Positions 1 through 64,000 of a DNA stretch of 64,000 nucleotides are shown here, in pieces. The DNA comes from Actinomycetes bacterium (GTDB lineage: Bacteria; Actinomycetota; Acidimicrobiia; Acidimicrobiales; RAAP-2). Every line of letters starts with the position of its first letter. Within the stretch, counting starts at the first letter, position 1. The stretch spans positions 1 through 64,000 of the forward strand of contig JAJYBR010000003.1 in NCBI GenBank assembly GCA_021778895.1, given 5' to 3'. The translations under genes and the position numbers were made by a program. Below the pieces are notes generated by a model. That model was not told the DNA's origin and searched no databases. It saw nothing but the letters and a program-made list of their open reading frames with translations.

Positions 1-634
1 GCTCGGCCGAGGTCGACGTGCGGCTCCGCGACGTGCGCTTGGCCGGGGCGGCTGGTACCGGCTCGGCCGCTACCGCTTCGACGGGCGGCTCGGGCGAGCG
101 CCGGCGCGAGGTGCGCCGGGCCGGGGCGGCCGGTACCGGCTCGGCCGGGGTCGGGGGCGCCGCGGCGAGCGCGGCCTTCTTCGCGGCCCGCACCGACTTG
201 GCACCGCGCACGGGCAGTCTCGGCGTGAAGATCCACCCCACTCCGGGCACGGGTTTGCCCCCGATCAGACGTCCCTCGTCGAAGAGCCACGGGTAGAGGT
301 GGTGGAACTCCTGGAACGAGTCGTTGGACAAGACGACGCCCGTGATGCGGTCGGCGATCTTCAAGATGAACGCATCGCCGCGCCCGATGGCCCCGGCCGG
401 CGGGGTCACGATCGTGCCCTCGCTCTCGCGCTCGTGGAAGCGGCTTCTCTCACTGGCCGCCACGCGGTGCGCGAAGGTGGCATCGGCCACGACGATCAGC
501 TCGGCGCGAGGGTTCTCGGCGCGAAACGCGCGGAGCACCTCGTCGAGTTGCGCCAGGCTGGGGTCACTGCGGCCCTCCGTGGCCATATTGGATCCGTCGA
601 CGACGACCTGGACCTTGCCGCGCTGACTGGTCAC
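1..634 (-). CDS. PIN/NYN-like ribonuclease (Zc3h12a-type), C-terminus cut by window edge
   Basis: This gene is absent from the ORF track because it runs off the left edge without a stop. Read on the minus strand from a GTG at 634, it begins MTSQRGKVQVVVDGSNMA. The strand followed by DGSN is the first acidic active-site motif of the NYN/Zc3h12a-like PIN nucleases. Further acidic motifs follow (VVADATF; GRGDAFILKIAD; VVLSNDSFQEF), and the segment SNDSFQEFHHLYPWL resembles the regnase family. About 135 residues of domain are followed by an Ala/Pro-rich tail in which a PVPAAPA(R/K)RTSR unit occurs twice, continuing past the edge. The start overlaps the kgd stop by 4 bp (GTGA), so it is probably translated with kgd. 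A metal-dependent RNA cleavage role is inferred from family; the substrate is unknown. Confidence 0.8.
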   Translation of the reverse strand, partial: MTSQRGKVQVVVDGSNMATEGRSDPSLAQLDEVLRAFRAENPRAELIVVADATFAHRVAASERSRFHERESEGTIVTPPAGAIGRGDAFILKIADRITGVVLSNDSFQEFHHLYPWLFDEGRLIGGKPVPGVGWIFTPRLPVRGAKSVRAAKKAALAAAPPTPAEPVPAAPARRTSRRRSPEPPVEAVAAEPVPAAPAKRTSRSRTSTSAE

Positions 635-3600
635 TGGAGCACTCGATCCAGCAGGTCACGTTGCTCGGCGGCGTGAACCAGCCCGCTGCCCGTCGCGGGA
701 CTCGCCGACTCGGCGCGCGCCACGTGGGACACCGCGACCTCGCGCAGCTGCTGGTGGACCTGGTGGTGCACAAAGGGCCACGGACCCATGTTCTCGGGTT
801 CCTCTTGCAGCCACACCACCTCTTGGACCCCGGGGTAACGGGCCAGCGTTGCGTCGATCTCCTCGTGTGGCCACGGGTAGAGCTGCTCCACGCGGGCGAT
901 CGCGATGTCCGCTCGCCCCTCGGCGTCGCGCCGCGCGAGCGCCTCGTGGGCGATCTTGCCCGACGCGAAGACCACGCGGCGCACGCCGGCGGGTTCGATG
1001 ACGTCGTCGAGGACCGGGCGGAACGACCCTTCCGTGAAGGCCGAGAGCGGCGAGCGCATGGCCGGCGAGCGCAGCATCGACTTGGGTGTGAAGACCACTA
1101 GGGGCGTGACCTTCTCGCGTCGCACCTGGCTGCGCAGCAGGTGGAAGTACTGGGCGGACGACGTGGGCTGGGCCAGGCGCAGGTTGTTGCGCGCGCACAG
1201 CGACAGGAATCTCTCGATCCGGCCACTGGAGTGCTCAGGCCCCTGGCCCTCGTAGCCGTGGGGCAGGAGCATCACCAGCCCCGCCTGCTGACCCCACTTG
1301 TCCTCGGCGGCGACCAGGAAGTTGTCGATGATGATCTCGGCCCCGTTGACGAAGTCGCCGAACTGGGCCTCCCACATCACGAGGGTGCGCGGTGCTTCGA
1401 CCGAGTATCCGTACTCGAACCCCAGGGCCGCGTACTCGCTGAGCAGCGAGTCGCGCACGGTGAATGCGGCCTCGGTGCCCAAGTGAGCCAGCGGCACGTG
1501 CTGGTCCCCCGTCTGGTAGTCGATCAGGGCGGCGTGGCGGTGCGAGAAGGTGCCGCGCCGCGAGTCCTGGCCCACCAGTCGCACCGAGGTGCCCTCGACG
1601 AGCAGGGTGCCGAAGGCCAGGGCCTCACCGAGAGCCCAGTCGACCTCTCCGGCCTCGATCGCGGCCCGTCGCTGGGCGAACTGGCGCTCCAACTTCGGGT
1701 GCAGGGTGAAGCCCTCGGGCGTCCACATCGTCGCCTCGGCGACCCGCGTCACGATCTCGGCGCTGACCCCCGTCTCGGGCGCGGGCGGATCGGCGGGTAC
1801 GTCAGCCGCTGGCACGCCCTCGAGCGTCGGCACCGGTACGGTGCGCACCTCGTCCAGCACCGCCTGCAGGCGTGCGTTGAAGGCCTCCAGAGCCGACTCC
1901 GCCTCTTCCATCGAGAGGTCCCCGCGGCGCACCAGCGTCTCGGTGTAGCCCTTGCGCACCGAGCGAAGCTGATCGATCACCTGGTACATCTGGGGCTGCG
2001 TGTAACTGGGGTCGTCCCCCTCGTTGTGGCCGTGGCGCCGGTAGCAGACGATGTCGAGGACGACGTCGCGATGGAAGGCCTGGCGGTAGTCGAAGGCCAG
2101 GCGCGCGGCACGCGCGCAGGCCTCGGGGTCGTCGCCATTGACGTGGAAGACCGGTGCCTGGATCATCTTGGCGACGTCCGTGGGATAGACGCTCGACCGG
2201 GCGGACTCGGGGGCCGTCGTGAAGCCGACCTGGTTGTTGATCACCACGTGGATCGCCCCGCCGACGTGGTAGCCCGACAGCAGCGAGAGGTTCAAGGTCT
2301 CGGCGACGACGCCCTGGCCGGCGAACGCGGCGTCGCCGTGGATCAGGATCGGCAGGTACGGGTACATGTCGGCCACGTGGTCGCGCTCGCTGGCCTCGCC
2401 GGGCCGCACGACCTGATCCTGCTTGGCCCGCACGATCCCCTCGACCACCGGGCTGACGGCCTCGAGGTGCGAGGGGTTCGACGCCATCGAGACCGCGATC
2501 TCGGTCCCCGACGCGCTGCGGAAGCTCCCCCGGGCGCCCTTGTGGTACTTGACGTCACCCGAGCCCTGCACGCTCTCGGGATCGAGGTTGCCCTCGAACT
2601 CCGAGAAGATCTCGCTGTAGGACTTGCCCACGATGTTGGCCAGGACGTTGAGCCGGCCGCGGTGAGCCATGGCGATCACGGCTTCGCGCACGCCAGCCGC
2701 CGCGGCGCTGTCCAGGATCTCCTGCAGGGCGACGATGGTCGACTCCCCGCCCTCGAGCCCGAAGCGCTTCTGGCCGACGTAGCGCGAGTGGAGGAAGCGC
2801 TCGAAGACCTCGGCCTCGTTGAGCGCCTGCAGGATGCGTCGCTGCTCGGCGGCGTCGAGCAGCGACGTGACACCCTCGACGCGCTCCTGGATCCACCGCT
2901 TCTGGGCCGGGTCCATGATGTGGCCGTACTCGATGCCGGTCGTGCGGCAGTACGCCTCACGCAGCAGCGACAGGATCTCCTCCAGGGTCGCCTGGTCGCG
3001 CCCGGCCAGTCCTCCCGTGACGAAGCGACGAGGGAGGTCCCAGATCGTCAGCCCGTAGTTCGAGAGCTCGAGCTCGTCGTGCACCGGCGGCGGGTCGCTG
3101 TGCAGCGGGTCGAGGTGCGCATAGAGGTGCCCGCGCACCCGGAACATGTTGATCAGCTCCTGGACCCGGATCTGCTTGAGGATGCGCTCGGCCTCGTCAG
3201 CGGCTCCCGCGTTGCGGTCGGGCGACCACCGTGACGGCTCGTAGGGAATGCCCAGCGAGAAGAACACGTCGTCGTAGAACTGGTGGCCACCGGTCAGGCA
3301 CTCGGCGACGTACTTCAAGAACAGGCCGGACTCGGCACCCTGGATGATGCGGTGGTCGTAGGTGGACGTCAGGTTCATGACGCGCCCGACCCCCATCTCG
3401 GCCAGCGCGCGAGCGTCGGCCGCCTCGAAGCCACTGGGCCAGCTGAGTGCCCCGACGCCGATGATCGTCCCCTGGCCAGGCATCAGGCGCGGGACCGACT
3501 GGATCGTCCCCAATGTCCCGGGATTGGTCAGGGTCACCGTGGCACCCACGAAGTCGTCGGCGCCGATGGCTCCCGCGTGCACCTTGCGCACCAGGTCCTC

Positions 3601-4233
3601 GTAGGCCAGGAGGAAGGCGCGGAAGTCCAGCGTGTCGGCGTCGCGGATCACCGGGACCATCAGGTTGCGCGTCCCGTCGGGCCGCTGCACGTCCACCGCC
3701 AGTCCCAGCCCCACGTGGTCGTGGCGCACGATTCCGGGCGTTCCCTTGACGTCGATCGACTCCACGAACGTGGCGTTCATCGCCGACACCTGGCCCAGAG
3801 CACGCACGACGGCGAAGGCGATGAGGTGGGTGAAGGACACCTTGGCGCCGCTGGAGCGCGAGAGTGCCGTGTTGAGTGCCGCCCGGTTCACCTCGAGGAG
3901 CCGCGCGGGCACCGAGCGGACGCTGGTCGCGGTCGGGACGTCCAGGCTCGCCCGCATGTTCGCCACGATGCGCGCGGCCGCGCCGCGCAGCGCCTGGGCG
4001 CCCTCGGCCGCCGCCGGCACGGGCGCCGGGGCTGCAGGGGGAGCTGGCGGCGGTGCCACGGCGCTCGCCACGGGAGGGACGGTGGAGCGCTGGTAGTCGG
4101 TGAAGAACTCCTGCCAGCTGGCCGAGACCGAGTTCGGATCGGCGAGGTACTGCTCGTAGAGGTCGTCCACGAGCCAGGCGTTGGGCCCAAAGGAGCCCCG
4201 GGAGGGTTCGGGGGCGGAAGTCGCGTTCGTCAC
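631..4233 (-). CDS. kgd: Multifunctional 2-oxoglutarate dehydrogenase/decarboxylase Kgd (E2-E1 fusion)
   Basis: The 1200-residue protein has the mycobacterial Kgd architecture. A short SucA-like N-terminal helix (NAWLVDDLYEQYLADP) is followed by an Ala/Pro linker, an acyltransferase domain at about 90-330 with the catalytic motif STYDHRIIQGAESG, and a ThDP-dependent E1 from about 345 to the end (MAHRGRLNVLANI, GDAAFAGQGVVAETLN, HRRHGHNEGDDPS). It decarboxylates 2-oxoglutarate in the TCA cycle and makes succinyl-CoA when paired with a lipoylated E2 and Lpd; such genes lie near 47-49.7 kb. No lipoyl domain is present, as in mycobacterial Kgd. The GTG start lies 6 nt after TAGGCT and has no Shine-Dalgarno sequence, which suggests a leaderless mRNA. 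Length is close to the mycobacterial protein of about 1230 residues. Confidence 0.96.
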   Translation of the reverse strand: MTNATSAPEPSRGSFGPNAWLVDDLYEQYLADPNSVSASWQEFFTDYQRSTVPPVASAVAPPPAPPAAPAPVPAAAEGAQALRGAAARIVANMRASLDVPTATSVRSVPARLLEVNRAALNTALSRSSGAKVSFTHLIAFAVVRALGQVSAMNATFVESIDVKGTPGIVRHDHVGLGLAVDVQRPDGTRNLMVPVIRDADTLDFRAFLLAYEDLVRKVHAGAIGADDFVGATVTLTNPGTLGTIQSVPRLMPGQGTIIGVGALSWPSGFEAADARALAEMGVGRVMNLTSTYDHRIIQGAESGLFLKYVAECLTGGHQFYDDVFFSLGIPYEPSRWSPDRNAGAADEAERILKQIRVQELINMFRVRGHLYAHLDPLHSDPPPVHDELELSNYGLTIWDLPRRFVTGGLAGRDQATLEEILSLLREAYCRTTGIEYGHIMDPAQKRWIQERVEGVTSLLDAAEQRRILQALNEAEVFERFLHSRYVGQKRFGLEGGESTIVALQEILDSAAAAGVREAVIAMAHRGRLNVLANIVGKSYSEIFSEFEGNLDPESVQGSGDVKYHKGARGSFRSASGTEIAVSMASNPSHLEAVSPVVEGIVRAKQDQVVRPGEASERDHVADMYPYLPILIHGDAAFAGQGVVAETLNLSLLSGYHVGGAIHVVINNQVGFTTAPESARSSVYPTDVAKMIQAPVFHVNGDDPEACARAARLAFDYRQAFHRDVVLDIVCYRRHGHNEGDDPSYTQPQMYQVIDQLRSVRKGYTETLVRRGDLSMEEAESALEAFNARLQAVLDEVRTVPVPTLEGVPAADVPADPPAPETGVSAEIVTRVAEATMWTPEGFTLHPKLERQFAQRRAAIEAGEVDWALGEALAFGTLLVEGTSVRLVGQDSRRGTFSHRHAALIDYQTGDQHVPLAHLGTEAAFTVRDSLLSEYAALGFEYGYSVEAPRTLVMWEAQFGDFVNGAEIIIDNFLVAAEDKWGQQAGLVMLLPHGYEGQGPEHSSGRIERFLSLCARNNLRLAQPTSSAQYFHLLRSQVRREKVTPLVVFTPKSMLRSPAMRSPLSAFTEGSFRPVLDDVIEPAGVRRVVFASGKIAHEALARRDAEGRADIAIARVEQLYPWPHEEIDATLARYPGVQEVVWLQEEPENMGPWPFVHHQVHQQLREVAVSHVARAESASPATGSGLVHAAEQRDLLDRVLQ

Positions 4234-4239
4234 GGGCCC

Positions 4240-4245
4240 AGCCTA
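4240..4245 (-). promoter_or_regulatory. -10 element of kgd, leaderless arrangement
   Basis: On the minus strand TAGGCT is followed by 6 nt and the kgd GTG, so transcription should begin at or within a base of the start codon. The same bases lie in a small inverted repeat (CCAGCC-TAG-GGCTGG, 4238-4252). No convincing -35 is visible. Confidence 0.55.
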
Positions 4246-4293
4246 GGGCTGGATCCCTCCTGATCGATGGGGCCCACCGTCGCTCCTCACCGG

Positions 4294-4299
4294 TAGATT
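4294..4299 (+). promoter_or_regulatory. -10 element of the alpha/beta hydrolase gene, leaderless arrangement
   Basis: TAGATT is followed by 6 nt and GTG at 4306, placing the expected start site on the GTG. This supports GTG 4306 over the internal ATG at 4330. No clear -35 is visible. Confidence 0.5.
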
Positions 4300-4305
4300 G
4301 CTCGC

Positions 4306-5112
4306 GTGGTCGACCCCTCGAATCGATGGATGTCTCGTGAGGAGGGACCCGTCGAGGGCCTCGCCCAGTGGGCCCAGCGCGTCCCAGGACCGCGCGCGAC
4401 CCTGGTCACCGTCCACGGGGGGCTCGACCGCGGGCGATCCTTCGCGCGCATCGCTCGTCGTCTGCCCGATTGGGACGTCGTCACCTACGACCGGCGGGGC
4501 TACCAGTCGTCTCGAGCCCTCGGCGTGGGCACCGTCGAGGACCACGTACGCGACCTTCGCAGCGTCATCGACCGCGAGCGCCACCGGCACGATGCCCCGA
4601 TCGTGGCCCTCGGCCACTCCTTCGGCGGTGTCGTCGTGCTGGGGGCGCTAACCGCCGCGTCCGACCTGGTGGCCGGGGCGGTCCTCTACGAGGCGCCCCT
4701 CCCCTGGATCCTGAGTCGAACCGACCACCGAACGATTCCCGCGACGGCCGGCAACCGGGCCGCCGAGCTGTTCTTCAAGCACGTGATGTCCGCGGCGGCC
4801 TGGGAGCGCTTGAGCGACACCGAAAGGCACTCGCGCCAGATGGACGGACCCGCACTGCTGAGCGACCTGGGGGCGCTCGAGGGTCCCGTCCCCTTCGATG
4901 TGACCACCCTCGACGTCGACGTCATCTACGCCTACGGGCACTGGGAGAGGACCCCGTACTACCGCGAGCTCGGCACGCGAGTGGCCGCGTTGACCGACGC
5001 CATTTGCTTCGTGGAGGTGGGAGACGCCCGCCACGACGCCCACCTGCGCCGGCCCGAAGCGTTGGCCGCGCTCGCGCGCCAAGCCCTGGAGGACGCGTGC
5101 GCGTCGGCGTGA
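4306..5112 (+). CDS. Alpha/beta hydrolase
   Basis: A 268-residue alpha/beta-hydrolase-fold protein. The oxyanion strand reads LVTVHGGLDRG, the nucleophile elbow is ALGHSFGG (G-H-S-F-G), and a late histidine in GDARHDAHL is the likely third triad member. The family hydrolyses esters, lactones or related bonds; the substrate cannot be read from sequence. There is no signal peptide or membrane segment, so it is cytoplasmic. It is divergent from kgd across 72 bp, and its 3' end overlaps the next gene by 16 bp, so the two are probably translated from one mRNA. The GTG start is supported by a leaderless -10. An ATG eight codons downstream is the alternative. Confidence 0.85.
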   Translation: MVDPSNRWMSREEGPVEGLAQWAQRVPGPRATLVTVHGGLDRGRSFARIARRLPDWDVVTYDRRGYQSSRALGVGTVEDHVRDLRSVIDRERHRHDAPIVALGHSFGGVVVLGALTAASDLVAGAVLYEAPLPWILSRTDHRTIPATAGNRAAELFFKHVMSAAAWERLSDTERHSRQMDGPALLSDLGALEGPVPFDVTTLDVDVIYAYGHWERTPYYRELGTRVAALTDAICFVEVGDARHDAHLRRPEALAALARQALEDACASA

Positions 5113-6008
5113 CCGGATCGTCCGGGCTCATCGGACGCTCGCTGGTCCGGGCGCTGTCCGCCCGCGGCGACCAGGTCGTCCGATTCGTGCGACCCGGCAC
5201 GACGGCCCCCGGCGGCGCCGTCGTGCGCTGGGATCCCGCCACGCGGGATGTCGACGAGAACGATCTGCGTCAGGCCGGGCCCCTCGACGCGATCGTCAAC
5301 TTGGCGGGGACGGGAATGGGCGACCGGCGCTGGACCGCGGCACGACGCGAGGCCATCGTTCGCTCGCGCCTCGCGGCCACCGGCCTCGTCGTCGAGATCA
5401 TCGAGCGTCTGCCCGGCGGGCTGACGGCGCTCGTCAACGCGTCAGCGGTCGGCTACTACGGTTCCCATCCCGCAGCAGCCGTCGACGAGACCAGCCCGAC
5501 CGGGACGGACTTCTTGGCCAGCGTGTGTCGCCAGTGGGAGGATGCCGCCAACCAGGCCCAGCGCTTCGGCACGCGCGTGGCCCTGTTGCGCTCCGGGGTG
5601 GTGCAGAGTGCCGCCGGCGGTGCGCTGGCGCGCCAGCTGCCGCTGTTCCGGCGCGGACTGGGGGGAACCCTCGGCTCAGGTCACCAGTGGGTCAGCCTCA
5701 TCTCGCTCACCGACGAGGTGCGCGCGATCGAGTGGATCCTCGACACCGATCAGGCGGGCCCGCACAACCTCGTGGCACCGACGGCTGCCACCAACGCAGA
5801 CCTGACGGCGAGCCTGGCCCACGCGCTCGGGCGGCGCGCCGCCCTGCGCGTCCCGGCCGTAGCACTCGACGTCGCCTTGGGTCGGGGCCTGTCGCGCCAG
5901 GCCGTTCTGGCCAGCCAACGCGCCCAGCCACGACGTCTGCTCGAAGAGGGATTCACCTTCCAGCACCCCGACGTGACAGCCATTGTGGCGGCAGCACTCG
6001 CTTCGTGA
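5097..6008 (+). CDS. TIGR01777-family NAD(P)-dependent epimerase
   Basis: The ORF track starts far upstream in antisense noise; the real protein starts at GTG 5097 (VRVGVTGSSGLIG), giving 303 residues, the usual family size. The N-terminus is a Rossmann nucleotide-binding strand (GVTGSSGLIGRSLV), followed by the family block VNLAGTGMGDRRWT and the YYG of an extended SDR (SAVGYYGSH). The C-terminal DUF1731-type region contains ALGRRAALRVPA and ends in a run before GFTFQHP. The family (E. coli YfcH, actinobacterial homologues) is an extended SDR whose substrate is unknown. It overlaps the upstream hydrolase, so the two are likely co-expressed. A GTG at 5109 that would overlap the hydrolase stop by 4 bp would remove the first strand and is rejected. 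Confidence 0.9.
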   Translation: MRVGVTGSSGLIGRSLVRALSARGDQVVRFVRPGTTAPGGAVVRWDPATRDVDENDLRQAGPLDAIVNLAGTGMGDRRWTAARREAIVRSRLAATGLVVEIIERLPGGLTALVNASAVGYYGSHPAAAVDETSPTGTDFLASVCRQWEDAANQAQRFGTRVALLRSGVVQSAAGGALARQLPLFRRGLGGTLGSGHQWVSLISLTDEVRAIEWILDTDQAGPHNLVAPTAATNADLTASLAHALGRRAALRVPAVALDVALGRGLSRQAVLASQRAQPRRLLEEGFTFQHPDVTAIVAAALAS

Positions 6009-6063
6009 ATCCGTGCGCCGCTCCATCGCTATCCCCTGACCAGCGCTTCTTATATTGCAATTA

Positions 6064-6076
6064 GGTGAATTTCACC
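6064..6076 (+). promoter_or_regulatory. Palindromic operator candidate upstream of dppA-like gene
   Basis: GGTGAA-T-TTCACC is a perfect 6-bp inverted repeat with a one-base centre. It sits 11 bp upstream of the predicted -35 of the ABC substrate-binding protein gene. The position suits an activator or repressor site; the cognate regulator is not in the window. Confidence 0.4.
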
Positions 6077-6087
6077 CTGGGATGAAC

Positions 6088-6116
6088 TTGTGAGACACCT
6101 AACCGCCCGGTACAGT
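6088..6116 (+). promoter_or_regulatory. Promoter of the ABC substrate-binding protein gene
   Basis: A -35-like TTGTGA (6088-6093) and a -10-like TACAGT (6111-6116) are separated by exactly 17 bp. The predicted leader is about 65 nt and carries a strong AGGGAGG ribosome binding site at 6171-6177. Unlike many genes here, this one has a real leader. Confidence 0.6.
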
Positions 6117-6186
6117 GACCCACAGTCCATCGTTGATGGGCTCCAACAGTTGAGGCCACTTCGGTGGCCCAGGGAGGCAAGTTGAT

Positions 6187-8004
6187 ATGCATCTAGGGCG
6201 CAAACTAAGGCTCGCGATGTCGGTTGGCGCAGTCGCCAGTTCGCTGTCGCTGGGTCTCATCGCTCCAGCCACGAGTGGAGCGAGCGCTCCCTCAGGGACC
6301 ATTACCTATGCGGAGGGTGCGGGGGCTAACCCGAACTACATCTTCCCGTATATGGGCTGTGCCTACTTCTCAGTGGACAACATCAACCAGTTCCAGGACT
6401 TGATGTTCCGGCCGCTGTACTGGTTCGGCCTCGGTGCCTCGAGCGCGTACGTTCCCAAGCTGTCCCTGGCTGCATCGCCAGCCTTCTCAAACGGGAACCG
6501 GACGATCACGCTCAACATGAAGGGATGGAAGTTCGCTGACGGTCAGGTCGTTAACGCCCGCTCGGTGATGTTCTTCCTCAACATGTACAAGGCCGACCCG
6601 ACCTCCTACTGTGGGTACAACGGTGGCTACGGCATCCCTGACCAGGTGAAGACCGCCTACGCCAAGGGCGCAAACTCCGTGGTGATCAACTTCACCACCT
6701 CGGTGAACCCAGGCTGGATCTTGTACAACTACCTGTCAGAGATCACTCCATTCCCGAACTCCTGGGACTACACGGCACCGGGTCACCACTCCAACTGCGC
6801 GGGTGGCAAGTACGGCGCGGCGTCGACCAACGCCCAGTGCAAGGCCGTCGAGACGTACCTCGACAACCTGTCGAGCAACACATCGACCTACACCAACAAG
6901 CTGTGGCAGAGCGGCGTTGATGGACCGTTCCGTCTGACGCACTTCGACAACCTCGGCAACGCGACCTTCGTGCCGAACCGGGCGTACTCGGGACCGCAGA
7001 AGGCGCAAGTTGCCCAGGTGAAGGAAGTGGCCTTCACGTCGACGCAGGCTGAGGAGAACGCCCTGCAGGCCGGCCAGATCGACCTCGGGTACGTTGACCC
7101 GTCGATCTTGACGGCACCGGCACCGGCACCCGGCAAGGTGGGCCCGAACTGGGGTCAGCTCTCTCAGCGCTACAACATGTACACGGGCTCGACGTGGGAC
7201 TTCAACTACGCGCCGTTCAACTTCAGTACCAAGGACCCGAAGCACGCGGCGATCGCCCAGCTCTACATCCGCCAGGCGCTCCAGACAGCCGTGGACCAGC
7301 TCGGGATCATCCAGAAGGTGGACAAGGGCTACGGCTTCCCGATCTACAGCCCGCTGCCCCCGAACACTCCTAGTTCGATCAGCGGCGCGGTGAAGAACCC
7401 CTACCCGTTCAACCTCACCGCGGCCAAGGCTCTGCTGACGAGCCACGGTTGGACTGAGCAGGGCGGCGTCATGACGTGCACCAGCCCCGGAACTGGCGCG
7501 AACCAGTGCGGCGCGGGAATCACGCAGGGCTACCAGCTCAAGTTCAGCATCATCTGGGCGAGCGGCACCCCGTCGCTGGACCAGACGTTCAGCGCGGAGA
7601 TCGCTGACTGGGCATCGATCGGTATCCAGTTCTCGCACTCCACTGCGACGTTCAACAACGTGATCGCGGCGTGCAACGGTGGCAGCGGCTACGAGATCTG
7701 CTCGTGGGGCGGCGGCTGGATCTACGCGCCGGACTACTACCCCTCTGGCGAGACGCTGTTCACGCCGACCGGTGGCTTCAATGTCGGCAGTTACAACGAC
7801 GCGCAGATGACGACGCTGATCAAGCAGACGACCTTCGGCCGGGCCAAGCTGACCGCGTACGCCCAGTACGCCGCGCAGCAGCTGCCGGTGCTCTACCAGC
7901 CCCAGGCGACTGGCGCCGGTGAGGTCATCAAGACGCTGAAGAGCACCATCGGGTTCACGCCGAACCCCCTGATGAACTTCATGCCGGAGTACTACCACTT
8001 CTAG
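6187..8004 (+). CDS. ABC transporter substrate-binding protein, family 5 (peptide/nickel/opine type)
   Basis: A 605-residue SBP_bac_5 protein that would bind oligopeptides or related solutes outside the membrane and deliver them to the DppB/DppC permeases encoded next. Residues 1-32 are an export signal: charged MHLGRKLRL, a hydrophobic core, then ATSGASA. No lipobox cysteine is present, unusual for a Gram-positive binding protein. The mature part shows the family order LMFRPLYWFG, TITLNMKGWKFADGQVVNARSVMF, and IRQALQTAVDQ. An AGGGAGG site lies 9 nt before the ATG. Base composition is clearly less GC-rich than neighbouring housekeeping genes. A strong hairpin follows the stop, so most transcription probably ends before dppB, giving excess binding protein over permease. 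Confidence 0.9.
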   Translation: MHLGRKLRLAMSVGAVASSLSLGLIAPATSGASAPSGTITYAEGAGANPNYIFPYMGCAYFSVDNINQFQDLMFRPLYWFGLGASSAYVPKLSLAASPAFSNGNRTITLNMKGWKFADGQVVNARSVMFFLNMYKADPTSYCGYNGGYGIPDQVKTAYAKGANSVVINFTTSVNPGWILYNYLSEITPFPNSWDYTAPGHHSNCAGGKYGAASTNAQCKAVETYLDNLSSNTSTYTNKLWQSGVDGPFRLTHFDNLGNATFVPNRAYSGPQKAQVAQVKEVAFTSTQAEENALQAGQIDLGYVDPSILTAPAPAPGKVGPNWGQLSQRYNMYTGSTWDFNYAPFNFSTKDPKHAAIAQLYIRQALQTAVDQLGIIQKVDKGYGFPIYSPLPPNTPSSISGAVKNPYPFNLTAAKALLTSHGWTEQGGVMTCTSPGTGANQCGAGITQGYQLKFSIIWASGTPSLDQTFSAEIADWASIGIQFSHSTATFNNVIAACNGGSGYEICSWGGGWIYAPDYYPSGETLFTPTGGFNVGSYNDAQMTTLIKQTTFGRAKLTAYAQYAAQQLPVLYQPQATGAGEVIKTLKSTIGFTPNPLMNFMPEYYHF

Positions 8005-8026
8005 ACGTCACTATCCAGAAACGCTG

Positions 8027-8069
8027 GAGGGCAGAAGCGGGGCCCTCTTGGGGCCCCGCTTCTGCCCTC
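8027..8069 (+). terminator. Strong hairpin after the binding-protein gene
   Basis: A 19-bp perfect stem (GAGGGCAGAAGCGGGGCCC and its complement) with a 5-nt loop lies 23 nt past the stop. No T-tract follows, as is common in high-GC actinobacteria. It could attenuate transcription into dppB or protect the upstream 3' end. Confidence 0.75.
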
Positions 8070-8109
8070 TGAGCACCCTCGTGGACCCAGTTCACCGAGG
8101 CAGCACTGC

Positions 8110-8115
8110 TAGGAT
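8110..8115 (+). promoter_or_regulatory. -10 element of dppB-like gene
   Basis: TAGGAT is followed by 8 nt and the GTG start of the permease gene. It gives the permeases their own near-leaderless promoter downstream of the terminator hairpin. Confidence 0.45.
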
Positions 8116-8123
8116 GGCTTCCC

Positions 8124-9095
8124 GTGCTGGCTTACATCATCCGGCGGATCATTCAGTCGATCATCGTCGTTCTGATTGTCCTCTTCATCACGTTCTCTCT
8201 GCCCTACTTCCAGCCTCACGGAATCGTGGCACCCGCCTATGTGGTGTACGGGACCAAGGCCACACCGGCGAACATCGCCCTGTGGGCGCACCAGAATGGG
8301 ATGGACCAACCCTTCCTGGTGCGCTTCTGGCAGTACATCACGCAACTGCTGTTGCACTTCAATCTGGGTCACTCCTACAAGCAGAACATGTCGGTGTGGA
8401 CCATCATCAAGTTGTACGTGCCTCGCACGATCTGGCTTGCGCTGACCTCGCTGATCCTGGCTACCGCGATCGGACTGGTCGTGGGCATCGTCCAGGCATC
8501 GCGTCGCAATACGGTCTTCGACTACACCGCGACGGGGACCGTGTTCATCCTCTACTCGGTCCCGACGTTCCTGCTGAGCCTCCTCCTGATCGACCTGTTC
8601 GCCTTTCACTGGCCGCACCTGCCCGCGTCACCGCCGACTGGCGTCGCGCCCTGGGCGATGTTCACGGATCCCAAGGGGTTCGTCTTGCCTGTGGCCGCCC
8701 TGACGCTGCTGTCGGTGGCCGGCCTCAGCCGCTTCTTCCGAGGTGCCGTGCTGGAGGTCCTGGTCCAGGACTACATCCGCACCGCTCGCGCCAAGGGTTG
8801 CGGGAACTGGCGCGTGCTCTTCCGTCACGCCTTCCGCAACGCGCTCGGCCCGATCATCACGCTGCTCGGTCTCTACATCCCCGGACTGCTCGGCGGTGCC
8901 CTGATCATCGAGTCCGTCTTCAACTACGAGGGACTCGGCCTCCAGACGCTGAACGCCGCGCTGAACCTCGACATCCCGACCGTCTTGGGCATCACACTGC
9001 TCGCATCGTTGCTGACCGTGGCCGGCAACCTGCTCGCTGACGTGATGCTCGGTCTGGTCAATCCACGAATCCGCATCGAAGGGGGCGGCCGATGA
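8124..9095 (+). CDS. ABC transporter permease, DppB/OppB type
   Basis: A 323-residue inner-membrane permease of a peptide-type importer. The N-terminus MLAYIIRRIIQSIIVVLIVLF is the standard DppB start, with the first membrane helix at once. The conserved coupling loop in the last third reads YIRTARAKGCGNWRVLFRHAFRNAL, the EAA motif that contacts the ATPase. Around six membrane segments are visible. It starts at GTG 8124 and overlaps dppC by 4 bp (ATGA). Partners are the binding protein upstream and the DppD-DppF fusion at 13.3-15.4 kb. Confidence 0.93.
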   Translation: MLAYIIRRIIQSIIVVLIVLFITFSLPYFQPHGIVAPAYVVYGTKATPANIALWAHQNGMDQPFLVRFWQYITQLLLHFNLGHSYKQNMSVWTIIKLYVPRTIWLALTSLILATAIGLVVGIVQASRRNTVFDYTATGTVFILYSVPTFLLSLLLIDLFAFHWPHLPASPPTGVAPWAMFTDPKGFVLPVAALTLLSVAGLSRFFRGAVLEVLVQDYIRTARAKGCGNWRVLFRHAFRNALGPIITLLGLYIPGLLGGALIIESVFNYEGLGLQTLNAALNLDIPTVLGITLLASLLTVAGNLLADVMLGLVNPRIRIEGGGR

Positions 9096-10012
9096 TCTCC
9101 GCGGAAGCCACCGCATTAACCACCACGACCGAGTCTCCGCAGACGTCCAGCGAGGTCGTCCCGATGTGGCGTCAGCGCTGGCGCATCTTCCGTCACAACA
9201 AGCTGGCGGTCATCTCGCTGGGCTACCTCATCGTCATCACCTTGGCGTGCTATTTGGTTCCGTGGCTCCATCCCACGAACCAGACGAATCAGGCCGCCAC
9301 GTTCAACGTGCCGTGGAACGCTCCCCCGTCTGCGGCCCATCTCCTCGGGACCGACAGCTCGGGCTTCGACGAGTTGGGTCGCATCTTCTATGGAGGCGAG
9401 TACTCGTTGACTCTGGGCTTCCTGGCGGGCTTCATCACCATCATCGTCGGCACCGTCTACGGCATGGTCTCGGGCTTCTTCGGCGGTATCGTCGACACGG
9501 TCCTGATGCGCATCGTGGATGCCGTGCTCTCGATCCCGTACCTGTTCTTGCTGATCGCGCTGATCTCGGTCTTCGGGCGCTCGACCATGTTCCTGATCCT
9601 CGTGATCGGATTGTCCGGATGGTTTGGCAACTCCCGTATCGTCCGAGGCGACGCGCTGCTCATCAAGAATCTCGAGTACTCGCAGGCGGCGACCGCCATG
9701 GGGGCGGGCAAGGCGCACATCATTCGCCGCCACGTCTTCCCCAACTCAATCAGCAACATCGTGACGGTCGCCACCTTCTCGGTGGCCGACGCGATCCTGT
9801 TCCTGTCAGCGTTGGGCTTCCTGGGTCTCGGCATCCAGACGCCACAGACCGACTGGGGAACGATGCTGCAGGCCGGCGCCTACCAGCTGCAGAACGGGTT
9901 CTGGTGGGAGGTCTACCCCCTCGCCATCGTCTTCATCCTCGTCGTCGTGTCCCTCAACTACATCGGTGACGCTCTGCGCGACGCATTCGAGGTTCGCCTC
10001 ATCGAGCGCTGA
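9092..10012 (+). CDS. ABC transporter permease, DppC/OppC type
   Basis: A 306-residue second permease subunit. The N-terminal segment RWRIFRHNKLAVISLGYL is the OppC signature preceding helix 1. The periplasmic segment HLLGTDSSGFDELGRIFYG and the EAA loop (NLEYSQAATAMGAGKAHIIRRHVFPN) are typical. It starts at ATG 9092 in an ATGA overlap with dppB, so translation is coupled. A terminator hairpin follows immediately. The usual downstream ATPase genes dppD and dppF are missing here and appear as one fused gene on the opposite strand beyond the IS region. Confidence 0.93.
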   Translation: MISAEATALTTTTESPQTSSEVVPMWRQRWRIFRHNKLAVISLGYLIVITLACYLVPWLHPTNQTNQAATFNVPWNAPPSAAHLLGTDSSGFDELGRIFYGGEYSLTLGFLAGFITIIVGTVYGMVSGFFGGIVDTVLMRIVDAVLSIPYLFLLIALISVFGRSTMFLILVIGLSGWFGNSRIVRGDALLIKNLEYSQAATAMGAGKAHIIRRHVFPNSISNIVTVATFSVADAILFLSALGFLGLGIQTPQTDWGTMLQAGAYQLQNGFWWEVYPLAIVFILVVVSLNYIGDALRDAFEVRLIER

Positions 10013-10013
10013 G

Positions 10014-10043
10014 CCACATGCCGACCGCCCGGTCGGCATGTGG
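10014..10043 (+). terminator. Terminator hairpin after dppC
   Basis: CCACATGCCGACC, loop GCCC, GGTCGGCATGTGG: a perfect 13-bp stem beginning one base after the dppC stop. No T-run follows. Confidence 0.75.
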
Positions 10044-10322
10044 GGTGCGAACGGGGCCGCCAGCATGCTGGGTGGTGGGCAGGCGAGTGGGCAGCGGGCC
10101 CTGGAGATGGCGGCTGCATGACCGCGCTAGCGATCCGCCTCGGCCGACACGCATCGCGCTCTATCGCGCCCGTGACCCACCAGCTCGGGCGCGCCCGCTC
10201 GGTGGCCCCCCCGACGGCTACGCGATTCTTGCTACAGGGAGCATCCCCCTTTGTGCAGCCAACACTTGCCAGACCCCGGTGATTGCTCACGATCCGCCGA
10301 CGGGACAGGTCGTCTTCGAAAT

Positions 10323-10330
10323 CTAGCGAG
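10323..10330 (+). repeat. Left target-site duplication of the IS1595-family element
   Basis: CTAGCGAG directly precedes the left inverted repeat and is repeated exactly at 11455-11462. Eight base pairs is the duplication length characteristic of IS1595-family elements. Confidence 0.9.
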
Positions 10331-10345
10331 TGGGGGTATCCATTT
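10331..10345 (+). repeat. IS left terminal inverted repeat
   Basis: TGGGGGTATCCATTT matches the complement of 11440-11454 at all 15 positions. Confidence 0.92.
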
Positions 10346-10399
10346 CCGGACAGTAAAGTCCTGACGTTGAGGTAGCCTCGTTGGGGTGATGCCACCCCC

Positions 10400-11422
10400 G
10401 TGGCCCACCTCCACTACCCAACGGACCTGGCCGAGTTCGTGGCGTGGTTCTCCACTGACGAGGGCTGCCGCGACCACCTTCACTGGCTGCGCTGGCCCGA
10501 CGGCTTTCTCTGTCCCGAGTGCGGTGGTCCGGGGTGGCTGCCCAGGAATGGGCGCTACGAGTGCGCCGCGTGTGGCCTTCGCACGAGCCTCATCGCCGGA
10601 ACGATCTTCGAACGTACTCGTCTGCCACTCACTCTCTGGTTCCACGGTGCCTGGCTCTTCGCCACCAACAAAGACGGCGTATCGGCCAGCGCCCTCCAAC
10701 GCCAGCTCAACCTCCACAGCTACCAGACCGCCTGGACGATGCTCTCGAAGTTCCGCGTGGCGACCGCGGCCACGGACCGCGCTCTGCTCTCGGGTGATGT
10801 TGAGGTGGATGAGACCCTCTTCGGCGGGCTCACCCAGGGCCTGCGTGGTCGCGCTCCGGGAGCAAAGATCCTGATAGGGATAGCCGTTGAGCGTGTGCCG
10901 GGCGGTGGCTTTGGGCGGTGTCGGATGGTCGTGCTGGACAGCGCGAGCGGCGCGAACCTGCGGGCCTTTATCAAGGCCAACGTCGAGCCTGGCTCGACCA
11001 TCTACACCGACGGCTGGGGCCCCTACGTGACCGCGCTGCGCGGGTGCCCCTACCAGCACGTCTCCACGGTCGCCCCGGGTGCTCAGGCGGCGTAGGCCCT
11101 GCCTGGAGTCCATCGGATCGCCTCGCTCTTCAACCGCTGGGTGCTGGGCACGCACCAGGGCAGCGTCGGCTGGGACCACGTTGCGCTCTACCTCGACAAG
11201 TTCGTCTTCCGGTTTAACCGCCGGCGCAGTCGGCATCGCGGGCTGGTCTTCCTACGCCTGATGGAGCTCTCCGTCAGGCACTCTGCGGTCTATTACAAGG
11301 ACCTCACGCCCAACGTCGGGCGCACCAAGGGTCAGGCGCGCACACCTCCGCCCGCTGTCGGGAGGGGCCGCAGTGCCAGCGTCGAGAGGCCTCGCGCGGA
11401 CCGCCCGTGGCGTGGCCCCTGA
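10400..11422 (+). pseudogene. IS1595-family transposase interrupted by an amber codon
   Basis: Residues 1-231 (10400-11095) carry the IS1595 zinc-ribbon C-PECGG....C-AACG followed by RTSLIAGTIFERTRLPL and the catalytic start GDVEVDETLFGG and VEPGSTIYTDGWGPY. Translation stops at TAG 11093-11095, but the same frame continues without another stop to 11422 and encodes the missing C-terminal third (LPGVHRIASLFNRWVLGTHQGSV, FRFNRRRSRHRGLVFLRLM). This is therefore a single nonsense codon rather than a frameshift. The last part of the frame, after about 11310, has no family resemblance. The truncated product would lack the final catalytic region and is probably inactive unless the amber codon is read through. 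Confidence 0.9.
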
Positions 11423-11439
11423 CGAGGACTGCTCCTGTT

Positions 11440-11454
11440 AAATGGATACCCCCA
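11440..11454 (-). repeat. IS right terminal inverted repeat
   Basis: AAATGGATACCCCCA is the exact complement of the left end. Confidence 0.92.
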
Positions 11455-11462
11455 CTAGCGAG
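11455..11462 (+). repeat. Right target-site duplication; includes the GNAT stop codon
   Basis: CTAGCGAG repeats 10323-10330. Its CTA is the complement of the TAG stop of the minus-strand acetyltransferase, which explains why that gene remains intact. Confidence 0.9.
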
Positions 11463-11952
11463 ATCCGGAGTCGAATTCGAGAAAGCCAAGCTTTCGGTAC
11501 AAGTGGACGGCTGGGTTTGTCCGAGTGACAACCAACCTCAGTTCGCGAAACCCCTGTTCCTTGAGCAGTTCGGCACTCTGGGAAATCAGTTGATTCCCGA
11601 TGCCGCGTCGCTGCCATTCCGGCAGGGTAAAAGTAAACGCCAGCAAGGGAAACTGTTGCCAAGTCGTCACCAGACTTGACGAGATTGGTGTGGTGCCAAC
11701 CTCCGCTACCAGACTCGCCGCCCAGTTGAATTCTCCATGCTTGCCGTCCAGAGTTCCCTCAAGTTCCCCTATGGCGTCGAGCTCAGTCTCGCCCTCGTCA
11801 TCGGCAGTTCCTCGGTATGCCTGGTGCATCACCCGGCCAAGCGCCGGCAGGTCATCGCGGACTATAGCTCGAACAAGAATGGAGGATGCGGGAGCAGTCA
11901 ACGGATGTACGCCCTCCAAGTTGAGCCGCATCGAGACTGCGTCACGTTCCAT
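11455..11952 (-). CDS. GNAT-family N-acetyltransferase, adjacent to IS
   Basis: A 165-residue GNAT protein expected to transfer an acetyl group from acetyl-CoA to an unknown amine. Acetyl-CoA-binding motif A reads LPEWQRRGIGNQLI (R-R-G-I-G). The following helix and NPAVHLYRKLGFLEFD are the usual motif B region (YRKLGF). The start is at 11952 (MERDAVSM); an internal ATG seven codons later is possible. Codon use is clearly less GC-biased than the core genes, so the region looks acquired. The IS landed exactly on its stop, which is retained in the target duplication. Confidence 0.85.
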   Translation of the reverse strand: MERDAVSMRLNLEGVHPLTAPASSILVRAIVRDDLPALGRVMHQAYRGTADDEGETELDAIGELEGTLDGKHGEFNWAASLVAEVGTTPISSSLVTTWQQFPLLAFTFTLPEWQRRGIGNQLISQSAELLKEQGFRELRLVVTRTNPAVHLYRKLGFLEFDSGSR

Positions 11953-12101
11953 TCATCCCCTTCCGCTGGATAGCAGGGAACTCTAACTCGGCCACTTCAA
12001 TGGGTCCGGCCGTCTCTTGAAGAGGTCCGTTTGTCTGCCTGCACTGACCTTGCCCTGAACCGAGCCCGACACACTCATCTTTCTGTCGCGTGGCAAGTTC
12101 G

Positions 12102-12440
12102 TCACATCTGCATTTCAGCTGCACGACGCCAGGGCTTCGGTCGCACTGTGCTGTCAAGGGCGTTGGCGTGGACATCATCGATGTCGGGTGGCGTAGTGGG
12201 CTTGGACTCCGGCACCGAACGCCTAAGCACGTTGGCCCGAGTCACGAGTGGTGCCGCGACGGACTGCTCGGTCAATCGGGAGAGGAGCATTCCGCGTTTC
12301 CTCGAGTTTCGGTAGTCGAACCGGAAGCAGAACTCTTCACGGTAGGCCCGCGGATGCACCGGTTGAACAGAGCCCTGGTAAGTGCCGAGCATCCACCGCG
12401 TGGTTAGTCTGGCCACGCGATGCACCCCAGGCCGGTCCAC
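12102..12440 (-). pseudogene. C-terminal remnant of a second IS1595-type transposase
   Basis: On the minus strand the frame reads RPGVHRVARLTTRWMLGTYQGSV followed by EEFCFRFDYRNSRKRGMLLSRL, which parallels the C-terminal end of the transposase at 10400-11422 in the opposite orientation. The zinc ribbon and DDE part are missing. The frame remains open upstream of 12440 (including VSGNQAHVDRPG, as expected just before this block) to about 12560, but without recognisable catalytic motifs. No inverted repeats like those of the intact IS were found, so this is a decayed copy of a different element. Confidence 0.75.
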
Positions 12441-12546
12441 GTGCGCCTGGTTGCCTGATACGGAGACGTTGAAGCCTGGGTCGTGTTTACCGGTCGTGAG
12501 TGCCAGTTGGCGGATCTCCTGCCCAAGACCGATACTTCCTCCATTG

Positions 12547-13110
12547 CTATTGCGCCAACTCGCCCGGCAACAAGCTCCACATGAGGCAGTCGCGACGCTC
12601 TCGGGAGTGTTGGTGCAACTCGTACGCGCGCAGGAGTCCCTCGTTCTGAAACCCGCACCGCTGAGCGACGCGCTGTGAGGCGGTGTTCCGTGGATCAGTC
12701 GTCAACTCGATCCGGCCAATCGGGAGTGTCGCAAACAGCCACGAGCACAGCAGGCGGACGCCGGTCGTCATGTAGCCGTGACCCTGGGCTTCGGGGACGA
12801 GCCAGTACCCGATGCTGGCCGACAACCTCCGTCCATCGATGCGGGCCCCCAGCGAGCCCAGCACAGAGTCGACGTGTACGTTGGCGATCGCCAACGCCAG
12901 GCTCGTCCCGGCCAGCCGGTCGGGCTCGTGCGTGGCCAGCCAGGCTCGGGCGTCGTCGTCCCCGTAGGGGCTGGGCAGGTTCACCAGGAACCTCACGACG
13001 GTGGGGTCAGAGCACGCCTGGACGATGGCCGGCACGTCGGTCGCGCGCCAGGGGCGCAGCAGCACGTCTCCGCGCTGCAAGGCCGGCTCGGGGAACGGCA
13101 GTCCCGCCAC
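12547..13110 (-). CDS. GNAT-family N-acetyltransferase, RimJ/RimL type
   Basis: A 187-residue RimJ/RimL-like acetyltransferase. The N-terminal block VLLRPWRATDVPAIVQACSDP is the usual first strand and helix, motif A is LVPEAQGHGYMTTGVRLLCSW, and motif B is TDPRNTASQRVAQRCGFQNEGLLR (N-x-x-S-x-R-V-x-x-x-x-G-F). Family members acetylate ribosomal protein N-termini or small amines or antibiotics; the substrate here cannot be assigned. It starts at GTG 13110 and lies in the accessory block between dppC and the dppDF fusion, with a 221-bp gap to the latter in which no gene was recognised. Confidence 0.85.
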   Translation of the reverse strand: MAGLPFPEPALQRGDVLLRPWRATDVPAIVQACSDPTVVRFLVNLPSPYGDDDARAWLATHEPDRLAGTSLALAIANVHVDSVLGSLGARIDGRRLSASIGYWLVPEAQGHGYMTTGVRLLCSWLFATLPIGRIELTTDPRNTASQRVAQRCGFQNEGLLRAYELHQHSRERRDCLMWSLLPGELAQ

Positions 13111-13331
13111 GGGGCGACGCTACCAAAGTGCTCGCGCGCACTGGCTGGTCCCCACCTAAGGTCTCATTCCGGCCAGTTGCAATCCGGGAACTGCGCGTCT
13201 GCCTGACCGCCAGTACCCGGGACTGCGCGTGCGGGCAGGCGAGTCAACGGGTCACGCTGCGCGCGCGGGCACGTCGGGATCTCGGAACTGCGTGGCGCGA
13301 GACTCCTGTCGGGTGACCTCGACAGGTCGGA

Positions 13332-15353
13332 CTAGGCGCGGCCGTTCAGCTCGACCGGCGTGCGCAGTGGGAAGTGGCAGGCGGCCTGGTGGGACGGCCC
13401 GAAGTGCTGGAAGGCTGGCTCCTCGTTGGCGCAGATGTCCTGGGCACGCGGGCAGCGTGTCCGGAAGCGGCAGCCGGAGGGGGGGTTGACCGCGGAGGGC
13501 AACTCCCCAAACACCTGGCGCCCTCGCCGCTTGCGCGCCTCGGTGGGCTCGGGCACCGGGACTGCGTCGAGCAAACCCTGGGTGTAGGGGTGCGCCGGTG
13601 TGCGGAACACCGACTCGGCGTCGCCCAGTTCCACGATCTTGCCCAAGTACATCACGCCGATTGTGTCGGCCATGTAGTAGACGACAGCGAGGTCGTGCGA
13701 CACCATGATGTACGTCAGGTTGTGCTTGCGCTGCAGTTCCTTCATCAGGTTCAGGATCTGCGCCTGGATCGACACGTCGAGCGCCGACACGGGCTCGTCG
13801 GCCACGATGAGTCGCGGGTTCAGAGCCAGAGCTCGAGCCAGACCGATGCGCTGGCGCTGGCCCCCGGAGAACTCGTGCGGGTACCGATCGGCTGCAGACG
13901 CCTCGAGCCCGACAGACAAGAGCAGCTCGCTGACGCGCTCCCGCTGCTCAGCGCGCGTTCCCTGCTTGTGCACCTGCAGCGGCTCGCCCAGGATGCCGGC
14001 CACGGTCATGCGCGGGTTCAGCGAGGAGTAGGGGTCCTGGAACATCATCTGCCGATTGCGGCGCTCGAGCCGGGCGGCCCGGTGGTTGCGCGAGGACACC
14101 TCGGCCCCCTCGAAGAGCACCTTGCCGTCGGTGGGCCGCTCCAGGCTCACGACCATGCGCCCGATGGTCGTCTTGCCACACCCGGACTCGCCCACAAGTC
14201 CGAAGGTCTCGCCCTCGCGGATCGTGAACGACACGTTGGAGACCGCGTGGATCGCTCCAACCTTGTGGCGCACCAGCCCAGCCTTGATGGGGAATTCCTT
14301 GACCAGCTCGTCGACCTTCAGCATCTCCCCGGCACCGCGCTCGGCCCCCGTCATAGGCGGCCGGAGGCTCACGGGACGTGGTCCGTGCACCGGGTGGAAG
14401 CAGGCGAACTCGCGGCCGTCATCCGTCTCGAGGGGCGGGTCCTCGACGTGGCAGCGCTCGGTCGCGTACTCGCAACGCGGTGCGAACCGGCACCCGACGA
14501 TCTCCTTGCTGAGGTCCGGCGGCAGGCCGGCGATCGAAGCCAGCTCGTGCTTCGACGTGTTCTCCAAGTTGGGCATCGAGGCCAGGAGGGCCTGGCTGTA
14601 GGGGTGCCGCATGTCGTGGAAGAGCTCGTCGGTGGTGGCTTGCTCCGCCTTGCGCCCGCCGTACATGACGACGACGCGGTCGGTCCGGCCAGCGATGACA
14701 CCCATGTCGTGGGTGATCAGGAGCACGGACATCTTCAGGCTCTCACGCAGGTGGTCGATGATGTCGAGGATCTGGGCCTGGATGGTGACGTCCAGCGCCG
14801 TGGTCGGCTCGTCGGCAATCAGCAACTTGGGGTTGTTGACCAGTCCCATCGCAATGATGACGCGCTGGCGAAGGCCCCCGGACAGCTCGAAGGGGTACTG
14901 GTCGAGTCGCTCGGTCGGGCGCGGCATCTCGACCATCTCGAGGACCTCGAGCGCCCGCTTACGGGCCTCGGCGTCGGTCGCGCCGTGATGGAGGCGCAAG
15001 CCCTCGCCGATCTGCTTGCCGATCTTGGTGGTCGGATTGAGCGAGCTCATCGGGTCCTGCGGGATCAGCGCCACTGCCCGGCCACGCTGGTGACGCATCT
15101 CCTTCTCGGGCAGCGACGTGATGTCGACACCGTCGAGTTCGATGGACCCCGACGCGATGTGCCCGTTATTGGGCAGGAGCCGCATGATCGCGAGTCCCGT
15201 CGTCGTCTTGCCGCACCCGGACTCGCCCACGAGTCCAACGGACTCACCGGGCTCGATGTCGAGCGAGAAGTCGTCGACGGCCGTCACGAAGGCGGCCCGA
15301 GTCGAGAATTGGACTTTGAGATTGCGCACGGAGAGCAGTGAAGCCATAACCAA
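13332..15353 (-). CDS. Fused DppD-DppF ABC ATPase of a peptide importer
   Basis: One 673-residue polypeptide contains two complete ATPase domains. The first (residues about 5-320) has Walker A GESGCGKTT, signature LSGGLRQRV and Walker B LLIADEPTTALD. The second (about 340-665) has GESGCGKTT, FSGGQRQRIG and LIVADEPVSALD. Each ends in the oligopeptide-transporter C-terminal Cys motif (CRFAPRCEY; CRFRTRCPRAQDIC). It should power the DppB/DppC permeases encoded at 8.1-10.0 kb, but sits on the opposite strand, separated by IS-bearing DNA. The track start is TTG 15353, with GGAG 9 nt upstream; ATG 15347 is an alternative. It follows rnhB by 34 bp, so the two may be co-transcribed. Confidence 0.93.
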   Translation of the reverse strand: MVMASLLSVRNLKVQFSTRAAFVTAVDDFSLDIEPGESVGLVGESGCGKTTTGLAIMRLLPNNGHIASGSIELDGVDITSLPEKEMRHQRGRAVALIPQDPMSSLNPTTKIGKQIGEGLRLHHGATDAEARKRALEVLEMVEMPRPTERLDQYPFELSGGLRQRVIIAMGLVNNPKLLIADEPTTALDVTIQAQILDIIDHLRESLKMSVLLITHDMGVIAGRTDRVVVMYGGRKAEQATTDELFHDMRHPYSQALLASMPNLENTSKHELASIAGLPPDLSKEIVGCRFAPRCEYATERCHVEDPPLETDDGREFACFHPVHGPRPVSLRPPMTGAERGAGEMLKVDELVKEFPIKAGLVRHKVGAIHAVSNVSFTIREGETFGLVGESGCGKTTIGRMVVSLERPTDGKVLFEGAEVSSRNHRAARLERRNRQMMFQDPYSSLNPRMTVAGILGEPLQVHKQGTRAEQRERVSELLLSVGLEASAADRYPHEFSGGQRQRIGLARALALNPRLIVADEPVSALDVSIQAQILNLMKELQRKHNLTYIMVSHDLAVVYYMADTIGVMYLGKIVELGDAESVFRTPAHPYTQGLLDAVPVPEPTEARKRRGRQVFGELPSAVNPPSGCRFRTRCPRAQDICANEEPAFQHFGPSHQAACHFPLRTPVELNGRA

Positions 15354-15387
15354 CCGAGTTTACTCCGGCGTCACCCCCGCGCTTGGT

Positions 15388-16035
15388 TCACTGCCCCCGA
15401 GGCAAGTTCCAACTCCGACGATGCAGGACGGTCGGACCCAGCTCGCGCAGAGCCGCCAAGTGCCCGCTGGAGCCGTATCCGACGTTGGACGACCACCCGA
15501 AGTCCGGGAATGCTTGGGCCAACTGCTGCATCAGGCGGTCGCGAGCGACCTTGGCCAGGACCGCCGCTCCCGCGATGCTCGCGCTGCGCCGGTCACCGTG
15601 CACCAGGCGCGCGTGGGGCAGATGGGACCAGCCCGCCGGGCGCTCCGTCGCGGCCCAGGGTCGAGGCTCGAGGAGATCGTCGCGCCCGTCGAGGAGCAAG
15701 AAGGTCGGAGCCACGCGGAGTTGGCGCAGTGCGCGATCGGCGGCCAGGGCAATCGCGGCGCGGATGCCCCAGGTGTCGACCTCGGCGGCCGAAGTGAACG
15801 CCACGGCGGCGTCGGCGGCCCACGCGTGAAGAGGCGCGACCAGGGCCCGGCGCTGCGCCGCACTCAGCAGCTTGGAGTCGTTGAGGCCACGAGGAGGCGG
15901 AGCCGACGACTGCACGACCACCACGCCGACGGCCACGGGACCCGCGAGTGCCCCTCGCCCCACCTCGTCGATGCCCGCGACGGTCTGCCCGTCGTCGACC
16001 AGTGGGCGTTCGAAGGCCAGCCAGTCCGCGCTCAC
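15388..16035 (-). CDS. rnhB: Ribonuclease HII
   Basis: Cleaves the RNA strand of RNA-DNA hybrids and initiates removal of misincorporated ribonucleotides. The first catalytic block is AGIDEVGRGALAGPVAVG (D and E of the DEVGRG motif); further acidic sites lie in LNDSKLL and the block SIAGAAVLAKVARDR, as in bacterial RNase HII. About 215 residues is a normal length. The track begins far upstream; two starts are plausible. GTG 16035 lies 7 nt after TAGCCT, which gives a leaderless promoter and is preferred; ATG 16062 would add nine residues but overlap the opposing fbiD promoter. RNase HI is encoded at 49.7 kb. Confidence 0.92.
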   Translation of the reverse strand: MSADWLAFERPLVDDGQTVAGIDEVGRGALAGPVAVGVVVVQSSAPPPRGLNDSKLLSAAQRRALVAPLHAWAADAAVAFTSAAEVDTWGIRAAIALAADRALRQLRVAPTFLLLDGRDDLLEPRPWAATERPAGWSHLPHARLVHGDRRSASIAGAAVLAKVARDRLMQQLAQAFPDFGWSSNVGYGSSGHLAALRELGPTVLHRRSWNLPRGQ

Positions 16036-16042
16036 GGACCGC

Positions 16043-16048
16043 AGGCTA
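16043..16048 (-). promoter_or_regulatory. -10 element of rnhB, leaderless arrangement
   Basis: TAGCCT on the minus strand, 7 nt before GTG 16035. It is back to back with the fbiD -10 only 8 bp away. Confidence 0.45.
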
Positions 16049-16056
16049 GCGATACC

Positions 16057-16062
16057 TAGCAT
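16057..16062 (+). promoter_or_regulatory. -10 element of fbiD, leaderless arrangement
   Basis: TAGCAT is followed by 6 nt and GTG 16069. This supports the GTG as start over ATG 16084. Confidence 0.5.
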
Positions 16063-16068
16063 GGTCGA

Positions 16069-16641
16069 GTGTCCCCTCGCGACATGACCCGAGATCTGAT
16101 GCGCCACGCCATGGTCGTTCCGCTCAAAGACTTCACCGAGGCCAAGAGCCGGCTGCGCCACGGGGGCCAGCCCGATGTCGAGGCGCTGGTACAGGACCTC
16201 GCGGCCTCCGTCATCGCGAGTTGCGCGCCCCACCCCACATTCGTGCTCACCGAGAGCGATGACGTCGACGCTTTCGCGCGGCGCCGCGGGTGGGCGGTCC
16301 TGCGATCCCCCCACGGTGGCCTCAACGCGGCGTCGCAGTGGGCGTTCGGCCAACTGCAAGACGTCTTCGCACGCGTCACCTTCGTGCACGGGGACATCCA
16401 GCACCCGGCAGGAATCGCCGACCTGCCGATCACCGCAGACGTGATGATCGTGCCCGACCACCACGGAGTGGGAACGACCATCCTCTCCTTGCCAACCCAC
16501 CGGGACTTTCACATCCGCTTCGGGCCAGAGTCGGCGCGCGCTCATGTGCGTGAGGCCGCGGTCCAGGGACTGTCCTGGGAACTTCTCACCCCGTCGCCGT
16601 GGTCGCACGACGTCGACGTGCCGTCGGATCTTCAGCCATAA
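16069..16641 (+). CDS. fbiD: Phosphoenolpyruvate/2-phospholactate guanylyltransferase (F420 biosynthesis)
   Basis: A 190-residue nucleotidyltransferase of the CofC/FbiD family. The N-terminal block VVPLKDFTEAKSRL is the family GTP-binding signature (usual form VPxKxxxxAKSRL). The later motifs NAASQWAFGQL and FVHGDIQHPAGIADLP match the substrate and metal sites, although the usual D-L-P region reads HGDIQHP. It activates phosphoenolpyruvate (actinobacteria) or 2-phospholactate with GTP to build the phosphoester side of coenzyme F420. The protein is slightly shorter than typical (200-215 residues). No other F420 genes are in the window. A terminator hairpin follows. Confidence 0.85.
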   Translation: MSPRDMTRDLMRHAMVVPLKDFTEAKSRLRHGGQPDVEALVQDLAASVIASCAPHPTFVLTESDDVDAFARRRGWAVLRSPHGGLNAASQWAFGQLQDVFARVTFVHGDIQHPAGIADLPITADVMIVPDHHGVGTTILSLPTHRDFHIRFGPESARAHVREAAVQGLSWELLTPSPWSHDVDVPSDLQP

Positions 16642-16647
16642 GACGGC

Positions 16648-16679
16648 GAGAGCGAGGGAGGTGACCCTCCCTCGCTCTC
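16648..16679. terminator. Bidirectional terminator hairpin between fbiD and the PAKKA gene
   Basis: GAGAGCGAGGGAGG, loop TGAC, CCTCCCTCGCTCTC: a 14-bp perfect stem lying between two convergent genes. Confidence 0.7.
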
Positions 16680-16709
16680 CGACAGGTGTTGATGCTGTTG
16701 TTCAGCTAA

Positions 16710-17045
16710 CTACTTGGCTGCAGCCTTCTTGGCCGGAGCCTTCCTGGCCGGAGCCTTCCTCGCGACGGCCTTCTTGGCGACGGCCTTCTTCGCCGGAGCC
16801 TTCTTAGCGACGGCCTTCTTGGCCGGTGCCTTCCTCGCGACGGCCTTCTTGGCCGGAGCCTTCTTGGCAACCGCCTTCTTCGCCGGTGCCTTCTTCGCGA
16901 CCGCCTTCTTCGCCGGAGCCTTCTTAGCGACGGCCTTCTTGGCCGGTGCCTTCTTGGCGACCGCCTTCTTGGCCGGTGCCTTCTTGGCTACGGCCTTCTT
17001 GGCCGGAGCCTTGGCTGCCGGAGCCTTCTTCGCGGCTGTTGCCAC
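16710..17045 (-). CDS. Lysine/alanine-rich PAKKA-repeat histone-like protein
   Basis: The 111-residue product consists almost entirely of 10-residue-like units [10 protein letters not shown], with occasional Arg replacing Lys. It resembles the C-terminal tails of actinobacterial HupB/HU and of histone H1, but has no folded HU domain. A DNA- or polyphosphate-binding, nucleoid-compacting role is inferred from composition. The track start at 17072 is unlikely: AAGGAGGG lies just before GTG 17045 (VATAAKKAP), so translation most likely starts there. The plus-strand frame over the same bases (16714-17274, [12 protein letters not shown]) is the antisense of the repeat and not a membrane protein. 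Repeat number probably varies between strains by slippage or recombination. Confidence 0.85.
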
Positions 17046-17277
17046 TTTCCCTCCTTGGGACATATCACTCAATCAATCCGGAACCTCGAGACAGCCCCGA
17101 TCGGATCCGCACCGATACCCAGACACTCGTCCGACTCGCTCGACCATCCAGTCGTGCTCCCCGGCGCAGTGCCTGGTCCCTCTCCGAGGGACGAACTCCG
17201 ACCTCGTCATCGACGACGATGTGGACTCCGTCTTCTTCCTCTTTGGAAGGACACTAAAAGTTCACTCGACATGATGA

Positions 17278-18636
17278 GTGATGTCAAGCATTTCGAATCG
17301 TCGACCGTTGCGATGCGTGCGCGACGACGACGGCGTCTACCTCGGACGCTCGTCCGTCGGTGATGTGACGAGTGGGTCGGAGCGATCGACACTGGTGCTC
17401 GGTCCCTCGCGCAGCGGCAAGACGTCGTCCATCATCGTGCCGAACCTGCTCCTCACGATGCGTGCTGCGGTGACGACGTCGACCAAGGACGACGTCTTGC
17501 GCACCATCGCCGAACGACGCACCGATGGGGCCACACTCGTCTTCGATCCCTCGGGCATGGTGGCGTTGCCGCGCGGCGCGCAGCGCGTCGGCTACTCGCC
17601 CCTGCGCCAGGCGCAATCGTGGGATGGTGCGGTGCTGGCGACGCGCACGCTCACCGACGTCGCACGCCGGCCGCGAGGCGATGGTGCCGACGACCACTGG
17701 ACCGAGCGCGCCGGCGCGCTGGTCGCGCCACTGCTCCACGCCGCGTCGCTCGAGGGTGCCTCTCTCGGCCAGGTGGCGGCCCAGCTCGACCGCCGCGATC
17801 CCCAGCGCGCGGTAGCGGTGCTCAACGAGCGCTACGGCACCGAGCACCCCTCGACCGCGCTCCTGAGTGGCGTCCTCCAGACCGATGCGCGCGAACTGTC
17901 GGGCATCTGGTCGACGGCGTCCGGCCTGTTCGCGGGCCTGCGCACGGAGGCGGCTCGATCGGCGTCCCGCGATCCGGCCCTTGACCTGGACGAATTCCTG
18001 CGCGGACCCAACCAGCTGCACATCGTCTCGCCCAGCCGGGTCCAGGCCGTCTCCACCCCCCTGGTCGTCGGAGCGCTCGACGAGATCGTCCACGCCACCT
18101 ACCAGCGGCACCACCAGGGGGCCCGGCTGCTCCTCGCCCTCGACGAACTGGCCAACGTCGCTCCCCTGCCGCGACTCGCCAGCATCGTGTCCGAAGGGGG
18201 TGGGCAGGGCGTGGTGACCGTCGCCTGTCTCCAGGACCTGAGCCAGGCGCGCACGCGCTGGGGTGCGGCCGCGGCGGGATTCCTGTCGCTCTTCCCGACG
18301 ACGGTGGTGCTGCCGGGCATCGCGGACCGCGACACCCTCGAATTGATCAGCCGCCTGTCGGGGCACGTGCACCTGCCGAGCCGATCGCGGCACGCCGGGC
18401 GCGGGCGCACGTCGACGGTCTCGACGGCGTGGGTGGAGCGCGAGCGACTCGGCGTCGCCGAGGTGGCGACGGGCCGGCCGGGGTTCGCCCTCGGTCTGCG
18501 CGCTGACAAGTCGCTCGGATGGATCCGCCTGACGCCAGCTCACACAGACGCGCGCTGGCGCTCCGTCGAGCCGCCACGCACGGCGGGCTACCGCACTCGT
18601 GAGAACTCGTCGCGCCCGATGTCGCGCGAGCGCTGA
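17278..18636 (+). CDS. Soluble VirD4/TraG-like coupling ATPase (T4CP family)
   Basis: A 452-residue P-loop ATPase. Walker A is GPSRSGKTSS (about 42-51), preceded by the typical STLVLGP strand and followed by IIVPNLL. Walker B is LLLALDELANVAPLPRL (about 283), a VirD4/TraG coupling-protein signature, followed by SEGGGQGVVTVACLQDLSQARTRWG. Family members feed relaxase-DNA complexes into type IV secretion channels. Here there is no N-terminal transmembrane anchor and no VirB-type gene in the window, so it is a soluble orphan. The 3' end overlaps the convergent relaxase gene by 49 bp. Start is GTG 17278 or ATG 17281. The 232-bp region upstream has no other gene. Confidence 0.85.
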   Translation: MMSSISNRRPLRCVRDDDGVYLGRSSVGDVTSGSERSTLVLGPSRSGKTSSIIVPNLLLTMRAAVTTSTKDDVLRTIAERRTDGATLVFDPSGMVALPRGAQRVGYSPLRQAQSWDGAVLATRTLTDVARRPRGDGADDHWTERAGALVAPLLHAASLEGASLGQVAAQLDRRDPQRAVAVLNERYGTEHPSTALLSGVLQTDARELSGIWSTASGLFAGLRTEAARSASRDPALDLDEFLRGPNQLHIVSPSRVQAVSTPLVVGALDEIVHATYQRHHQGARLLLALDELANVAPLPRLASIVSEGGGQGVVTVACLQDLSQARTRWGAAAAGFLSLFPTTVVLPGIADRDTLELISRLSGHVHLPSRSRHAGRGRTSTVSTAWVERERLGVAEVATGRPGFALGLRADKSLGWIRLTPAHTDARWRSVEPPRTAGYRTRENSSRPMSRER

Positions 18637-19625
18637 GGAGCTCGCAGCCGCACCGGACCTTCGCGGACCGGCGCGCGCGCCTCATCGACCGTGAACTGGT
18701 AGCGACTGAGGCCACGCTCGAAGCGCCGCCCCGGGTGCTGGCGATCGATCACGCGGTCGACCACTCCGGGCGCAGCGCCGTAGGGGGACGCGTCGGCCCA
18801 CGCGCGGACCAGGTCCGCTCGGTGGATCGTCACGGCCCCCTCGAAGGCAGCCGCATAGGCGTGCGCGTCCACGCCGGTCGCGCTCGGCGGCTCGAGGGAG
18901 CCGATCGGCCACAGGCGGTCCCTCTCCTCGCGCCACCGCTCCATCGCCGCCTCTCGCGACCAGTGCAGCTTGGGGGCACGCCGGTCGTCGTGTCCCGGCC
19001 ATAGGGCGCGGTAGCCCTCATCGACTCCTGCGACGTGCTCGTTCCCGCCGCGTGCCCACACGCGCCAGGAGGTCGTGGCGCTGATCTCGAAGCGCAGGGC
19101 CGCGCGGTACAGGGCATCGGCCGCGGGGAGGTGGACGCGCAGCGCCCGACCGTCCAGGACTCCGGTGTGGTGCGCCGGACGGGCTCCGACGAGCACGTGA
19201 TCGTGCAGGTGCGGCTCGCCCGCGCGGCTGATCCCGTGGGTGAATCCCACGACGTGCTCCCAGGTCGCGGCCGCCCCGAAGCGCTCCCCGTCGCGGGTGA
19301 CGGGAACCACCAATGCCCGGCGCTCGAGATAGTCCAACGCCCCACCGACCGCGAGGCGCTGGGCCGCCACGAGCGCGCCCGACGACTCCGGGTCCACCGC
19401 GAGCAGGATGGAGACCGCCCGGGGTGCCGCGAACACCATGTCGTACCCCGTCACCGAGGATCTCGGCGACGTGCGCAGCACCGCGGCCACGTCGCGCTCG
19501 GACGTCGCGTCGCCTCCGCCGCGCCACCACCACCCCGCCGCGTCCCGGTGGCCTGCGAGCTCATCGGCTCGATCATTCACGAGGTAGGAGACGTCCTGGC
19601 TCTTGCGCACCAGCAGTCGGATCAC
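18588..19625 (-). CDS. Minimal TrwC/MobF-type relaxase
   Basis: The track ORF starts too far upstream; the protein begins at GTG 19625 (MIRLLVRKSQDVSYLVND), 345 residues. It shows TrwC/TraI relaxase-domain landmarks: an early Tyr (Y14, candidate nucleophile), GWWWRGGG, TGYDMVFAAPRAVSIL (usual GFDLTFSAPKSVS), and the metal-binding His cluster FTHGIS...PHLHDHVLV (H130, H141, H143). Only the relaxase domain is present; the helicase half of conjugative MobF proteins is missing. The family nicks DNA at oriT and stays covalently bound. GGAGG 5 nt before the GTG lies in a perfect hairpin. The gene follows pafBC by 31 bp and overlaps the coupling ATPase 3' end antiparallel. Site-specific DNA processing is inferred; no oriT was identified. 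Confidence 0.83.
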   Translation of the reverse strand: MIRLLVRKSQDVSYLVNDRADELAGHRDAAGWWWRGGGDATSERDVAAVLRTSPRSSVTGYDMVFAAPRAVSILLAVDPESSGALVAAQRLAVGGALDYLERRALVVPVTRDGERFGAAATWEHVVGFTHGISRAGEPHLHDHVLVGARPAHHTGVLDGRALRVHLPAADALYRAALRFEISATTSWRVWARGGNEHVAGVDEGYRALWPGHDDRRAPKLHWSREAAMERWREERDRLWPIGSLEPPSATGVDAHAYAAAFEGAVTIHRADLVRAWADASPYGAAPGVVDRVIDRQHPGRRFERGLSRYQFTVDEARAPVREGPVRLRAPQRSRDIGRDEFSRVR

Positions 19626-19642
19626 GGGTCCCTCCGGGACCC
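19626..19642 (-). promoter_or_regulatory. Hairpin covering the relaxase ribosome binding site
   Basis: On the minus strand GGGTCCC-GGA-GGGACCC forms a 7-bp perfect stem with a 3-nt loop ending directly at the relaxase GTG. The only Shine-Dalgarno sequence (GGAGG) spans the loop and stem, so folding would block translation. It may also act as a weak terminator after pafBC. Confidence 0.6.
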
Positions 19643-19656
19643 AACGGTCGGCGCCC

Positions 19657-21591
19657 TCAGAGGCTGGCGAGCATGCGTGCGGCCACGGCGTGACCCGCCT
19701 CGCGGAAGCGGGGCGTGACCACCACCGCGCCGGCTCCGGCCTCGACCATGAGCTGGTCGAGGAACCCCTCGTTGGCCACCCGCAGGCGCACCAGATGCCG
19801 GCCATCACCGAGTGCGTGCCACTGCGCACGTGGCAGGGACTCGAACAGCCAGCGCGACGATGCCTGCACCAGGACGAGGACGTCCTCGCCGACCTCGCCG
19901 ACCTGGGTGAGCCAGTTGGTCACGGTGTCGGGCGGCCGCGCCTCGTCGGCGGCCGAGCTGGCCAGGACCGCGATGATGCGATCGATCCGGAACGTGCGCC
20001 AATCGAGATTCGTGAGGCAGTAGGCCCGGGTGTACGCGTGGCCGTTGAGGAAGCGCACCTCCCGCGGCTCGATCGTGCGATCGGTGGTCTCGCCGGTGGT
20101 GCCCGAGACGTAGCGGATCTTCATGCGCTGGTGCGCCTGTGCGGCCTCCTGCACCTGCACCTCGACCTCGTCGACGACGACCTCGTCCATCTGCACCCAG
20201 TTCTGGGCCAGGCCCTCGATCTTGTCGATCACCGCGCGCACGACGGGATCGTCGTGGATCGCCAGCGCCTCGCGCAGCGCGATGTTGATCTCGAAGAGGT
20301 CCCGCCACGTGAGAGCCGGCAGCGCCGCCGTCCCCGTGACGACCACCTCGGGCACGTAGAGGGCATCCTCGGTATCCTCGTGCTCCCAGTCGTCGCACTC
20401 CTTGATCACGTGGGCGGGAAACCCGTAGTCCCCGTGGAGGGGCTCGAAGGTCACCAGGCGATCCATGATGTGGCGCACGACGTCCTCGGCCATCCCCGAG
20501 CGCTGGGCGAGGGAGCTGAGCCGCACGCCCTCGGGCTCGAGATGCACCATGTGCAAGAGCCGCAGCGCCTGACCCAGCGTGCTGTCGGTGCTCGGCGCCT
20601 CGAAGACGACCTCCCCCACTTCGGGGACGGGACCCGCGTTGACGCCCTCCAGCCAGTCGCGCAGCGCCCGCCGCAGGACCTTGGGCCCCCGGACGCGAAC
20701 GCGATCGCCGGCCCGCAGGGCGAAGCGCAGCGCCGCCCGCAGGCTCTCGAACGTCAGTGCCACGTCGACCTCGCCCGACGGTCGTGCGTGGAGGTCGGCA
20801 TGGGTGAACTGGCGCGCGATCAGGTGCGCGTAGTTCTCACTGGTCGCGAGCTGGGCACGCACGGGCGACAGAGTCGCGCCGAACTCCGGGCGCCAGGCCC
20901 GTGCCACCGAGGCCAGGTCCTCGTCGACCTCGAAGGTCTCGTCACTGACGTGGGGCATCGACGTCATGCGCGTGAGGCGGTAGCCCTTGACCTCGCTGGA
21001 TCCCCGCACCCGGGCGACGAGGTACACCACACCGTGGAAGAGCCCGATCACCAGCGGCTCGACGACGCGGGCCCGGTTGGCCGAGGAGTGGTAGTCGAAG
21101 CGGACGACGCGGTGGAGCCGTACCGCCCGCAGGATGGGGGTGAGGTACGTCGTGTCCTCGAGCCCGCTGTCGGCTCCCGGACCCTCGTTGAAGAGGCTGA
21201 ACGCCCCCGAGGCGCCGAACCCGTAGAGGCGCAGCGCCAGCTGGATGACTCGGCGCTCGTCGTCGTCCCAGTGCAGGACCGGCGCCATCACGCTGTCGGC
21301 ATCGATCCAGTAGCCCACACCACCCTCGGGCAAGGCGATCGTCTCGATCTGCCAGCCCAACTCGCGGATGCGGACCTTGTCGCGCTCGAACTTCTGGCGC
21401 ACGGCCACCGGCGAGCCCTCGTAGGCGCGAACCTTGCGCGGCGAGCGGCCCCGCTGGGGATATTCGTCGATGAGCAACTCGTTGACGATGGTGTCCTGCG
21501 AGAGAGGATGCTCCCGCGATGCGCTCTGCAAGAGCAGGGTCAGCGCCACCAGGCGCTCGCGGCTCTCCTCGACGCTGCTGCGAACGCTCAT
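19657..21591 (-). CDS. pafBC: Fused PafB-PafC WYL-domain DNA-damage regulator
   Basis: A 644-residue protein with two tandem HTH-WYL-WCX units. The N-terminal half carries the HTH (SQDTIVNELLIDEYP, FERDKVRIRELGW) and the WYL core RVVRFDYHSS...VVEPLVIGLFHGVVYLVA. The second half repeats this with a winged helix (VRLSSLAQRSGM), a degenerate WYL (QRMKIRYVSGTTGETTDRTIEPREVRFLNGHAYTRAYC) and a C-terminal WCX extension. PafB and PafC act together in actinobacteria as activator of the RecA-independent DNA-damage response; a single fused chain is known in several lineages. Residues usually bind single-stranded DNA through WYL. It lies between moaC (61 bp upstream) and the relaxase (31 bp downstream), all on one strand. 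No proteasome genes are present nearby. Confidence 0.9.
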   Translation of the reverse strand: MSVRSSVEESRERLVALTLLLQSASREHPLSQDTIVNELLIDEYPQRGRSPRKVRAYEGSPVAVRQKFERDKVRIRELGWQIETIALPEGGVGYWIDADSVMAPVLHWDDDERRVIQLALRLYGFGASGAFSLFNEGPGADSGLEDTTYLTPILRAVRLHRVVRFDYHSSANRARVVEPLVIGLFHGVVYLVARVRGSSEVKGYRLTRMTSMPHVSDETFEVDEDLASVARAWRPEFGATLSPVRAQLATSENYAHLIARQFTHADLHARPSGEVDVALTFESLRAALRFALRAGDRVRVRGPKVLRRALRDWLEGVNAGPVPEVGEVVFEAPSTDSTLGQALRLLHMVHLEPEGVRLSSLAQRSGMAEDVVRHIMDRLVTFEPLHGDYGFPAHVIKECDDWEHEDTEDALYVPEVVVTGTAALPALTWRDLFEINIALREALAIHDDPVVRAVIDKIEGLAQNWVQMDEVVVDEVEVQVQEAAQAHQRMKIRYVSGTTGETTDRTIEPREVRFLNGHAYTRAYCLTNLDWRTFRIDRIIAVLASSAADEARPPDTVTNWLTQVGEVGEDVLVLVQASSRWLFESLPRAQWHALGDGRHLVRLRVANEGFLDQLMVEAGAGAVVVTPRFREAGHAVAARMLASL

Positions 21592-21652
21592 CGCGCGGAC
21601 CCCCCTGGGCGACAGCGCCGCCGGAGCCAGCTCGCCGCCGGAGCCGCGACCG

Positions 21653-22147
21653 TCACGTCGCGTCGGCGCCGCCGTCGCGGCGCCACAGTCCCGAGCGTCC
21701 CCCCGACTTCTCCCACAGTGCGATGTCGTGGATCGTCATGGTGCGGTCGATCGACTTGCACATGTCGTAGATCGTGAGCGCGGCGACCGAGACGGCCACC
21801 AGTGCCTCCATCTCCACGCCCGTCCGGTCCACCGCGTCGACACTGGCCTCCACGGCGATGTCCGTGTCTCCGATCGTGAAGTTCACGTAGACGTTGCCCA
21901 CGAGCACCGGGTGCGCCATCGGCAGCAGGTCCGCCGCACGCTTGGCGGCCTGGATCCCCGCCACGCGGGCCGTCGCCAGGACGTCCCCCTTACCAACCGC
22001 ATTGGTCGCCACGGCCGCCGTCGTCGTCGGCTGCATGCTCACGCGCCCGCGAGCCAGCGCTCGCCGGACCGTCGCGTCGCCGGGGCTCAGATCGCGGGGC
22101 AGCGAGCCCTCCCGGGCAATCCGGCGCGGCGGTGAGAATTCGTCCAC
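21653..22147 (-). CDS. moaC: Cyclic pyranopterin monophosphate synthase MoaC
   Basis: Converts the MoaA product to cyclic pyranopterin monophosphate in molybdenum cofactor synthesis. Family motifs are clear: KGDVLATARVAGIQAAKRAADLLPMAHPV, VEASVDAVDRTGVEMEALVAVSVAALTIYDMCKSID, and the conserved catalytic Lys of DMCKS. The N-terminus is atypical: instead of HVDxxGxxxMVDVG it begins MDEFSPPRRIAREGSLPRDLSPGDATVRRALARG, still ending in the expected A-x-G-x-V-x-M. The GTG start lies 6 nt after TAGCAT, suggesting a leaderless transcript. Length (164) is normal. MoeB at 38 kb is the only other Mo-cofactor-like gene. Confidence 0.93.
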   Translation of the reverse strand: MDEFSPPRRIAREGSLPRDLSPGDATVRRALARGRVSMQPTTTAAVATNAVGKGDVLATARVAGIQAAKRAADLLPMAHPVLVGNVYVNFTIGDTDIAVEASVDAVDRTGVEMEALVAVSVAALTIYDMCKSIDRTMTIHDIALWEKSGGRSGLWRRDGGADAT

Positions 22148-22153
22148 GGCGCC

Positions 22154-22159
22154 ATGCTA
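22154..22159 (-). promoter_or_regulatory. -10 element of moaC, leaderless arrangement
   Basis: TAGCAT on the minus strand, 6 nt before GTG 22147. Confidence 0.5.
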
Positions 22160-22190
22160 CCGGGGTCGTTCGAGCGCACCTGGGGGCCGG

Positions 22191-22196
22191 TACACT
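22191..22196 (+). promoter_or_regulatory. -10 element of the FmdB-like gene
   Basis: TACACT, with a weak -35-like TTCGAG 16 bp upstream (22169-22174). The start codon is 35 nt downstream, so this transcript has a short leader containing GGGAGTTCG. Confidence 0.35.
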
Positions 22197-22231
22197 GGCA
22201 GAAACGTGTGGGATTCTGGGAGTTCGCAACG

Positions 22232-22435
22232 ATGCCGACGTACGAGTATGAGTGTGAGCAGTGCCGCGATCGCTTCGAGATGGTGCGACACTTCTCGGAT
22301 CCCGAGTTGACCGCCTGCCCGCGCTGCGGCGGACCCGTGCGCAAGGTGATTTCGTCAGTGGGAATCGTCTTCAAGGGGAGCGGCTTCTACAAGACCGACA
22401 GCCGCAAGGCGTCCTCGACCTCCTCGGCCGACTGA
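22232..22435 (+). CDS. FmdB-family zinc-ribbon protein
   Basis: A 67-residue protein starting MPTYEYECEQC, the standard FmdB/CxxC_CXXC_SSSS N-terminus. Two CxxC pairs (CEQC and CPRC) form a zinc ribbon, followed by the family GIVFKGSGFYKTDSR and a Ser-rich tail. Such proteins are proposed transcriptional regulators of formamidase/amide genes, but function is generally unproven. The track start at 22154 adds 26 residues with no homology; ATG 22232 is the natural start. It is divergent from moaC. Confidence 0.88.
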   Translation: MPTYEYECEQCRDRFEMVRHFSDPELTACPRCGGPVRKVISSVGIVFKGSGFYKTDSRKASSTSSAD

Positions 22436-22468
22436 CCGGGGCACCCAACCACCCCCGAAACCCCCCGG

Positions 22469-22474
22469 TAGTGT
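22469..22474 (+). promoter_or_regulatory. -10 element of dxs, leaderless arrangement
   Basis: TAGTGT is followed by 7 nt and GTG 22482. This decides between GTG 22473 (inside the -10) and GTG 22482. Confidence 0.45.
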
Positions 22475-22481
22475 GGATTCG

Positions 22482-24407
22482 GTGATTCTGCCGTCGATCT
22501 CATCCCCCGATGACCTGCGCGGACTCTCTTACGCCGACCTGAACCAGCTCAGCGCCGAGATCCGGACGCTCATCATCGACACGGTGACTTCGACCGGGGG
22601 GCATCTGGGGTCCAACCTCGGCGTCGTGGAGCTGACGATCGCCCTGCATCGCGTCTTCCACTCCCCCCACGACGTGATCCTCTTCGACACCGGGCATCAG
22701 GCCTACGTCCACAAGATCCTCACGGGGCGCCAGCACGACTTCTCCCGTCTGCGCCAGCGCGGGGGGTTGTCGGGCTACCCCAGCCGCTCCGAGAGCCCCC
22801 ACGACTGGATCGAGTCGTCACACGCCTCGACGGCCCTCTCCTACGCCCACGGCCTGTCCGTGGCGCTCGAGCGGCGCGGTCAGCTCGCGGGGCGGGGCGG
22901 CGACCGCCACGTCGTCGCGGTCGTGGGTGACGGTTCGCTCACCGGCGGCATGGCCTTCGAGGCGCTCAACAACCTGGGGCACGCCAACCAGCGCGTGGTG
23001 ATCGTCCTCAACGACAACGGCCGCAGCTACGCGCCGACCGTCTCGCGCCTGTCGGCGTCCCTGACGGCGCTCCGGCTCAACAAGACGTACCTCACGTGGC
23101 GCGACCGCCTGCGTCGAATGGTGCGCGGGGTGCCGGGCCTGGGCAGCGCCGCTGACCGCAGCTTCGAGAGCTTCACGACCGTGGTGCGCGAGATGGTCAC
23201 CCCCCGCACATTCTTCGAGACTCTGGGAGTGCGCTACATCGGGCCCATCGATGGTCACAACATCGCCGCCTTGGAGGCGATCCTGCGCAGCGCGAGGGAC
23301 TGGGACGGACCCATCCTCCTCCACGTCCTCACGCAGAAGGGTCGGGGCTACGAGCCCGCGGTCACCGACTCGTTGCGGATGCACGACTTCAAGCTGCCCC
23401 CGCGCCTCAACGAGGAGGACGTCGTCCCCCAGTCCTTCACCCAGGCCTTCTCCGACGCGCTGGTGACCATGGCGGACATCGACGACCGCATCGTCGCTCT
23501 CACCGCGGCCATGGCCGGCCCGACGGGCCTCCTGCAGTTCCAGCAGCGCTACCCCCGCCGCTTCTTCGACGTGGGCATCGCCGAGCAGCATGCGGTGACC
23601 GCCGCTGCCGGGATGGCCATGGGCGGCATGAAGCCGGTCGTCGCGGTCTACGCCACCTTCTTCAGCCGCGCCTTCGACCAGGCACATCTCGACGTCGGGC
23701 TGCTGAACCTGCCGGTGGTGTTCGTCTTCGACCGGGCCGGCATCACCGGTGACGACGGGCCCAGCCACCACGGCATCTTGGACATGGCGCTGTGCCTGTC
23801 GATCCCGAACGTCACCGTTTTCGCCCCCTCGAGTGCCGAGGAGGTGCCGGGGATGCTCGCGACGGCCCTCTCCATGGCCTCGCCCACCGCTCTGCGCTTC
23901 CCCAAGACGCTGCCCACGCCCTTCGACGGAAAGGTCGGCGAGGGCCGCCGGGCCCGCCAGGTCGTGCGGGGGTCGGGCGAGCTGTGCGTCCTAGCCGTGG
24001 GCAAGATGACTCCAGCGTCCTACGCGGCCCTCGACCTCATGGCCGACGCCTCGGGCGTCACCCTCTACGACGTGCGCGTGCTGCCACCGGATCCGGCCAT
24101 GATCGATGACGCGCTCGATCACCACCGCGTCATCACCGTCGAGGACGGCACGCGCCACGGCGGGGCGGGCACCTTCATGGTCTCGGCGGTGCGCGAGCGC
24201 GCCCAGGAGCGCGGCCTGCCCTTCCCGCCCACGCGGATCCTCGGGGTTCCCCGCGCGTACCTGCGCCACGATCGACCCGACAACCTGCTCGCGGACCTGG
24301 GGCTCAACCCCGCGGGGCTGGCCGAGGCGTTCACCCGCATGGTCCGCGACGAGCCCGAGTTCGCCCGCCGCCTTCCCGAGTCCCCGCGGTCCGCCTACGA
24401 GTCCTAG
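22482..24407 (+). CDS. dxs: 1-deoxy-D-xylulose-5-phosphate synthase
   Basis: Condenses pyruvate and glyceraldehyde 3-phosphate, the first step of the MEP isoprenoid pathway. All Dxs landmarks are present: SNLGVVELTIALHRVF, FDTGHQAYVHKILTGR, the thiamine-diphosphate motif VVGDGSLTGGMAFEALNN...NDNGRSYAPTVS, GIAEQHAVTAAAGMA with the catalytic Glu, and the pyrimidine-domain DRAGITGDDGPSHHG. The protein is 641 residues from GTG 22482 (644 from the track start at 22473), a normal size. A leaderless -10 favours 22482. No other MEP genes are nearby; msrB follows after 21 bp with its own -10. Confidence 0.96.
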   Translation: MILPSISSPDDLRGLSYADLNQLSAEIRTLIIDTVTSTGGHLGSNLGVVELTIALHRVFHSPHDVILFDTGHQAYVHKILTGRQHDFSRLRQRGGLSGYPSRSESPHDWIESSHASTALSYAHGLSVALERRGQLAGRGGDRHVVAVVGDGSLTGGMAFEALNNLGHANQRVVIVLNDNGRSYAPTVSRLSASLTALRLNKTYLTWRDRLRRMVRGVPGLGSAADRSFESFTTVVREMVTPRTFFETLGVRYIGPIDGHNIAALEAILRSARDWDGPILLHVLTQKGRGYEPAVTDSLRMHDFKLPPRLNEEDVVPQSFTQAFSDALVTMADIDDRIVALTAAMAGPTGLLQFQQRYPRRFFDVGIAEQHAVTAAAGMAMGGMKPVVAVYATFFSRAFDQAHLDVGLLNLPVVFVFDRAGITGDDGPSHHGILDMALCLSIPNVTVFAPSSAEEVPGMLATALSMASPTALRFPKTLPTPFDGKVGEGRRARQVVRGSGELCVLAVGKMTPASYAALDLMADASGVTLYDVRVLPPDPAMIDDALDHHRVITVEDGTRHGGAGTFMVSAVRERAQERGLPFPPTRILGVPRAYLRHDRPDNLLADLGLNPAGLAEAFTRMVRDEPEFARRLPESPRSAYES

Positions 24408-24416
24408 CCGCACCGC

Positions 24417-24422
24417 TACGGT
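24417..24422 (+). promoter_or_regulatory. -10 element of msrB, leaderless arrangement
   Basis: TACGGT is followed by 6 nt and ATG 24429. Confidence 0.4.
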
Positions 24423-24428
24423 GACGTC

Positions 24429-24833
24429 ATGGACTTCCCGGTACAACGCAGCCTCGAGGAGTGGCGCCAGATCCTCGATCCCGAGCGCTTCGCCGTCTTG
24501 CGCGAGGCGGCCACCGAGACGCCCTTCACGGGCAGCCTCCTGACCCTCGACGACGACGGCGTCTACCGGTGCGCCGGCTGTGGCCAGCGGCTCTTCGCCT
24601 CGGACCGTAAGTTCGACGCCGGCTGCGGCTGGCCGAGCTTCGACCGCTGCGAGGACGGGTCGATCGTGGAACGGCCCGACACGTCTCTCGGGCGCGTGCG
24701 CACCGAGATCCTCTGCGCGTCGTGCGGCGGCCACCTGGGCCACGTCTTCGACGACGGACCCACCGACACGGGCCTGCGCTACTGCGTCAACTCGCTGGCA
24801 ATGAGCTTCGAGCCCGAGAGCCCCGCGAGCTAG
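24429..24833 (+). CDS. msrB: Peptide-methionine (R)-S-oxide reductase MsrB
   Basis: Repairs methionine-R-sulfoxide in proteins. The 134-residue protein has two zinc-binding CxxC pairs (CAGCG, CASCG), the substrate block GCGWPSF, and the catalytic end GHLGHVFDDGP...GLRYCVNSLAMSF with the nucleophilic Cys in RYCVNS. The N-terminus PVQRSLEEWRQILDPERFAVLREAATETPFTG is standard. It is cytoplasmic with no signal peptide. Its last 4 bp overlap the convergent ftsX stop. Confidence 0.95.
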   Translation: MDFPVQRSLEEWRQILDPERFAVLREAATETPFTGSLLTLDDDGVYRCAGCGQRLFASDRKFDAGCGWPSFDRCEDGSIVERPDTSLGRVRTEILCASCGGHLGHVFDDGPTDTGLRYCVNSLAMSFEPESPAS

Positions 24834-25683
24834 ACGTCCAGGAACCGGCGGATCGCCAGACCGGAGCCCACCGATCCGATCAGGACCCCGACGACCAGCA
24901 CGACGGCGTTGGTTCCCATCAGAGCACTGGTGGTGAGGACGAACTCGTTGTGCAGCGGATACCAGGTGTGCAGAGCCGTGACTGCACCGATGGCCACGGC
25001 CGAGCCCAGCAGCCCCTGGATGAACCCCTCGGTCATGTAGGGGATCCGGATGAACCAGTTCGTCGCCCCGACGAGCTTCATCACCGACACCTCCCGGCGC
25101 CGCGCGAAGATCGCCATGCGGATGGTGTTCAAGATCAAGACGGTGGCCGAGAGCAGCAGCACCGCGGCCAGCACCAAGAAGACGATCTGCAGGATGCGGA
25201 TGGCCCGGTTCATCTCCCGGATCTGCTGCTCGGGTGCGGTCACCTTGTAGACGCCGGGCTGGTTGGCGAAGGTCGACTCGACGACGAAGGCGTTGGAGGG
25301 CACCGTGGGGACACAGCGGAACGAGGACGGGACGTCACTGACCTTGAGGACGGTCCACTCGACCGTGGGGAGGATCTTCTTGGCCTCCTGGTAGTCCTGG
25401 GCCTGCGAGAAGAAGGCGCAGTCCTTGACGATGGGCAGGCTCTCGAGCTGGGAGCGCACGTTGACCAGCTCGCTGCTGGTCGCGGTCGGCTCCATCCATA
25501 CCGTGACGCGAGTGCCTTGCTGCCACTGGGCCGACGCCTGGGCGGCACTCTGCTTGAGCAGCAGCGCCGCCCCCACGAGCGACAGGGAGACCGCGACGGT
25601 GAGAACCGCGGCGATCGTCATGAGACGGTTGCGCCACAGGTTGCTCAGTGTCTCGCGGATGGCGTAGCGAAGGTAGACCCGCA

Positions 25684-25687
<4 letters not shown>
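24830..25687 (-). CDS. ftsX: Cell division protein FtsX
   Basis: Membrane partner of FtsE; the FtsEX complex activates peptidoglycan hydrolases at the division site. The 285-residue protein begins [22 protein letters not shown], the actinobacterial FtsX start, then a first transmembrane helix, an extracellular domain of about 140 residues (with two Cys), and three C-terminal helices in the FtsX/MacB permease fold. The start is GTG 25687 or ATG 25684; either overlaps the ftsE stop, so translation is coupled. Gene order secA-prfB-ftsE-ftsX is typical of actinobacteria. Confidence 0.95.
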
Positions 25688-26385
<698 letters not shown>

Positions 26386-26475
26386 GACTGCACCCCCTCG
26401 GGTCAACCTCGACGGCCCGCCTGGCGACGGAACGGGAACCAGCCTACTGGACGGTGCGGTCGGGCAGGGCCCAGC

Positions 26476-27601
26476 TCACCGGTGCGCCCGCTGGCGCCGC
26501 AGCTCGGCCTCCATGAACGCGTCGATGTCGCCGTCCAGGACCGCGTCGACGTTTCCCGTCTCCACCTCGGTGCGATGGTCCTTGACCAGCTGGTACGGCG
26601 CCTGGACGTAGGAGCGGATCTGGGAACCCCACGCGTTGTCGGCCCGCTCACCGGTCAGGGTGTCCATCGCGGCCTGGCGCTCGGCCCGGGCCCGCTCGGC
26701 CAGCTTGGCGGTCAGGATCTGCATCGCCCGGGCCCGGTTCTGGTGCTGGCTGCGCTCGTTCTGGCAGCTGACGACGATCCCCGTCGGCAGGTGCGTGATG
26801 CGGATCGCCGAGTCCGTCTTGTTCACGTGCTGCCCGCCCGCGCCCGAGGAGCGGTAGGTGTCGATGCGCAGCTCGCGCTCGTCGATCTCGACCTCGTGGG
26901 AGTCGTCGGGCAGCAGCGGGGTGACCTCGAGGCTGGCGAAGCTCGTCTGGCGGCGGGCCTGCGAGTCGAAGGGGCTGATGCGCACCAGCCGGTGCACGCC
27001 ACGCTCGGAGGAGAGCCAGCCGTAGGCAAAGGGCCCCTTGACGATCATCGTGGCCGAGAGCAGCCCGGCCTCCTGGCCCTCGGCCACCTCGTCGATCTCG
27101 ACCCCGAATCCGCGGCGCTCGGCCCACCGCACGTACATGCGCAGCAGCATCTCGGTCCAGTCCTGGGCGTCGGTCCCGCCGGCTCCCGCGTGGAGCTCGG
27201 CGATGGCATCGTTCTCGTCGTAGGGCCCGCTCAGGAGGCTCTGGGTCTCGAGCGTGGTGAGGTCCGCCTCGAGGCGGCCAATGGCCTCACGCAGCTCGTC
27301 GAGCAGCGACCAGTCGGCCCCGCCGTCGGCCAGGGCCTGGCCCGAGAACTCGGCCAGGACGGCACAGTCATCCAGGGCCCGGCGCAAGCCGTCGAAGGAA
27401 TCGAGCTGGCTGGTCAGGCGGCCGAGCTCCTTGGTCACTTCGCGGGCGTGGTCGACATCGTTCCACAGGTCCGGCGACGCCGCCTCCTCACCCAGCGCGG
27501 CCGCCCGCTCGCGGTGCTCGTCGATGTGCAGGTAGTGCGCGGCCGCCCCCCACCGGCGCTCGAGCTCGTCGAGCGTCGCCAGAGATTCGCGCTGTGCCGC
27601 C

Positions 27602-27621
<20 letters not shown>
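26476..27621 (-). CDS. prfB: Peptide chain release factor 2
   Basis: Terminates translation at UGA and UAA. The 381-residue protein has the RF2 coiled domain 1, the stop-recognition loop near RISPFDSQAR (SPF, the RF2 tripeptide) and the peptidyl-transferase motif SSGAGGQHVNKTDSAIR. Domain 4 ends normally. The track start at 27705 lies within secA; ATG 27621 (MADPKAEAAQ) is natural and overlaps the secA 3' end by 20 bp. The frame is continuous from the start, so the programmed +1 frameshift at an early UGA used by many bacteria is absent. Confidence 0.95.
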
Positions 27622-30286
<2,665 letters not shown>

Positions 30287-30585
30287 GTCGTGCATCACCC
30301 TACCGGTCGGGCCGACCGTCTCGAGGGGCTGCGGCCGTCTGACCTGGTCTTTGACCCCACACCTGCCTGCAGCAGCGTCCGCGGGCCCCGCCGGCAGCCA
30401 CAGCTCTCCGGCGATCACGGCTCGCACTCCGCCGGCTCCCACCGGTGTCCTCGTGACACCGGTGAGGCAGGACTTACTTCTAAACCGCGCCATGCTCAGC
30501 GTCCCAGAGACGCCTTACGTGGGTCGTTTCGCCCGCGGCTGGCCTCGACTTGCAACCACAGACCCGTCCGCAGCCCCGCTGCAGT
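30287..30585 (-). other. secA leader region with a hairpin
   Basis: About 300 bp between the glycosyltransferase stop and secA with no convincing gene. It contains the hairpin listed separately and a second small inverted repeat GCGTC-TCTGG-GACGC on the minus strand near 30510. The frame upstream of secA is open but has no recognisable homology. Confidence 0.5.
30441..30465 (-). promoter_or_regulatory. Hairpin in the secA leader
   Basis: CACCGGTGTC, 5-nt loop, GACACCGGTG: a 10-bp perfect stem 155 bp before the secA start. It could terminate transcription from the glycosyltransferase operon or regulate secA; no T-tract follows and no known riboswitch was recognised. Confidence 0.5.
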
Positions 30586-31428
30586 CTACGCCGGGGGCCG
30601 CAGGCGCAGCCGGCGCACGGCCAGGACCGCCACCAGGCGCAGCCCGAGCACGACCGCCGCCAGGGGCACCGCCGCGCGGCGCCAGCCCCGCGCCGCGTGG
30701 GCCTCGAAGCGCAGCGCGCTGGCGTGGTGGGCGATGACCATCGCGGTGGCCGCGTGGCGGCGCGACAGGCCCTCCACGTGCGTCACCACCGCATCCGCCG
30801 CGGCCACCACCGACCAGCCGGCCTGGCGCACGCGCCAGCACAGGTCCATGTCCTCGGCGAACATGAAGAACCGCTCGTCGAAGCCGCCGACCGCGTCGAA
30901 GGCCGCACGGCGCACCAGCAGGCAGGCCCCTGACACCCAGTCGACACTCCCGTCGCCGCGGGGCGAACGGTAGCGACGCGTGAAGGGGTTGGTGGGCCAC
31001 CACGAGCCGAGCGCCGCGTGGGCCGCGGCCAGCAGGGGGCTGGGGAACACGCGGTGCGCGGGGTAGGTGCTGCCATCGGGACGCTCGATCGTGGGGCCGA
31101 CGATCCCGACGTGCTCGTCGGCGTCGAGGCGCGCCACAAGCGTGTCGATCGTCCCGGGGTGGATCTCCACGTCGGGATTGAGGATCAGGATGGGAGCGTC
31201 GCCCTGGCCGAGTGCGGCCACCCCGCGGTTGGCCCCCGCGCCGTATCCGAGGTTGGCCCCCGGCTCCACGACCGTGGTCGCGGCGTCGACGTAGGGCCGC
31301 GACGTCCCCGGGTCGGCATTGTCGACGACGACGACGCGCTCGATCCCCTCGGCCCGCAGCGACGCCAGGCAGGACTGGAGGGCGTCGCCCGACCGGAAGT
31401 CGACGATCACGGCGGCGACCCGGCTCAC
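30586..31428 (-). CDS. Family 2 glycosyltransferase (rhamnosyltransferase-like)
   Basis: A 280-residue GT-A glycosyltransferase. From GTG 31428 it reads VSRVAAVIVDFRSGDALQSCLASL, the GT2 nucleotide-binding start, with VVVVDNADPG, the DxD-like ILILNPDVEIHPG and the acceptor region DWVSGACLLVRRAAFDAVGGFDERFFMFAEDMDLCWR, typical of WbbL-type rhamnosyltransferases. The C-terminal VPLAAVVLGLRLVAVLAV is hydrophobic and may anchor it to the membrane. It overlaps rmlD by 4 bp (GTGA). The neighbouring dTDP-rhamnose gene suggests transfer of rhamnose, for example to the peptidoglycan linker, but the donor is inferred. Confidence 0.85.
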   Translation of the reverse strand: MSRVAAVIVDFRSGDALQSCLASLRAEGIERVVVVDNADPGTSRPYVDAATTVVEPGANLGYGAGANRGVAALGQGDAPILILNPDVEIHPGTIDTLVARLDADEHVGIVGPTIERPDGSTYPAHRVFPSPLLAAAHAALGSWWPTNPFTRRYRSPRGDGSVDWVSGACLLVRRAAFDAVGGFDERFFMFAEDMDLCWRVRQAGWSVVAAADAVVTHVEGLSRRHAATAMVIAHHASALRFEAHAARGWRRAAVPLAAVVLGLRLVAVLAVRRLRLRPPA

Positions 31429-32342
31429 GGTGCGACCGCCACCCAGGCGCCGAGGAGCCGGTCCACGCCTTCGGTCCACGGCGGCAGGCTCGTCCAGCGG
31501 GCCCGCCACTTCGCGGTGTCGAGGTCGCTGCGCGTCGGGCGCGGCGCCAGCGGGGGCGGCTCGAGCTCGCCGGTGGTGATCGCGGTGGCGAATCCCTCGT
31601 CGCGCCCGAACCACCCGCCGACGAAGCGGGCCAACTCGTACCACGTCAGCGACTCGGCGTTGGCGACGTGCCAGAGCCCGCCCGGACGCTCGCGGACCAG
31701 CGTCACCAGGGCGCGCGCGAGGTCCGCGGCCACGGTGACGGTCCCGCGCTGGTCGTCGACGAAGCGGACCGGCTGGCCGTCGCGGGCCCGCTGGGCGATG
31801 ACGTGCACCACGCTGCGCCCGCGAACTCCCATGACCCACGAGGTGCGCACCACGGTGTCGCTGGGACGGCACCGCCGCTCCCCCAACCACTTGGAGATGC
31901 CGTAGACGCTGCGCGGATGCGGGGCGTCGGTCTCCCCGTAGGCCCGTGTCGCCCGCCCGTCGAAGACGTAGTCGGTCGAGACGGCGATCAGGTGGGCACC
32001 CGCGTCGGCACACGCGTCGCTGAGGTGACCGGTGCCGTCCGCGTTGACCGCGATGCAGGTCGCGACGTCGCGCTCGGCCCGGTCGACGGCGGTGTAGGCG
32101 GCGAGGTGGACGACCACGTCGGGGGAATGCATCGCGATCATCGCGGCGACCGCGTCGCGGTCGGTAACGTCGAGGTCCTGGTGAGTGAGGGCCACGACGG
32201 CGAACTCGCCGCGGCTGACTGGCCGCTGGTCCGGCTGGAAACGCACGTCCTCCCCGGGCACCGGGGCACCAGCCAGCATGTCGACGAGATCACGTCCCAC
32301 CTGGCCTCCCGCCCCGGTGACCACGACGCGCGTCGGCCTCAC
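31425..32342 (-). CDS. rmlD: dTDP-4-dehydrorhamnose reductase
   Basis: NADPH-dependent last step of dTDP-L-rhamnose synthesis. The protein begins at GTG 32342 (VRPTRVVVTGAGGQVGRDLVD), a Rossmann GxxGxxG motif, has the DVTDRDAVAAMI block, HLAAYTAVDRAE, STDYVFDG and the catalytic Tyr-Lys in YGISKWLGE. The C-terminal substrate-binding region ends RSDLDTAKW. Length is 305, normal. It overlaps birA upstream and the glycosyltransferase downstream by 4 bp each, forming a tight three-gene operon. Confidence 0.93.
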   Translation of the reverse strand: MRPTRVVVTGAGGQVGRDLVDMLAGAPVPGEDVRFQPDQRPVSRGEFAVVALTHQDLDVTDRDAVAAMIAMHSPDVVVHLAAYTAVDRAERDVATCIAVNADGTGHLSDACADAGAHLIAVSTDYVFDGRATRAYGETDAPHPRSVYGISKWLGERRCRPSDTVVRTSWVMGVRGRSVVHVIAQRARDGQPVRFVDDQRGTVTVAADLARALVTLVRERPGGLWHVANAESLTWYELARFVGGWFGRDEGFATAITTGELEPPPLAPRPTRSDLDTAKWRARWTSLPPWTEGVDRLLGAWVAVAP

Positions 32343-33076
32343 GAGACGTCCGCCCACCGCACGTGCGTGACGTCGCCGGCGGCCAGCACGCGGACGCCGT
32401 CCTCGGTATCCACGCGCAGGCGCCCCTCCTCGTCGACGCCGATCGCGCGCCCGACGAGGACCTGATCCGCCAGGTCCACCCGGACGTCACGCCCGATCGT
32501 GGCCAGGCCACGCTCGTACTCGGTGCGCAGCCGGTCCCGGCCCGCCACGTCGTCGAGAGCCGCCCGGCGCCGCTCCACACCCTCGAAGAGGAGGTCGCAG
32601 ACCGCGGCCGGCTCCAGGGTCACGCCCGCGCAGCGGCGCACGTCCGTCGCGCCGACCCCCGCCGGGTGGGCCGTCAGGTTGACCCCCAGCCCCACGACGA
32701 CGCCGACGGGATCAGTCTCCACGAGCTGGGCCAGCACGCCGCCCAGCTTCAGGTCCCCGACCAGGAGGTCGTTGGGCCACTTCAGGGACGGACGCACGCC
32801 CGCGAGCCGGGTCAGGGCGTCGCGCGCGGCCAGCGACACGATGGCGGTGGCCCACGACACGCCAGCCAGGCTGGCCGGCCGCAGCAGCAGGGAGACCAGG
32901 AGTGCGCTGCCGGGCTGCTCCTCCCAGGAGCGCCCCAGGCGGCCCCGGCCCTCGGTCTGGTGGTAGGTGAGGACGGCGCGCCCCTCGGGCACACCCTGGC
33001 GAGCCTCCGCGGCCAACCAGGCATTGGTCGATCCCAGGGACTCGACGATCTCCAGGCGCCAGGTGATCGATGCCAT
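32339..33076 (-). CDS. birA: Biotin-[acetyl-CoA-carboxylase] ligase BirA (no HTH domain)
   Basis: Activates biotin with ATP and attaches it to the carrier lysine of biotin enzymes. Motifs: SLGSTNAWLA, GRGRLGRSW (biotinyl-AMP loop), LKWPNDLLVGDLKLGGVL with the key Lys, and VVVGLGVNL. The C-terminal SH3-like domain ends the protein. At 245 residues it lacks the N-terminal DNA-binding domain of E. coli BirA, so it is a group I ligase without repressor function. It is divergent from the biotin carboxylase/BCCP gene, its likely substrate. ATG 33076 lies 6 nt after TAGAGT. Confidence 0.94.
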   Translation of the reverse strand: MASITWRLEIVESLGSTNAWLAAEARQGVPEGRAVLTYHQTEGRGRLGRSWEEQPGSALLVSLLLRPASLAGVSWATAIVSLAARDALTRLAGVRPSLKWPNDLLVGDLKLGGVLAQLVETDPVGVVVGLGVNLTAHPAGVGATDVRRCAGVTLEPAAVCDLLFEGVERRRAALDDVAGRDRLRTEYERGLATIGRDVRVDLADQVLVGRAIGVDEEGRLRVDTEDGVRVLAAGDVTHVRWADVS

Positions 33077-33082
33077 GGTTCG

Positions 33083-33088
33083 ACTCTA
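33083..33088 (-). promoter_or_regulatory. -10 element of birA, leaderless arrangement
   Basis: TAGAGT on the minus strand, 6 nt before ATG 33076. Confidence 0.5.
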
Positions 33089-33138
33089 CGATCCGGGGGC
33101 CAGTGGTAGAACTTATCGATGCCGGGACGGAGGATCGA

Positions 33139-34884
33139 GTGCTGAACAAGGTCGTCATCGCCAACCGGGGTGAGATCGCCGTTCGCGTCGCGCGGACCTG
33201 CCGCGAGTTGGGGGTCGCCACCGTGGCGGTGTACTCCGAGCTCGACCGCAACGCACTGCACGTGCGCCTGGCCGACGAGGCGTACGCCCTGGGGGGCTCG
33301 ACGGCTGCCGAGAGCTACCTCAACACCGAGGCGATCCTCGCGATCATCGAGCGCAGCGGCGCCGACGGCGTCCACCCGGGTTACGGGTTCTTCTCGGAGA
33401 ACACCGACTTCGCCCGCGCCATCACCCAGCGGGGCGTGACCTTCATCGGTCCGCCTCCGGAGGCGATCGAGGTCATGGGGGACAAGATCTCGTCACGCCT
33501 GGCAGCCGAACGGGCCGGCGTCGCGGGGGTCCCGGGCCGCAGCGAGGTCCTGACGTCACCCGACGAGGTCGTCGAGTTCGGCGAGACCCACGGGTGGCCG
33601 GTGGCGATCAAGGCGGCCTACGGCGGCGGCGGGCGCGGCATGCGCGTCGTCGCGGGCCGGGATCAGGCGGCCGAGGCGCTCGAGAGCGCTCAGCGCGAGG
33701 CCCAGAGCTACTTCGGCCGCCCCGAGTGCTACGTCGAGCGCTACCTGACCTGGCCCCGGCACATCGAGATGCAGGTGCTGGCCGACAGCCACGGCCACAC
33801 CCTCTGGCTCGGCGAGCGCGACTGCTCCTCCCAGCGCCGCCACCAGAAGCTCATCGAGGAGTCACCGGCGGCCAACTTCCCCGACGAGGTGCGCCAGGCC
33901 ATGGGCGAGGCAGCGGTGCGCGTCTCGGAGGCCTGCGGGTACGTGAACGCGGGCACCGTCGAGTTCCTGTACCAAGACGGCGAGTTCTACTTCCTGGAGA
34001 TGAACACCCGTCTCCAGGTCGAGCACCCGGTGACCGAGCTGGTGACGGGACTCGACCTCGTCGAGTGGCAACTCCGCATCGCCAGCGGCGAGTCCCTGCC
34101 CTTCACCCAGGAGAGCATCCACCGCTCCGGTCACGCCATCGAGGTGCGGATCAACGCCGAGGACCCCGCGGGCGGCCGCTTCATCCCCTCGCCCGGGGCG
34201 ATCACGACCTTCACCGCACCGGCCGGGCCCGGTGTCCGCCTCGACGCCGGCTACGGCCCGGGCGACGAGGTGTCCCAGTACTACGACAACCTGATCGCCA
34301 AGCTCGTGGTCTGGGCGCCAGACCGGGAGCGCGCCCGCCTGCGCCTGCTGCGGGCCATCGAGGAGACGGACATCCGGGGGGTCGCGACGACGCTGCCCGC
34401 CGACGTGGTCATCCTCTCGGACCCCGACTTCATCGCGGGCACGCACTCGACCAAGTGGGTGGAGGAGAGCCTGGACTTCTCGGGCATCGCGACCGGGCCG
34501 AACGATCAAGCACCGGAGGATCCCCGGGTCCGCCGCGACGTGGTCGCCGAGGTCGACGGCCGCCGGGTGAGCGTGGCGCTCTGGCTGGACGGCGCCGTCG
34601 CGGGCGCCCCGGTCGCCACCACTTCCGCGCGAGCTCGCCGGGGCCACCCCTCGAACGTCGTGGGCAGCGGGTCGGGCACGGTGCGGGTGCCCATGCAGGG
34701 CACGATCGTCAAGGTGGCCGTCCAGGTCGACCAGGAAGTCCACGCCGGCGACACGATCGTGGTGCTCGAGGCAATGAAGATGGAGAACGCAGTCACGTCG
34801 GAGCGCGACGGCGTTGTCACCTCCATCTCGGTCAAGCCGGGCGACGCCGTCTCGGCCGGCGACGTGGTCGCGCAGGTGGAATGA
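33139..34884 (+). CDS. Acyl-CoA carboxylase alpha subunit (biotin carboxylase + BCCP)
   Basis: Carboxylates biotin with bicarbonate and ATP and carries it to a carboxyltransferase for malonyl- or methylmalonyl-CoA synthesis. Domain order: biotin carboxylase from VLNKVVIANRGEIAVRVARTC (1-450; ATP-grasp AAYGGGGRGMRVV, EMNTRLQVEHPVTE), then a linker and the BCCP domain with the biotinyl Lys in VLEAMKMENAV near residue 550. The track start at 33070 is too early; GTG 33139 has GGAGG 5-6 nt upstream and begins at the conserved KVVIANRGE. Length is 581. No carboxyltransferase beta gene lies in the window. The mutase nearby fits a propionyl-CoA/methylmalonyl-CoA route. It overlaps the M20 gene by 4 bp. 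Confidence 0.94.
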   Translation: MLNKVVIANRGEIAVRVARTCRELGVATVAVYSELDRNALHVRLADEAYALGGSTAAESYLNTEAILAIIERSGADGVHPGYGFFSENTDFARAITQRGVTFIGPPPEAIEVMGDKISSRLAAERAGVAGVPGRSEVLTSPDEVVEFGETHGWPVAIKAAYGGGGRGMRVVAGRDQAAEALESAQREAQSYFGRPECYVERYLTWPRHIEMQVLADSHGHTLWLGERDCSSQRRHQKLIEESPAANFPDEVRQAMGEAAVRVSEACGYVNAGTVEFLYQDGEFYFLEMNTRLQVEHPVTELVTGLDLVEWQLRIASGESLPFTQESIHRSGHAIEVRINAEDPAGGRFIPSPGAITTFTAPAGPGVRLDAGYGPGDEVSQYYDNLIAKLVVWAPDRERARLRLLRAIEETDIRGVATTLPADVVILSDPDFIAGTHSTKWVEESLDFSGIATGPNDQAPEDPRVRRDVVAEVDGRRVSVALWLDGAVAGAPVATTSARARRGHPSNVVGSGSGTVRVPMQGTIVKVAVQVDQEVHAGDTIVVLEAMKMENAVTSERDGVVTSISVKPGDAVSAGDVVAQVE

Positions 34885-36038
34885 GCACCCGCGAGGACGC
34901 CGCCGCCGCGATCCGCGACGCTGAGGCCCAGCTGCTCGACCTGAGTCGATTCGTCCACGCCCATCCCGAGCTCGGCTACCAGGAGCACGAGAGCGCCGAG
35001 GCCGTGGCGTCCCTCGCCGAGCGCTTCGGCTTCACGGTCGAGCGCGGGGCCGCGGGCCTGCCCACGGCCTTTCGTGCACGCTTCGGCTCGGGCCGCCTCC
35101 ACGTCGCGCTGTGCGCCGAGTACGACGCCCTGCCGGCGGTGGGCCACGCCTGCGGCCACAACATCATCGCCGCTGCCTCGCTCGGAGCCGCCGTGGGCCT
35201 GGCCCGCGTCGCCGACGAGTTGGACCTGACGGTCGACCTGCTCGGGACGCCCTCGGAAGAGGGTGGAGGCGGCAAGATCGACCTCCTCGAGGCCGGCTAC
35301 TTCGACGGCGTGGACTTCGCCATGATGGTGCACCCCTGGCCCGAGGACCGTCTCGACGCGGCCTGCCTGGCTGTCGACCACCTCGAGGTGACCTACCACG
35401 GGCGCGAGGCCCACGCGTCAGCCGCCCCCTGGGAGGGCATCAACGCGGTCGACGCCCTCACCATTGCGCAGGTGGCGCTCGGCCTGCTGCGCCAGCAGCT
35501 GCCGCCGGGCGACCAGGTGCACGGCTTCGTCGTCGAGGGCGGCAGCGCCGCCAACATCATCCCGGCGCGTGCCGTGGCCCAGTTCATGTGCCGCTCGGTC
35601 ACCGCGGAGCGGCTCGATGCGCTGCGGGACCGGGTCGACGCGTGCCTCCGGGCCGGCGCCTTGGCCACGGGGGCCACTCTCGACGTGCGCACCCTGGGCC
35701 ACCGCTTCTCCCACATGGCGAGCGACCTCGAGATCCTGGCCCACTACCGCCGCGCCGCCGAGTCCCAGGGTCGCGCCTTCGCGCTTGACGACGCGGGTGC
35801 CCCGCGGCCCACGCTGTCCACCGACATGGCCAACGTCTCCCTCGCGGTGCCCGCGATCCACCCGCTCATCGGCATCGAGACGCGGGGTGCGGTCAACCAC
35901 CAGCCCGAGTTCGCCGCGGCGTGCCTGGGCCCCGACGCCGAGCAGGCAGTCCTCGACGGCGCGATCTCCCTGGCCCTGACAGCCATCGCCGTCGCCGGGG
36001 ACGCGCCGCTGCGCCAGAGACTGGAGGAGACCTCATGA
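34881..36038 (+). CDS. M20-family amidohydrolase (AbgB/IAA-amino acid hydrolase type)
   Basis: A 385-residue metal-dependent amidohydrolase starting at ATG 34881 in an ATGA overlap with the carboxylase gene. N-terminal DLSRFVHAHPELGYQEHESAE is the M20D signature. Metal ligands lie in GHACGHN, TPSEEGGGGK and the late NHQPEFA. The dimerisation domain holds HASAAPWEGINAVDAL. Relatives hydrolyse N-acyl amino acids or p-aminobenzoyl-glutamate; the substrate here is not determinable. The track ORF (33594..) is an out-of-frame extension. It overlaps the downstream ABM gene by 4 bp, so these three are one operon. Confidence 0.88.
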   Translation: MSTREDAAAAIRDAEAQLLDLSRFVHAHPELGYQEHESAEAVASLAERFGFTVERGAAGLPTAFRARFGSGRLHVALCAEYDALPAVGHACGHNIIAAASLGAAVGLARVADELDLTVDLLGTPSEEGGGGKIDLLEAGYFDGVDFAMMVHPWPEDRLDAACLAVDHLEVTYHGREAHASAAPWEGINAVDALTIAQVALGLLRQQLPPGDQVHGFVVEGGSAANIIPARAVAQFMCRSVTAERLDALRDRVDACLRAGALATGATLDVRTLGHRFSHMASDLEILAHYRRAAESQGRAFALDDAGAPRPTLSTDMANVSLAVPAIHPLIGIETRGAVNHQPEFAAACLGPDAEQAVLDGAISLALTAIAVAGDAPLRQRLEETS

Positions 36039-36328
36039 TCATCGAGCACGCCGTGCTGCACGTCGCGCCGGACCGAGCCGCCGAGTTCGCGCTGGCCCTG
36101 CGCACCGCCTTCCCCATCATCGAGTCCGCTCCGGGCTGCCACGGCGCCGAGGTGCGCGTCCAGCACGAGGACCCGTCGGTCTGCCTGCTCACCGTCCAGT
36201 GGGATTCGGTCGAGGCGCACCAGGCCTTTCGCGCATCCGAGCTCTTCGAGCGCTGGCGGGCCGCGACGCACCACTTCTACTCGACGCCGCCCGAGGTCAC
36301 CCACTTCTTGGCCCCCATCGCGCGCTGA
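36035..36328 (+). CDS. Antibiotic biosynthesis monooxygenase (ABM) domain protein
   Basis: A 97-residue dimeric alpha-beta-barrel protein starting MIIEHAVLHVAPDRAAEFALALRTAFP, the ABM start, with PGCHGAEVRVQHEDPSVCLLTVQWDSVEAHQAFRAS, where the W..W/H positions shape the binding pocket. The family includes small monooxygenases and heme-degrading proteins, but many members are uncharacterised; no specific substrate is claimed. Translation is coupled to the M20 gene (ATGA). It ends 2 bp from the convergent mutase stop. Confidence 0.82.
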   Translation: MIIEHAVLHVAPDRAAEFALALRTAFPIIESAPGCHGAEVRVQHEDPSVCLLTVQWDSVEAHQAFRASELFERWRAATHHFYSTPPEVTHFLAPIAR

Positions 36329-36330
36329 GG

Positions 36331-37911
<1,581 letters not shown>

Positions 37912-37952
37912 GGACCGTAGATTACGAGATCGTGCTGGGTGCCCGGGGCGGG

Positions 37953-39128
37953 TCAGGAACCGGCGGCCACCACGGGGACGTGCGGCATGCACAGGTCGTC
38001 GTACTCGGCGATCTGGATCGGACCGGCGTCGTCGCCGCACACCGGGCACGACGGGTCGCGCCGGACCTTGTAGGTGCGAAAGCTCTGGTCCAGCGAGTCG
38101 TAGGTCAGCAGCCGGCCGACCAGGGGCTCGCCCAGCCCGAGGAGCAGCTTGATCGCCTCGACCGCCTGGAGGGAGCCCACGATGCCCGGCAGGACGCCGA
38201 GGACTCCGGCCTCGGCGCAGCTGGGCGCCAGCTCCGGCGGCGGCGGCTCGGGGATCATGCACCGGTAGCAGGGCCCGACGTAGGGGCTGAAGATCGTCAC
38301 CTGGCCGTCGAAGCGGAAGATCGAGCCGTGCACCACCGGGATGCGCAACAGGAGGGAGGCGTCGTTGACGAGGTAGCGAGTCGGGAAGTTGTCGGTCCCG
38401 TCGACGATGACGTCGTAGCCGTTCAGGATGTCGAGCACGTTGTCGGCGCCGAGACGCGTGTCATAGGTGCGGACCTCGACGTCGGGGTTCAACGCGGTGA
38501 TCGTCTCGCGCGCGCTGTCCACCTTGCGCTGCCCGACGCGGTCCACGTTGTGCAGGATCTGGCGCTGCAGGTTCGACTCGTCGACGACATCCATGTCGAT
38601 CACGCCGATCGTGCCGACGCCGGCGGCCGCGAGGTACAGGGCCGCTGGTGAACCCAGCCCGCCGGCACCCAGCAGCAGCACGCGTGAGTCGAGCAGCCGC
38701 AGCTGGCCCTCCTCGCCCACCTCGGGCAGCAGCAGGTGCCGGCTGTAACGGTGGCGCTGGCTGGGCGTCAGGGTGCGGGGCTGGCGCCACGGGAGCCCCT
38801 CGTCCTTCCACCGATTGAACCCGCCGACGATGGACACGACGTCGCGGTAGCCGAGCTCCTGGAGGGTCTGGGCCGCGAAGACCGAGCGGATGCCGCCCGC
38901 GCAGAACACGGCGATGGGAGCACCCTTGTCGTTCAGCCGGCCTTCGACCGAGAATTCCAGCGTGCCGCGAGGGATGTGCACGGCTCCGGGCACGGATCCT
39001 TGCTCGTACTCGTCGGGCTCGCGCACGTCGAGCAGGGTCCAGTGGTCGAGCCCCGCCGCCACTTCGTGCGGGGCCATCTCGCGCACGCGCTCCTTGGCCG
39101 CGTCCAGCAGGTCCCGGGGCGTGCTCAT
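37953..39128 (-). CDS. N-terminal rhodanese fused to ThiF/MoeB-type adenylyltransferase
   Basis: A 391-residue activating enzyme for ubiquitin-like sulfur carriers (MoaD/ThiS/CysO). Residues 10-115 are a rhodanese domain with [22 protein letters not shown] and active loop VFCAGGIRS (C76). Residues 120-390 are ThiF/Moe[17 protein letters not shown], the nucleotide-binding [45 protein letters not shown] and two zinc-binding CxxC pairs (CYRC, CPVC). The domain order is the reverse of mycobacterial MoeZ and human MOCS3, where rhodanese is C-terminal. GGAGG and a TAGCAT -10 precede ATG 39128. It likely supplies activated, sulfurated carrier for Mo-cofactor or thiamine or cysteine synthesis. Confidence 0.9.
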
Positions 39129-39146
39129 CGGTCCTCCATCTCGAGA

Positions 39147-39152
39147 ATGCTA
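39147..39152 (-). promoter_or_regulatory. -10 element of the rhodanese-ThiF gene
   Basis: TAGCAT on the minus strand, 18 nt before ATG 39128, with GGAGG in the short leader (leadered transcript). Confidence 0.45.
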
Positions 39153-39193
39153 GTCGAGGGGTCGAAAATTGAGCCTGCGTGGTAGAAGGGGGC

Positions 39194-39811
39194 ATGGACG
39201 TGGCCCGCGCTCTGGCACGCCGCCGCATGGTCCGCTCCTTCGACGGGACCCCGGTCGATCCGGACATGCTCGACGGGCTCTGCGCGACGGCCCTGTGGGC
39301 ACCCACCGCCGGGAACTGCGCCGGCGTGCGCATGCACACCGTCTACGGCGCGGCCCGACCGGAGTTCTTCGCCCGCGCGACCGACGTCGCGTGGCGTGCT
39401 CGCTCGCCGCGCTACGCGGGCCTGTCCCGGGCCGGCGCGATCGTCGTGGTGACCTCGCGGCCCCAGGACTACGGCGCCCGCTACGGCGAGGCCGACAAGC
39501 GGGCCTCGGGCCTCGAGACCCTCGACGCGTGGCCCGTGCCGTACTGGCACGGTGACGCGGCCATGGCCACGATGGCGCTCCTCCTCCTGCTCGAGGAGTC
39601 CGGCTGGTCGGCCACGCTGTGGGGCGACTTCGGCCGCGCCGCGGGGCTGCTCGCGTGGCTCGGGGCCACCGACGAGACCCTCTTCGCCTCGGTTCTGGTG
39701 GGGCGTGACGACCACGGCGACCGCCGCTCGGCCAGCCTCGATCGTGCCGTGCCCGCGCGCCGCGACCGCGTCAGCCGCGTGGGGATGCCGCCTGACGCGC
39801 CACCTCGATGA
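39194..39811 (+). CDS. Nitroreductase-family flavoprotein
   Basis: A 205-residue FMN-dependent oxidoreductase. MDVARALARRRMVRSFDGTPVDPDMLDGLCATALWAPTAGNCAGVRM is the nitroreductase N-terminus with the FMN-binding RRMVRSF and the substrate region PTAGN. The C-terminal part TLWGDFGRAAGLLAWLGATDE matches the family cofactor site. Physiological substrate unknown; F420 or NAD(P)H dependence cannot be told. ATG 39194 is chosen over GTG 39179 because GAAGGGGG lies just upstream. Its 3' end overlaps pepA by 41 bp in antiparallel orientation. Confidence 0.85.
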   Translation: MDVARALARRRMVRSFDGTPVDPDMLDGLCATALWAPTAGNCAGVRMHTVYGAARPEFFARATDVAWRARSPRYAGLSRAGAIVVVTSRPQDYGARYGEADKRASGLETLDAWPVPYWHGDAAMATMALLLLLEESGWSATLWGDFGRAAGLLAWLGATDETLFASVLVGRDDHGDRRSASLDRAVPARRDRVSRVGMPPDAPPR

Positions 39812-41273
39812 GCGTGCGCATCGAGAAGGCCGTCCCCCCGCGCGGGATGTGGTGACGAGCGGCCGTCGCTCGCGCCGGCCCGGCGATGTCCAGGTGCGCC
39901 CAGGGCCGGCCGTGGACGAAGCGCTCGAGGAACAGAGCGGCCACGACGGCGCCGGCCGATCGTGCGGGTCCCGCCTCGACGTTCGAGATGTCGGCGACGT
40001 CGGAGTGCAGCCGCCCCCGGTAGCTGTCGACCAGGGGCAGGCGCCACAGCGGCTCGCCGCTCAGCTGGCTCGCCCGCTCGACGAGCTGGGCCACATCGTC
40101 GTCACTGGCGAACAGTGCGCCCACCTCGTCCCCGAGTGCCACCTTCTGGGCACCCGTCAAGGTGGCCACGTCGATGATCACGTCGGGTGCGAGCTCGGCG
40201 GCCAGGCTCAGCGCGTCGGCCAGGAGCAGGCGGCCCTCGGCGTCGGTGTTCAGGACCTCGATGCGCGAGCCGTCGCGAGCCACGACGACGTCACCGGGTC
40301 GCATCGAGGAGCCGCCCACCGCGTTCTCGGCCAGCGGCGCCAGGGCGGTGATGCGCAGGCGCAGTCCCAGCCGGCTGGCCACCGACGTCGTGCCCAGCAC
40401 GATGGCCGCCCCGGTCATGTCGGTCTTCTGCGTGCTCATCGACTCGGCAGGCTTGAGCGCAAGTCCGCCCGAGTCGAACGTGACCCCCTTGCCCACGAGC
40501 ACGAGGTGCGTGAGCGGCTCACCCGGCGCGGGATCGTAGGTCGCGCGCACCAGCCTCGTCGGCTGCGCCGACCCGGCGCCCACCGCCAAGAGGGCACCGA
40601 GCCGCTCGGCCCGGATCCGTGACTCGGTCCAGACCTCGACGCTGACGTGGGGATCCCCGCCCAGGCGCTCGACGGCCGCGTCCGCCAGCTCGCGCGGTCC
40701 GAGCACGTTGGCCGGGCTCTGGATCTGGTGACGGGCCCAGTCGACGCCCTCGGCCACGGTGTCGCCGGCCGCCACCGCTCGCGTGATCGCGTCGTGCTCG
40801 GGCACCGTCGGCAGGGGCGTGCCCCAGGGGAGCACGCCTAGCGACCGCACGCGGTCACCATCGGCGCGAAACGACGCCAGCGCGGCACCCTCGACCAGGG
40901 CGCGAGCGCGCTGCTCCAGGCGCTCGGGTTGCGCCGTGGGGACGAGGAGCACCAGATCGCCGTCGCCGCTGGCCCGCGCCGCCGCCGCGCCGGCGCGGCG
41001 ATAGCCCTCGGCGTCACCGGCCTGCGAGTCGACGACCACCAGGACGACCGTCGGGCCCGCGGCCGCGGGCCACACCAGGGCGCTGCCCACTCCTCCCGTG
41101 AGGCCGTGGCGTTCGGCCAGCCCACTGGGGAGCTCCGCGGGCACCGGCCACCCCGGGAATTCCTCGGCGAGCCCCGCCGGCAGCGCGACGGCACCGCCGC
41201 GCACTTCGACGGGCACGGCCACCGTTGGCCAGCCCCGCGCCTCGCTCCGCCCGATGACCCGACTCCGCAACAT
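39771..41273 (-). CDS. pepA: Leucyl aminopeptidase (M17 family)
   Basis: Cytosolic metallo-aminopeptidase releasing N-terminal residues from peptides. The 500-residue protein has the M17 metal-site signature NTDAEGRLLLADAL, the Lys-containing VGKGVTFDSGGLALKPAESM, DMTGAAIVLG and the C-terminal AHLDIAGPA...PRGGTAFSMRTL. The N-terminal half is the usual divergent macro-like domain. It starts one base after the adenosyltransferase stop, so the two are co-transcribed. The C-terminal end overlaps the nitroreductase gene by 41 bp. Confidence 0.94.
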   Translation of the reverse strand: MLRSRVIGRSEARGWPTVAVPVEVRGGAVALPAGLAEEFPGWPVPAELPSGLAERHGLTGGVGSALVWPAAAGPTVVLVVVDSQAGDAEGYRRAGAAAARASGDGDLVLLVPTAQPERLEQRARALVEGAALASFRADGDRVRSLGVLPWGTPLPTVPEHDAITRAVAAGDTVAEGVDWARHQIQSPANVLGPRELADAAVERLGGDPHVSVEVWTESRIRAERLGALLAVGAGSAQPTRLVRATYDPAPGEPLTHLVLVGKGVTFDSGGLALKPAESMSTQKTDMTGAAIVLGTTSVASRLGLRLRITALAPLAENAVGGSSMRPGDVVVARDGSRIEVLNTDAEGRLLLADALSLAAELAPDVIIDVATLTGAQKVALGDEVGALFASDDDVAQLVERASQLSGEPLWRLPLVDSYRGRLHSDVADISNVEAGPARSAGAVVAALFLERFVHGRPWAHLDIAGPARATAARHHIPRGGTAFSMRTLIEVARQAASPRG

Positions 41274-41274
41274 C

Positions 41275-41817
41275 TCAGCGCTCCTCTCGTGCCGTGCGGT
41301 GCTCGGGACCCTCGGCCCACCGGGCCATCGTCCACACGAGATCGCTCAGGCGATTCAGGTACTCGAGCACGTGGGTGCTCGGATCCACCCGGCCGACCGC
41401 CACGCGCTCGGCCCGTCGCACGACGGTGCGCGCCACGTCCAGGGCCGCCGCCACGCGGTCGTCGCCCGGGACGACGAACTCTGATGGCATGGGGAACTCA
41501 CTGGTCAGCGCGTCGATCTCCTCCTCGAGTCGGCGCACCATCTCGTCGGTGACCAGCGTTCGACCCGCGACGAGCTGGGGCCGCTTGGTGGCACTCGTGC
41601 CCACGTCAGCCATCAGGACCCACAGGTCCCGTTCGACCGACACGAGCAGGACGTCGAGGCGGCTTCCGCGCTCGCACCACGAGCGCGCCCAGCCGAGTGC
41701 GGCTTGGGCTTCGTCGACCGCGCCGTTGACCTCGATGGGATCCGCGTCCTTGCTCACGCGCCCACCCAGGTACAGCCCGGTCGTGCCGCCGTCGCCCCGC
41801 CGGGTGTAGATCCTCAC
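41275..41817 (-). CDS. Cob(I)alamin adenosyltransferase, PduO type
   Basis: Makes adenosylcobalamin from ATP and cob(I)alamin. From GTG 41817 the protein reads VRIYTRRGDGGTTGLYLGG, the PduO/MMAB nucleotide loop (TRxGDxGxT). Further signatures are VNGAVDEAQAALG, FVVPGDDRVAAALDVARTVVRRAERVAV with the B12 region, and NRLSDLVWTMARW. The trimer-forming five-helix fold is expected. Length is 180. The track start at 41841 adds eight residues, but a TACGCT element 7 nt before GTG 41817 supports the shorter form. It would supply the mutase cofactor at 36-38 kb. Confidence 0.92.
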   Translation of the reverse strand: MRIYTRRGDGGTTGLYLGGRVSKDADPIEVNGAVDEAQAALGWARSWCERGSRLDVLLVSVERDLWVLMADVGTSATKRPQLVAGRTLVTDEMVRRLEEEIDALTSEFPMPSEFVVPGDDRVAAALDVARTVVRRAERVAVGRVDPSTHVLEYLNRLSDLVWTMARWAEGPEHRTAREER

Positions 41818-41824
41818 CCTGGGA

Positions 41825-41830
41825 AGCGTA
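41825..41830 (-). promoter_or_regulatory. -10 element of the adenosyltransferase gene
   Basis: TACGCT on the minus strand, 7 nt before GTG 41817; divergent from the metH -10 19 bp away. Confidence 0.4.
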
Positions 41831-41849
41831 GTGACTGGCACCCGGCCAG

Positions 41850-41855
41850 TAGCCT
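41850..41855 (+). promoter_or_regulatory. -10 element of metH
   Basis: TAGCCT is followed by 8 nt and ATG 41864. The 46-bp divergent gap leaves no room for a cobalamin or SAM riboswitch. Confidence 0.45.
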
Positions 41856-41863
41856 GACCCCAG

Positions 41864-45355
<3,492 letters not shown>

Positions 45356-45358
45356 CCC

Positions 45359-45375
45359 CCGCCCGCCGCGGGCGG
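45359..45375. terminator. Hairpin between convergent metH and lipBA
   Basis: CCGCCCG-CCG-CGGGCGG, a 7-bp all-GC stem in the 25-bp gap between two convergent stops; a probable shared terminator. Confidence 0.5.
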
Positions 45376-45380
45376 TGCCG

Positions 45381-47012
45381 TCAGCGTGTGCCGGCGCGGA
45401 TCTCGACGGGACGGGCCTCGGCCAGCGCCTCACCGGCGTGGTAGCTCGAGCGCGTCAGGGGCGAGGCCTGGACGTGGGCCAGTCCCAGGCGCCGCCCGCG
45501 CGCGGCGAGGTCGTCGAACTCGTCGGGCTCCCACCAGCGCATCACCGGCGAGTGGGCCCGCGTGGGCCGGACGTACTGCCCGATCGTGGCGATCGACACG
45601 CCAACCGCGGCCAGGTCGGCCAGCGTCTCTTCCACCTCGTCGACCGTCTCGCCCAGACCCACCATGAGTCCGGACTTGGTCGTGAGGCCCGCCGCGCCGG
45701 CGCGCGCCAGCACCGTCAGGGAACGTGCGTAGCCGGCGCTGGGCCGCACCGCCCGCTGCAGGCGTGCCACCGTCTCGATGTTGTGGTTCACGACGTCGGG
45801 TCGGGCATCGAGGATCAGCTCCAGCGACGCGACGTCTCCGCGGACGTCGCTGATCAGGACCTCGACGCTGGTCTCGGGGGAGCGGTCCCGGATCGCCCGG
45901 ATCGTCGCGGCGATCGCACCCGCACCACCATCGGCCAGGTCGTCGCGCGCGACGCAGGTAACTACCGCGTGGCGCAGGCCCAGGCGGACCACGGCTTCCG
46001 CGACGCGGGCCGGCTCCGTCGGGTCCAGGGGCAGCGGCTTCTGGGTGTCGACCAGGCAGAAGGTGCACGCCCGCGTGCACCGCTCGCCGTTGACCATGAA
46101 CGTCGCGGTCCCCGAGTCCCAGCACTCGAAGATGTTGGGGCAGCCCGCCTCCTCGCACACCGTGACCAGGCGCAGGTCGTCGTTGAGCCGCCGCATCGAC
46201 CGGAAGCCGGCTCCCATGTCCGCCTCGACCCGCATCCAGGCGGGCTTGCGCGCATGCAGGTCGACCCCGTCATCGGGATCCACGCCCGCCCGGCGCAGCC
46301 GGCGCAGGGCGGCGGGCTCGGCCGTCGCCACCGCCAGGGACCGATCGACGGACGCCACATGCTCCTCACCGCCGCCGAGGCGCGCGGCCAGGGCGGACCC
46401 GAGGTACGACTCGACGTCGGCCAGCTCGGCGTCGAGGCCGAGCGAGCGCATCGACGCGACGGGCTTGTCGGGGATGCCGCAGGGCACGATGGCGCTGAAG
46501 GCCGCCAAGTCCACGTCCACGTTGAGTGCGACGCCGTGCAGGGTGCGGCGCTGGCCGTTCCGGTTGCGTTCGGTGCGCACCCCGACCGCCGCCACCTTGG
46601 CCGGGCGGCTCTCCACGTGTGCCCACACGCCGGGATATCCCTCGAGCCGGTCGACCGTCCCCAGCCGGCCGTCGGGGTCGAAGTGCCGGACCGTCTCGAT
46701 GACCGCGTCCTCGAGCCGGTGCACGTGAGCCCGCCCCGAGCCGGGGTCGTCACCCACCGTGGCGATGGCCCAGGCAACGATCTGGCCGGGCCCGTGGAAG
46801 GTGACGTCGCCACCGCGATCCGCCTCGACCACGTCGGCGACGAGCGAGTCGACCGGGACCAGGAAGTGCTCAGGCACGGCCCGAACGCCGAGCGTGTACG
46901 TCGGCGGGTGCTGCATCACCAGGACGTAGTCGTCCCCTGACTCCAGCAGGGCCCGCTGCAGGTCGTTGGCCTCACGAAAGCTGACGCGACCGAGGTGGCG
47001 CCGCCGCAGCAC
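45381..47012 (-). CDS. LipB-LipA fusion: octanoyltransferase + lipoyl synthase
   Basis: One uninterrupted 543-residue frame encodes both endogenous lipoylation enzymes. Residues 1-220 are LipB: GRVSFREANDLQ, RGGDVTFHGPGQ (73-77), catalytic Lys in KVAAVGVR (K139), RTLHGVALNV and catalytic Cys in IVPCGI (C178). Residues about 255-543 are LipA: auxiliary-cluster CEEAGCPNIFEC (C286, C291, C297), radical-SAM CTRACTFC (C312, C316, C319) and the terminal RSSYHAGE. LipB moves octanoate from ACP to lipoyl domains; LipA inserts two sulfurs. All catalytic residues of both are present, so both halves should be active. GTG 47012 follows the E2 stop with no gap, and lpd-E2-lipBA read as one operon. Nearly all bacteria use separate genes. 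Confidence 0.95.
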   Translation of the reverse strand: MLRRRHLGRVSFREANDLQRALLESGDDYVLVMQHPPTYTLGVRAVPEHFLVPVDSLVADVVEADRGGDVTFHGPGQIVAWAIATVGDDPGSGRAHVHRLEDAVIETVRHFDPDGRLGTVDRLEGYPGVWAHVESRPAKVAAVGVRTERNRNGQRRTLHGVALNVDVDLAAFSAIVPCGIPDKPVASMRSLGLDAELADVESYLGSALAARLGGGEEHVASVDRSLAVATAEPAALRRLRRAGVDPDDGVDLHARKPAWMRVEADMGAGFRSMRRLNDDLRLVTVCEEAGCPNIFECWDSGTATFMVNGERCTRACTFCLVDTQKPLPLDPTEPARVAEAVVRLGLRHAVVTCVARDDLADGGAGAIAATIRAIRDRSPETSVEVLISDVRGDVASLELILDARPDVVNHNIETVARLQRAVRPSAGYARSLTVLARAGAAGLTTKSGLMVGLGETVDEVEETLADLAAVGVSIATIGQYVRPTRAHSPVMRWWEPDEFDDLAARGRRLGLAHVQASPLTRSSYHAGEALAEARPVEIRAGTR

Positions 47013-48260
47013 CTAGCGCTCGCTCTCGAGGTCCAGACCCGCCAGGAGCTCTCCCACGCGCTCGAGGTACGCCGTCGCGGTGAAGGGCTCGCAGACGCGA
47101 TGGTCGAAGGAGAGTCCCAGGATGACCTGCGACCCGACCTCGACGCGTGACGCGCCGTCCACCTCGCGCACCACGGGCACCTGACGCACCGCCCCCATCG
47201 AGATGACGGCCACCTGCGGCTGGATGATGATCGGTTCGGTCCACAGAACTCGCGACCCCGCCGGACCGACCAAGGTGAACGTCCCGCCGAGCAGGTCGTC
47301 GGTCGTCAGCTGACGGGACTCGACGCGCTCGCCGAGCTCGTGGACCCGGCGGGCCAGAGCGCGCAGCGTCAGGCCCGCGGCGGCGTGCACCACCGGGACG
47401 AGCATCCCGTCGCGGTGGACCTCGCGCATGTACCCGAGGTTGACGGTGCGGTGCACCACGAGCTCGTCACCGGCGAAGGTCGCGTTGAGGAACTCGAACT
47501 CGCCGAGTGCGCGAACGGCGGCCAGGCCCACGACCATCTCGTCGGTGATGGGAATGCCGTCGCGGGTGGCCCGACCCTCGCGGTCGAGCTCGGCGAACAC
47601 GGTTCCATCGACCTCCACGGCCACGAAGCCGTGCGGCGTCGTCTGGGCCGAGAGCGCCATGTGCTGGCCCATCCGGCGCAGCCCGTTCGACAGGGGCACC
47701 ACGAGGTCGTCGGTCGGGCCGTTGGCGACGGCGCGCTCGGCGTCACGTCGGGTGATCGCGCCACCGGGACCAGACCCGCGCACCGTTGCGGGGTCCACGC
47801 CGCCATCGGCCAGGATGCGGCGCACGACGGGTGACGTGACCAGGCCGGGGCGCTCGGAGACCGACGCTGGCGCGGCCGCGGCCGCGGCCGCGGGTGCCGG
47901 CGCAGGTGCGACCGGCGTCGGTGCGGCTGCGGGTGCTGGTGCGGCTGCGGGTGCTGGTGCTGGTGCGGGTGCGGGTGCTTCGGAAACCACCGGTGCGGCT
48001 GCGCTCGCCGCCGGCGCCGCCGTGGCGCCCTCGTCGATCACCGCGACCCGGGCCCCCGTCTCGACGGTGTCACCCTCCTCGGCCAGGATCTCGGTCAGGA
48101 CGCCCGCGGCCGGTGAGGGCATCTCGGAGTCCACCTTGTCAGTCGAGATCTCGAACAGCGGCTCGTCGCGTGCGACCTGGTCCCCCACGCTCTTGAACCA
48201 CCGCGTGATGATCCCCTCGGTCACCGATTCGCCGAGCGACGGCAGCGTTACGTCAGCCAA
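47013..48260 (-). CDS. 2-oxoacid dehydrogenase E2 (dihydrolipoyl acyltransferase)
   Basis: A 415-residue E2 with one lipoyl domain (1-76; lipoyl Lys in EISTDKVDSEM), a long Ala/Pro linker (about 80-140), a peripheral subunit-binding domain (TSPVVRRILADGGVDPATVRGSGPGGAITRRDAERA) and a catalytic acyltransferase domain to the end. It forms the core of a pyruvate, 2-oxoglutarate or branched-chain complex; type cannot be read, and no E1 gene adjoins, though Kgd at the window start may use it. The catalytic motif, normally HRxxDG, reads H-R-V-C-E-P, so Asp is replaced by Glu and Gly by Pro while the His is kept. It overlaps lpd by 8 bp and abuts lipBA. Confidence 0.92.
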   Translation of the reverse strand: MADVTLPSLGESVTEGIITRWFKSVGDQVARDEPLFEISTDKVDSEMPSPAAGVLTEILAEEGDTVETGARVAVIDEGATAAPAASAAAPVVSEAPAPAPAPAPAAAPAPAAAPTPVAPAPAPAAAAAAAPASVSERPGLVTSPVVRRILADGGVDPATVRGSGPGGAITRRDAERAVANGPTDDLVVPLSNGLRRMGQHMALSAQTTPHGFVAVEVDGTVFAELDREGRATRDGIPITDEMVVGLAAVRALGEFEFLNATFAGDELVVHRTVNLGYMREVHRDGMLVPVVHAAAGLTLRALARRVHELGERVESRQLTTDDLLGGTFTLVGPAGSRVLWTEPIIIQPQVAVISMGAVRQVPVVREVDGASRVEVGSQVILGLSFDHRVCEPFTATAYLERVGELLAGLDLESER

Positions 48261-49683
48261 TGTGGAGCCCCCTTCCAGCGAGCGCCAGCAGGGTCTCGCC
48301 GAAGGTCTCCGACAGGGACGGGTGCGGCTGGATGAGACCGGCCGCCTCTTCGGCGGTGGCCTCCCAGTTGACGGCGTAGTAGCCGGCGCCGAGCTGCTCG
48401 GTCACCCACGGTCCGGCCATGTGCACACCGAGGATCTGGCCTGCCGAACCATCGGGCCGCTTCTCGGCGATGATCTTGACCACGCCATCGGTCTCGCCGA
48501 TGATCTGGGCCCGGCTGTTCCCCCCGTAGGGGTCCTTCTTGACGACGACGTCGTACCCGCGCTCCTTGGCCGTGGCCTCGGTGAGCCCGCAGAAGGCCAC
48601 CTCCGGGTTGGAGTAGATCGCCCAGGGCACGCGGTCGTAGTCGACCGGCGTGGCGGGCTCACCCAGGATGGTCTTGATCGCGACGATCGCCTCGGCGAAG
48701 CCCACGTGCGCCAACTGGGGCGTGTTGGCCACGATGTCGCCGATCGCGTAGACGTGGGGATTGGCGGTGCGCATGGCCGGGTCGGCCACCACGAAGCCGC
48801 GATCGTTGACCTCGACCCCGGTCCCCTCGCCGAGCAGGCCCTCGCTGCGCGGCCGACGACCGACGGCCAGGATGACGGCCTCCACCTCGACGTCATCGCC
48901 GCCCTCGACGTGGACGTTGGTGGTCTTGGCACCCTTGCCGCCCTTGGCCGGCGTGTGCCCGGTGACCGTCACGGCGGTGCGCACCTCGATGCCGCGCTTC
49001 TTGAAGACCCGCTGGATGACGCTCACGACTTCGCTGTCGCAGCCCGCGAGGATCGTCGGCAGGCCCTCCAGGATCGTCACCTTGCTGCCCATGTCGGCCA
49101 GCATCGAGGCGAACTCGCACCCGATGGCGCCGCCACCGATCACGACGGCCGACGCCGGCAGGCTCGAAAGGTCCAGGAACTCATCCGAGGTCAGGACGAA
49201 CTTCCCGTCCAGGTCGAAGCCGGGCAGCGTGCGGGGCACCGAGCCGGCCGCCAGGATCACGTCGCGGCCGCGGCACACCACACCCGCGTCGGTCCCGTCG
49301 ACGACGCGCACCGTACGGTCGGCGTCGAGGCGCCCGGTCCCCTCGAAGATCGTCACCTTGCGGCCCTTGAGCAGCCCGCTCAGGCCCTTGTGCAGCTTGT
49401 CGACCACCTCGCCCTTGCGCTGCTGGCTGACGGCGAAGTCGGTGCTCAGGCCGTCCACCGCGAACCCGAAGGCCCCGGCGTGCTCGATCGTCCGGCGCAC
49501 GTGGGCGGTCTCGAGGAACTCCTTGGCCGGGACGCACCCGCGGTGCAGACACGTTCCGCCAACCTTGTCCCGCTCGATCATCGCGATGTGGAGCCCCGCT
49601 GCGGCTCCGTAGAGCGCGGCGGCGTAGCCTCCCGGCCCGCCACCGATGATCACGACGTCAAACTCCTGGACCTCGTCGGCCAC
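48253..49683 (-). CDS. lpd: Dihydrolipoamide dehydrogenase
   Basis: FAD enzyme (E3) reoxidising dihydrolipoyl groups and producing NADH. The 476-residue protein has FAD-binding VVIIGGGPGGYAAALYGA, the redox disulfide GGTCLHRGCVPAK, the NAD-binding VVIGGGAIGCEFASMLADMGSKVTI, FAD motif HVYAIGDI and the interface His-Glu near LIQPHPSLSETFGE. All catalytic residues are present. A TAGGAT -10 and a GAAGGGGA ribosome binding site precede ATG 49683. Downstream E2 overlaps by 8 bp, so lpd, E2 and lipBA form one operon. Confidence 0.95.
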   Translation of the reverse strand: MADEVQEFDVVIIGGGPGGYAAALYGAAAGLHIAMIERDKVGGTCLHRGCVPAKEFLETAHVRRTIEHAGAFGFAVDGLSTDFAVSQQRKGEVVDKLHKGLSGLLKGRKVTIFEGTGRLDADRTVRVVDGTDAGVVCRGRDVILAAGSVPRTLPGFDLDGKFVLTSDEFLDLSSLPASAVVIGGGAIGCEFASMLADMGSKVTILEGLPTILAGCDSEVVSVIQRVFKKRGIEVRTAVTVTGHTPAKGGKGAKTTNVHVEGGDDVEVEAVILAVGRRPRSEGLLGEGTGVEVNDRGFVVADPAMRTANPHVYAIGDIVANTPQLAHVGFAEAIVAIKTILGEPATPVDYDRVPWAIYSNPEVAFCGLTEATAKERGYDVVVKKDPYGGNSRAQIIGETDGVVKIIAEKRPDGSAGQILGVHMAGPWVTEQLGAGYYAVNWEATAEEAAGLIQPHPSLSETFGETLLALAGRGLHIG

Positions 49684-49720
49684 GATGTGTCCCCTTCGCT
49701 CGCACCACTGTCGACTGAGA

Positions 49721-49726
49721 ATCCTA
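49721..49726 (-). promoter_or_regulatory. -10 element of the lpd-E2-lipBA operon
   Basis: TAGGAT on the minus strand, 37 nt before ATG 49683, with GAAGGGGA in the leader. No good -35 is evident. Confidence 0.45.
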
Positions 49727-49730
49727 ATGT

Positions 49731-50186
49731 TTATGCCGGAAAGATCGGCGGGCGCGCCACCCCGTCCTGGCGGTCGGCGGCGGTCGTGGCGAGGGCGTCG
49801 ACTAGTTCATTCATGGGGTCACCGGCGTGCCCCTTCACCCACCGGAAGCGGATCGTGCCGCGCGCTCCGACCACTTGGTCGACCAACGGTTCCCACAGAT
49901 CGCGGTTCGCGACGGGTCGTCCTTGGGAGTTGCGCCAGCCGCGGCGCTGCCACCCGACGTACCAGCGGTCGTGAAAGCACTTCACCACATAGGACGAGTC
50001 GCTGACGATCTCCAGATCCTCGCCGCCCAGGACGTGCAGCGCCTCCAGCACAGCGCGCAGCTCCATGCGCTGGTTGGTGGTGTGCGCCTCGGCACCACTG
50101 GCGTAGAGGTCGGCCGAGACCGCCCACGCCCAGCCCCCGGGCCCGGGATTGCCTCGGCAGGCGCCGTCGGTGTAGGCCGTCGTCAT
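49731..50186 (-). CDS. rnhA: Ribonuclease HI
   Basis: Degrades RNA in RNA-DNA hybrids. The 151-residue protein starts at ATG 50186 (MTTAYTDGACRGNPGPGGWAW) with the first catalytic Asp in TDGA, then TTNQRMELRAV (catalytic Glu), SDSSYVVKC (Asp) and WVKGHAGDPMNELVD (His and last Asp). The YTDGACRGNPG and KGHxGxxxNExxD patterns are canonical. The start overlaps the Rrf2 gene stop (ATGA), so it is co-translated with that regulator. The tail DGVARPPIFPA follows. Confidence 0.94.
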   Translation of the reverse strand: MTTAYTDGACRGNPGPGGWAWAVSADLYASGAEAHTTNQRMELRAVLEALHVLGGEDLEIVSDSSYVVKCFHDRWYVGWQRRGWRNSQGRPVANRDLWEPLVDQVVGARGTIRFRWVKGHAGDPMNELVDALATTAADRQDGVARPPIFPA

Positions 50187-50641
50187 CGGTGGCGGGTGAC
50201 CCACGCGTCCGGGTCGCGGGTGAAGCGCGTCACGGACTCGGGGAGCTCTCCGCGCAGGATCTGACCGACGCTGACGTGCTCGAGGACCTCGCGCAAGGCG
50301 GCGCGCACGGCGACCCAGACGTCACGCAGGTAGGTGGCCTCGCCGCCGTAGCTCAGCGTCTCGGGCCGCATGCCGCGCACCCCCGCCATGGGACCCGTCA
50401 CCACCCGCAAGACGTCGGCGATGCAGATCTCGTCGGGATCGCGGGCCAGGCGGAACCCGCCCTCGGGACCCCGCTGGCTGGTCACCAGGCCGCCGCGCCG
50501 CAGGTCCGAGAGGATGGCCCCCAGGAACTTCGCGGGCAACTCCTGCTCGGCCGCCAGGTGCTCGGCGCTCACCGAGTTCGAACTGCCCGCCAGCGTCAGC
50601 AGCGCACGGATGGCGTATTCGGCCTTCGCGGGAATCTGCAC
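50183..50641 (-). CDS. Rrf2-family transcriptional regulator without the Fe-S cysteine triad
   Basis: A 152-residue winged-helix Rrf2/IscR-type protein. From GTG 50641 it reads VQIPAKAEYAIRALLTLA with the recognition region ELPAKFLGAILSDLRRGGLVTSQRGPEGGFRLAR, a strong Rrf2 signature. The loop that in IscR carries three cluster-binding Cys (here GVRGMRPETLSYGGEA) contains none; the only Cys is in DEICIADVL. It therefore probably does not sense Fe-S clusters in the IscR way. The track start adds 24 non-homologous residues. It overlaps rnhA by 4 bp and lies about 2 kb from the suf locus. Confidence 0.88.
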   Translation of the reverse strand: MQIPAKAEYAIRALLTLAGSSNSVSAEHLAAEQELPAKFLGAILSDLRRGGLVTSQRGPEGGFRLARDPDEICIADVLRVVTGPMAGVRGMRPETLSYGGEATYLRDVWVAVRAALREVLEHVSVGQILRGELPESVTRFTRDPDAWVTRHR

Positions 50642-50734
50642 GCCCCCATTCTGCCCCAGTCGCTCGTCGCGCACCGTGGACAGGCGGGTCGATCGGATCC
50701 CGCGACCGGTCACTGATCGCCCACTGCGTCGGGC

Positions 50735-51478
50735 TCAGCGGTGCCGATCCAACCAGCCGAGCAGTGTCGCCACCATCCGCGGGTCGGCCCGCAACTGGTG
50801 GCCCGCCCCCTGGATGAGACGCAGCTCGGCTCGGCCGTCCGCCGCGTCGACGAGGTCGCGGGCGTCTTGGACGGGGACCTCGACGTCGTCGGTCCCGTGG
50901 CCGATCAGGAGCCGCCGCGGGGGGATCCGGGTGACCGCCTCGAGGGGCGCCACTGCGAGCACGTCGGCCAGGAGCTCGTCGGCGCCCGGCAGCTCCTCGG
51001 TGGTCGAGACCACCCCGGCCTCGATCGTGCGGCGGTGCAGGCTCTCGGCCGAGCCGCACCAGGCCTCCAGGTGCGCGGGCGCGGCGAACGTCGCGACGCC
51101 GCGCGCCCGCTCGTCGCTGGCCGCCACCGCCAGAGCCAGCGCACCGCCGAACCCGAATCCGGCAAGCGAGATGCGCGCGTCGCCGTCGTCGGCCCAGTCG
51201 ATGACGCGGCCCAGGTCCCGCCGCCATCGCGCGGCCGAGAAGGTTCCCGTGCTGCCGCCGACACCCGACAGGGTGCCCGTCGCCACGCGCCAGCCGGACT
51301 CGGCGGCCAGGTGCTCGGCCAGCTCGGGCAGGAGGCCCGCCGCGTGCCGGCCCATGCCCGCGGCCCGCGGCAGCCCGTGGACCAGGATCAGGGTGCGCCC
51401 AGCAGCCGAACGACTGCCGGCAGCGACCTTGAGGTCGAGATAGGTTCCCGCGACCTCCAGGCGCTCGTGGGTCAGCAC
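50735..51478 (-). CDS. Alpha/beta-hydrolase-fold protein lacking the nucleophilic Ser
   Basis: A 247-residue alpha/beta-hydrolase fold starting at GTG 51478 (VLTHERLEVAGTYLDL). The oxyanion region is LILVHGLPRAAG, the elbow reads SLAGFGFGGALAL, where the nucleophile position (residue 109) is Gly instead of Ser. The acid region is LLIGHGTDDVEVP and a late His is in IQGAGHQLR, both as in active relatives. Catalysis by the usual mechanism is therefore doubtful; a non-hydrolytic role is possible. It follows the acyl-CoA dehydrogenase by 4 nt and is probably co-transcribed. Confidence 0.82.
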   Translation of the reverse strand: MLTHERLEVAGTYLDLKVAAGSRSAAGRTLILVHGLPRAAGMGRHAAGLLPELAEHLAAESGWRVATGTLSGVGGSTGTFSAARWRRDLGRVIDWADDGDARISLAGFGFGGALALAVAASDERARGVATFAAPAHLEAWCGSAESLHRRTIEAGVVSTTEELPGADELLADVLAVAPLEAVTRIPPRRLLIGHGTDDVEVPVQDARDLVDAADGRAELRLIQGAGHQLRADPRMVATLLGWLDRHR

Positions 51479-51482
51479 TCGG

Positions 51483-52598
51483 TCAGATGCCCAGGTGTTG
51501 AGCCAACAGGCTGCGGTGGTACGCCGGGTCGCCGAAGAGGAGTTCCGAGCTCTTGGCCCGCTTGAAGTACAGGTGCGCGTGGTGCTCCCAGGTGAACCCG
51601 ATCCCGCCGTGGATCTGAATGTTCTCGGCCGCGCAGTGGAAGTACGCCTCGGAGCAGAAGGACTTGGCGAGGCTGGCCGCGATGGGCAGCTCGGAGTTTC
51701 GCTCCTGGGCGGCCCACGCCGCGTAGTACGCAGCCGACTTGGCCGACTCGACCTCGAGCAGCATGTCGGCGCACTTGTGCTTGATCGCCTGGAACGAGCC
51801 GATCGGGCGGCCGAACTGGATGCGCTCTTTCGCGTAGGCCACCGCGTTGTCGAGCACGCGCTGGGCGCCCCCGACCTGCTCGGCGGCCAGCGCGGCCAGG
51901 GCCACCTGGACGGCCGTGGCGAGGCCTTCGGCCGCCGCACCCTCGTGGCCGACCAGGGCGGCCGGGGTCTGCGACAACGTCAGGCGGGCCTGCTTGCGCG
52001 TCTGGTCCATGGTGGCCAGGGCTTCGCGGGTGACCCCGGGGGCATCGGGCGAGATGGCGAACAGGGAGAGGCCGTGTTCGGTCAGCGCAGGAACGAGCAC
52101 CAGCGTGGCGGTCATCCCGTCGAGCACGTAGCTGCGCGTCCCCATGACCGTCCACCCGTCCGGGCCCTCCGTGGCGACCGTTGACGTGGTGCTCAGGTCC
52201 CAGGACCCGTCGTCATCGGTCAGGGCCACGGTGGCGATGGTCGTGCCGTCGGCGATCCCCGGCAGGTACCGGCCCTTGTCCTCGTTCGTGCCGACCTCGA
52301 GGATCGCGGGTGCGGCCAGCGCGACCGTCGCGAAGAACGGGCTGCACAGCAGGGCCGCGCCCATCTCCTCGAAGACGACGTACTGCTCGACCGGTCCGAA
52401 TCCCTGACCCCCGTACTGCTCGGGGATCGCCAGGCCCTGCAGAGCGAGCTCCTCGGCCATCTGGCGCCAGACCGCCGGGTCGTAGCCCTCGGCCGTGGCC
52501 ATGAGGCGGCGCACCTCGGTCTCCGGAGACTTCTCTTCCAGGAAGCGGCGCACCATCCGGCGCAGTTCGTCCTGCTCGTCTGTGAATCCGAAGTTCAT
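51483..52598 (-). CDS. Acyl-CoA dehydrogenase-family protein
   Basis: A 371-residue FAD-binding acyl-CoA dehydrogenase: MNFGFTDEQDELRRMVRRFLEE at the N-terminus, LAIPEQYGGQGFGPVE, the AERIQFGRPIGSFQAIKHKCADM region (here YAKERIQFGRP) and the C-terminal QIHGGIGFTWEHHAHLYFKRAKSSELLFGD. The site where MCAD-type enzymes carry catalytic Glu (YEGT) reads LFGDP, as in small, partner-dependent actinobacterial FadE subunits, so it may need a second subunit that is not adjacent. Likely role: dehydrogenation of an acyl- or steroid-CoA; substrate not determinable. A palindrome and a TTGACT element lie in its promoter region. Confidence 0.87.
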   Translation of the reverse strand: MNFGFTDEQDELRRMVRRFLEEKSPETEVRRLMATAEGYDPAVWRQMAEELALQGLAIPEQYGGQGFGPVEQYVVFEEMGAALLCSPFFATVALAAPAILEVGTNEDKGRYLPGIADGTTIATVALTDDDGSWDLSTTSTVATEGPDGWTVMGTRSYVLDGMTATLVLVPALTEHGLSLFAISPDAPGVTREALATMDQTRKQARLTLSQTPAALVGHEGAAAEGLATAVQVALAALAAEQVGGAQRVLDNAVAYAKERIQFGRPIGSFQAIKHKCADMLLEVESAKSAAYYAAWAAQERNSELPIAASLAKSFCSEAYFHCAAENIQIHGGIGFTWEHHAHLYFKRAKSSELLFGDPAYHRSLLAQHLGI

Positions 52599-52617
52599 GA
52601 CCCACCCTCAGTTTTTA

Positions 52618-52633
52618 CCGCCGAGTACGGCGG
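52618..52633 (-). promoter_or_regulatory. Inverted repeat upstream of the acyl-CoA dehydrogenase
   Basis: CCGCCG-AGTA-CGGCGG, a 6-bp palindrome ending 20 nt before the ATG and 34 bp downstream of a TTGACT element. It could be a repressor site controlling this fatty-acid or steroid gene; no regulator gene adjoins. Confidence 0.3.
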
Positions 52634-52712
52634 GGCACCTGCGACAATAGTCAAATCCCGTCGCGCGCGAGGACGGTCCGTCGCGGGCGCAGGACCGGCC
52701 AAAGGTCCCCGG

Positions 52713-52718
52713 TAGGCT
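52713..52718 (+). promoter_or_regulatory. -10 element of the sufC1SU operon, leaderless arrangement
   Basis: TAGGCT is followed by 6 nt and GTG 52725. Confidence 0.5.
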
Positions 52719-52724
52719 GCGGTC

Positions 52725-53479
<755 letters not shown>

Positions 53480-53483
<4 letters not shown>

Positions 53484-54715
53484 GCTCCTTCGACCCCCGG
53501 CGCGTGCGCATCGATACGCCCGTCTTCTCCCGAGTGATCAACGACCGGCCCATCGTGTACCTGGACTCGGCCTCCTCGACCCTGCCGCCGCGCCCGGTGA
53601 TCGAGGCCATGGACCGCTACTACAGCGGCCACCACGCCAATGTGCACCGCGGGGTGTATCAGACGGCCAATGAGGCAACCGACATCTACGAGGGGACCCG
53701 TCTCGACGTGGGTCGCTTCATCGGGGCGCCCGATCCGCGCCACGAGATCGTCTTCACCAAGAACACGACCGAGTCGTTCAACCTGCTCGCGCGCTCGTGG
53801 GGCGCTGCCAACCTCCAGGCGGGCGATGTGGTCCTGGTCACCGAGATGGAGCACCACGCCAACATCGTCCCGTGGTTCCAGCTCCAGGCCGAGCGCGGCA
53901 TCGAGGTGCGCTTCGTCCCGGTCGGCGACGACTTCCGCTTGGACCTCACCGACCTGGACCGCCTGCTCGCCGGCGTCAAGCTGTTCTCGTTCACGGCCAT
54001 GTCCAACGTGCTGGGCACGCGCAACCCCGTCGCCGAGCTGGTCGGAGCCGCTCACGCCCACGGTGCCCTGGCCGCGGTCGACGCCGCCCAGTCGGTCGGG
54101 CACCAGCCCACCGACGTTCGTGGCTGGGATGCCGACTTCGTGTGCTTCTCCGCCCACAAGATGCTCGGCCCCACGGGGCTGGGGATCTTCTGGACGCGGG
54201 CCGACCTGCTTGAGGCCATGCCCCCCTTCCTGGGGGGTGGGGGCATGATCGCCGACGTGCGCACCGACGGCTTCGTCCCGGCGCACGGACCCACGCGCTT
54301 CGAGGCGGGGACCCCACCGATCGCCGAGACCGCCGGGCTGCGTACGGCCGTCCGGTACCTGACGGGCTTGGGCCTCGACGAGGTCAGCCGCTACGAGCAC
54401 GAGCTGACGCGGCAGGCCCTGGACCTTCTCGCCTCCTCGGTCGACGACCGCGTCCGCGTCATCGGTCCGGCCGACACCGTCGACCGGGGCGGTGTCTTCA
54501 GCCTCGACGTCGAGGGTGTCCACCCCCACGACGTCGCCCAGGTCCTGGACCAGTACGGCGTGTGCGTGCGGCCGGGCCACCACTGCGCCAAGCCGCTGAT
54601 GCGCCGCTTCGGGCTCGCGGCGACCGCCCGGGCCTCGCTCGGCCCCTACTCCTTGCGCAGCGACCTCGACGTCCTGGTCGAGGCGCTGAACGCCGCGATC
54701 AAGTTGTTCGCGTAG
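53480..54715 (+). CDS. sufS: SufS-type cysteine desulfurase
   Basis: PLP enzyme releasing sulfur from cysteine for Fe-S assembly. 411 residues from ATG 53480 (MSSFDPRRVRIDTPVFSRVINDRPIVYLDSASS). Motifs: TEMEHHANIVPW, ALAAVDAAQSVGHQPTDV, the PLP Lys in CFSAHKMLGPTGLG, and the active-site Cys loop VRPGHHCAKPLM characteristic of group II desulfurases. The track frame from 53105 is an artefact. Start and stop overlap with sufC (4 bp) and near sufU (2 bp) indicate one operon. Confidence 0.95.
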
Positions 54716-54717
54716 TC

Positions 54718-55176
54718 ATGGCCAACCTCGACGACCTCTACCGGGAGATCATCCTCGATCACTACCGCTCGCCGCGCAATCGCGGCGAGCTGACCGAGGC
54801 CACGTCGCGCACCGAGGGGTTCAACCCCCTGTGCGGCGACGAGCTGGTGATCTACCTGGTGGTGCGGGACGGCGTGCTCGAGGACATCAAGCTCACGGGG
54901 CACGGGTGCTCGATCTCCCAGGCCTCGTCGTCGATGATGAGCTCGGCCGTCAAGGGCAAGCGCATCGAGGACGTGCGCCGCGCCATCGACCGCTTCAAGA
55001 CGATGATGACCCTCCACGAGGACGGCGCGGCGGCGGAGCCGGCAGCGGAGCCAGACTTGCGCTCCGACGGCGAGCTGGCCGCCCTGGCGGGCGTCGTGAA
55101 GTTCCCCGTACGCATCAAGTGCGCGACCTTGGCTTGGAACACCCTGACTCAGGCGCTGGACGAGGCAACGGCGTAG
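54718..55176 (+). CDS. sufU: SufU-type sulfur acceptor/zinc protein
   Basis: A 152-residue partner that accepts persulfide from SufS. MANLDDLYREIILDHYRSPRNRGEL is the SufU start; the three zinc-binding Cys lie in NPLCGD, GHGCSISQAS and KCATLAWNT, with the conserved insertion typical of Gram-positive SufU between them. It ends the sufC-sufS-sufU operon. No SufE is present nearby. Confidence 0.94.
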   Translation: MANLDDLYREIILDHYRSPRNRGELTEATSRTEGFNPLCGDELVIYLVVRDGVLEDIKLTGHGCSISQASSSMMSSAVKGKRIEDVRRAIDRFKTMMTLHEDGAAAEPAAEPDLRSDGELAALAGVVKFPVRIKCATLAWNTLTQALDEATA

Positions 55177-55233
55177 GGGCCGAACTCCGGCGACGGCGGT
55201 TCGAACGAAACTGCGACCCTCGAGGCTCCCCGC

Positions 55234-56586
55234 TCAGGGGTTGCAGGGCACCGGGTCGAAGTACGGGACTGCGGTCGTGGGATTGACGACCTGCTTGGTC
55301 CGCGCGGTCGAGGTCGTCGCCTTGGGTGCAGAGGTCGTCGTGCGGGCGACGGTCGTCGTGGTCGTGGGGGGCGCGATCTTGGGCGGCAGTGGGGTCTGCA
55401 GTTGCTGGTTCGGCGGCGGGTTGGTCGGCGTGAGCAGCGACGTGCCGAAGATCTTCACCAGCAGCTGCTGGACCTCGGGCTGCTGGGCGAACAGCACGTC
55501 CCCCAAGCCCGAGAGGGTCGCCGGCACGGTCGGCAGGGTGTACGTCATCATGCTCGCCGGGTTGTAGCTGTGGAACTTCACGGCCAGGCCGATCAGCTCG
55601 TTCAGCGTGAACTTGCTGTCCAGCGTGATGCCTTGGGGGATCTTGGACAGGAACGAGTTGATCGTCAGCGGGTTGTAGAGGTGCTTGGCCCGGCTGATGA
55701 GCGCTCGGATGAAGACGTTCTGGCGGTCGATGCGTCCGAAGTCGCTCGTCGGGTCGTAGTGCCATACGCCACCTTGCAACCACTGGTAGTGGCGGCTGCG
55801 CGCGACGGCGAGCGCTTGGAAGCCCGTGACCAATTGACATCCGGGGTGGAGGATCTTGAGTCCGGAATAGGCGTCCTTGGCCGGATACGGGAAGTCCAGG
55901 TAGACGCCGCCGATGGCGTCAGCGGCATTGATCAGTCCCGCGAAGCTCACCTGGATGACGTGGTTGATCGGGATGCCGAAGTTGGCCGTGATCGTCTGGG
56001 CCAGCAGGGACGGCCCGTTGGCGTAGTTGACATTGATCCGGTTGAACTGGCCGTACAGGCGCTGGTTGGCCAGCAGCGTCACCATGGTGTCACGCGGGAT
56101 CGACACGATCGAGATCGTCCCGGCAGCCGGATCGATGTGCATGATCTTGACGACGTCGCTGCGCTGGCCGCTGACGAGCCCCGCCGAGGCTCCCGTCTGG
56201 CGCGCGACTTGCCCGCTCAGGCCCACCCGGGAGTCCGAGCCGACCTCGAGGATGTTGAACGGCTGGCCCGAGATCTGGGGCAGCTCGCCCGCGACGTTGA
56301 TCTTGGGGATCTGTCCGAAGCGGTAGCGGGCGTAGAGATAGCCTCCGCCAACGAGCGCCACCAGCAGTCCGACGATGGTTATCCCGACGATCAGCGTCAC
56401 GCGGAAAGCGCGCCGCCGGGGACGCCGCGTGCGGTGTCGTCGCGTCTTGATCACGCGATCGGGGTGGGCGTTCTGCTCGATCTGCGTGCCCAGCTCCTCG
56501 AGCCGGCTGCCGTTGGCTAGGGGTCGATGGTGCCGGCCGCCTCGGTCGTCGCGCCCGCGCCCCGCGCTGTGACGTCCATCAGGCAT
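55234..56586 (-). CDS. LCP-family (LytR-CpsA-Psr) cell-wall ligase
   Basis: A 450-residue membrane-anchored enzyme that joins wall polymers to peptidoglycan. A basic cytoplasmic N-terminus (RRHRTRRPRRRAF) precedes one transmembrane helix (about 62-85), then the LCP domain with FNILEVGSDSR, RSDVVKIMHIDPAAGTISIVSIPRDTMV, the NYANG block and the conserved region FGRIDRQNVFIRALISRAK. Active-site Arg and Asp positions are present. The C-terminus is an extended Thr/Pro-rich tail (APPTTTTTVARTTTSAPK). ATG 56586 lies 6 nt after TAGGAT. It sits on the minus strand between two halves of the suf locus. Confidence 0.92.
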   Translation of the reverse strand: MPDGRHSAGRGRDDRGGRHHRPLANGSRLEELGTQIEQNAHPDRVIKTRRHRTRRPRRRAFRVTLIVGITIVGLLVALVGGGYLYARYRFGQIPKINVAGELPQISGQPFNILEVGSDSRVGLSGQVARQTGASAGLVSGQRSDVVKIMHIDPAAGTISIVSIPRDTMVTLLANQRLYGQFNRINVNYANGPSLLAQTITANFGIPINHVIQVSFAGLINAADAIGGVYLDFPYPAKDAYSGLKILHPGCQLVTGFQALAVARSRHYQWLQGGVWHYDPTSDFGRIDRQNVFIRALISRAKHLYNPLTINSFLSKIPQGITLDSKFTLNELIGLAVKFHSYNPASMMTYTLPTVPATLSGLGDVLFAQQPEVQQLLVKIFGTSLLTPTNPPPNQQLQTPLPPKIAPPTTTTTVARTTTSAPKATTSTARTKQVVNPTTAVPYFDPVPCNP

Positions 56587-56592
56587 CGTGCA

Positions 56593-56598
56593 ATCCTA
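56593..56598 (-). promoter_or_regulatory. -10 element of the LCP gene, leaderless arrangement
   Basis: TAGGAT on the minus strand, 6 nt before ATG 56586. Confidence 0.5.
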
Positions 56599-56607
56599 CC
56601 TGTGCCC

Positions 56608-57339
56608 CTACGCGTCAGATGACGGTGCGCCGAACGGCTCGTAGCCCTCGCGCTCCAGGACGGCTGCCAACTCGGGGCCACCCGTGGTCACGACCTGGCC
56701 AGCGCGCACCACGTGGATCTTCGTCGGCATGAGGTCGTGGAGGAGGCGCGAGAAGTGGGTGATCACCAAGACGCCGCATCCCCACTCCTGCGACGACGCG
56801 GCCAGGCGACGGGCGACCGCACCCAGTGCGTCGACGTCCAGACCCGAGTCCACCTCGTCGAACAACGCGAAGGCCGGCCGCAGCAGGGCGAACTGGACGA
56901 CCTCGGCGCGCTTGCGCTCGCCGCCCGAGAGGTCCACGTTCATGAATCGACTGAGCAGGTCCGGCCGCAGGCCGACGCGCTCGGCCTCGACGCGGATCCG
57001 CCCCTCGAGTCCCTCGGGGTCGACACCCGCGGCGCGCAGGACATCGGCCAGCCGCACGCCGGGGACCTCGATGGGCTGCTGGAGAGCCAGGAACAGGCCG
57101 CGGCGAACGCGATCCGTCGGCGAGAGGTCCAGGAGCGAGACGCCGTCGATCTCCGCCGTGCCCCCGGTGATCCGGTAGCCCGGGTGCCCCGCCAGGGCGT
57201 GGGCCAGCGTGGACTTGCCCGAGCCGTTGGGACCCATGATGACGTGGACCTCGCCCGACTGCATCGTCAGGTCGAGCCCGCGCACCACCTCGCGATCCCC
57301 CACCGCCACGCGCAGGCCCTGGATCGTCAGCACGCTCAC
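56608..57339 (-). CDS. SufC paralogue (second copy, diverged)
   Basis: A 243-residue SufC-like ATPase with intact Walker A IMGPNGSGKSTL, signature DLSGGERKRAEVVQ and Walker B ALFDEVDSGLDVDALGAV. It differs from the canonical copy at the SufC-specific loop (LALQQPIEVPGVRLADVL instead of FQYP...) and in DEVDSG for DETDSG. Its start (GTG) overlaps the Rieske gene by 4 bp, so it is third in sufD-Rieske-sufC2. All ATPase motifs are present, so it should be active and could pair with SufD while the other SufC pairs with SufB, or duplicate the first. Confidence 0.92.
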   Translation of the reverse strand: MSVLTIQGLRVAVGDREVVRGLDLTMQSGEVHVIMGPNGSGKSTLAHALAGHPGYRITGGTAEIDGVSLLDLSPTDRVRRGLFLALQQPIEVPGVRLADVLRAAGVDPEGLEGRIRVEAERVGLRPDLLSRFMNVDLSGGERKRAEVVQFALLRPAFALFDEVDSGLDVDALGAVARRLAASSQEWGCGVLVITHFSRLLHDLMPTKIHVVRAGQVVTTGGPELAAVLEREGYEPFGAPSSDA

Positions 57340-57650
57340 GCCAGGCTCACCTCCACGCGGCCGTCACGGACGACCGCCTCGTAGTGCCGCACCGGGTGGG
57401 TGGCCGGCAAAGTCAGCGCGGCACCATCGACGAGCGAGAACTGCGCGCCGTGTCGGGCGCACTCGATCGTGCAGGACTCCTCGTCCACCTCACCGCGCGC
57501 GAGGCTGAAGTCCTCGTGGCTGCACCGGTCGTCGAGCACGTAGACGTCGTCGCCGATGCGCACCACGACGACCACGTGGCCGTCCAGGGTCACCTGCTGC
57601 GTCCCGCCGTTGGCGAAGTCGTCCAGCGCCCCGGCATCGACCACGCTCAC
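57336..57650 (-). CDS. Rieske-type [2Fe-2S] ferredoxin
   Basis: A 104-residue Rieske protein; cluster ligands are CSH in DDRCSHEDFSLARG and CARH in CTIECARHGAQFSL. No membrane anchor or oxygenase domain is present, so it is a NirD/BphA3-like ferredoxin. Rieske proteins are common partners within actinobacterial suf operons, where they may supply electrons, but the exact role is unproven. It overlaps sufD and sufC2 by 4 bp each (GTGA). Confidence 0.92.
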   Translation of the reverse strand: MSVVDAGALDDFANGGTQQVTLDGHVVVVVRIGDDVYVLDDRCSHEDFSLARGEVDEESCTIECARHGAQFSLVDGAALTLPATHPVRHYEAVVRDGRVEVSLA

Positions 57651-58873
57651 CCCGCCACCTCCAGCGCGCCGAGGGCAGCATCCACGTCGGCGGTCAGCAG
57701 CTCGGCCACCGCCGGCGGCAGCGCGTCGAGCATCTCCAGGAAGAAGCCGCGAATCATCAGCCTCTGCGCCTCACGGCGCGGCACGCCGCGGGACTCCAGG
57801 TACCAGCGCTGGATCTCGTCGAGCGGCCCGACGCTGGAGGCGTGGGCGCACACCACGTCGTTCTCCCGGATGTCGAGGTTGGGAACGCTGTCGGCGTGCG
57901 CCTGGGGCGACAGCAACAGGTTGTGGTTCGTCTGGCGGGCGTCGGTCCGCCGCGCACCGTGCTCGATCTCGATCAGCCCCGTGTACACGGACCGGGCCTC
58001 GTCGGCCACGGCCCCCTTGGACAGGAGGGTCGAGCGGGTGCGCGGGGCGACGTGGTACTGGCGGGTGCGGAAGTCGTGGACCTGGTCACCGGACCCGAAG
58101 AAGGTCGTGCGCAGAACGTTCTCGGCGCCCGAGCCCAGCATGACCGCGTCGTTGCGGCTTCGGTCGTAGCGTGCGCCCAGTCCGACGACGGCGTGGCTCA
58201 GGCTGGCATCGCGGTCCAGGCGGGCCGTGGTGCGGGCGATGTGCCACGCCGTGTGATCCAGCCGCTGGTACGCCACGAGCGTCAATGCGGCGCCGGCGCC
58301 GAGGTCGTACTCGCCCACCATGTCGACCAGAGACTCGCGTCCCCCCTCGTGGGCCTCGATCACGACAGCTCGGGCACCGGGCTCGAGGACGACGTGCACC
58401 CGCGGGAACGACGCCGTCTCTCCGGCACCGCAGGCGATCACCAGGGGGCCCGGAACCTCGACGCCCGATCGCACCGTGATCGTGGTCACGCCCGGGGTCA
58501 CAGCGGCGTTGAGCAGGGAGAACGCATCGCTGGCGTAGGGCTCGAGATCCGCGCCCGCGGGTGCCGGGAGCCACGTGACATCAACGCCCGGCACCGGGCG
58601 TCCGCTGTCGAGGACGAATCCGTCACCGAGGCGGATCGTGGTGGCGGCCACCGTCGAGAGCGCGTCGGCCAGCGAGGTCGTCGGGGCGCTCGGCGCTGTG
58701 GTGGCCAAGGCGTAGCGGTCCAGGTCAAACGCGTCGAGCGGCGCGTAGCGCCAGACCTCCTCGCTGGCCGTGGGCATCCCGACGGCATCGAAGCGCTCCA
58801 GGGCGGCCAGGCGTCCCGCGGCATCGGGCTGGGCGCGCACGAAGTCGAGGGCACTCTCGCGGAAGGGAACCAT
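57647..58873 (-). CDS. sufD: Fe-S assembly scaffold SufD
   Basis: A 408-residue SufD: the N-terminal EEVWRYAPLDAFDLDRY is the standard SufD start, the core is the right-handed beta-helix domain shared with SufB, and the C-terminal block reads SRGVPRREAQRLMIRGFFLEML with the family tail. The conserved His of the SufBC2D interface region, VVCAHASSVG, is present. ATG 58873 follows a TACACT -10 by 14 nt. The track start is antisense noise. It is first of sufD-Rieske-sufC2. Confidence 0.92.
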   Translation of the reverse strand: MVPFRESALDFVRAQPDAAGRLAALERFDAVGMPTASEEVWRYAPLDAFDLDRYALATTAPSAPTTSLADALSTVAATTIRLGDGFVLDSGRPVPGVDVTWLPAPAGADLEPYASDAFSLLNAAVTPGVTTITVRSGVEVPGPLVIACGAGETASFPRVHVVLEPGARAVVIEAHEGGRESLVDMVGEYDLGAGAALTLVAYQRLDHTAWHIARTTARLDRDASLSHAVVGLGARYDRSRNDAVMLGSGAENVLRTTFFGSGDQVHDFRTRQYHVAPRTRSTLLSKGAVADEARSVYTGLIEIEHGARRTDARQTNHNLLLSPQAHADSVPNLDIRENDVVCAHASSVGPLDEIQRWYLESRGVPRREAQRLMIRGFFLEMLDALPPAVAELLTADVDAALGALEVAG

Positions 58874-58887
58874 AGCTGGGCCTTGCC

Positions 58888-58893
58888 AGTGTA
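58888..58893 (-). promoter_or_regulatory. -10 element of the sufD-Rieske-sufC2 operon
   Basis: TACACT on the minus strand, within an imperfect palindrome CCAGTGTACTGG (58886-58897), 14 nt before ATG 58873. Confidence 0.4.
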
Positions 58894-58928
58894 CTGGCGG
58901 GGCCCCGGCGACCGGACCGACGCGTGCG

Positions 58929-58934
58929 TAGGCT
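58929..58934 (+). promoter_or_regulatory. -10 element of the crotonase gene
   Basis: TAGGCT, 20 nt before ATG 58955; the short leader includes GAAGGGAGG. Confidence 0.45.
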
Positions 58935-58954
58935 CGACGCGAAGGGAGGCCACG

Positions 58955-59782
58955 ATGGCCGGGGACGCCGGGGTTGTAGAGGTCACCTACGAGGGAGCCG
59001 TGGCCACGGTGTGGCTGAGCCGCCCCGAGGCGCGCAACGCGCTCGGTCGAGCCTTCTGGCTCGAGCTGCCGCGAGCGAGCGCCGAGATCGCGGGTGACCC
59101 CGCGGTTCGCGCCGTCGTCCTGGGGTGCCGGGGAGACCACTTCACCGTGGGTCTCGACCTCAAGGAGCTGGGCGGTGACCTGATGGGCGCGGGTGCGACC
59201 GGCTCGAGCGCGACGCGCGCGAGTCACCGGCTGGCCCAGGTTCGCGCCATGCAGGACGCCGTCTCGTCCCTGGCGCGCCTGCCCGTCCCGGTCGTCGCGG
59301 GCGTCGGGGGCTACTGCCTCGGTGCCGGCGTCGACCTGATCACGGCGTGCGACATCCGCGTGGCCGCCGCCGACACCGTGTTCTCGGTGCGCGAGACCCG
59401 CATGGCGATCGTGGCCGACGTGGGAACCCTCCAGCGCCTCCCGCGCATCGTGGGCCCGGGCCACGCGGCCGAGCTCGTCTACACCGGAGCCGACATCGGT
59501 GCGACCCGCGCCGCCGAGATCGGCCTCATCAATCGGGTTGCGGGAGCCACGGCGGCCGAGGCGGTCAGCGCCGCGCAAGAGCTGGCCCGCACGATCGCCA
59601 GCAACTCACCGCTCGCGGTGCGCGGGTCCAAGGCCGTGCTCCAGGCCAACGACGGCCGCACGGTGGACGAGGGCCTCGACTTCGTCGCGCGCTGGAACAC
59701 CATGTTCCTCGAGAGCGACGATCTGCACGAGGCGCTCGCCGCCTTCCTCGAGCGCCGACCGCCGAACTACTCGGGCCAGTAG
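58955..59782 (+). CDS. Crotonase-family protein, dienoyl-CoA isomerase-like
   Basis: A 275-residue enoyl-CoA hydratase/isomerase-fold protein starting at ATG 58955 with AAGGGAGG upstream. Family blocks: ATVWLSRPEARNALGRAF, GDHFTVGLDLKEL, VAGVGGYCLGAGVDLITACDIRVA, and AIVADVGTLQRLPRIVG. The Asp in ADVGTLQRLP is the signature catalytic Asp of delta3,5-delta2,4-dienoyl-CoA isomerases (ECH1), so isomerisation of dienoyl-CoA during unsaturated fatty acid oxidation is most likely. It is divergent from sufD and convergent with the Cys-rich hypothetical, thus embedded in the suf region without functional link. Confidence 0.85.
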   Translation: MAGDAGVVEVTYEGAVATVWLSRPEARNALGRAFWLELPRASAEIAGDPAVRAVVLGCRGDHFTVGLDLKELGGDLMGAGATGSSATRASHRLAQVRAMQDAVSSLARLPVPVVAGVGGYCLGAGVDLITACDIRVAAADTVFSVRETRMAIVADVGTLQRLPRIVGPGHAAELVYTGADIGATRAAEIGLINRVAGATAAEAVSAAQELARTIASNSPLAVRGSKAVLQANDGRTVDEGLDFVARWNTMFLESDDLHEALAAFLERRPPNYSGQ

Positions 59783-59783
59783 G

Positions 59784-60128
59784 TCACGACCGCCGGCGCC
59801 AGAACCGCCAGTTGCGCGAGCCCCGCTCGAGGTCGCGGCGACGCTCCTCGTTGAGCTGCGGAGCCACCTGCTCGATGATCCCGTCGGCCTCCTCGAGCAC
59901 GGACCGGCGCTCGTCGGAGGAGCTGCGCTCGGGGATGGGCTCGACGGGACGACTCACCAGCGTGCCGTGGGTCCAGCCGACGTCAGCCAGGCGCCGCTCG
60001 TAGGTCACGCAGTCCGCCGGGCAGGCCCAGGGCTGGTCCGGGGCGGCGCCCAAGACGCAGAAGCGCGCCACCTCTCCCGAGGCGTACGTCCGGCTCTGGA
60101 AGTGCTTGCACTCCTCGCGCATCGGCAT
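59784..60128 (-). CDS. Hypothetical Cys-rich protein downstream of sufB
   Basis: A 114-residue protein of unknown function. Four Cys (C7, C24, C36, C40) with spacing C-x16-C-x11-C-x3-C lie in the first 40 residues (ECKHF, FCVLG, CPADC), suggesting a zinc or Fe-S site. The rest is a charged, probably helical C-terminus. GGAGG lies 9 nt before ATG 60128. The gene follows sufB by 28 bp on the same strand and is likely co-transcribed, pointing to a role in cluster assembly or a substrate of it. Confidence 0.7.
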   Translation of the reverse strand: MPMREECKHFQSRTYASGEVARFCVLGAAPDQPWACPADCVTYERRLADVGWTHGTLVSRPVEPIPERSSSDERRSVLEEADGIIEQVAPQLNEERRRDLERGSRNWRFWRRRS

Positions 60129-60156
60129 GATGAGGGTCCTCCACTTGCCTCGGACC

Positions 60157-61557
60157 TCAGCCGACCGCGCCCTCCATCTGCAGCTCGATCAGTCGCGACC
60201 ACTCCACGGCGTACTCCATAGGCAGCGTACGCGTCACGGGCTCGATGAAGCCATTGACGATCATGCCCATGGCCTGGCTCTCGGTGAGCCCGCGGGACAT
60301 CAGGTAGTAGAGCTGGTCGTCACCGATCTTGGAGACGGTGGCCTCGTGGCCCACGGACGCGTCCTGCTCGCCCACTTCCATGTAGGGCTTGGTCTCGGAC
60401 GTCGACTCCTCGTCCAGGATCAAAGCGTCGCAGCGGACGAAGCTCTTGGCGCCGTGGGCCCCCTCCTCGACCTTGACCAGGCCCCGGTAGGTCGTGACGC
60501 CGCCGTCCTTGGAGATCGACTTGGACACGATGGTCGAGGTCGTCTCGGGAGCGGCGTGGATCATCTTGGCCCCGGCGTCTTGCACCTGGCCCGGACCGGC
60601 GTAGGCGACCGAGAGCACCTCACCGGAGGCCTTGGGGCCCATCAGGTACACCGACGGGTACTTCATGGTCAGGCGCGAGCCGATGTTGCCGTCGACCCAC
60701 TCGACGTGCGCCTCGGCTTCGGCGCGCGCCCGCTTCGTGACCAGGTTGTACACGTTGTTCGACCAGTTCTGGATGGTGGTGTAGGTGATCCGTGAGCCGG
60801 GCAGCGCCACGAGCTCGACGACGGCCGAGTGCAGGGAGTCGCTGGAGTAGACCGGGGCCGAGCAGCCCTCGACGTAGTGCACCTGGGAGCCCTCGTCGGC
60901 GATGATCAGCGTCCGTTCGAACTGTCCCATGTTCTCGGTGTTGATGCGGAAGTACGCCTGGAGCGGCTGGTCCACCTTGACCCCGGGCGGCACGTAGATG
61001 AACGAGCCACCGCTCCACACCGCCGAGTTCAGCGCGGCGAACTTGTTGTCATTGGGCGGAATGACGGTCCCGAAGTACCTGCGCACGATGTCGGGGTACT
61101 CGCGCACGGCGGTGTCCATGTCGCAGAACAGGACGCCCAGGCGCTCGAGGTCGGCCCGATTGCGATGGAAGACCACCTCGGACTCGTACTGGGCCGTGAC
61201 CCCGGCCAGGTACTTGCGCTCGGCCTCCGGGATGCCCAGGCGCTCGTAGGTCGTCTTGATGGCGTCGGGCAGGTCCTCCCAGCGATCGACCTGCTGCTCG
61301 GTCGGCTTGATGTAGTAGTAGATGTCGTCGAAGTTCAGGTTCGGCATGCGGTAGGCGAACCAAGGCGCCATCGGCTTGCTCTCGAAGCGCTTGAGCGCGC
61401 TCAGCCGGAACTTGCGCATCCAGGGAGCCTCGTCCTTCATGTCCGACATCTCGCGCACGATGGACTCGTTGAGCCCCTTCTTGGGCTTGAAGACTGGGAT
61501 CTGGTCGTCCGACCAACCCAACTGGTAGCGGCTGAAGTCGAGGTTGTCGAGTGTCAC
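60157..61557 (-). CDS. sufB: Fe-S assembly scaffold SufB
   Basis: Main scaffold protein of the SUF system, 466 residues from GTG 61557 ([17 protein letters not shown]). Motifs: [37 protein letters not shown], the beta-helix core with [23 protein letters not shown] (the conserved Cys in EGCSAP), and [43 protein letters not shown] lies 10 nt before the GTG. The track start adds 31 non-homologous residues. It forms an operon with the Cys-rich hypothetical and lies apart from sufC and sufD. Confidence 0.95.
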
Positions 61558-61579
61558 GCCCTGCCTCCGGGAGTTTGTC

Positions 61580-61591
61580 CTATGTCCATAG
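61580..61591 (-). promoter_or_regulatory. Palindrome overlapping the sufB -10
   Basis: CTATG-TC-CATAG is a 5-bp inverted repeat. It overlaps a minus-strand TACTAT (61588-61593), the best -10 candidate for sufB, which would give a leader of about 25 nt containing GGAGG. A repressor bound here would block sufB transcription. Confidence 0.4.
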
Positions 61592-61642
61592 TAGTAAGAA
61601 GCCCACGTGGTCCGTCCCGAAAATACTGGCAGAGTGGGAGCC

Positions 61643-63925
61643 GTGCCCACGCCCCCCCGCGCAAAGCAGCGCCCCCACCAGATCGAACGTCACGGTGACG
61701 TGCGCGTGGACCCCTACCACTGGCTCCGCGATCGCGAGGACGACGAGGTCCTGACCCTGCTGCGCGAGGAGAACGACTACCTGGCGGCCGGCCTGGCCAG
61801 CCTGGAGGGTCTGCGCGAACGCCTCTACGCCGAGATTCGCCGGCGCATCGACGAGACCGACATCTCGGTCCCCGTGCGCCGCGGATCGTGGTGGTACTTC
61901 GAGCGCACGCGCGAGGGACTGGACTACCCGGTCTCGTGCCGCGTGCCCGCGGCGCCCGACGAGCCTCCACCACCGGTGGACGCCCAATCATCCCTGGAGG
62001 GCGAGGTCGTCATTCTGGACGAGAACGCCGAGGCCCGCGGGCACGACTACTTCTCGGTCGGGGTGTTCGAGATCAGCCTCGACGACCAGTGGCTCGCCCT
62101 GGCCACCGACGTCGCGGGCGATGAGCTGCATCAGTTGTGCTTCCGTCCCCTGGCCGGCCAGGCGCCCGCCGACGAGACCATCGACGACGTCTTTTACGGC
62201 GCCACCTGGTCGGGGGACTCGCGCACCTTCTTCTACACGCGCGTCGACGAGGCCATGCGCCCGCACCAGATCTGGCGCCACACCCTGGGGACACCCGCCA
62301 GCGCTGACGTTCTGGTCTACGAGGAGTCCGACCCCCAGTTCACGGTCTCCATCGGGCGCTCGCGGGACCACGACGTGATCGTGATCGTCAGTTCGTCGTC
62401 GACGAGCTCCGAGTCGCGCTGGTTGCCCGCCGACGACCCGACCGGGGACCTCCGCCTCGGCGAGCCGCGGCGCAGCGGCATCGAGTACGGCCTTGAGCAC
62501 GCGGTCGACGCGTCCGGGCAGCGGTGGTGGCTGAAGCTCACCAATGAGGACGCCACGGACTTCCGCCTGCTGGTGGGACCCAGCGCGACCGGACCGTGGC
62601 GCGAGCTCGTCGGACACCGTCCCGGAACCCGCCTCGACGGCGTCGAGGCCTTCGCCCGCCATCTGGTTCTGGCCGAGCGGCTCGAGGGCTCCTCGGCCGT
62701 CCGCGTCATCCCGCTGCCCGCCGAGGACCCGTGGGGCGGCGACCTGCTGGCCCGCTCGTGGCTGGTCGAGGGGCCCGAGCAGCCCAGCACCGTGGGCGTG
62801 GGCGCCAACCCCAACTACGAGACGTCGTCGCTGCGCATCGGCCTAACCTCCCTGGTCACGCCGTACCTCGTGGCCGACGTCGACCTCGCCAGCGGCGAGA
62901 TGGTCGTGCGCAAGCAGCAGCGGGTGCGGGGCGGCTATGACGCAGCGGCCTACGCCACGGGGCGCCTGTGGGTGACGGCCAGCGACGGCCAGCGCATCCC
63001 GGTCTCGTGGGTCGCGCGGCGCGACCTGCTTGAGGAGCGCGACGGGCAGATGGCTCCCCGGGCCGCCGCACCGCTCCTGCTCTACGGCTACGGCAGCTAC
63101 GAGATCTCCATCGACCCGACGTTCTCCTCGATTCGCCTCTCCCTGCTGGATCGCGGCATCGTCTTCGCCATCGCCCACATCCGCGGCGGCGGCGAGATGG
63201 GCCGCACCTGGTACGAGATGGGCCGCCTGGCCCAGAAGCCCACGACCTTCAGCGACTTCGTCGCGGTCGCCCGCCACCTGGTGGCGACCGGGTGGACCTC
63301 GCCGGAGCAGATGGCTGCGCGGGGTGGCTCGGCCGGTGGACTGCTCATGGGCGCGGTGATGAACCTCGCGCCGAGTCTGTGGCGCGCCGTCGTGGCCGAG
63401 GTGCCCTTCGTCGACGTCATGACGACGATGCTCGATCCGACCCTCCCCCTGACCATCGGCGAGTGGGAGGAGTGGGGCGACCCCGACGCCGACCCGCTGG
63501 CCTACCGCACGATTCGCTCGTACTCGCCCTACGACAACCTGCGCGCGACCGAGGCCGATGGCTCGGTGCGGCGCTACCCGCGCCTGCTGGCCACCGCCGG
63601 GCTCAACGACTCCCGCGTGGGCTACTGGGAGCCCGCCAAGTGGATCCAGGCGCTGCGCGCGGCCAACCCGGACAACGAGGCCTACCTCAAGACGGAGCTC
63701 GGTGCCGGGCACGGCGGACCGTCGGGACGCTACGACGCGTGGCGCGACGAGGCACTGGTCCTCGCCTTCGTCATCGACTCGATCGCGCCGGCTGCCGCCG
63801 ACCTCGGCGACTCAGTGGCCCGTGACGACGAGCGTCACGATGACGACCAGCACGGCGGCGACGGTCACGATGACGGCGACCCGGCGGCGCCGCGGATGGT
63901 GGCGGGGCCAGCGAACCCGGTGTGA
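61643..63925 (+). CDS. ptrB: Oligopeptidase B (S9A prolyl oligopeptidase family)
   Basis: Serine peptidase cleaving small peptides after basic residues, with an N-terminal beta-propeller and a C-terminal alpha/beta hydrolase domain. Starting at GTG 61643 the protein begins [29 protein letters not shown], the typical PtrB start; the track start at 61607 adds 12 residues. Catalytic elements: [24 protein letters not shown], the [16 protein letters not shown] block, nucleophile [10 protein letters not shown], and the terminal His in [11 protein letters not shown]. After about residue 720 a Asp/His-rich tail ([19 protein letters not shown]) has no homology and is antisense to a membrane segment of the next gene. 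Confidence 0.92.
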
Positions 63926-64000
63926 GCGCCGGCCGGCGAGGCTGAGCGCCCGCTGCACGTCGCGCGTCCGCGGGGCCGTGGGCGCCTCGGTCGCCTCGGG
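63812..64000 (-). CDS. C-terminus of a protein with a single membrane helix (partial)
   Basis: A minus-strand frame enters from the right edge and ends with TGA at 63812-63814, so the ORF track missed it. The 62 visible residues contain a basic stretch ([17 protein letters not shown]) followed by a hydrophobic helix [22 protein letters not shown] at the extreme C-terminus, a tail-anchor-like arrangement. It overlaps the 3' end of ptrB by 114 bp antiparallel. An internal GTG near 63955 could start a shorter protein. Function unknown. Confidence 0.5.
   Translation of the reverse strand, partial: PEATEAPTAPRTRDVQRALSLAGRRSHRVRWPRHHPRRRRVAVIVTVAAVLVVIVTLVVTGH

Follow-up and report, generated by a model that had tools for sequence, protein, structure and literature searches.

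A convergent relaxase and soluble coupling ATPase conserved on Acidimicrobiales chromosomes as the putative DNA-processing half of a domesticated conjugation-type apparatus

Why does a chromosome of the Acidimicrobiales keep a relaxase and a coupling ATPase among its housekeeping genes? In the window, by which we mean the whole stretch of 64,000 nucleotides analysed here (contig JAJYBR010000003.1 of assembly GCA_021778895.1, from a large and mostly uncultured genus of Actinobacteria in this order), two such genes converge next to the gene of a PafBC-like regulator. The preliminary description of this DNA had suggested that they could be a compact, possibly domesticated DNA-processing or transfer system responding to DNA damage, and not the remnant of a decaying plasmid.

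The soluble TrwB/VirD4-type coupling ATPase is encoded on the plus strand (17317..18636) and the MobF/TrwC-type relaxase, a protein of 345 aa consisting of the relaxase domain only, on the minus strand (18588..19625). We confirmed the two open frames (17278-18636, plus; 18588-19625, minus) and their antiparallel 3' overlap of 49 bp (18588..18636) as first described, and two of the outer ends were revised. The ATPase frame is indeed open from 17278, but its actual start is probably GTG 17317, because most relatives start there in the orthologue alignment and because the preceding sequence is part of the conserved non-coding DNA that belongs to the divergently transcribed gene upstream. Position 19642, formerly given as the end of the pair, offers no start codon in the relaxase frame; the true start is GTG 19625, which is conserved in the genus. 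A fused PafB-PafC-like WYL regulator of 644 aa (19657..21591, minus strand) immediately precedes the relaxase in the same orientation, and the distance between its stop at 19657 and GTG 19625 is the 31 bp originally reported. Upstream of pafBC, moaC (21653..22147, minus strand), recognized from its translation, its conservation and the order at genus loci, forms a conserved boundary. The boundary on the ATPase side is cofC (2-phospho-L-lactate guanylyltransferase-like; 16069..16641, plus strand), a conserved neighbour that adjoins the ATPase in several families and whose match to TIGR03552 (82 bits) is under the cut-off of 105. Divergent from the ATPase, a Lys/Ala/Pro-repeat histone H1-like protein is encoded on the minus strand (16710..17072); its NCBIfam H1-like matches are weak and below cut-off, and the gene was found in most genus loci tested.

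An N-terminal membrane anchor is a usual feature of VirD4/TrwB coupling proteins. By hydropathy, no membrane-spanning segment precedes the ATPase domain in the window's protein, which scored 73.4 bits against the Pfam family T4SS-DNA_transf (PF02534; cut-off 20.1) and was also above the cut-off of TraG-D_C (PF12696); the initial view of a VirD4/TraG-type ATPase without membrane anchor is borne out by both lines of evidence. The Walker A (GPSRSGKT) and Walker B (ALDE) motifs are conserved in 22 orthologues. The closest solved folds to the predicted model (pLDDT 84) are Cag-beta and TrwB, and the model also resembles HerA-type DNA translocases, less well than TrwB.

The relaxase matched Pfam TrwC (PF08751) with 76.4 bits (cut-off 25) and missed the NCBIfam MobF equivalog cut-off (NF041492, 68.5 bits vs 100). 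Its single conserved catalytic tyrosine, Y14, stands near the N-terminus; neither this residue nor any of the three HUH histidines (H130, H141 and H143) varies across 21 aligned divergent relaxases. The trans-esterase domains of TrwC and TraI are the closest solved folds to the predicted model (pLDDT 87), with TrwC 1zm5 and TraI 8a1b as best Foldseek matches. A C-terminal helicase, usual but not universal in MobF/TrwC proteins, is absent, and together with the TrwC score this agrees with the relaxase-only protein noted at the outset. Because corresponding loci in families f22 and f38 carry relaxase-helicase fusions of about 1050 aa, comparison of these loci indicates that the short relaxase-only form is most likely derived; in families f21 and f60 the relaxase frames span 420-480 aa, and the window's genus has the relaxase-only form. 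We rejected a defence system, the ATPase having only a weak mad8 match and the relaxase none.

The convergent overlap spans 37-204 bp in every genus locus with both ends readable. In several species (e.g. L086, L097, L103), near-palindromic short repeats within it are translated from both strands into RSD/RSE repeats in both proteins. In the window, the overlap encodes the Arg/Ser-rich tails of both proteins, which are disordered in the predicted models. Arg and Ser make up fractions of 0.48 and 0.57 of the last 16 residues of the two proteins, vs 0.19 elsewhere. These tails may be nucleic-acid-binding, and their shared repeat coding may be the reason why the overlap has persisted.

Both genes were present in all 37 sampled genomes of the genus, adjacent wherever the assembly allows. 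At nearly all of these loci the order rnhB-cofC-ATPase><relaxase-pafBC-moaC is kept, with occasional insertions near rnhB or in the interval from moaC to dxs. A comparison of the pafBC-relaxase-ATPase order in related genomes had been proposed as a check, and we found it conserved across the genus and beyond. The gene order around the pair is also kept in families f21 and f31, and the convergent arrangement, as read from gene positions, occurs in at least seven families (f1, f21, f22, f31, f47, f48 and f60), with cofC and/or pafBC flanking the pair in f21, f31 and f60. Among the genus genomes listed, 95 of 99 have the relaxase, and the completeness of the remaining four is 64-83%; in a wider scan it was present in 164/172 genomes of the family, in 100/101 of those of good quality and in 21/21 genera. 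ATPase orthologues (E <= 1e-75) were found in 114 of 397 sampled Acidimicrobiales genomes, and a single genome outside the order passed this threshold in the phylum sample, only just. Most of the sampled genomes are incomplete MAGs. The pair is retained in genomes as small as 1.3-1.5 Mb.

Compared with two close named MAGs (L064 and L065), the ATPase had a dN/dS of 0.09-0.10 and the relaxase one of 0.16-0.17, calculated by a simple counting method that included the overlap without separate treatment; neighbouring housekeeping genes gave 0.04-0.28, and the pair falls within the same range. This second proposed check hence shows purifying selection on both genes. Furthermore, the pair's pairwise protein distances within the genus correlate with those of rnhB, cofC, pafBC, moaC and dxs (r 0.75-0.89), close to the 0.87-0.89 of the housekeeping genes among themselves; oppDF, which may include paralogues, is the exception (0.44). 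These correlations show vertical inheritance of the pair, as tested within the genus. Sporadic spread, decay and linked transfer or replication genes, the features of an ICE or plasmid remnant, were not found at the pair. Confinement to isolated strains and degraded copies, which the preliminary description had named as findings that would speak against its proposal, were not seen either; the conserved order and purifying selection support the compact domesticated DNA-processing or transfer module it had proposed, and not a decaying plasmid.

On the other hand, the impression that the pair stands without T4SS genes did not hold. The neighbourhood is free of VirB-type genes, as stated earlier, but the genome is not: a T4SS core cluster, conserved elsewhere on the chromosome, lies on contig C5, flanked on one side by serS and a histidine kinase/response regulator pair and on the other by a ROK kinase. 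It comprises a DUF6112 two-helix pilin-like protein (C5:269110-269391), a VirB6-like multi-TM protein (C5:269397-270500) assigned by hydropathy and position only, a VirB4 with an N-terminal membrane-near part (C5:270493-272694) and a second VirD4 (C5: about 272571-273842). Synteny of the cluster extends over the genus and to families f31, f43 and f45, and its VirB4 was found in 33/37 genus genomes, the four without a match (G001, G004, G026 and G027) all being incomplete MAGs. Of the 397 genomes, 114 have an ATPase orthologue and 114 a DUF6112 orthologue, and 106 have both (Fisher p about 5e-76, phylogeny ignored). VirB4 is encoded by a single fused ORF here (L062:10494-12695) as well as in G032 and G033, but most genus members have two consecutive ORFs, one for its N-terminal and one for its C-terminal part. 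Some members of the genus also have VirB4 sets of ICE or plasmid type (G005:C28, G009:C84, G029:C17, G030:C30 and G034:C17); some of these contigs carry TraG and a long relaxase as well, and the sets are distinct from the conserved system.

Considering all the above results, we favour, with a probability of roughly 0.6, a model in which the pair would form the DNA-processing half of a conjugation-type apparatus, domesticated, passed on vertically and fixed as a chromosomal trait since early Acidimicrobiales. Such an apparatus would correspond in bacteria to the archaeal Ced system, with a relaxase kept. From its gene content, we infer that it would transfer DNA. The relaxase would nick chromosomal DNA, remain attached to it via Y14 and pass the strand to the TrwB-like ATPase; as the relaxase is a derived form without helicase, a host helicase would do the unwinding. 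Since the ATPase has no membrane anchor, it would, as a soluble protein, bring the complex to the VirD4/VirB4/VirB6 channel, through which ssDNA might exit to neighbouring cells or the medium. PafBC may sense or coordinate the process, a speculation from gene order. Several findings weigh against this model: the pair and the T4SS cluster, whose interaction is presumed, lie at unlinked loci; the ATPase is anchorless and the cluster already has its own VirD4; no oriT was identified; and the relaxase has one conserved catalytic tyrosine and no helicase.

Pfam assigns WYL and WCX domains to the regulator, and its best solved homologue is the fused PafBC 6SJ9 (E 2e-13, nearly full length); no second pafBC copy was found in this genome. 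At nearly all loci of the genus, 7-34 bp separate pafBC from the relaxase. A link to PafBC is attractive because ssDNA activates the mycobacterial protein (PMC11804915), although pafBC could be merely a stable neighbour of the relaxase. As to the response to DNA damage initially suggested, the adjacency of pafBC speaks for it, whereas the ATPase lies on the opposite strand to pafBC and no good match to a PafBC-type (RecA-NDp-type) promoter was found upstream of the pair or the T4SS cluster, with a consensus from mycobacteria that a diverged motif may escape. A partial literature search returned no work joining relaxases with pafBC, which is weak evidence of novelty.

To our knowledge, no relaxase is known for the archaeal Ced system. 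Ced and Ted, which import DNA (PMC9905601), are like the system described here in being chromosomal, conserved small gene sets with VirB4-, VirB6- and pilin-type parts and no mobile element; ours differs in being bacterial and in having a relaxase and a TrwB-like ATPase. As in Ced, we found a fixed chromosomal locus, vertical inheritance (for the pair, within the genus) and, in one and the same genome, VirB4, VirB6-like and pilin-like parts. DNA import by Ced is UV-inducible (PMC9905601). We put forward only tentatively, and as rather improbable in this full form, that the Acidimicrobiales system is a counterpart of Ced across many families, relaxase-driven and coupled to the ssDNA-sensing PafBC, by which damaged cells would share chromosomal DNA with their neighbours for recombinational repair. 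A scheme of gonococcus-like release followed by classical competence uptake is weakened in that no ComEC (PF03772) was found in four genomes carrying the transfer system (G000, G361, G251 and G068).

Alternatively, the pair may have been domesticated away from the T4SS for chromosome biology, as an HUH nickase and a DNA-pumping ATPase that work, perhaps under PafBC control, in repair, replication or segregation, with the T4SS being a separate conserved trait. The solubility of the ATPase, the likeness of its model to HerA-type translocases and the loss of the helicase from the relaxase would all fit this explanation, as would the VirD4 that the T4SS cluster has of its own and the position of pafBC, which precedes the relaxase in the same orientation at a distance of 7-34 bp. 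However, the HerA likeness is weaker than that to TrwB, coupling-protein models being the ATPase's best matches; moreover, the ATPase and the T4SS cluster co-occur strongly over the order, and neither the pair nor the cluster has a recognizable PafBC-type promoter. We regard this alternative as conceivable but unlikely.

Still less probable, in our opinion, is that an ancestral conjugative element was frozen into the chromosome prior to the divergence of the families and still allows occasional Hfr-like transfer of segments, without a host-selected function. MobF, VirD4 and VirB4 are indeed all of conjugative-element origin, other families have kept relaxase-helicase fusions at the corresponding place, and further ICE- or plasmid-like sets exist in some genus genomes, but two unlinked loci, vertical inheritance, purifying selection and retention in genomes of 1.3-1.5 Mb point to a host benefit. 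Conjugative systems turning into protein exporters have been proposed as a frequent form of domestication (PMC3158045); that the T4SS serves protein secretion here, with the relaxase pair as a bystander or effector handler, seems nevertheless highly improbable, given that the catalytic residues, needless for protein secretion, are all kept in the 21 divergent relaxases. Finally, the decaying remnant of a plasmid or ICE, limited to a single strain, which the short relaxase and the lack of further transfer genes nearby might have suggested, is refuted by the presence in 95/99 genus genomes and throughout the family, the intact frames and the purifying selection.

Returning to the domesticated apparatus that we favour, its parts have counterparts in several known systems. 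The T4SS of the Gonococcal Genetic Island likewise combines a chromosomal relaxase, a coupling ATPase and a T4SS, and handles chromosomal ssDNA (PMC12857230). It is, however, one horizontally acquired F-like island found in a sub-population only (PMC12857230), whereas we describe two unlinked loci, syntenic across family and order and with far fewer parts. With TrwC-TrwB of R388 and TraI of F, the pair has in common the relaxase fold and catalytic motif and the coupling ATPase fold; it differs from these modules in having neither helicase, membrane anchor nor a found oriT, in lying off any plasmid or ICE, and in its converging, overlapping genes. Actinobacterial T4SS-bearing ICEs and plasmids share the set of DUF6112, VirB6-like protein, VirB4 and VirD4, but their representatives in the same order are sporadic and have relaxases of 1000-1200 aa, while the conserved system is fixed and syntenic.

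Such fixation of a relaxase, a coupling ATPase and a minimal T4SS over an order of the Actinobacteria would be a clear example of domestication in bacteria and, if true, would provide these often streamlined, largely uncultured bacteria with a built-in route of gene exchange. Our search of the literature, partial here too, found none joining the Acidimicrobiales with conjugation, T4SS and HGT, again weak evidence of novelty. A genome of the same order (G068), which we take as Acidimicrobium ferrooxidans, carries the ATPase together with a TrwC-type relaxase and the DUF6112 pilin-like gene. This is a cultured species whose type strain has a complete genome, which makes the system testable.

The non-coding block upstream of the H1-like gene (17073-17300) is strongly conserved across the genus. 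Its minus strand contains TTGACA-N17-TGAACT with fixed spacing, plus a CGCAGTGCA word. We rejected this block as an oriT candidate on account of that evenly spaced motif, which precedes the divergent H1-like gene, and found no good copies of the block's two core words near the T4SS cluster. Judged by these motifs, the block would most simply be the promoter and leader of the H1-like gene; the leader is some 180-220 nt long and could have a regulatory role. Elsewhere in the window, a raiA RNA (RF03072) was detected on the minus strand at 30330-30572 with 135 bits, well above the gathering score.
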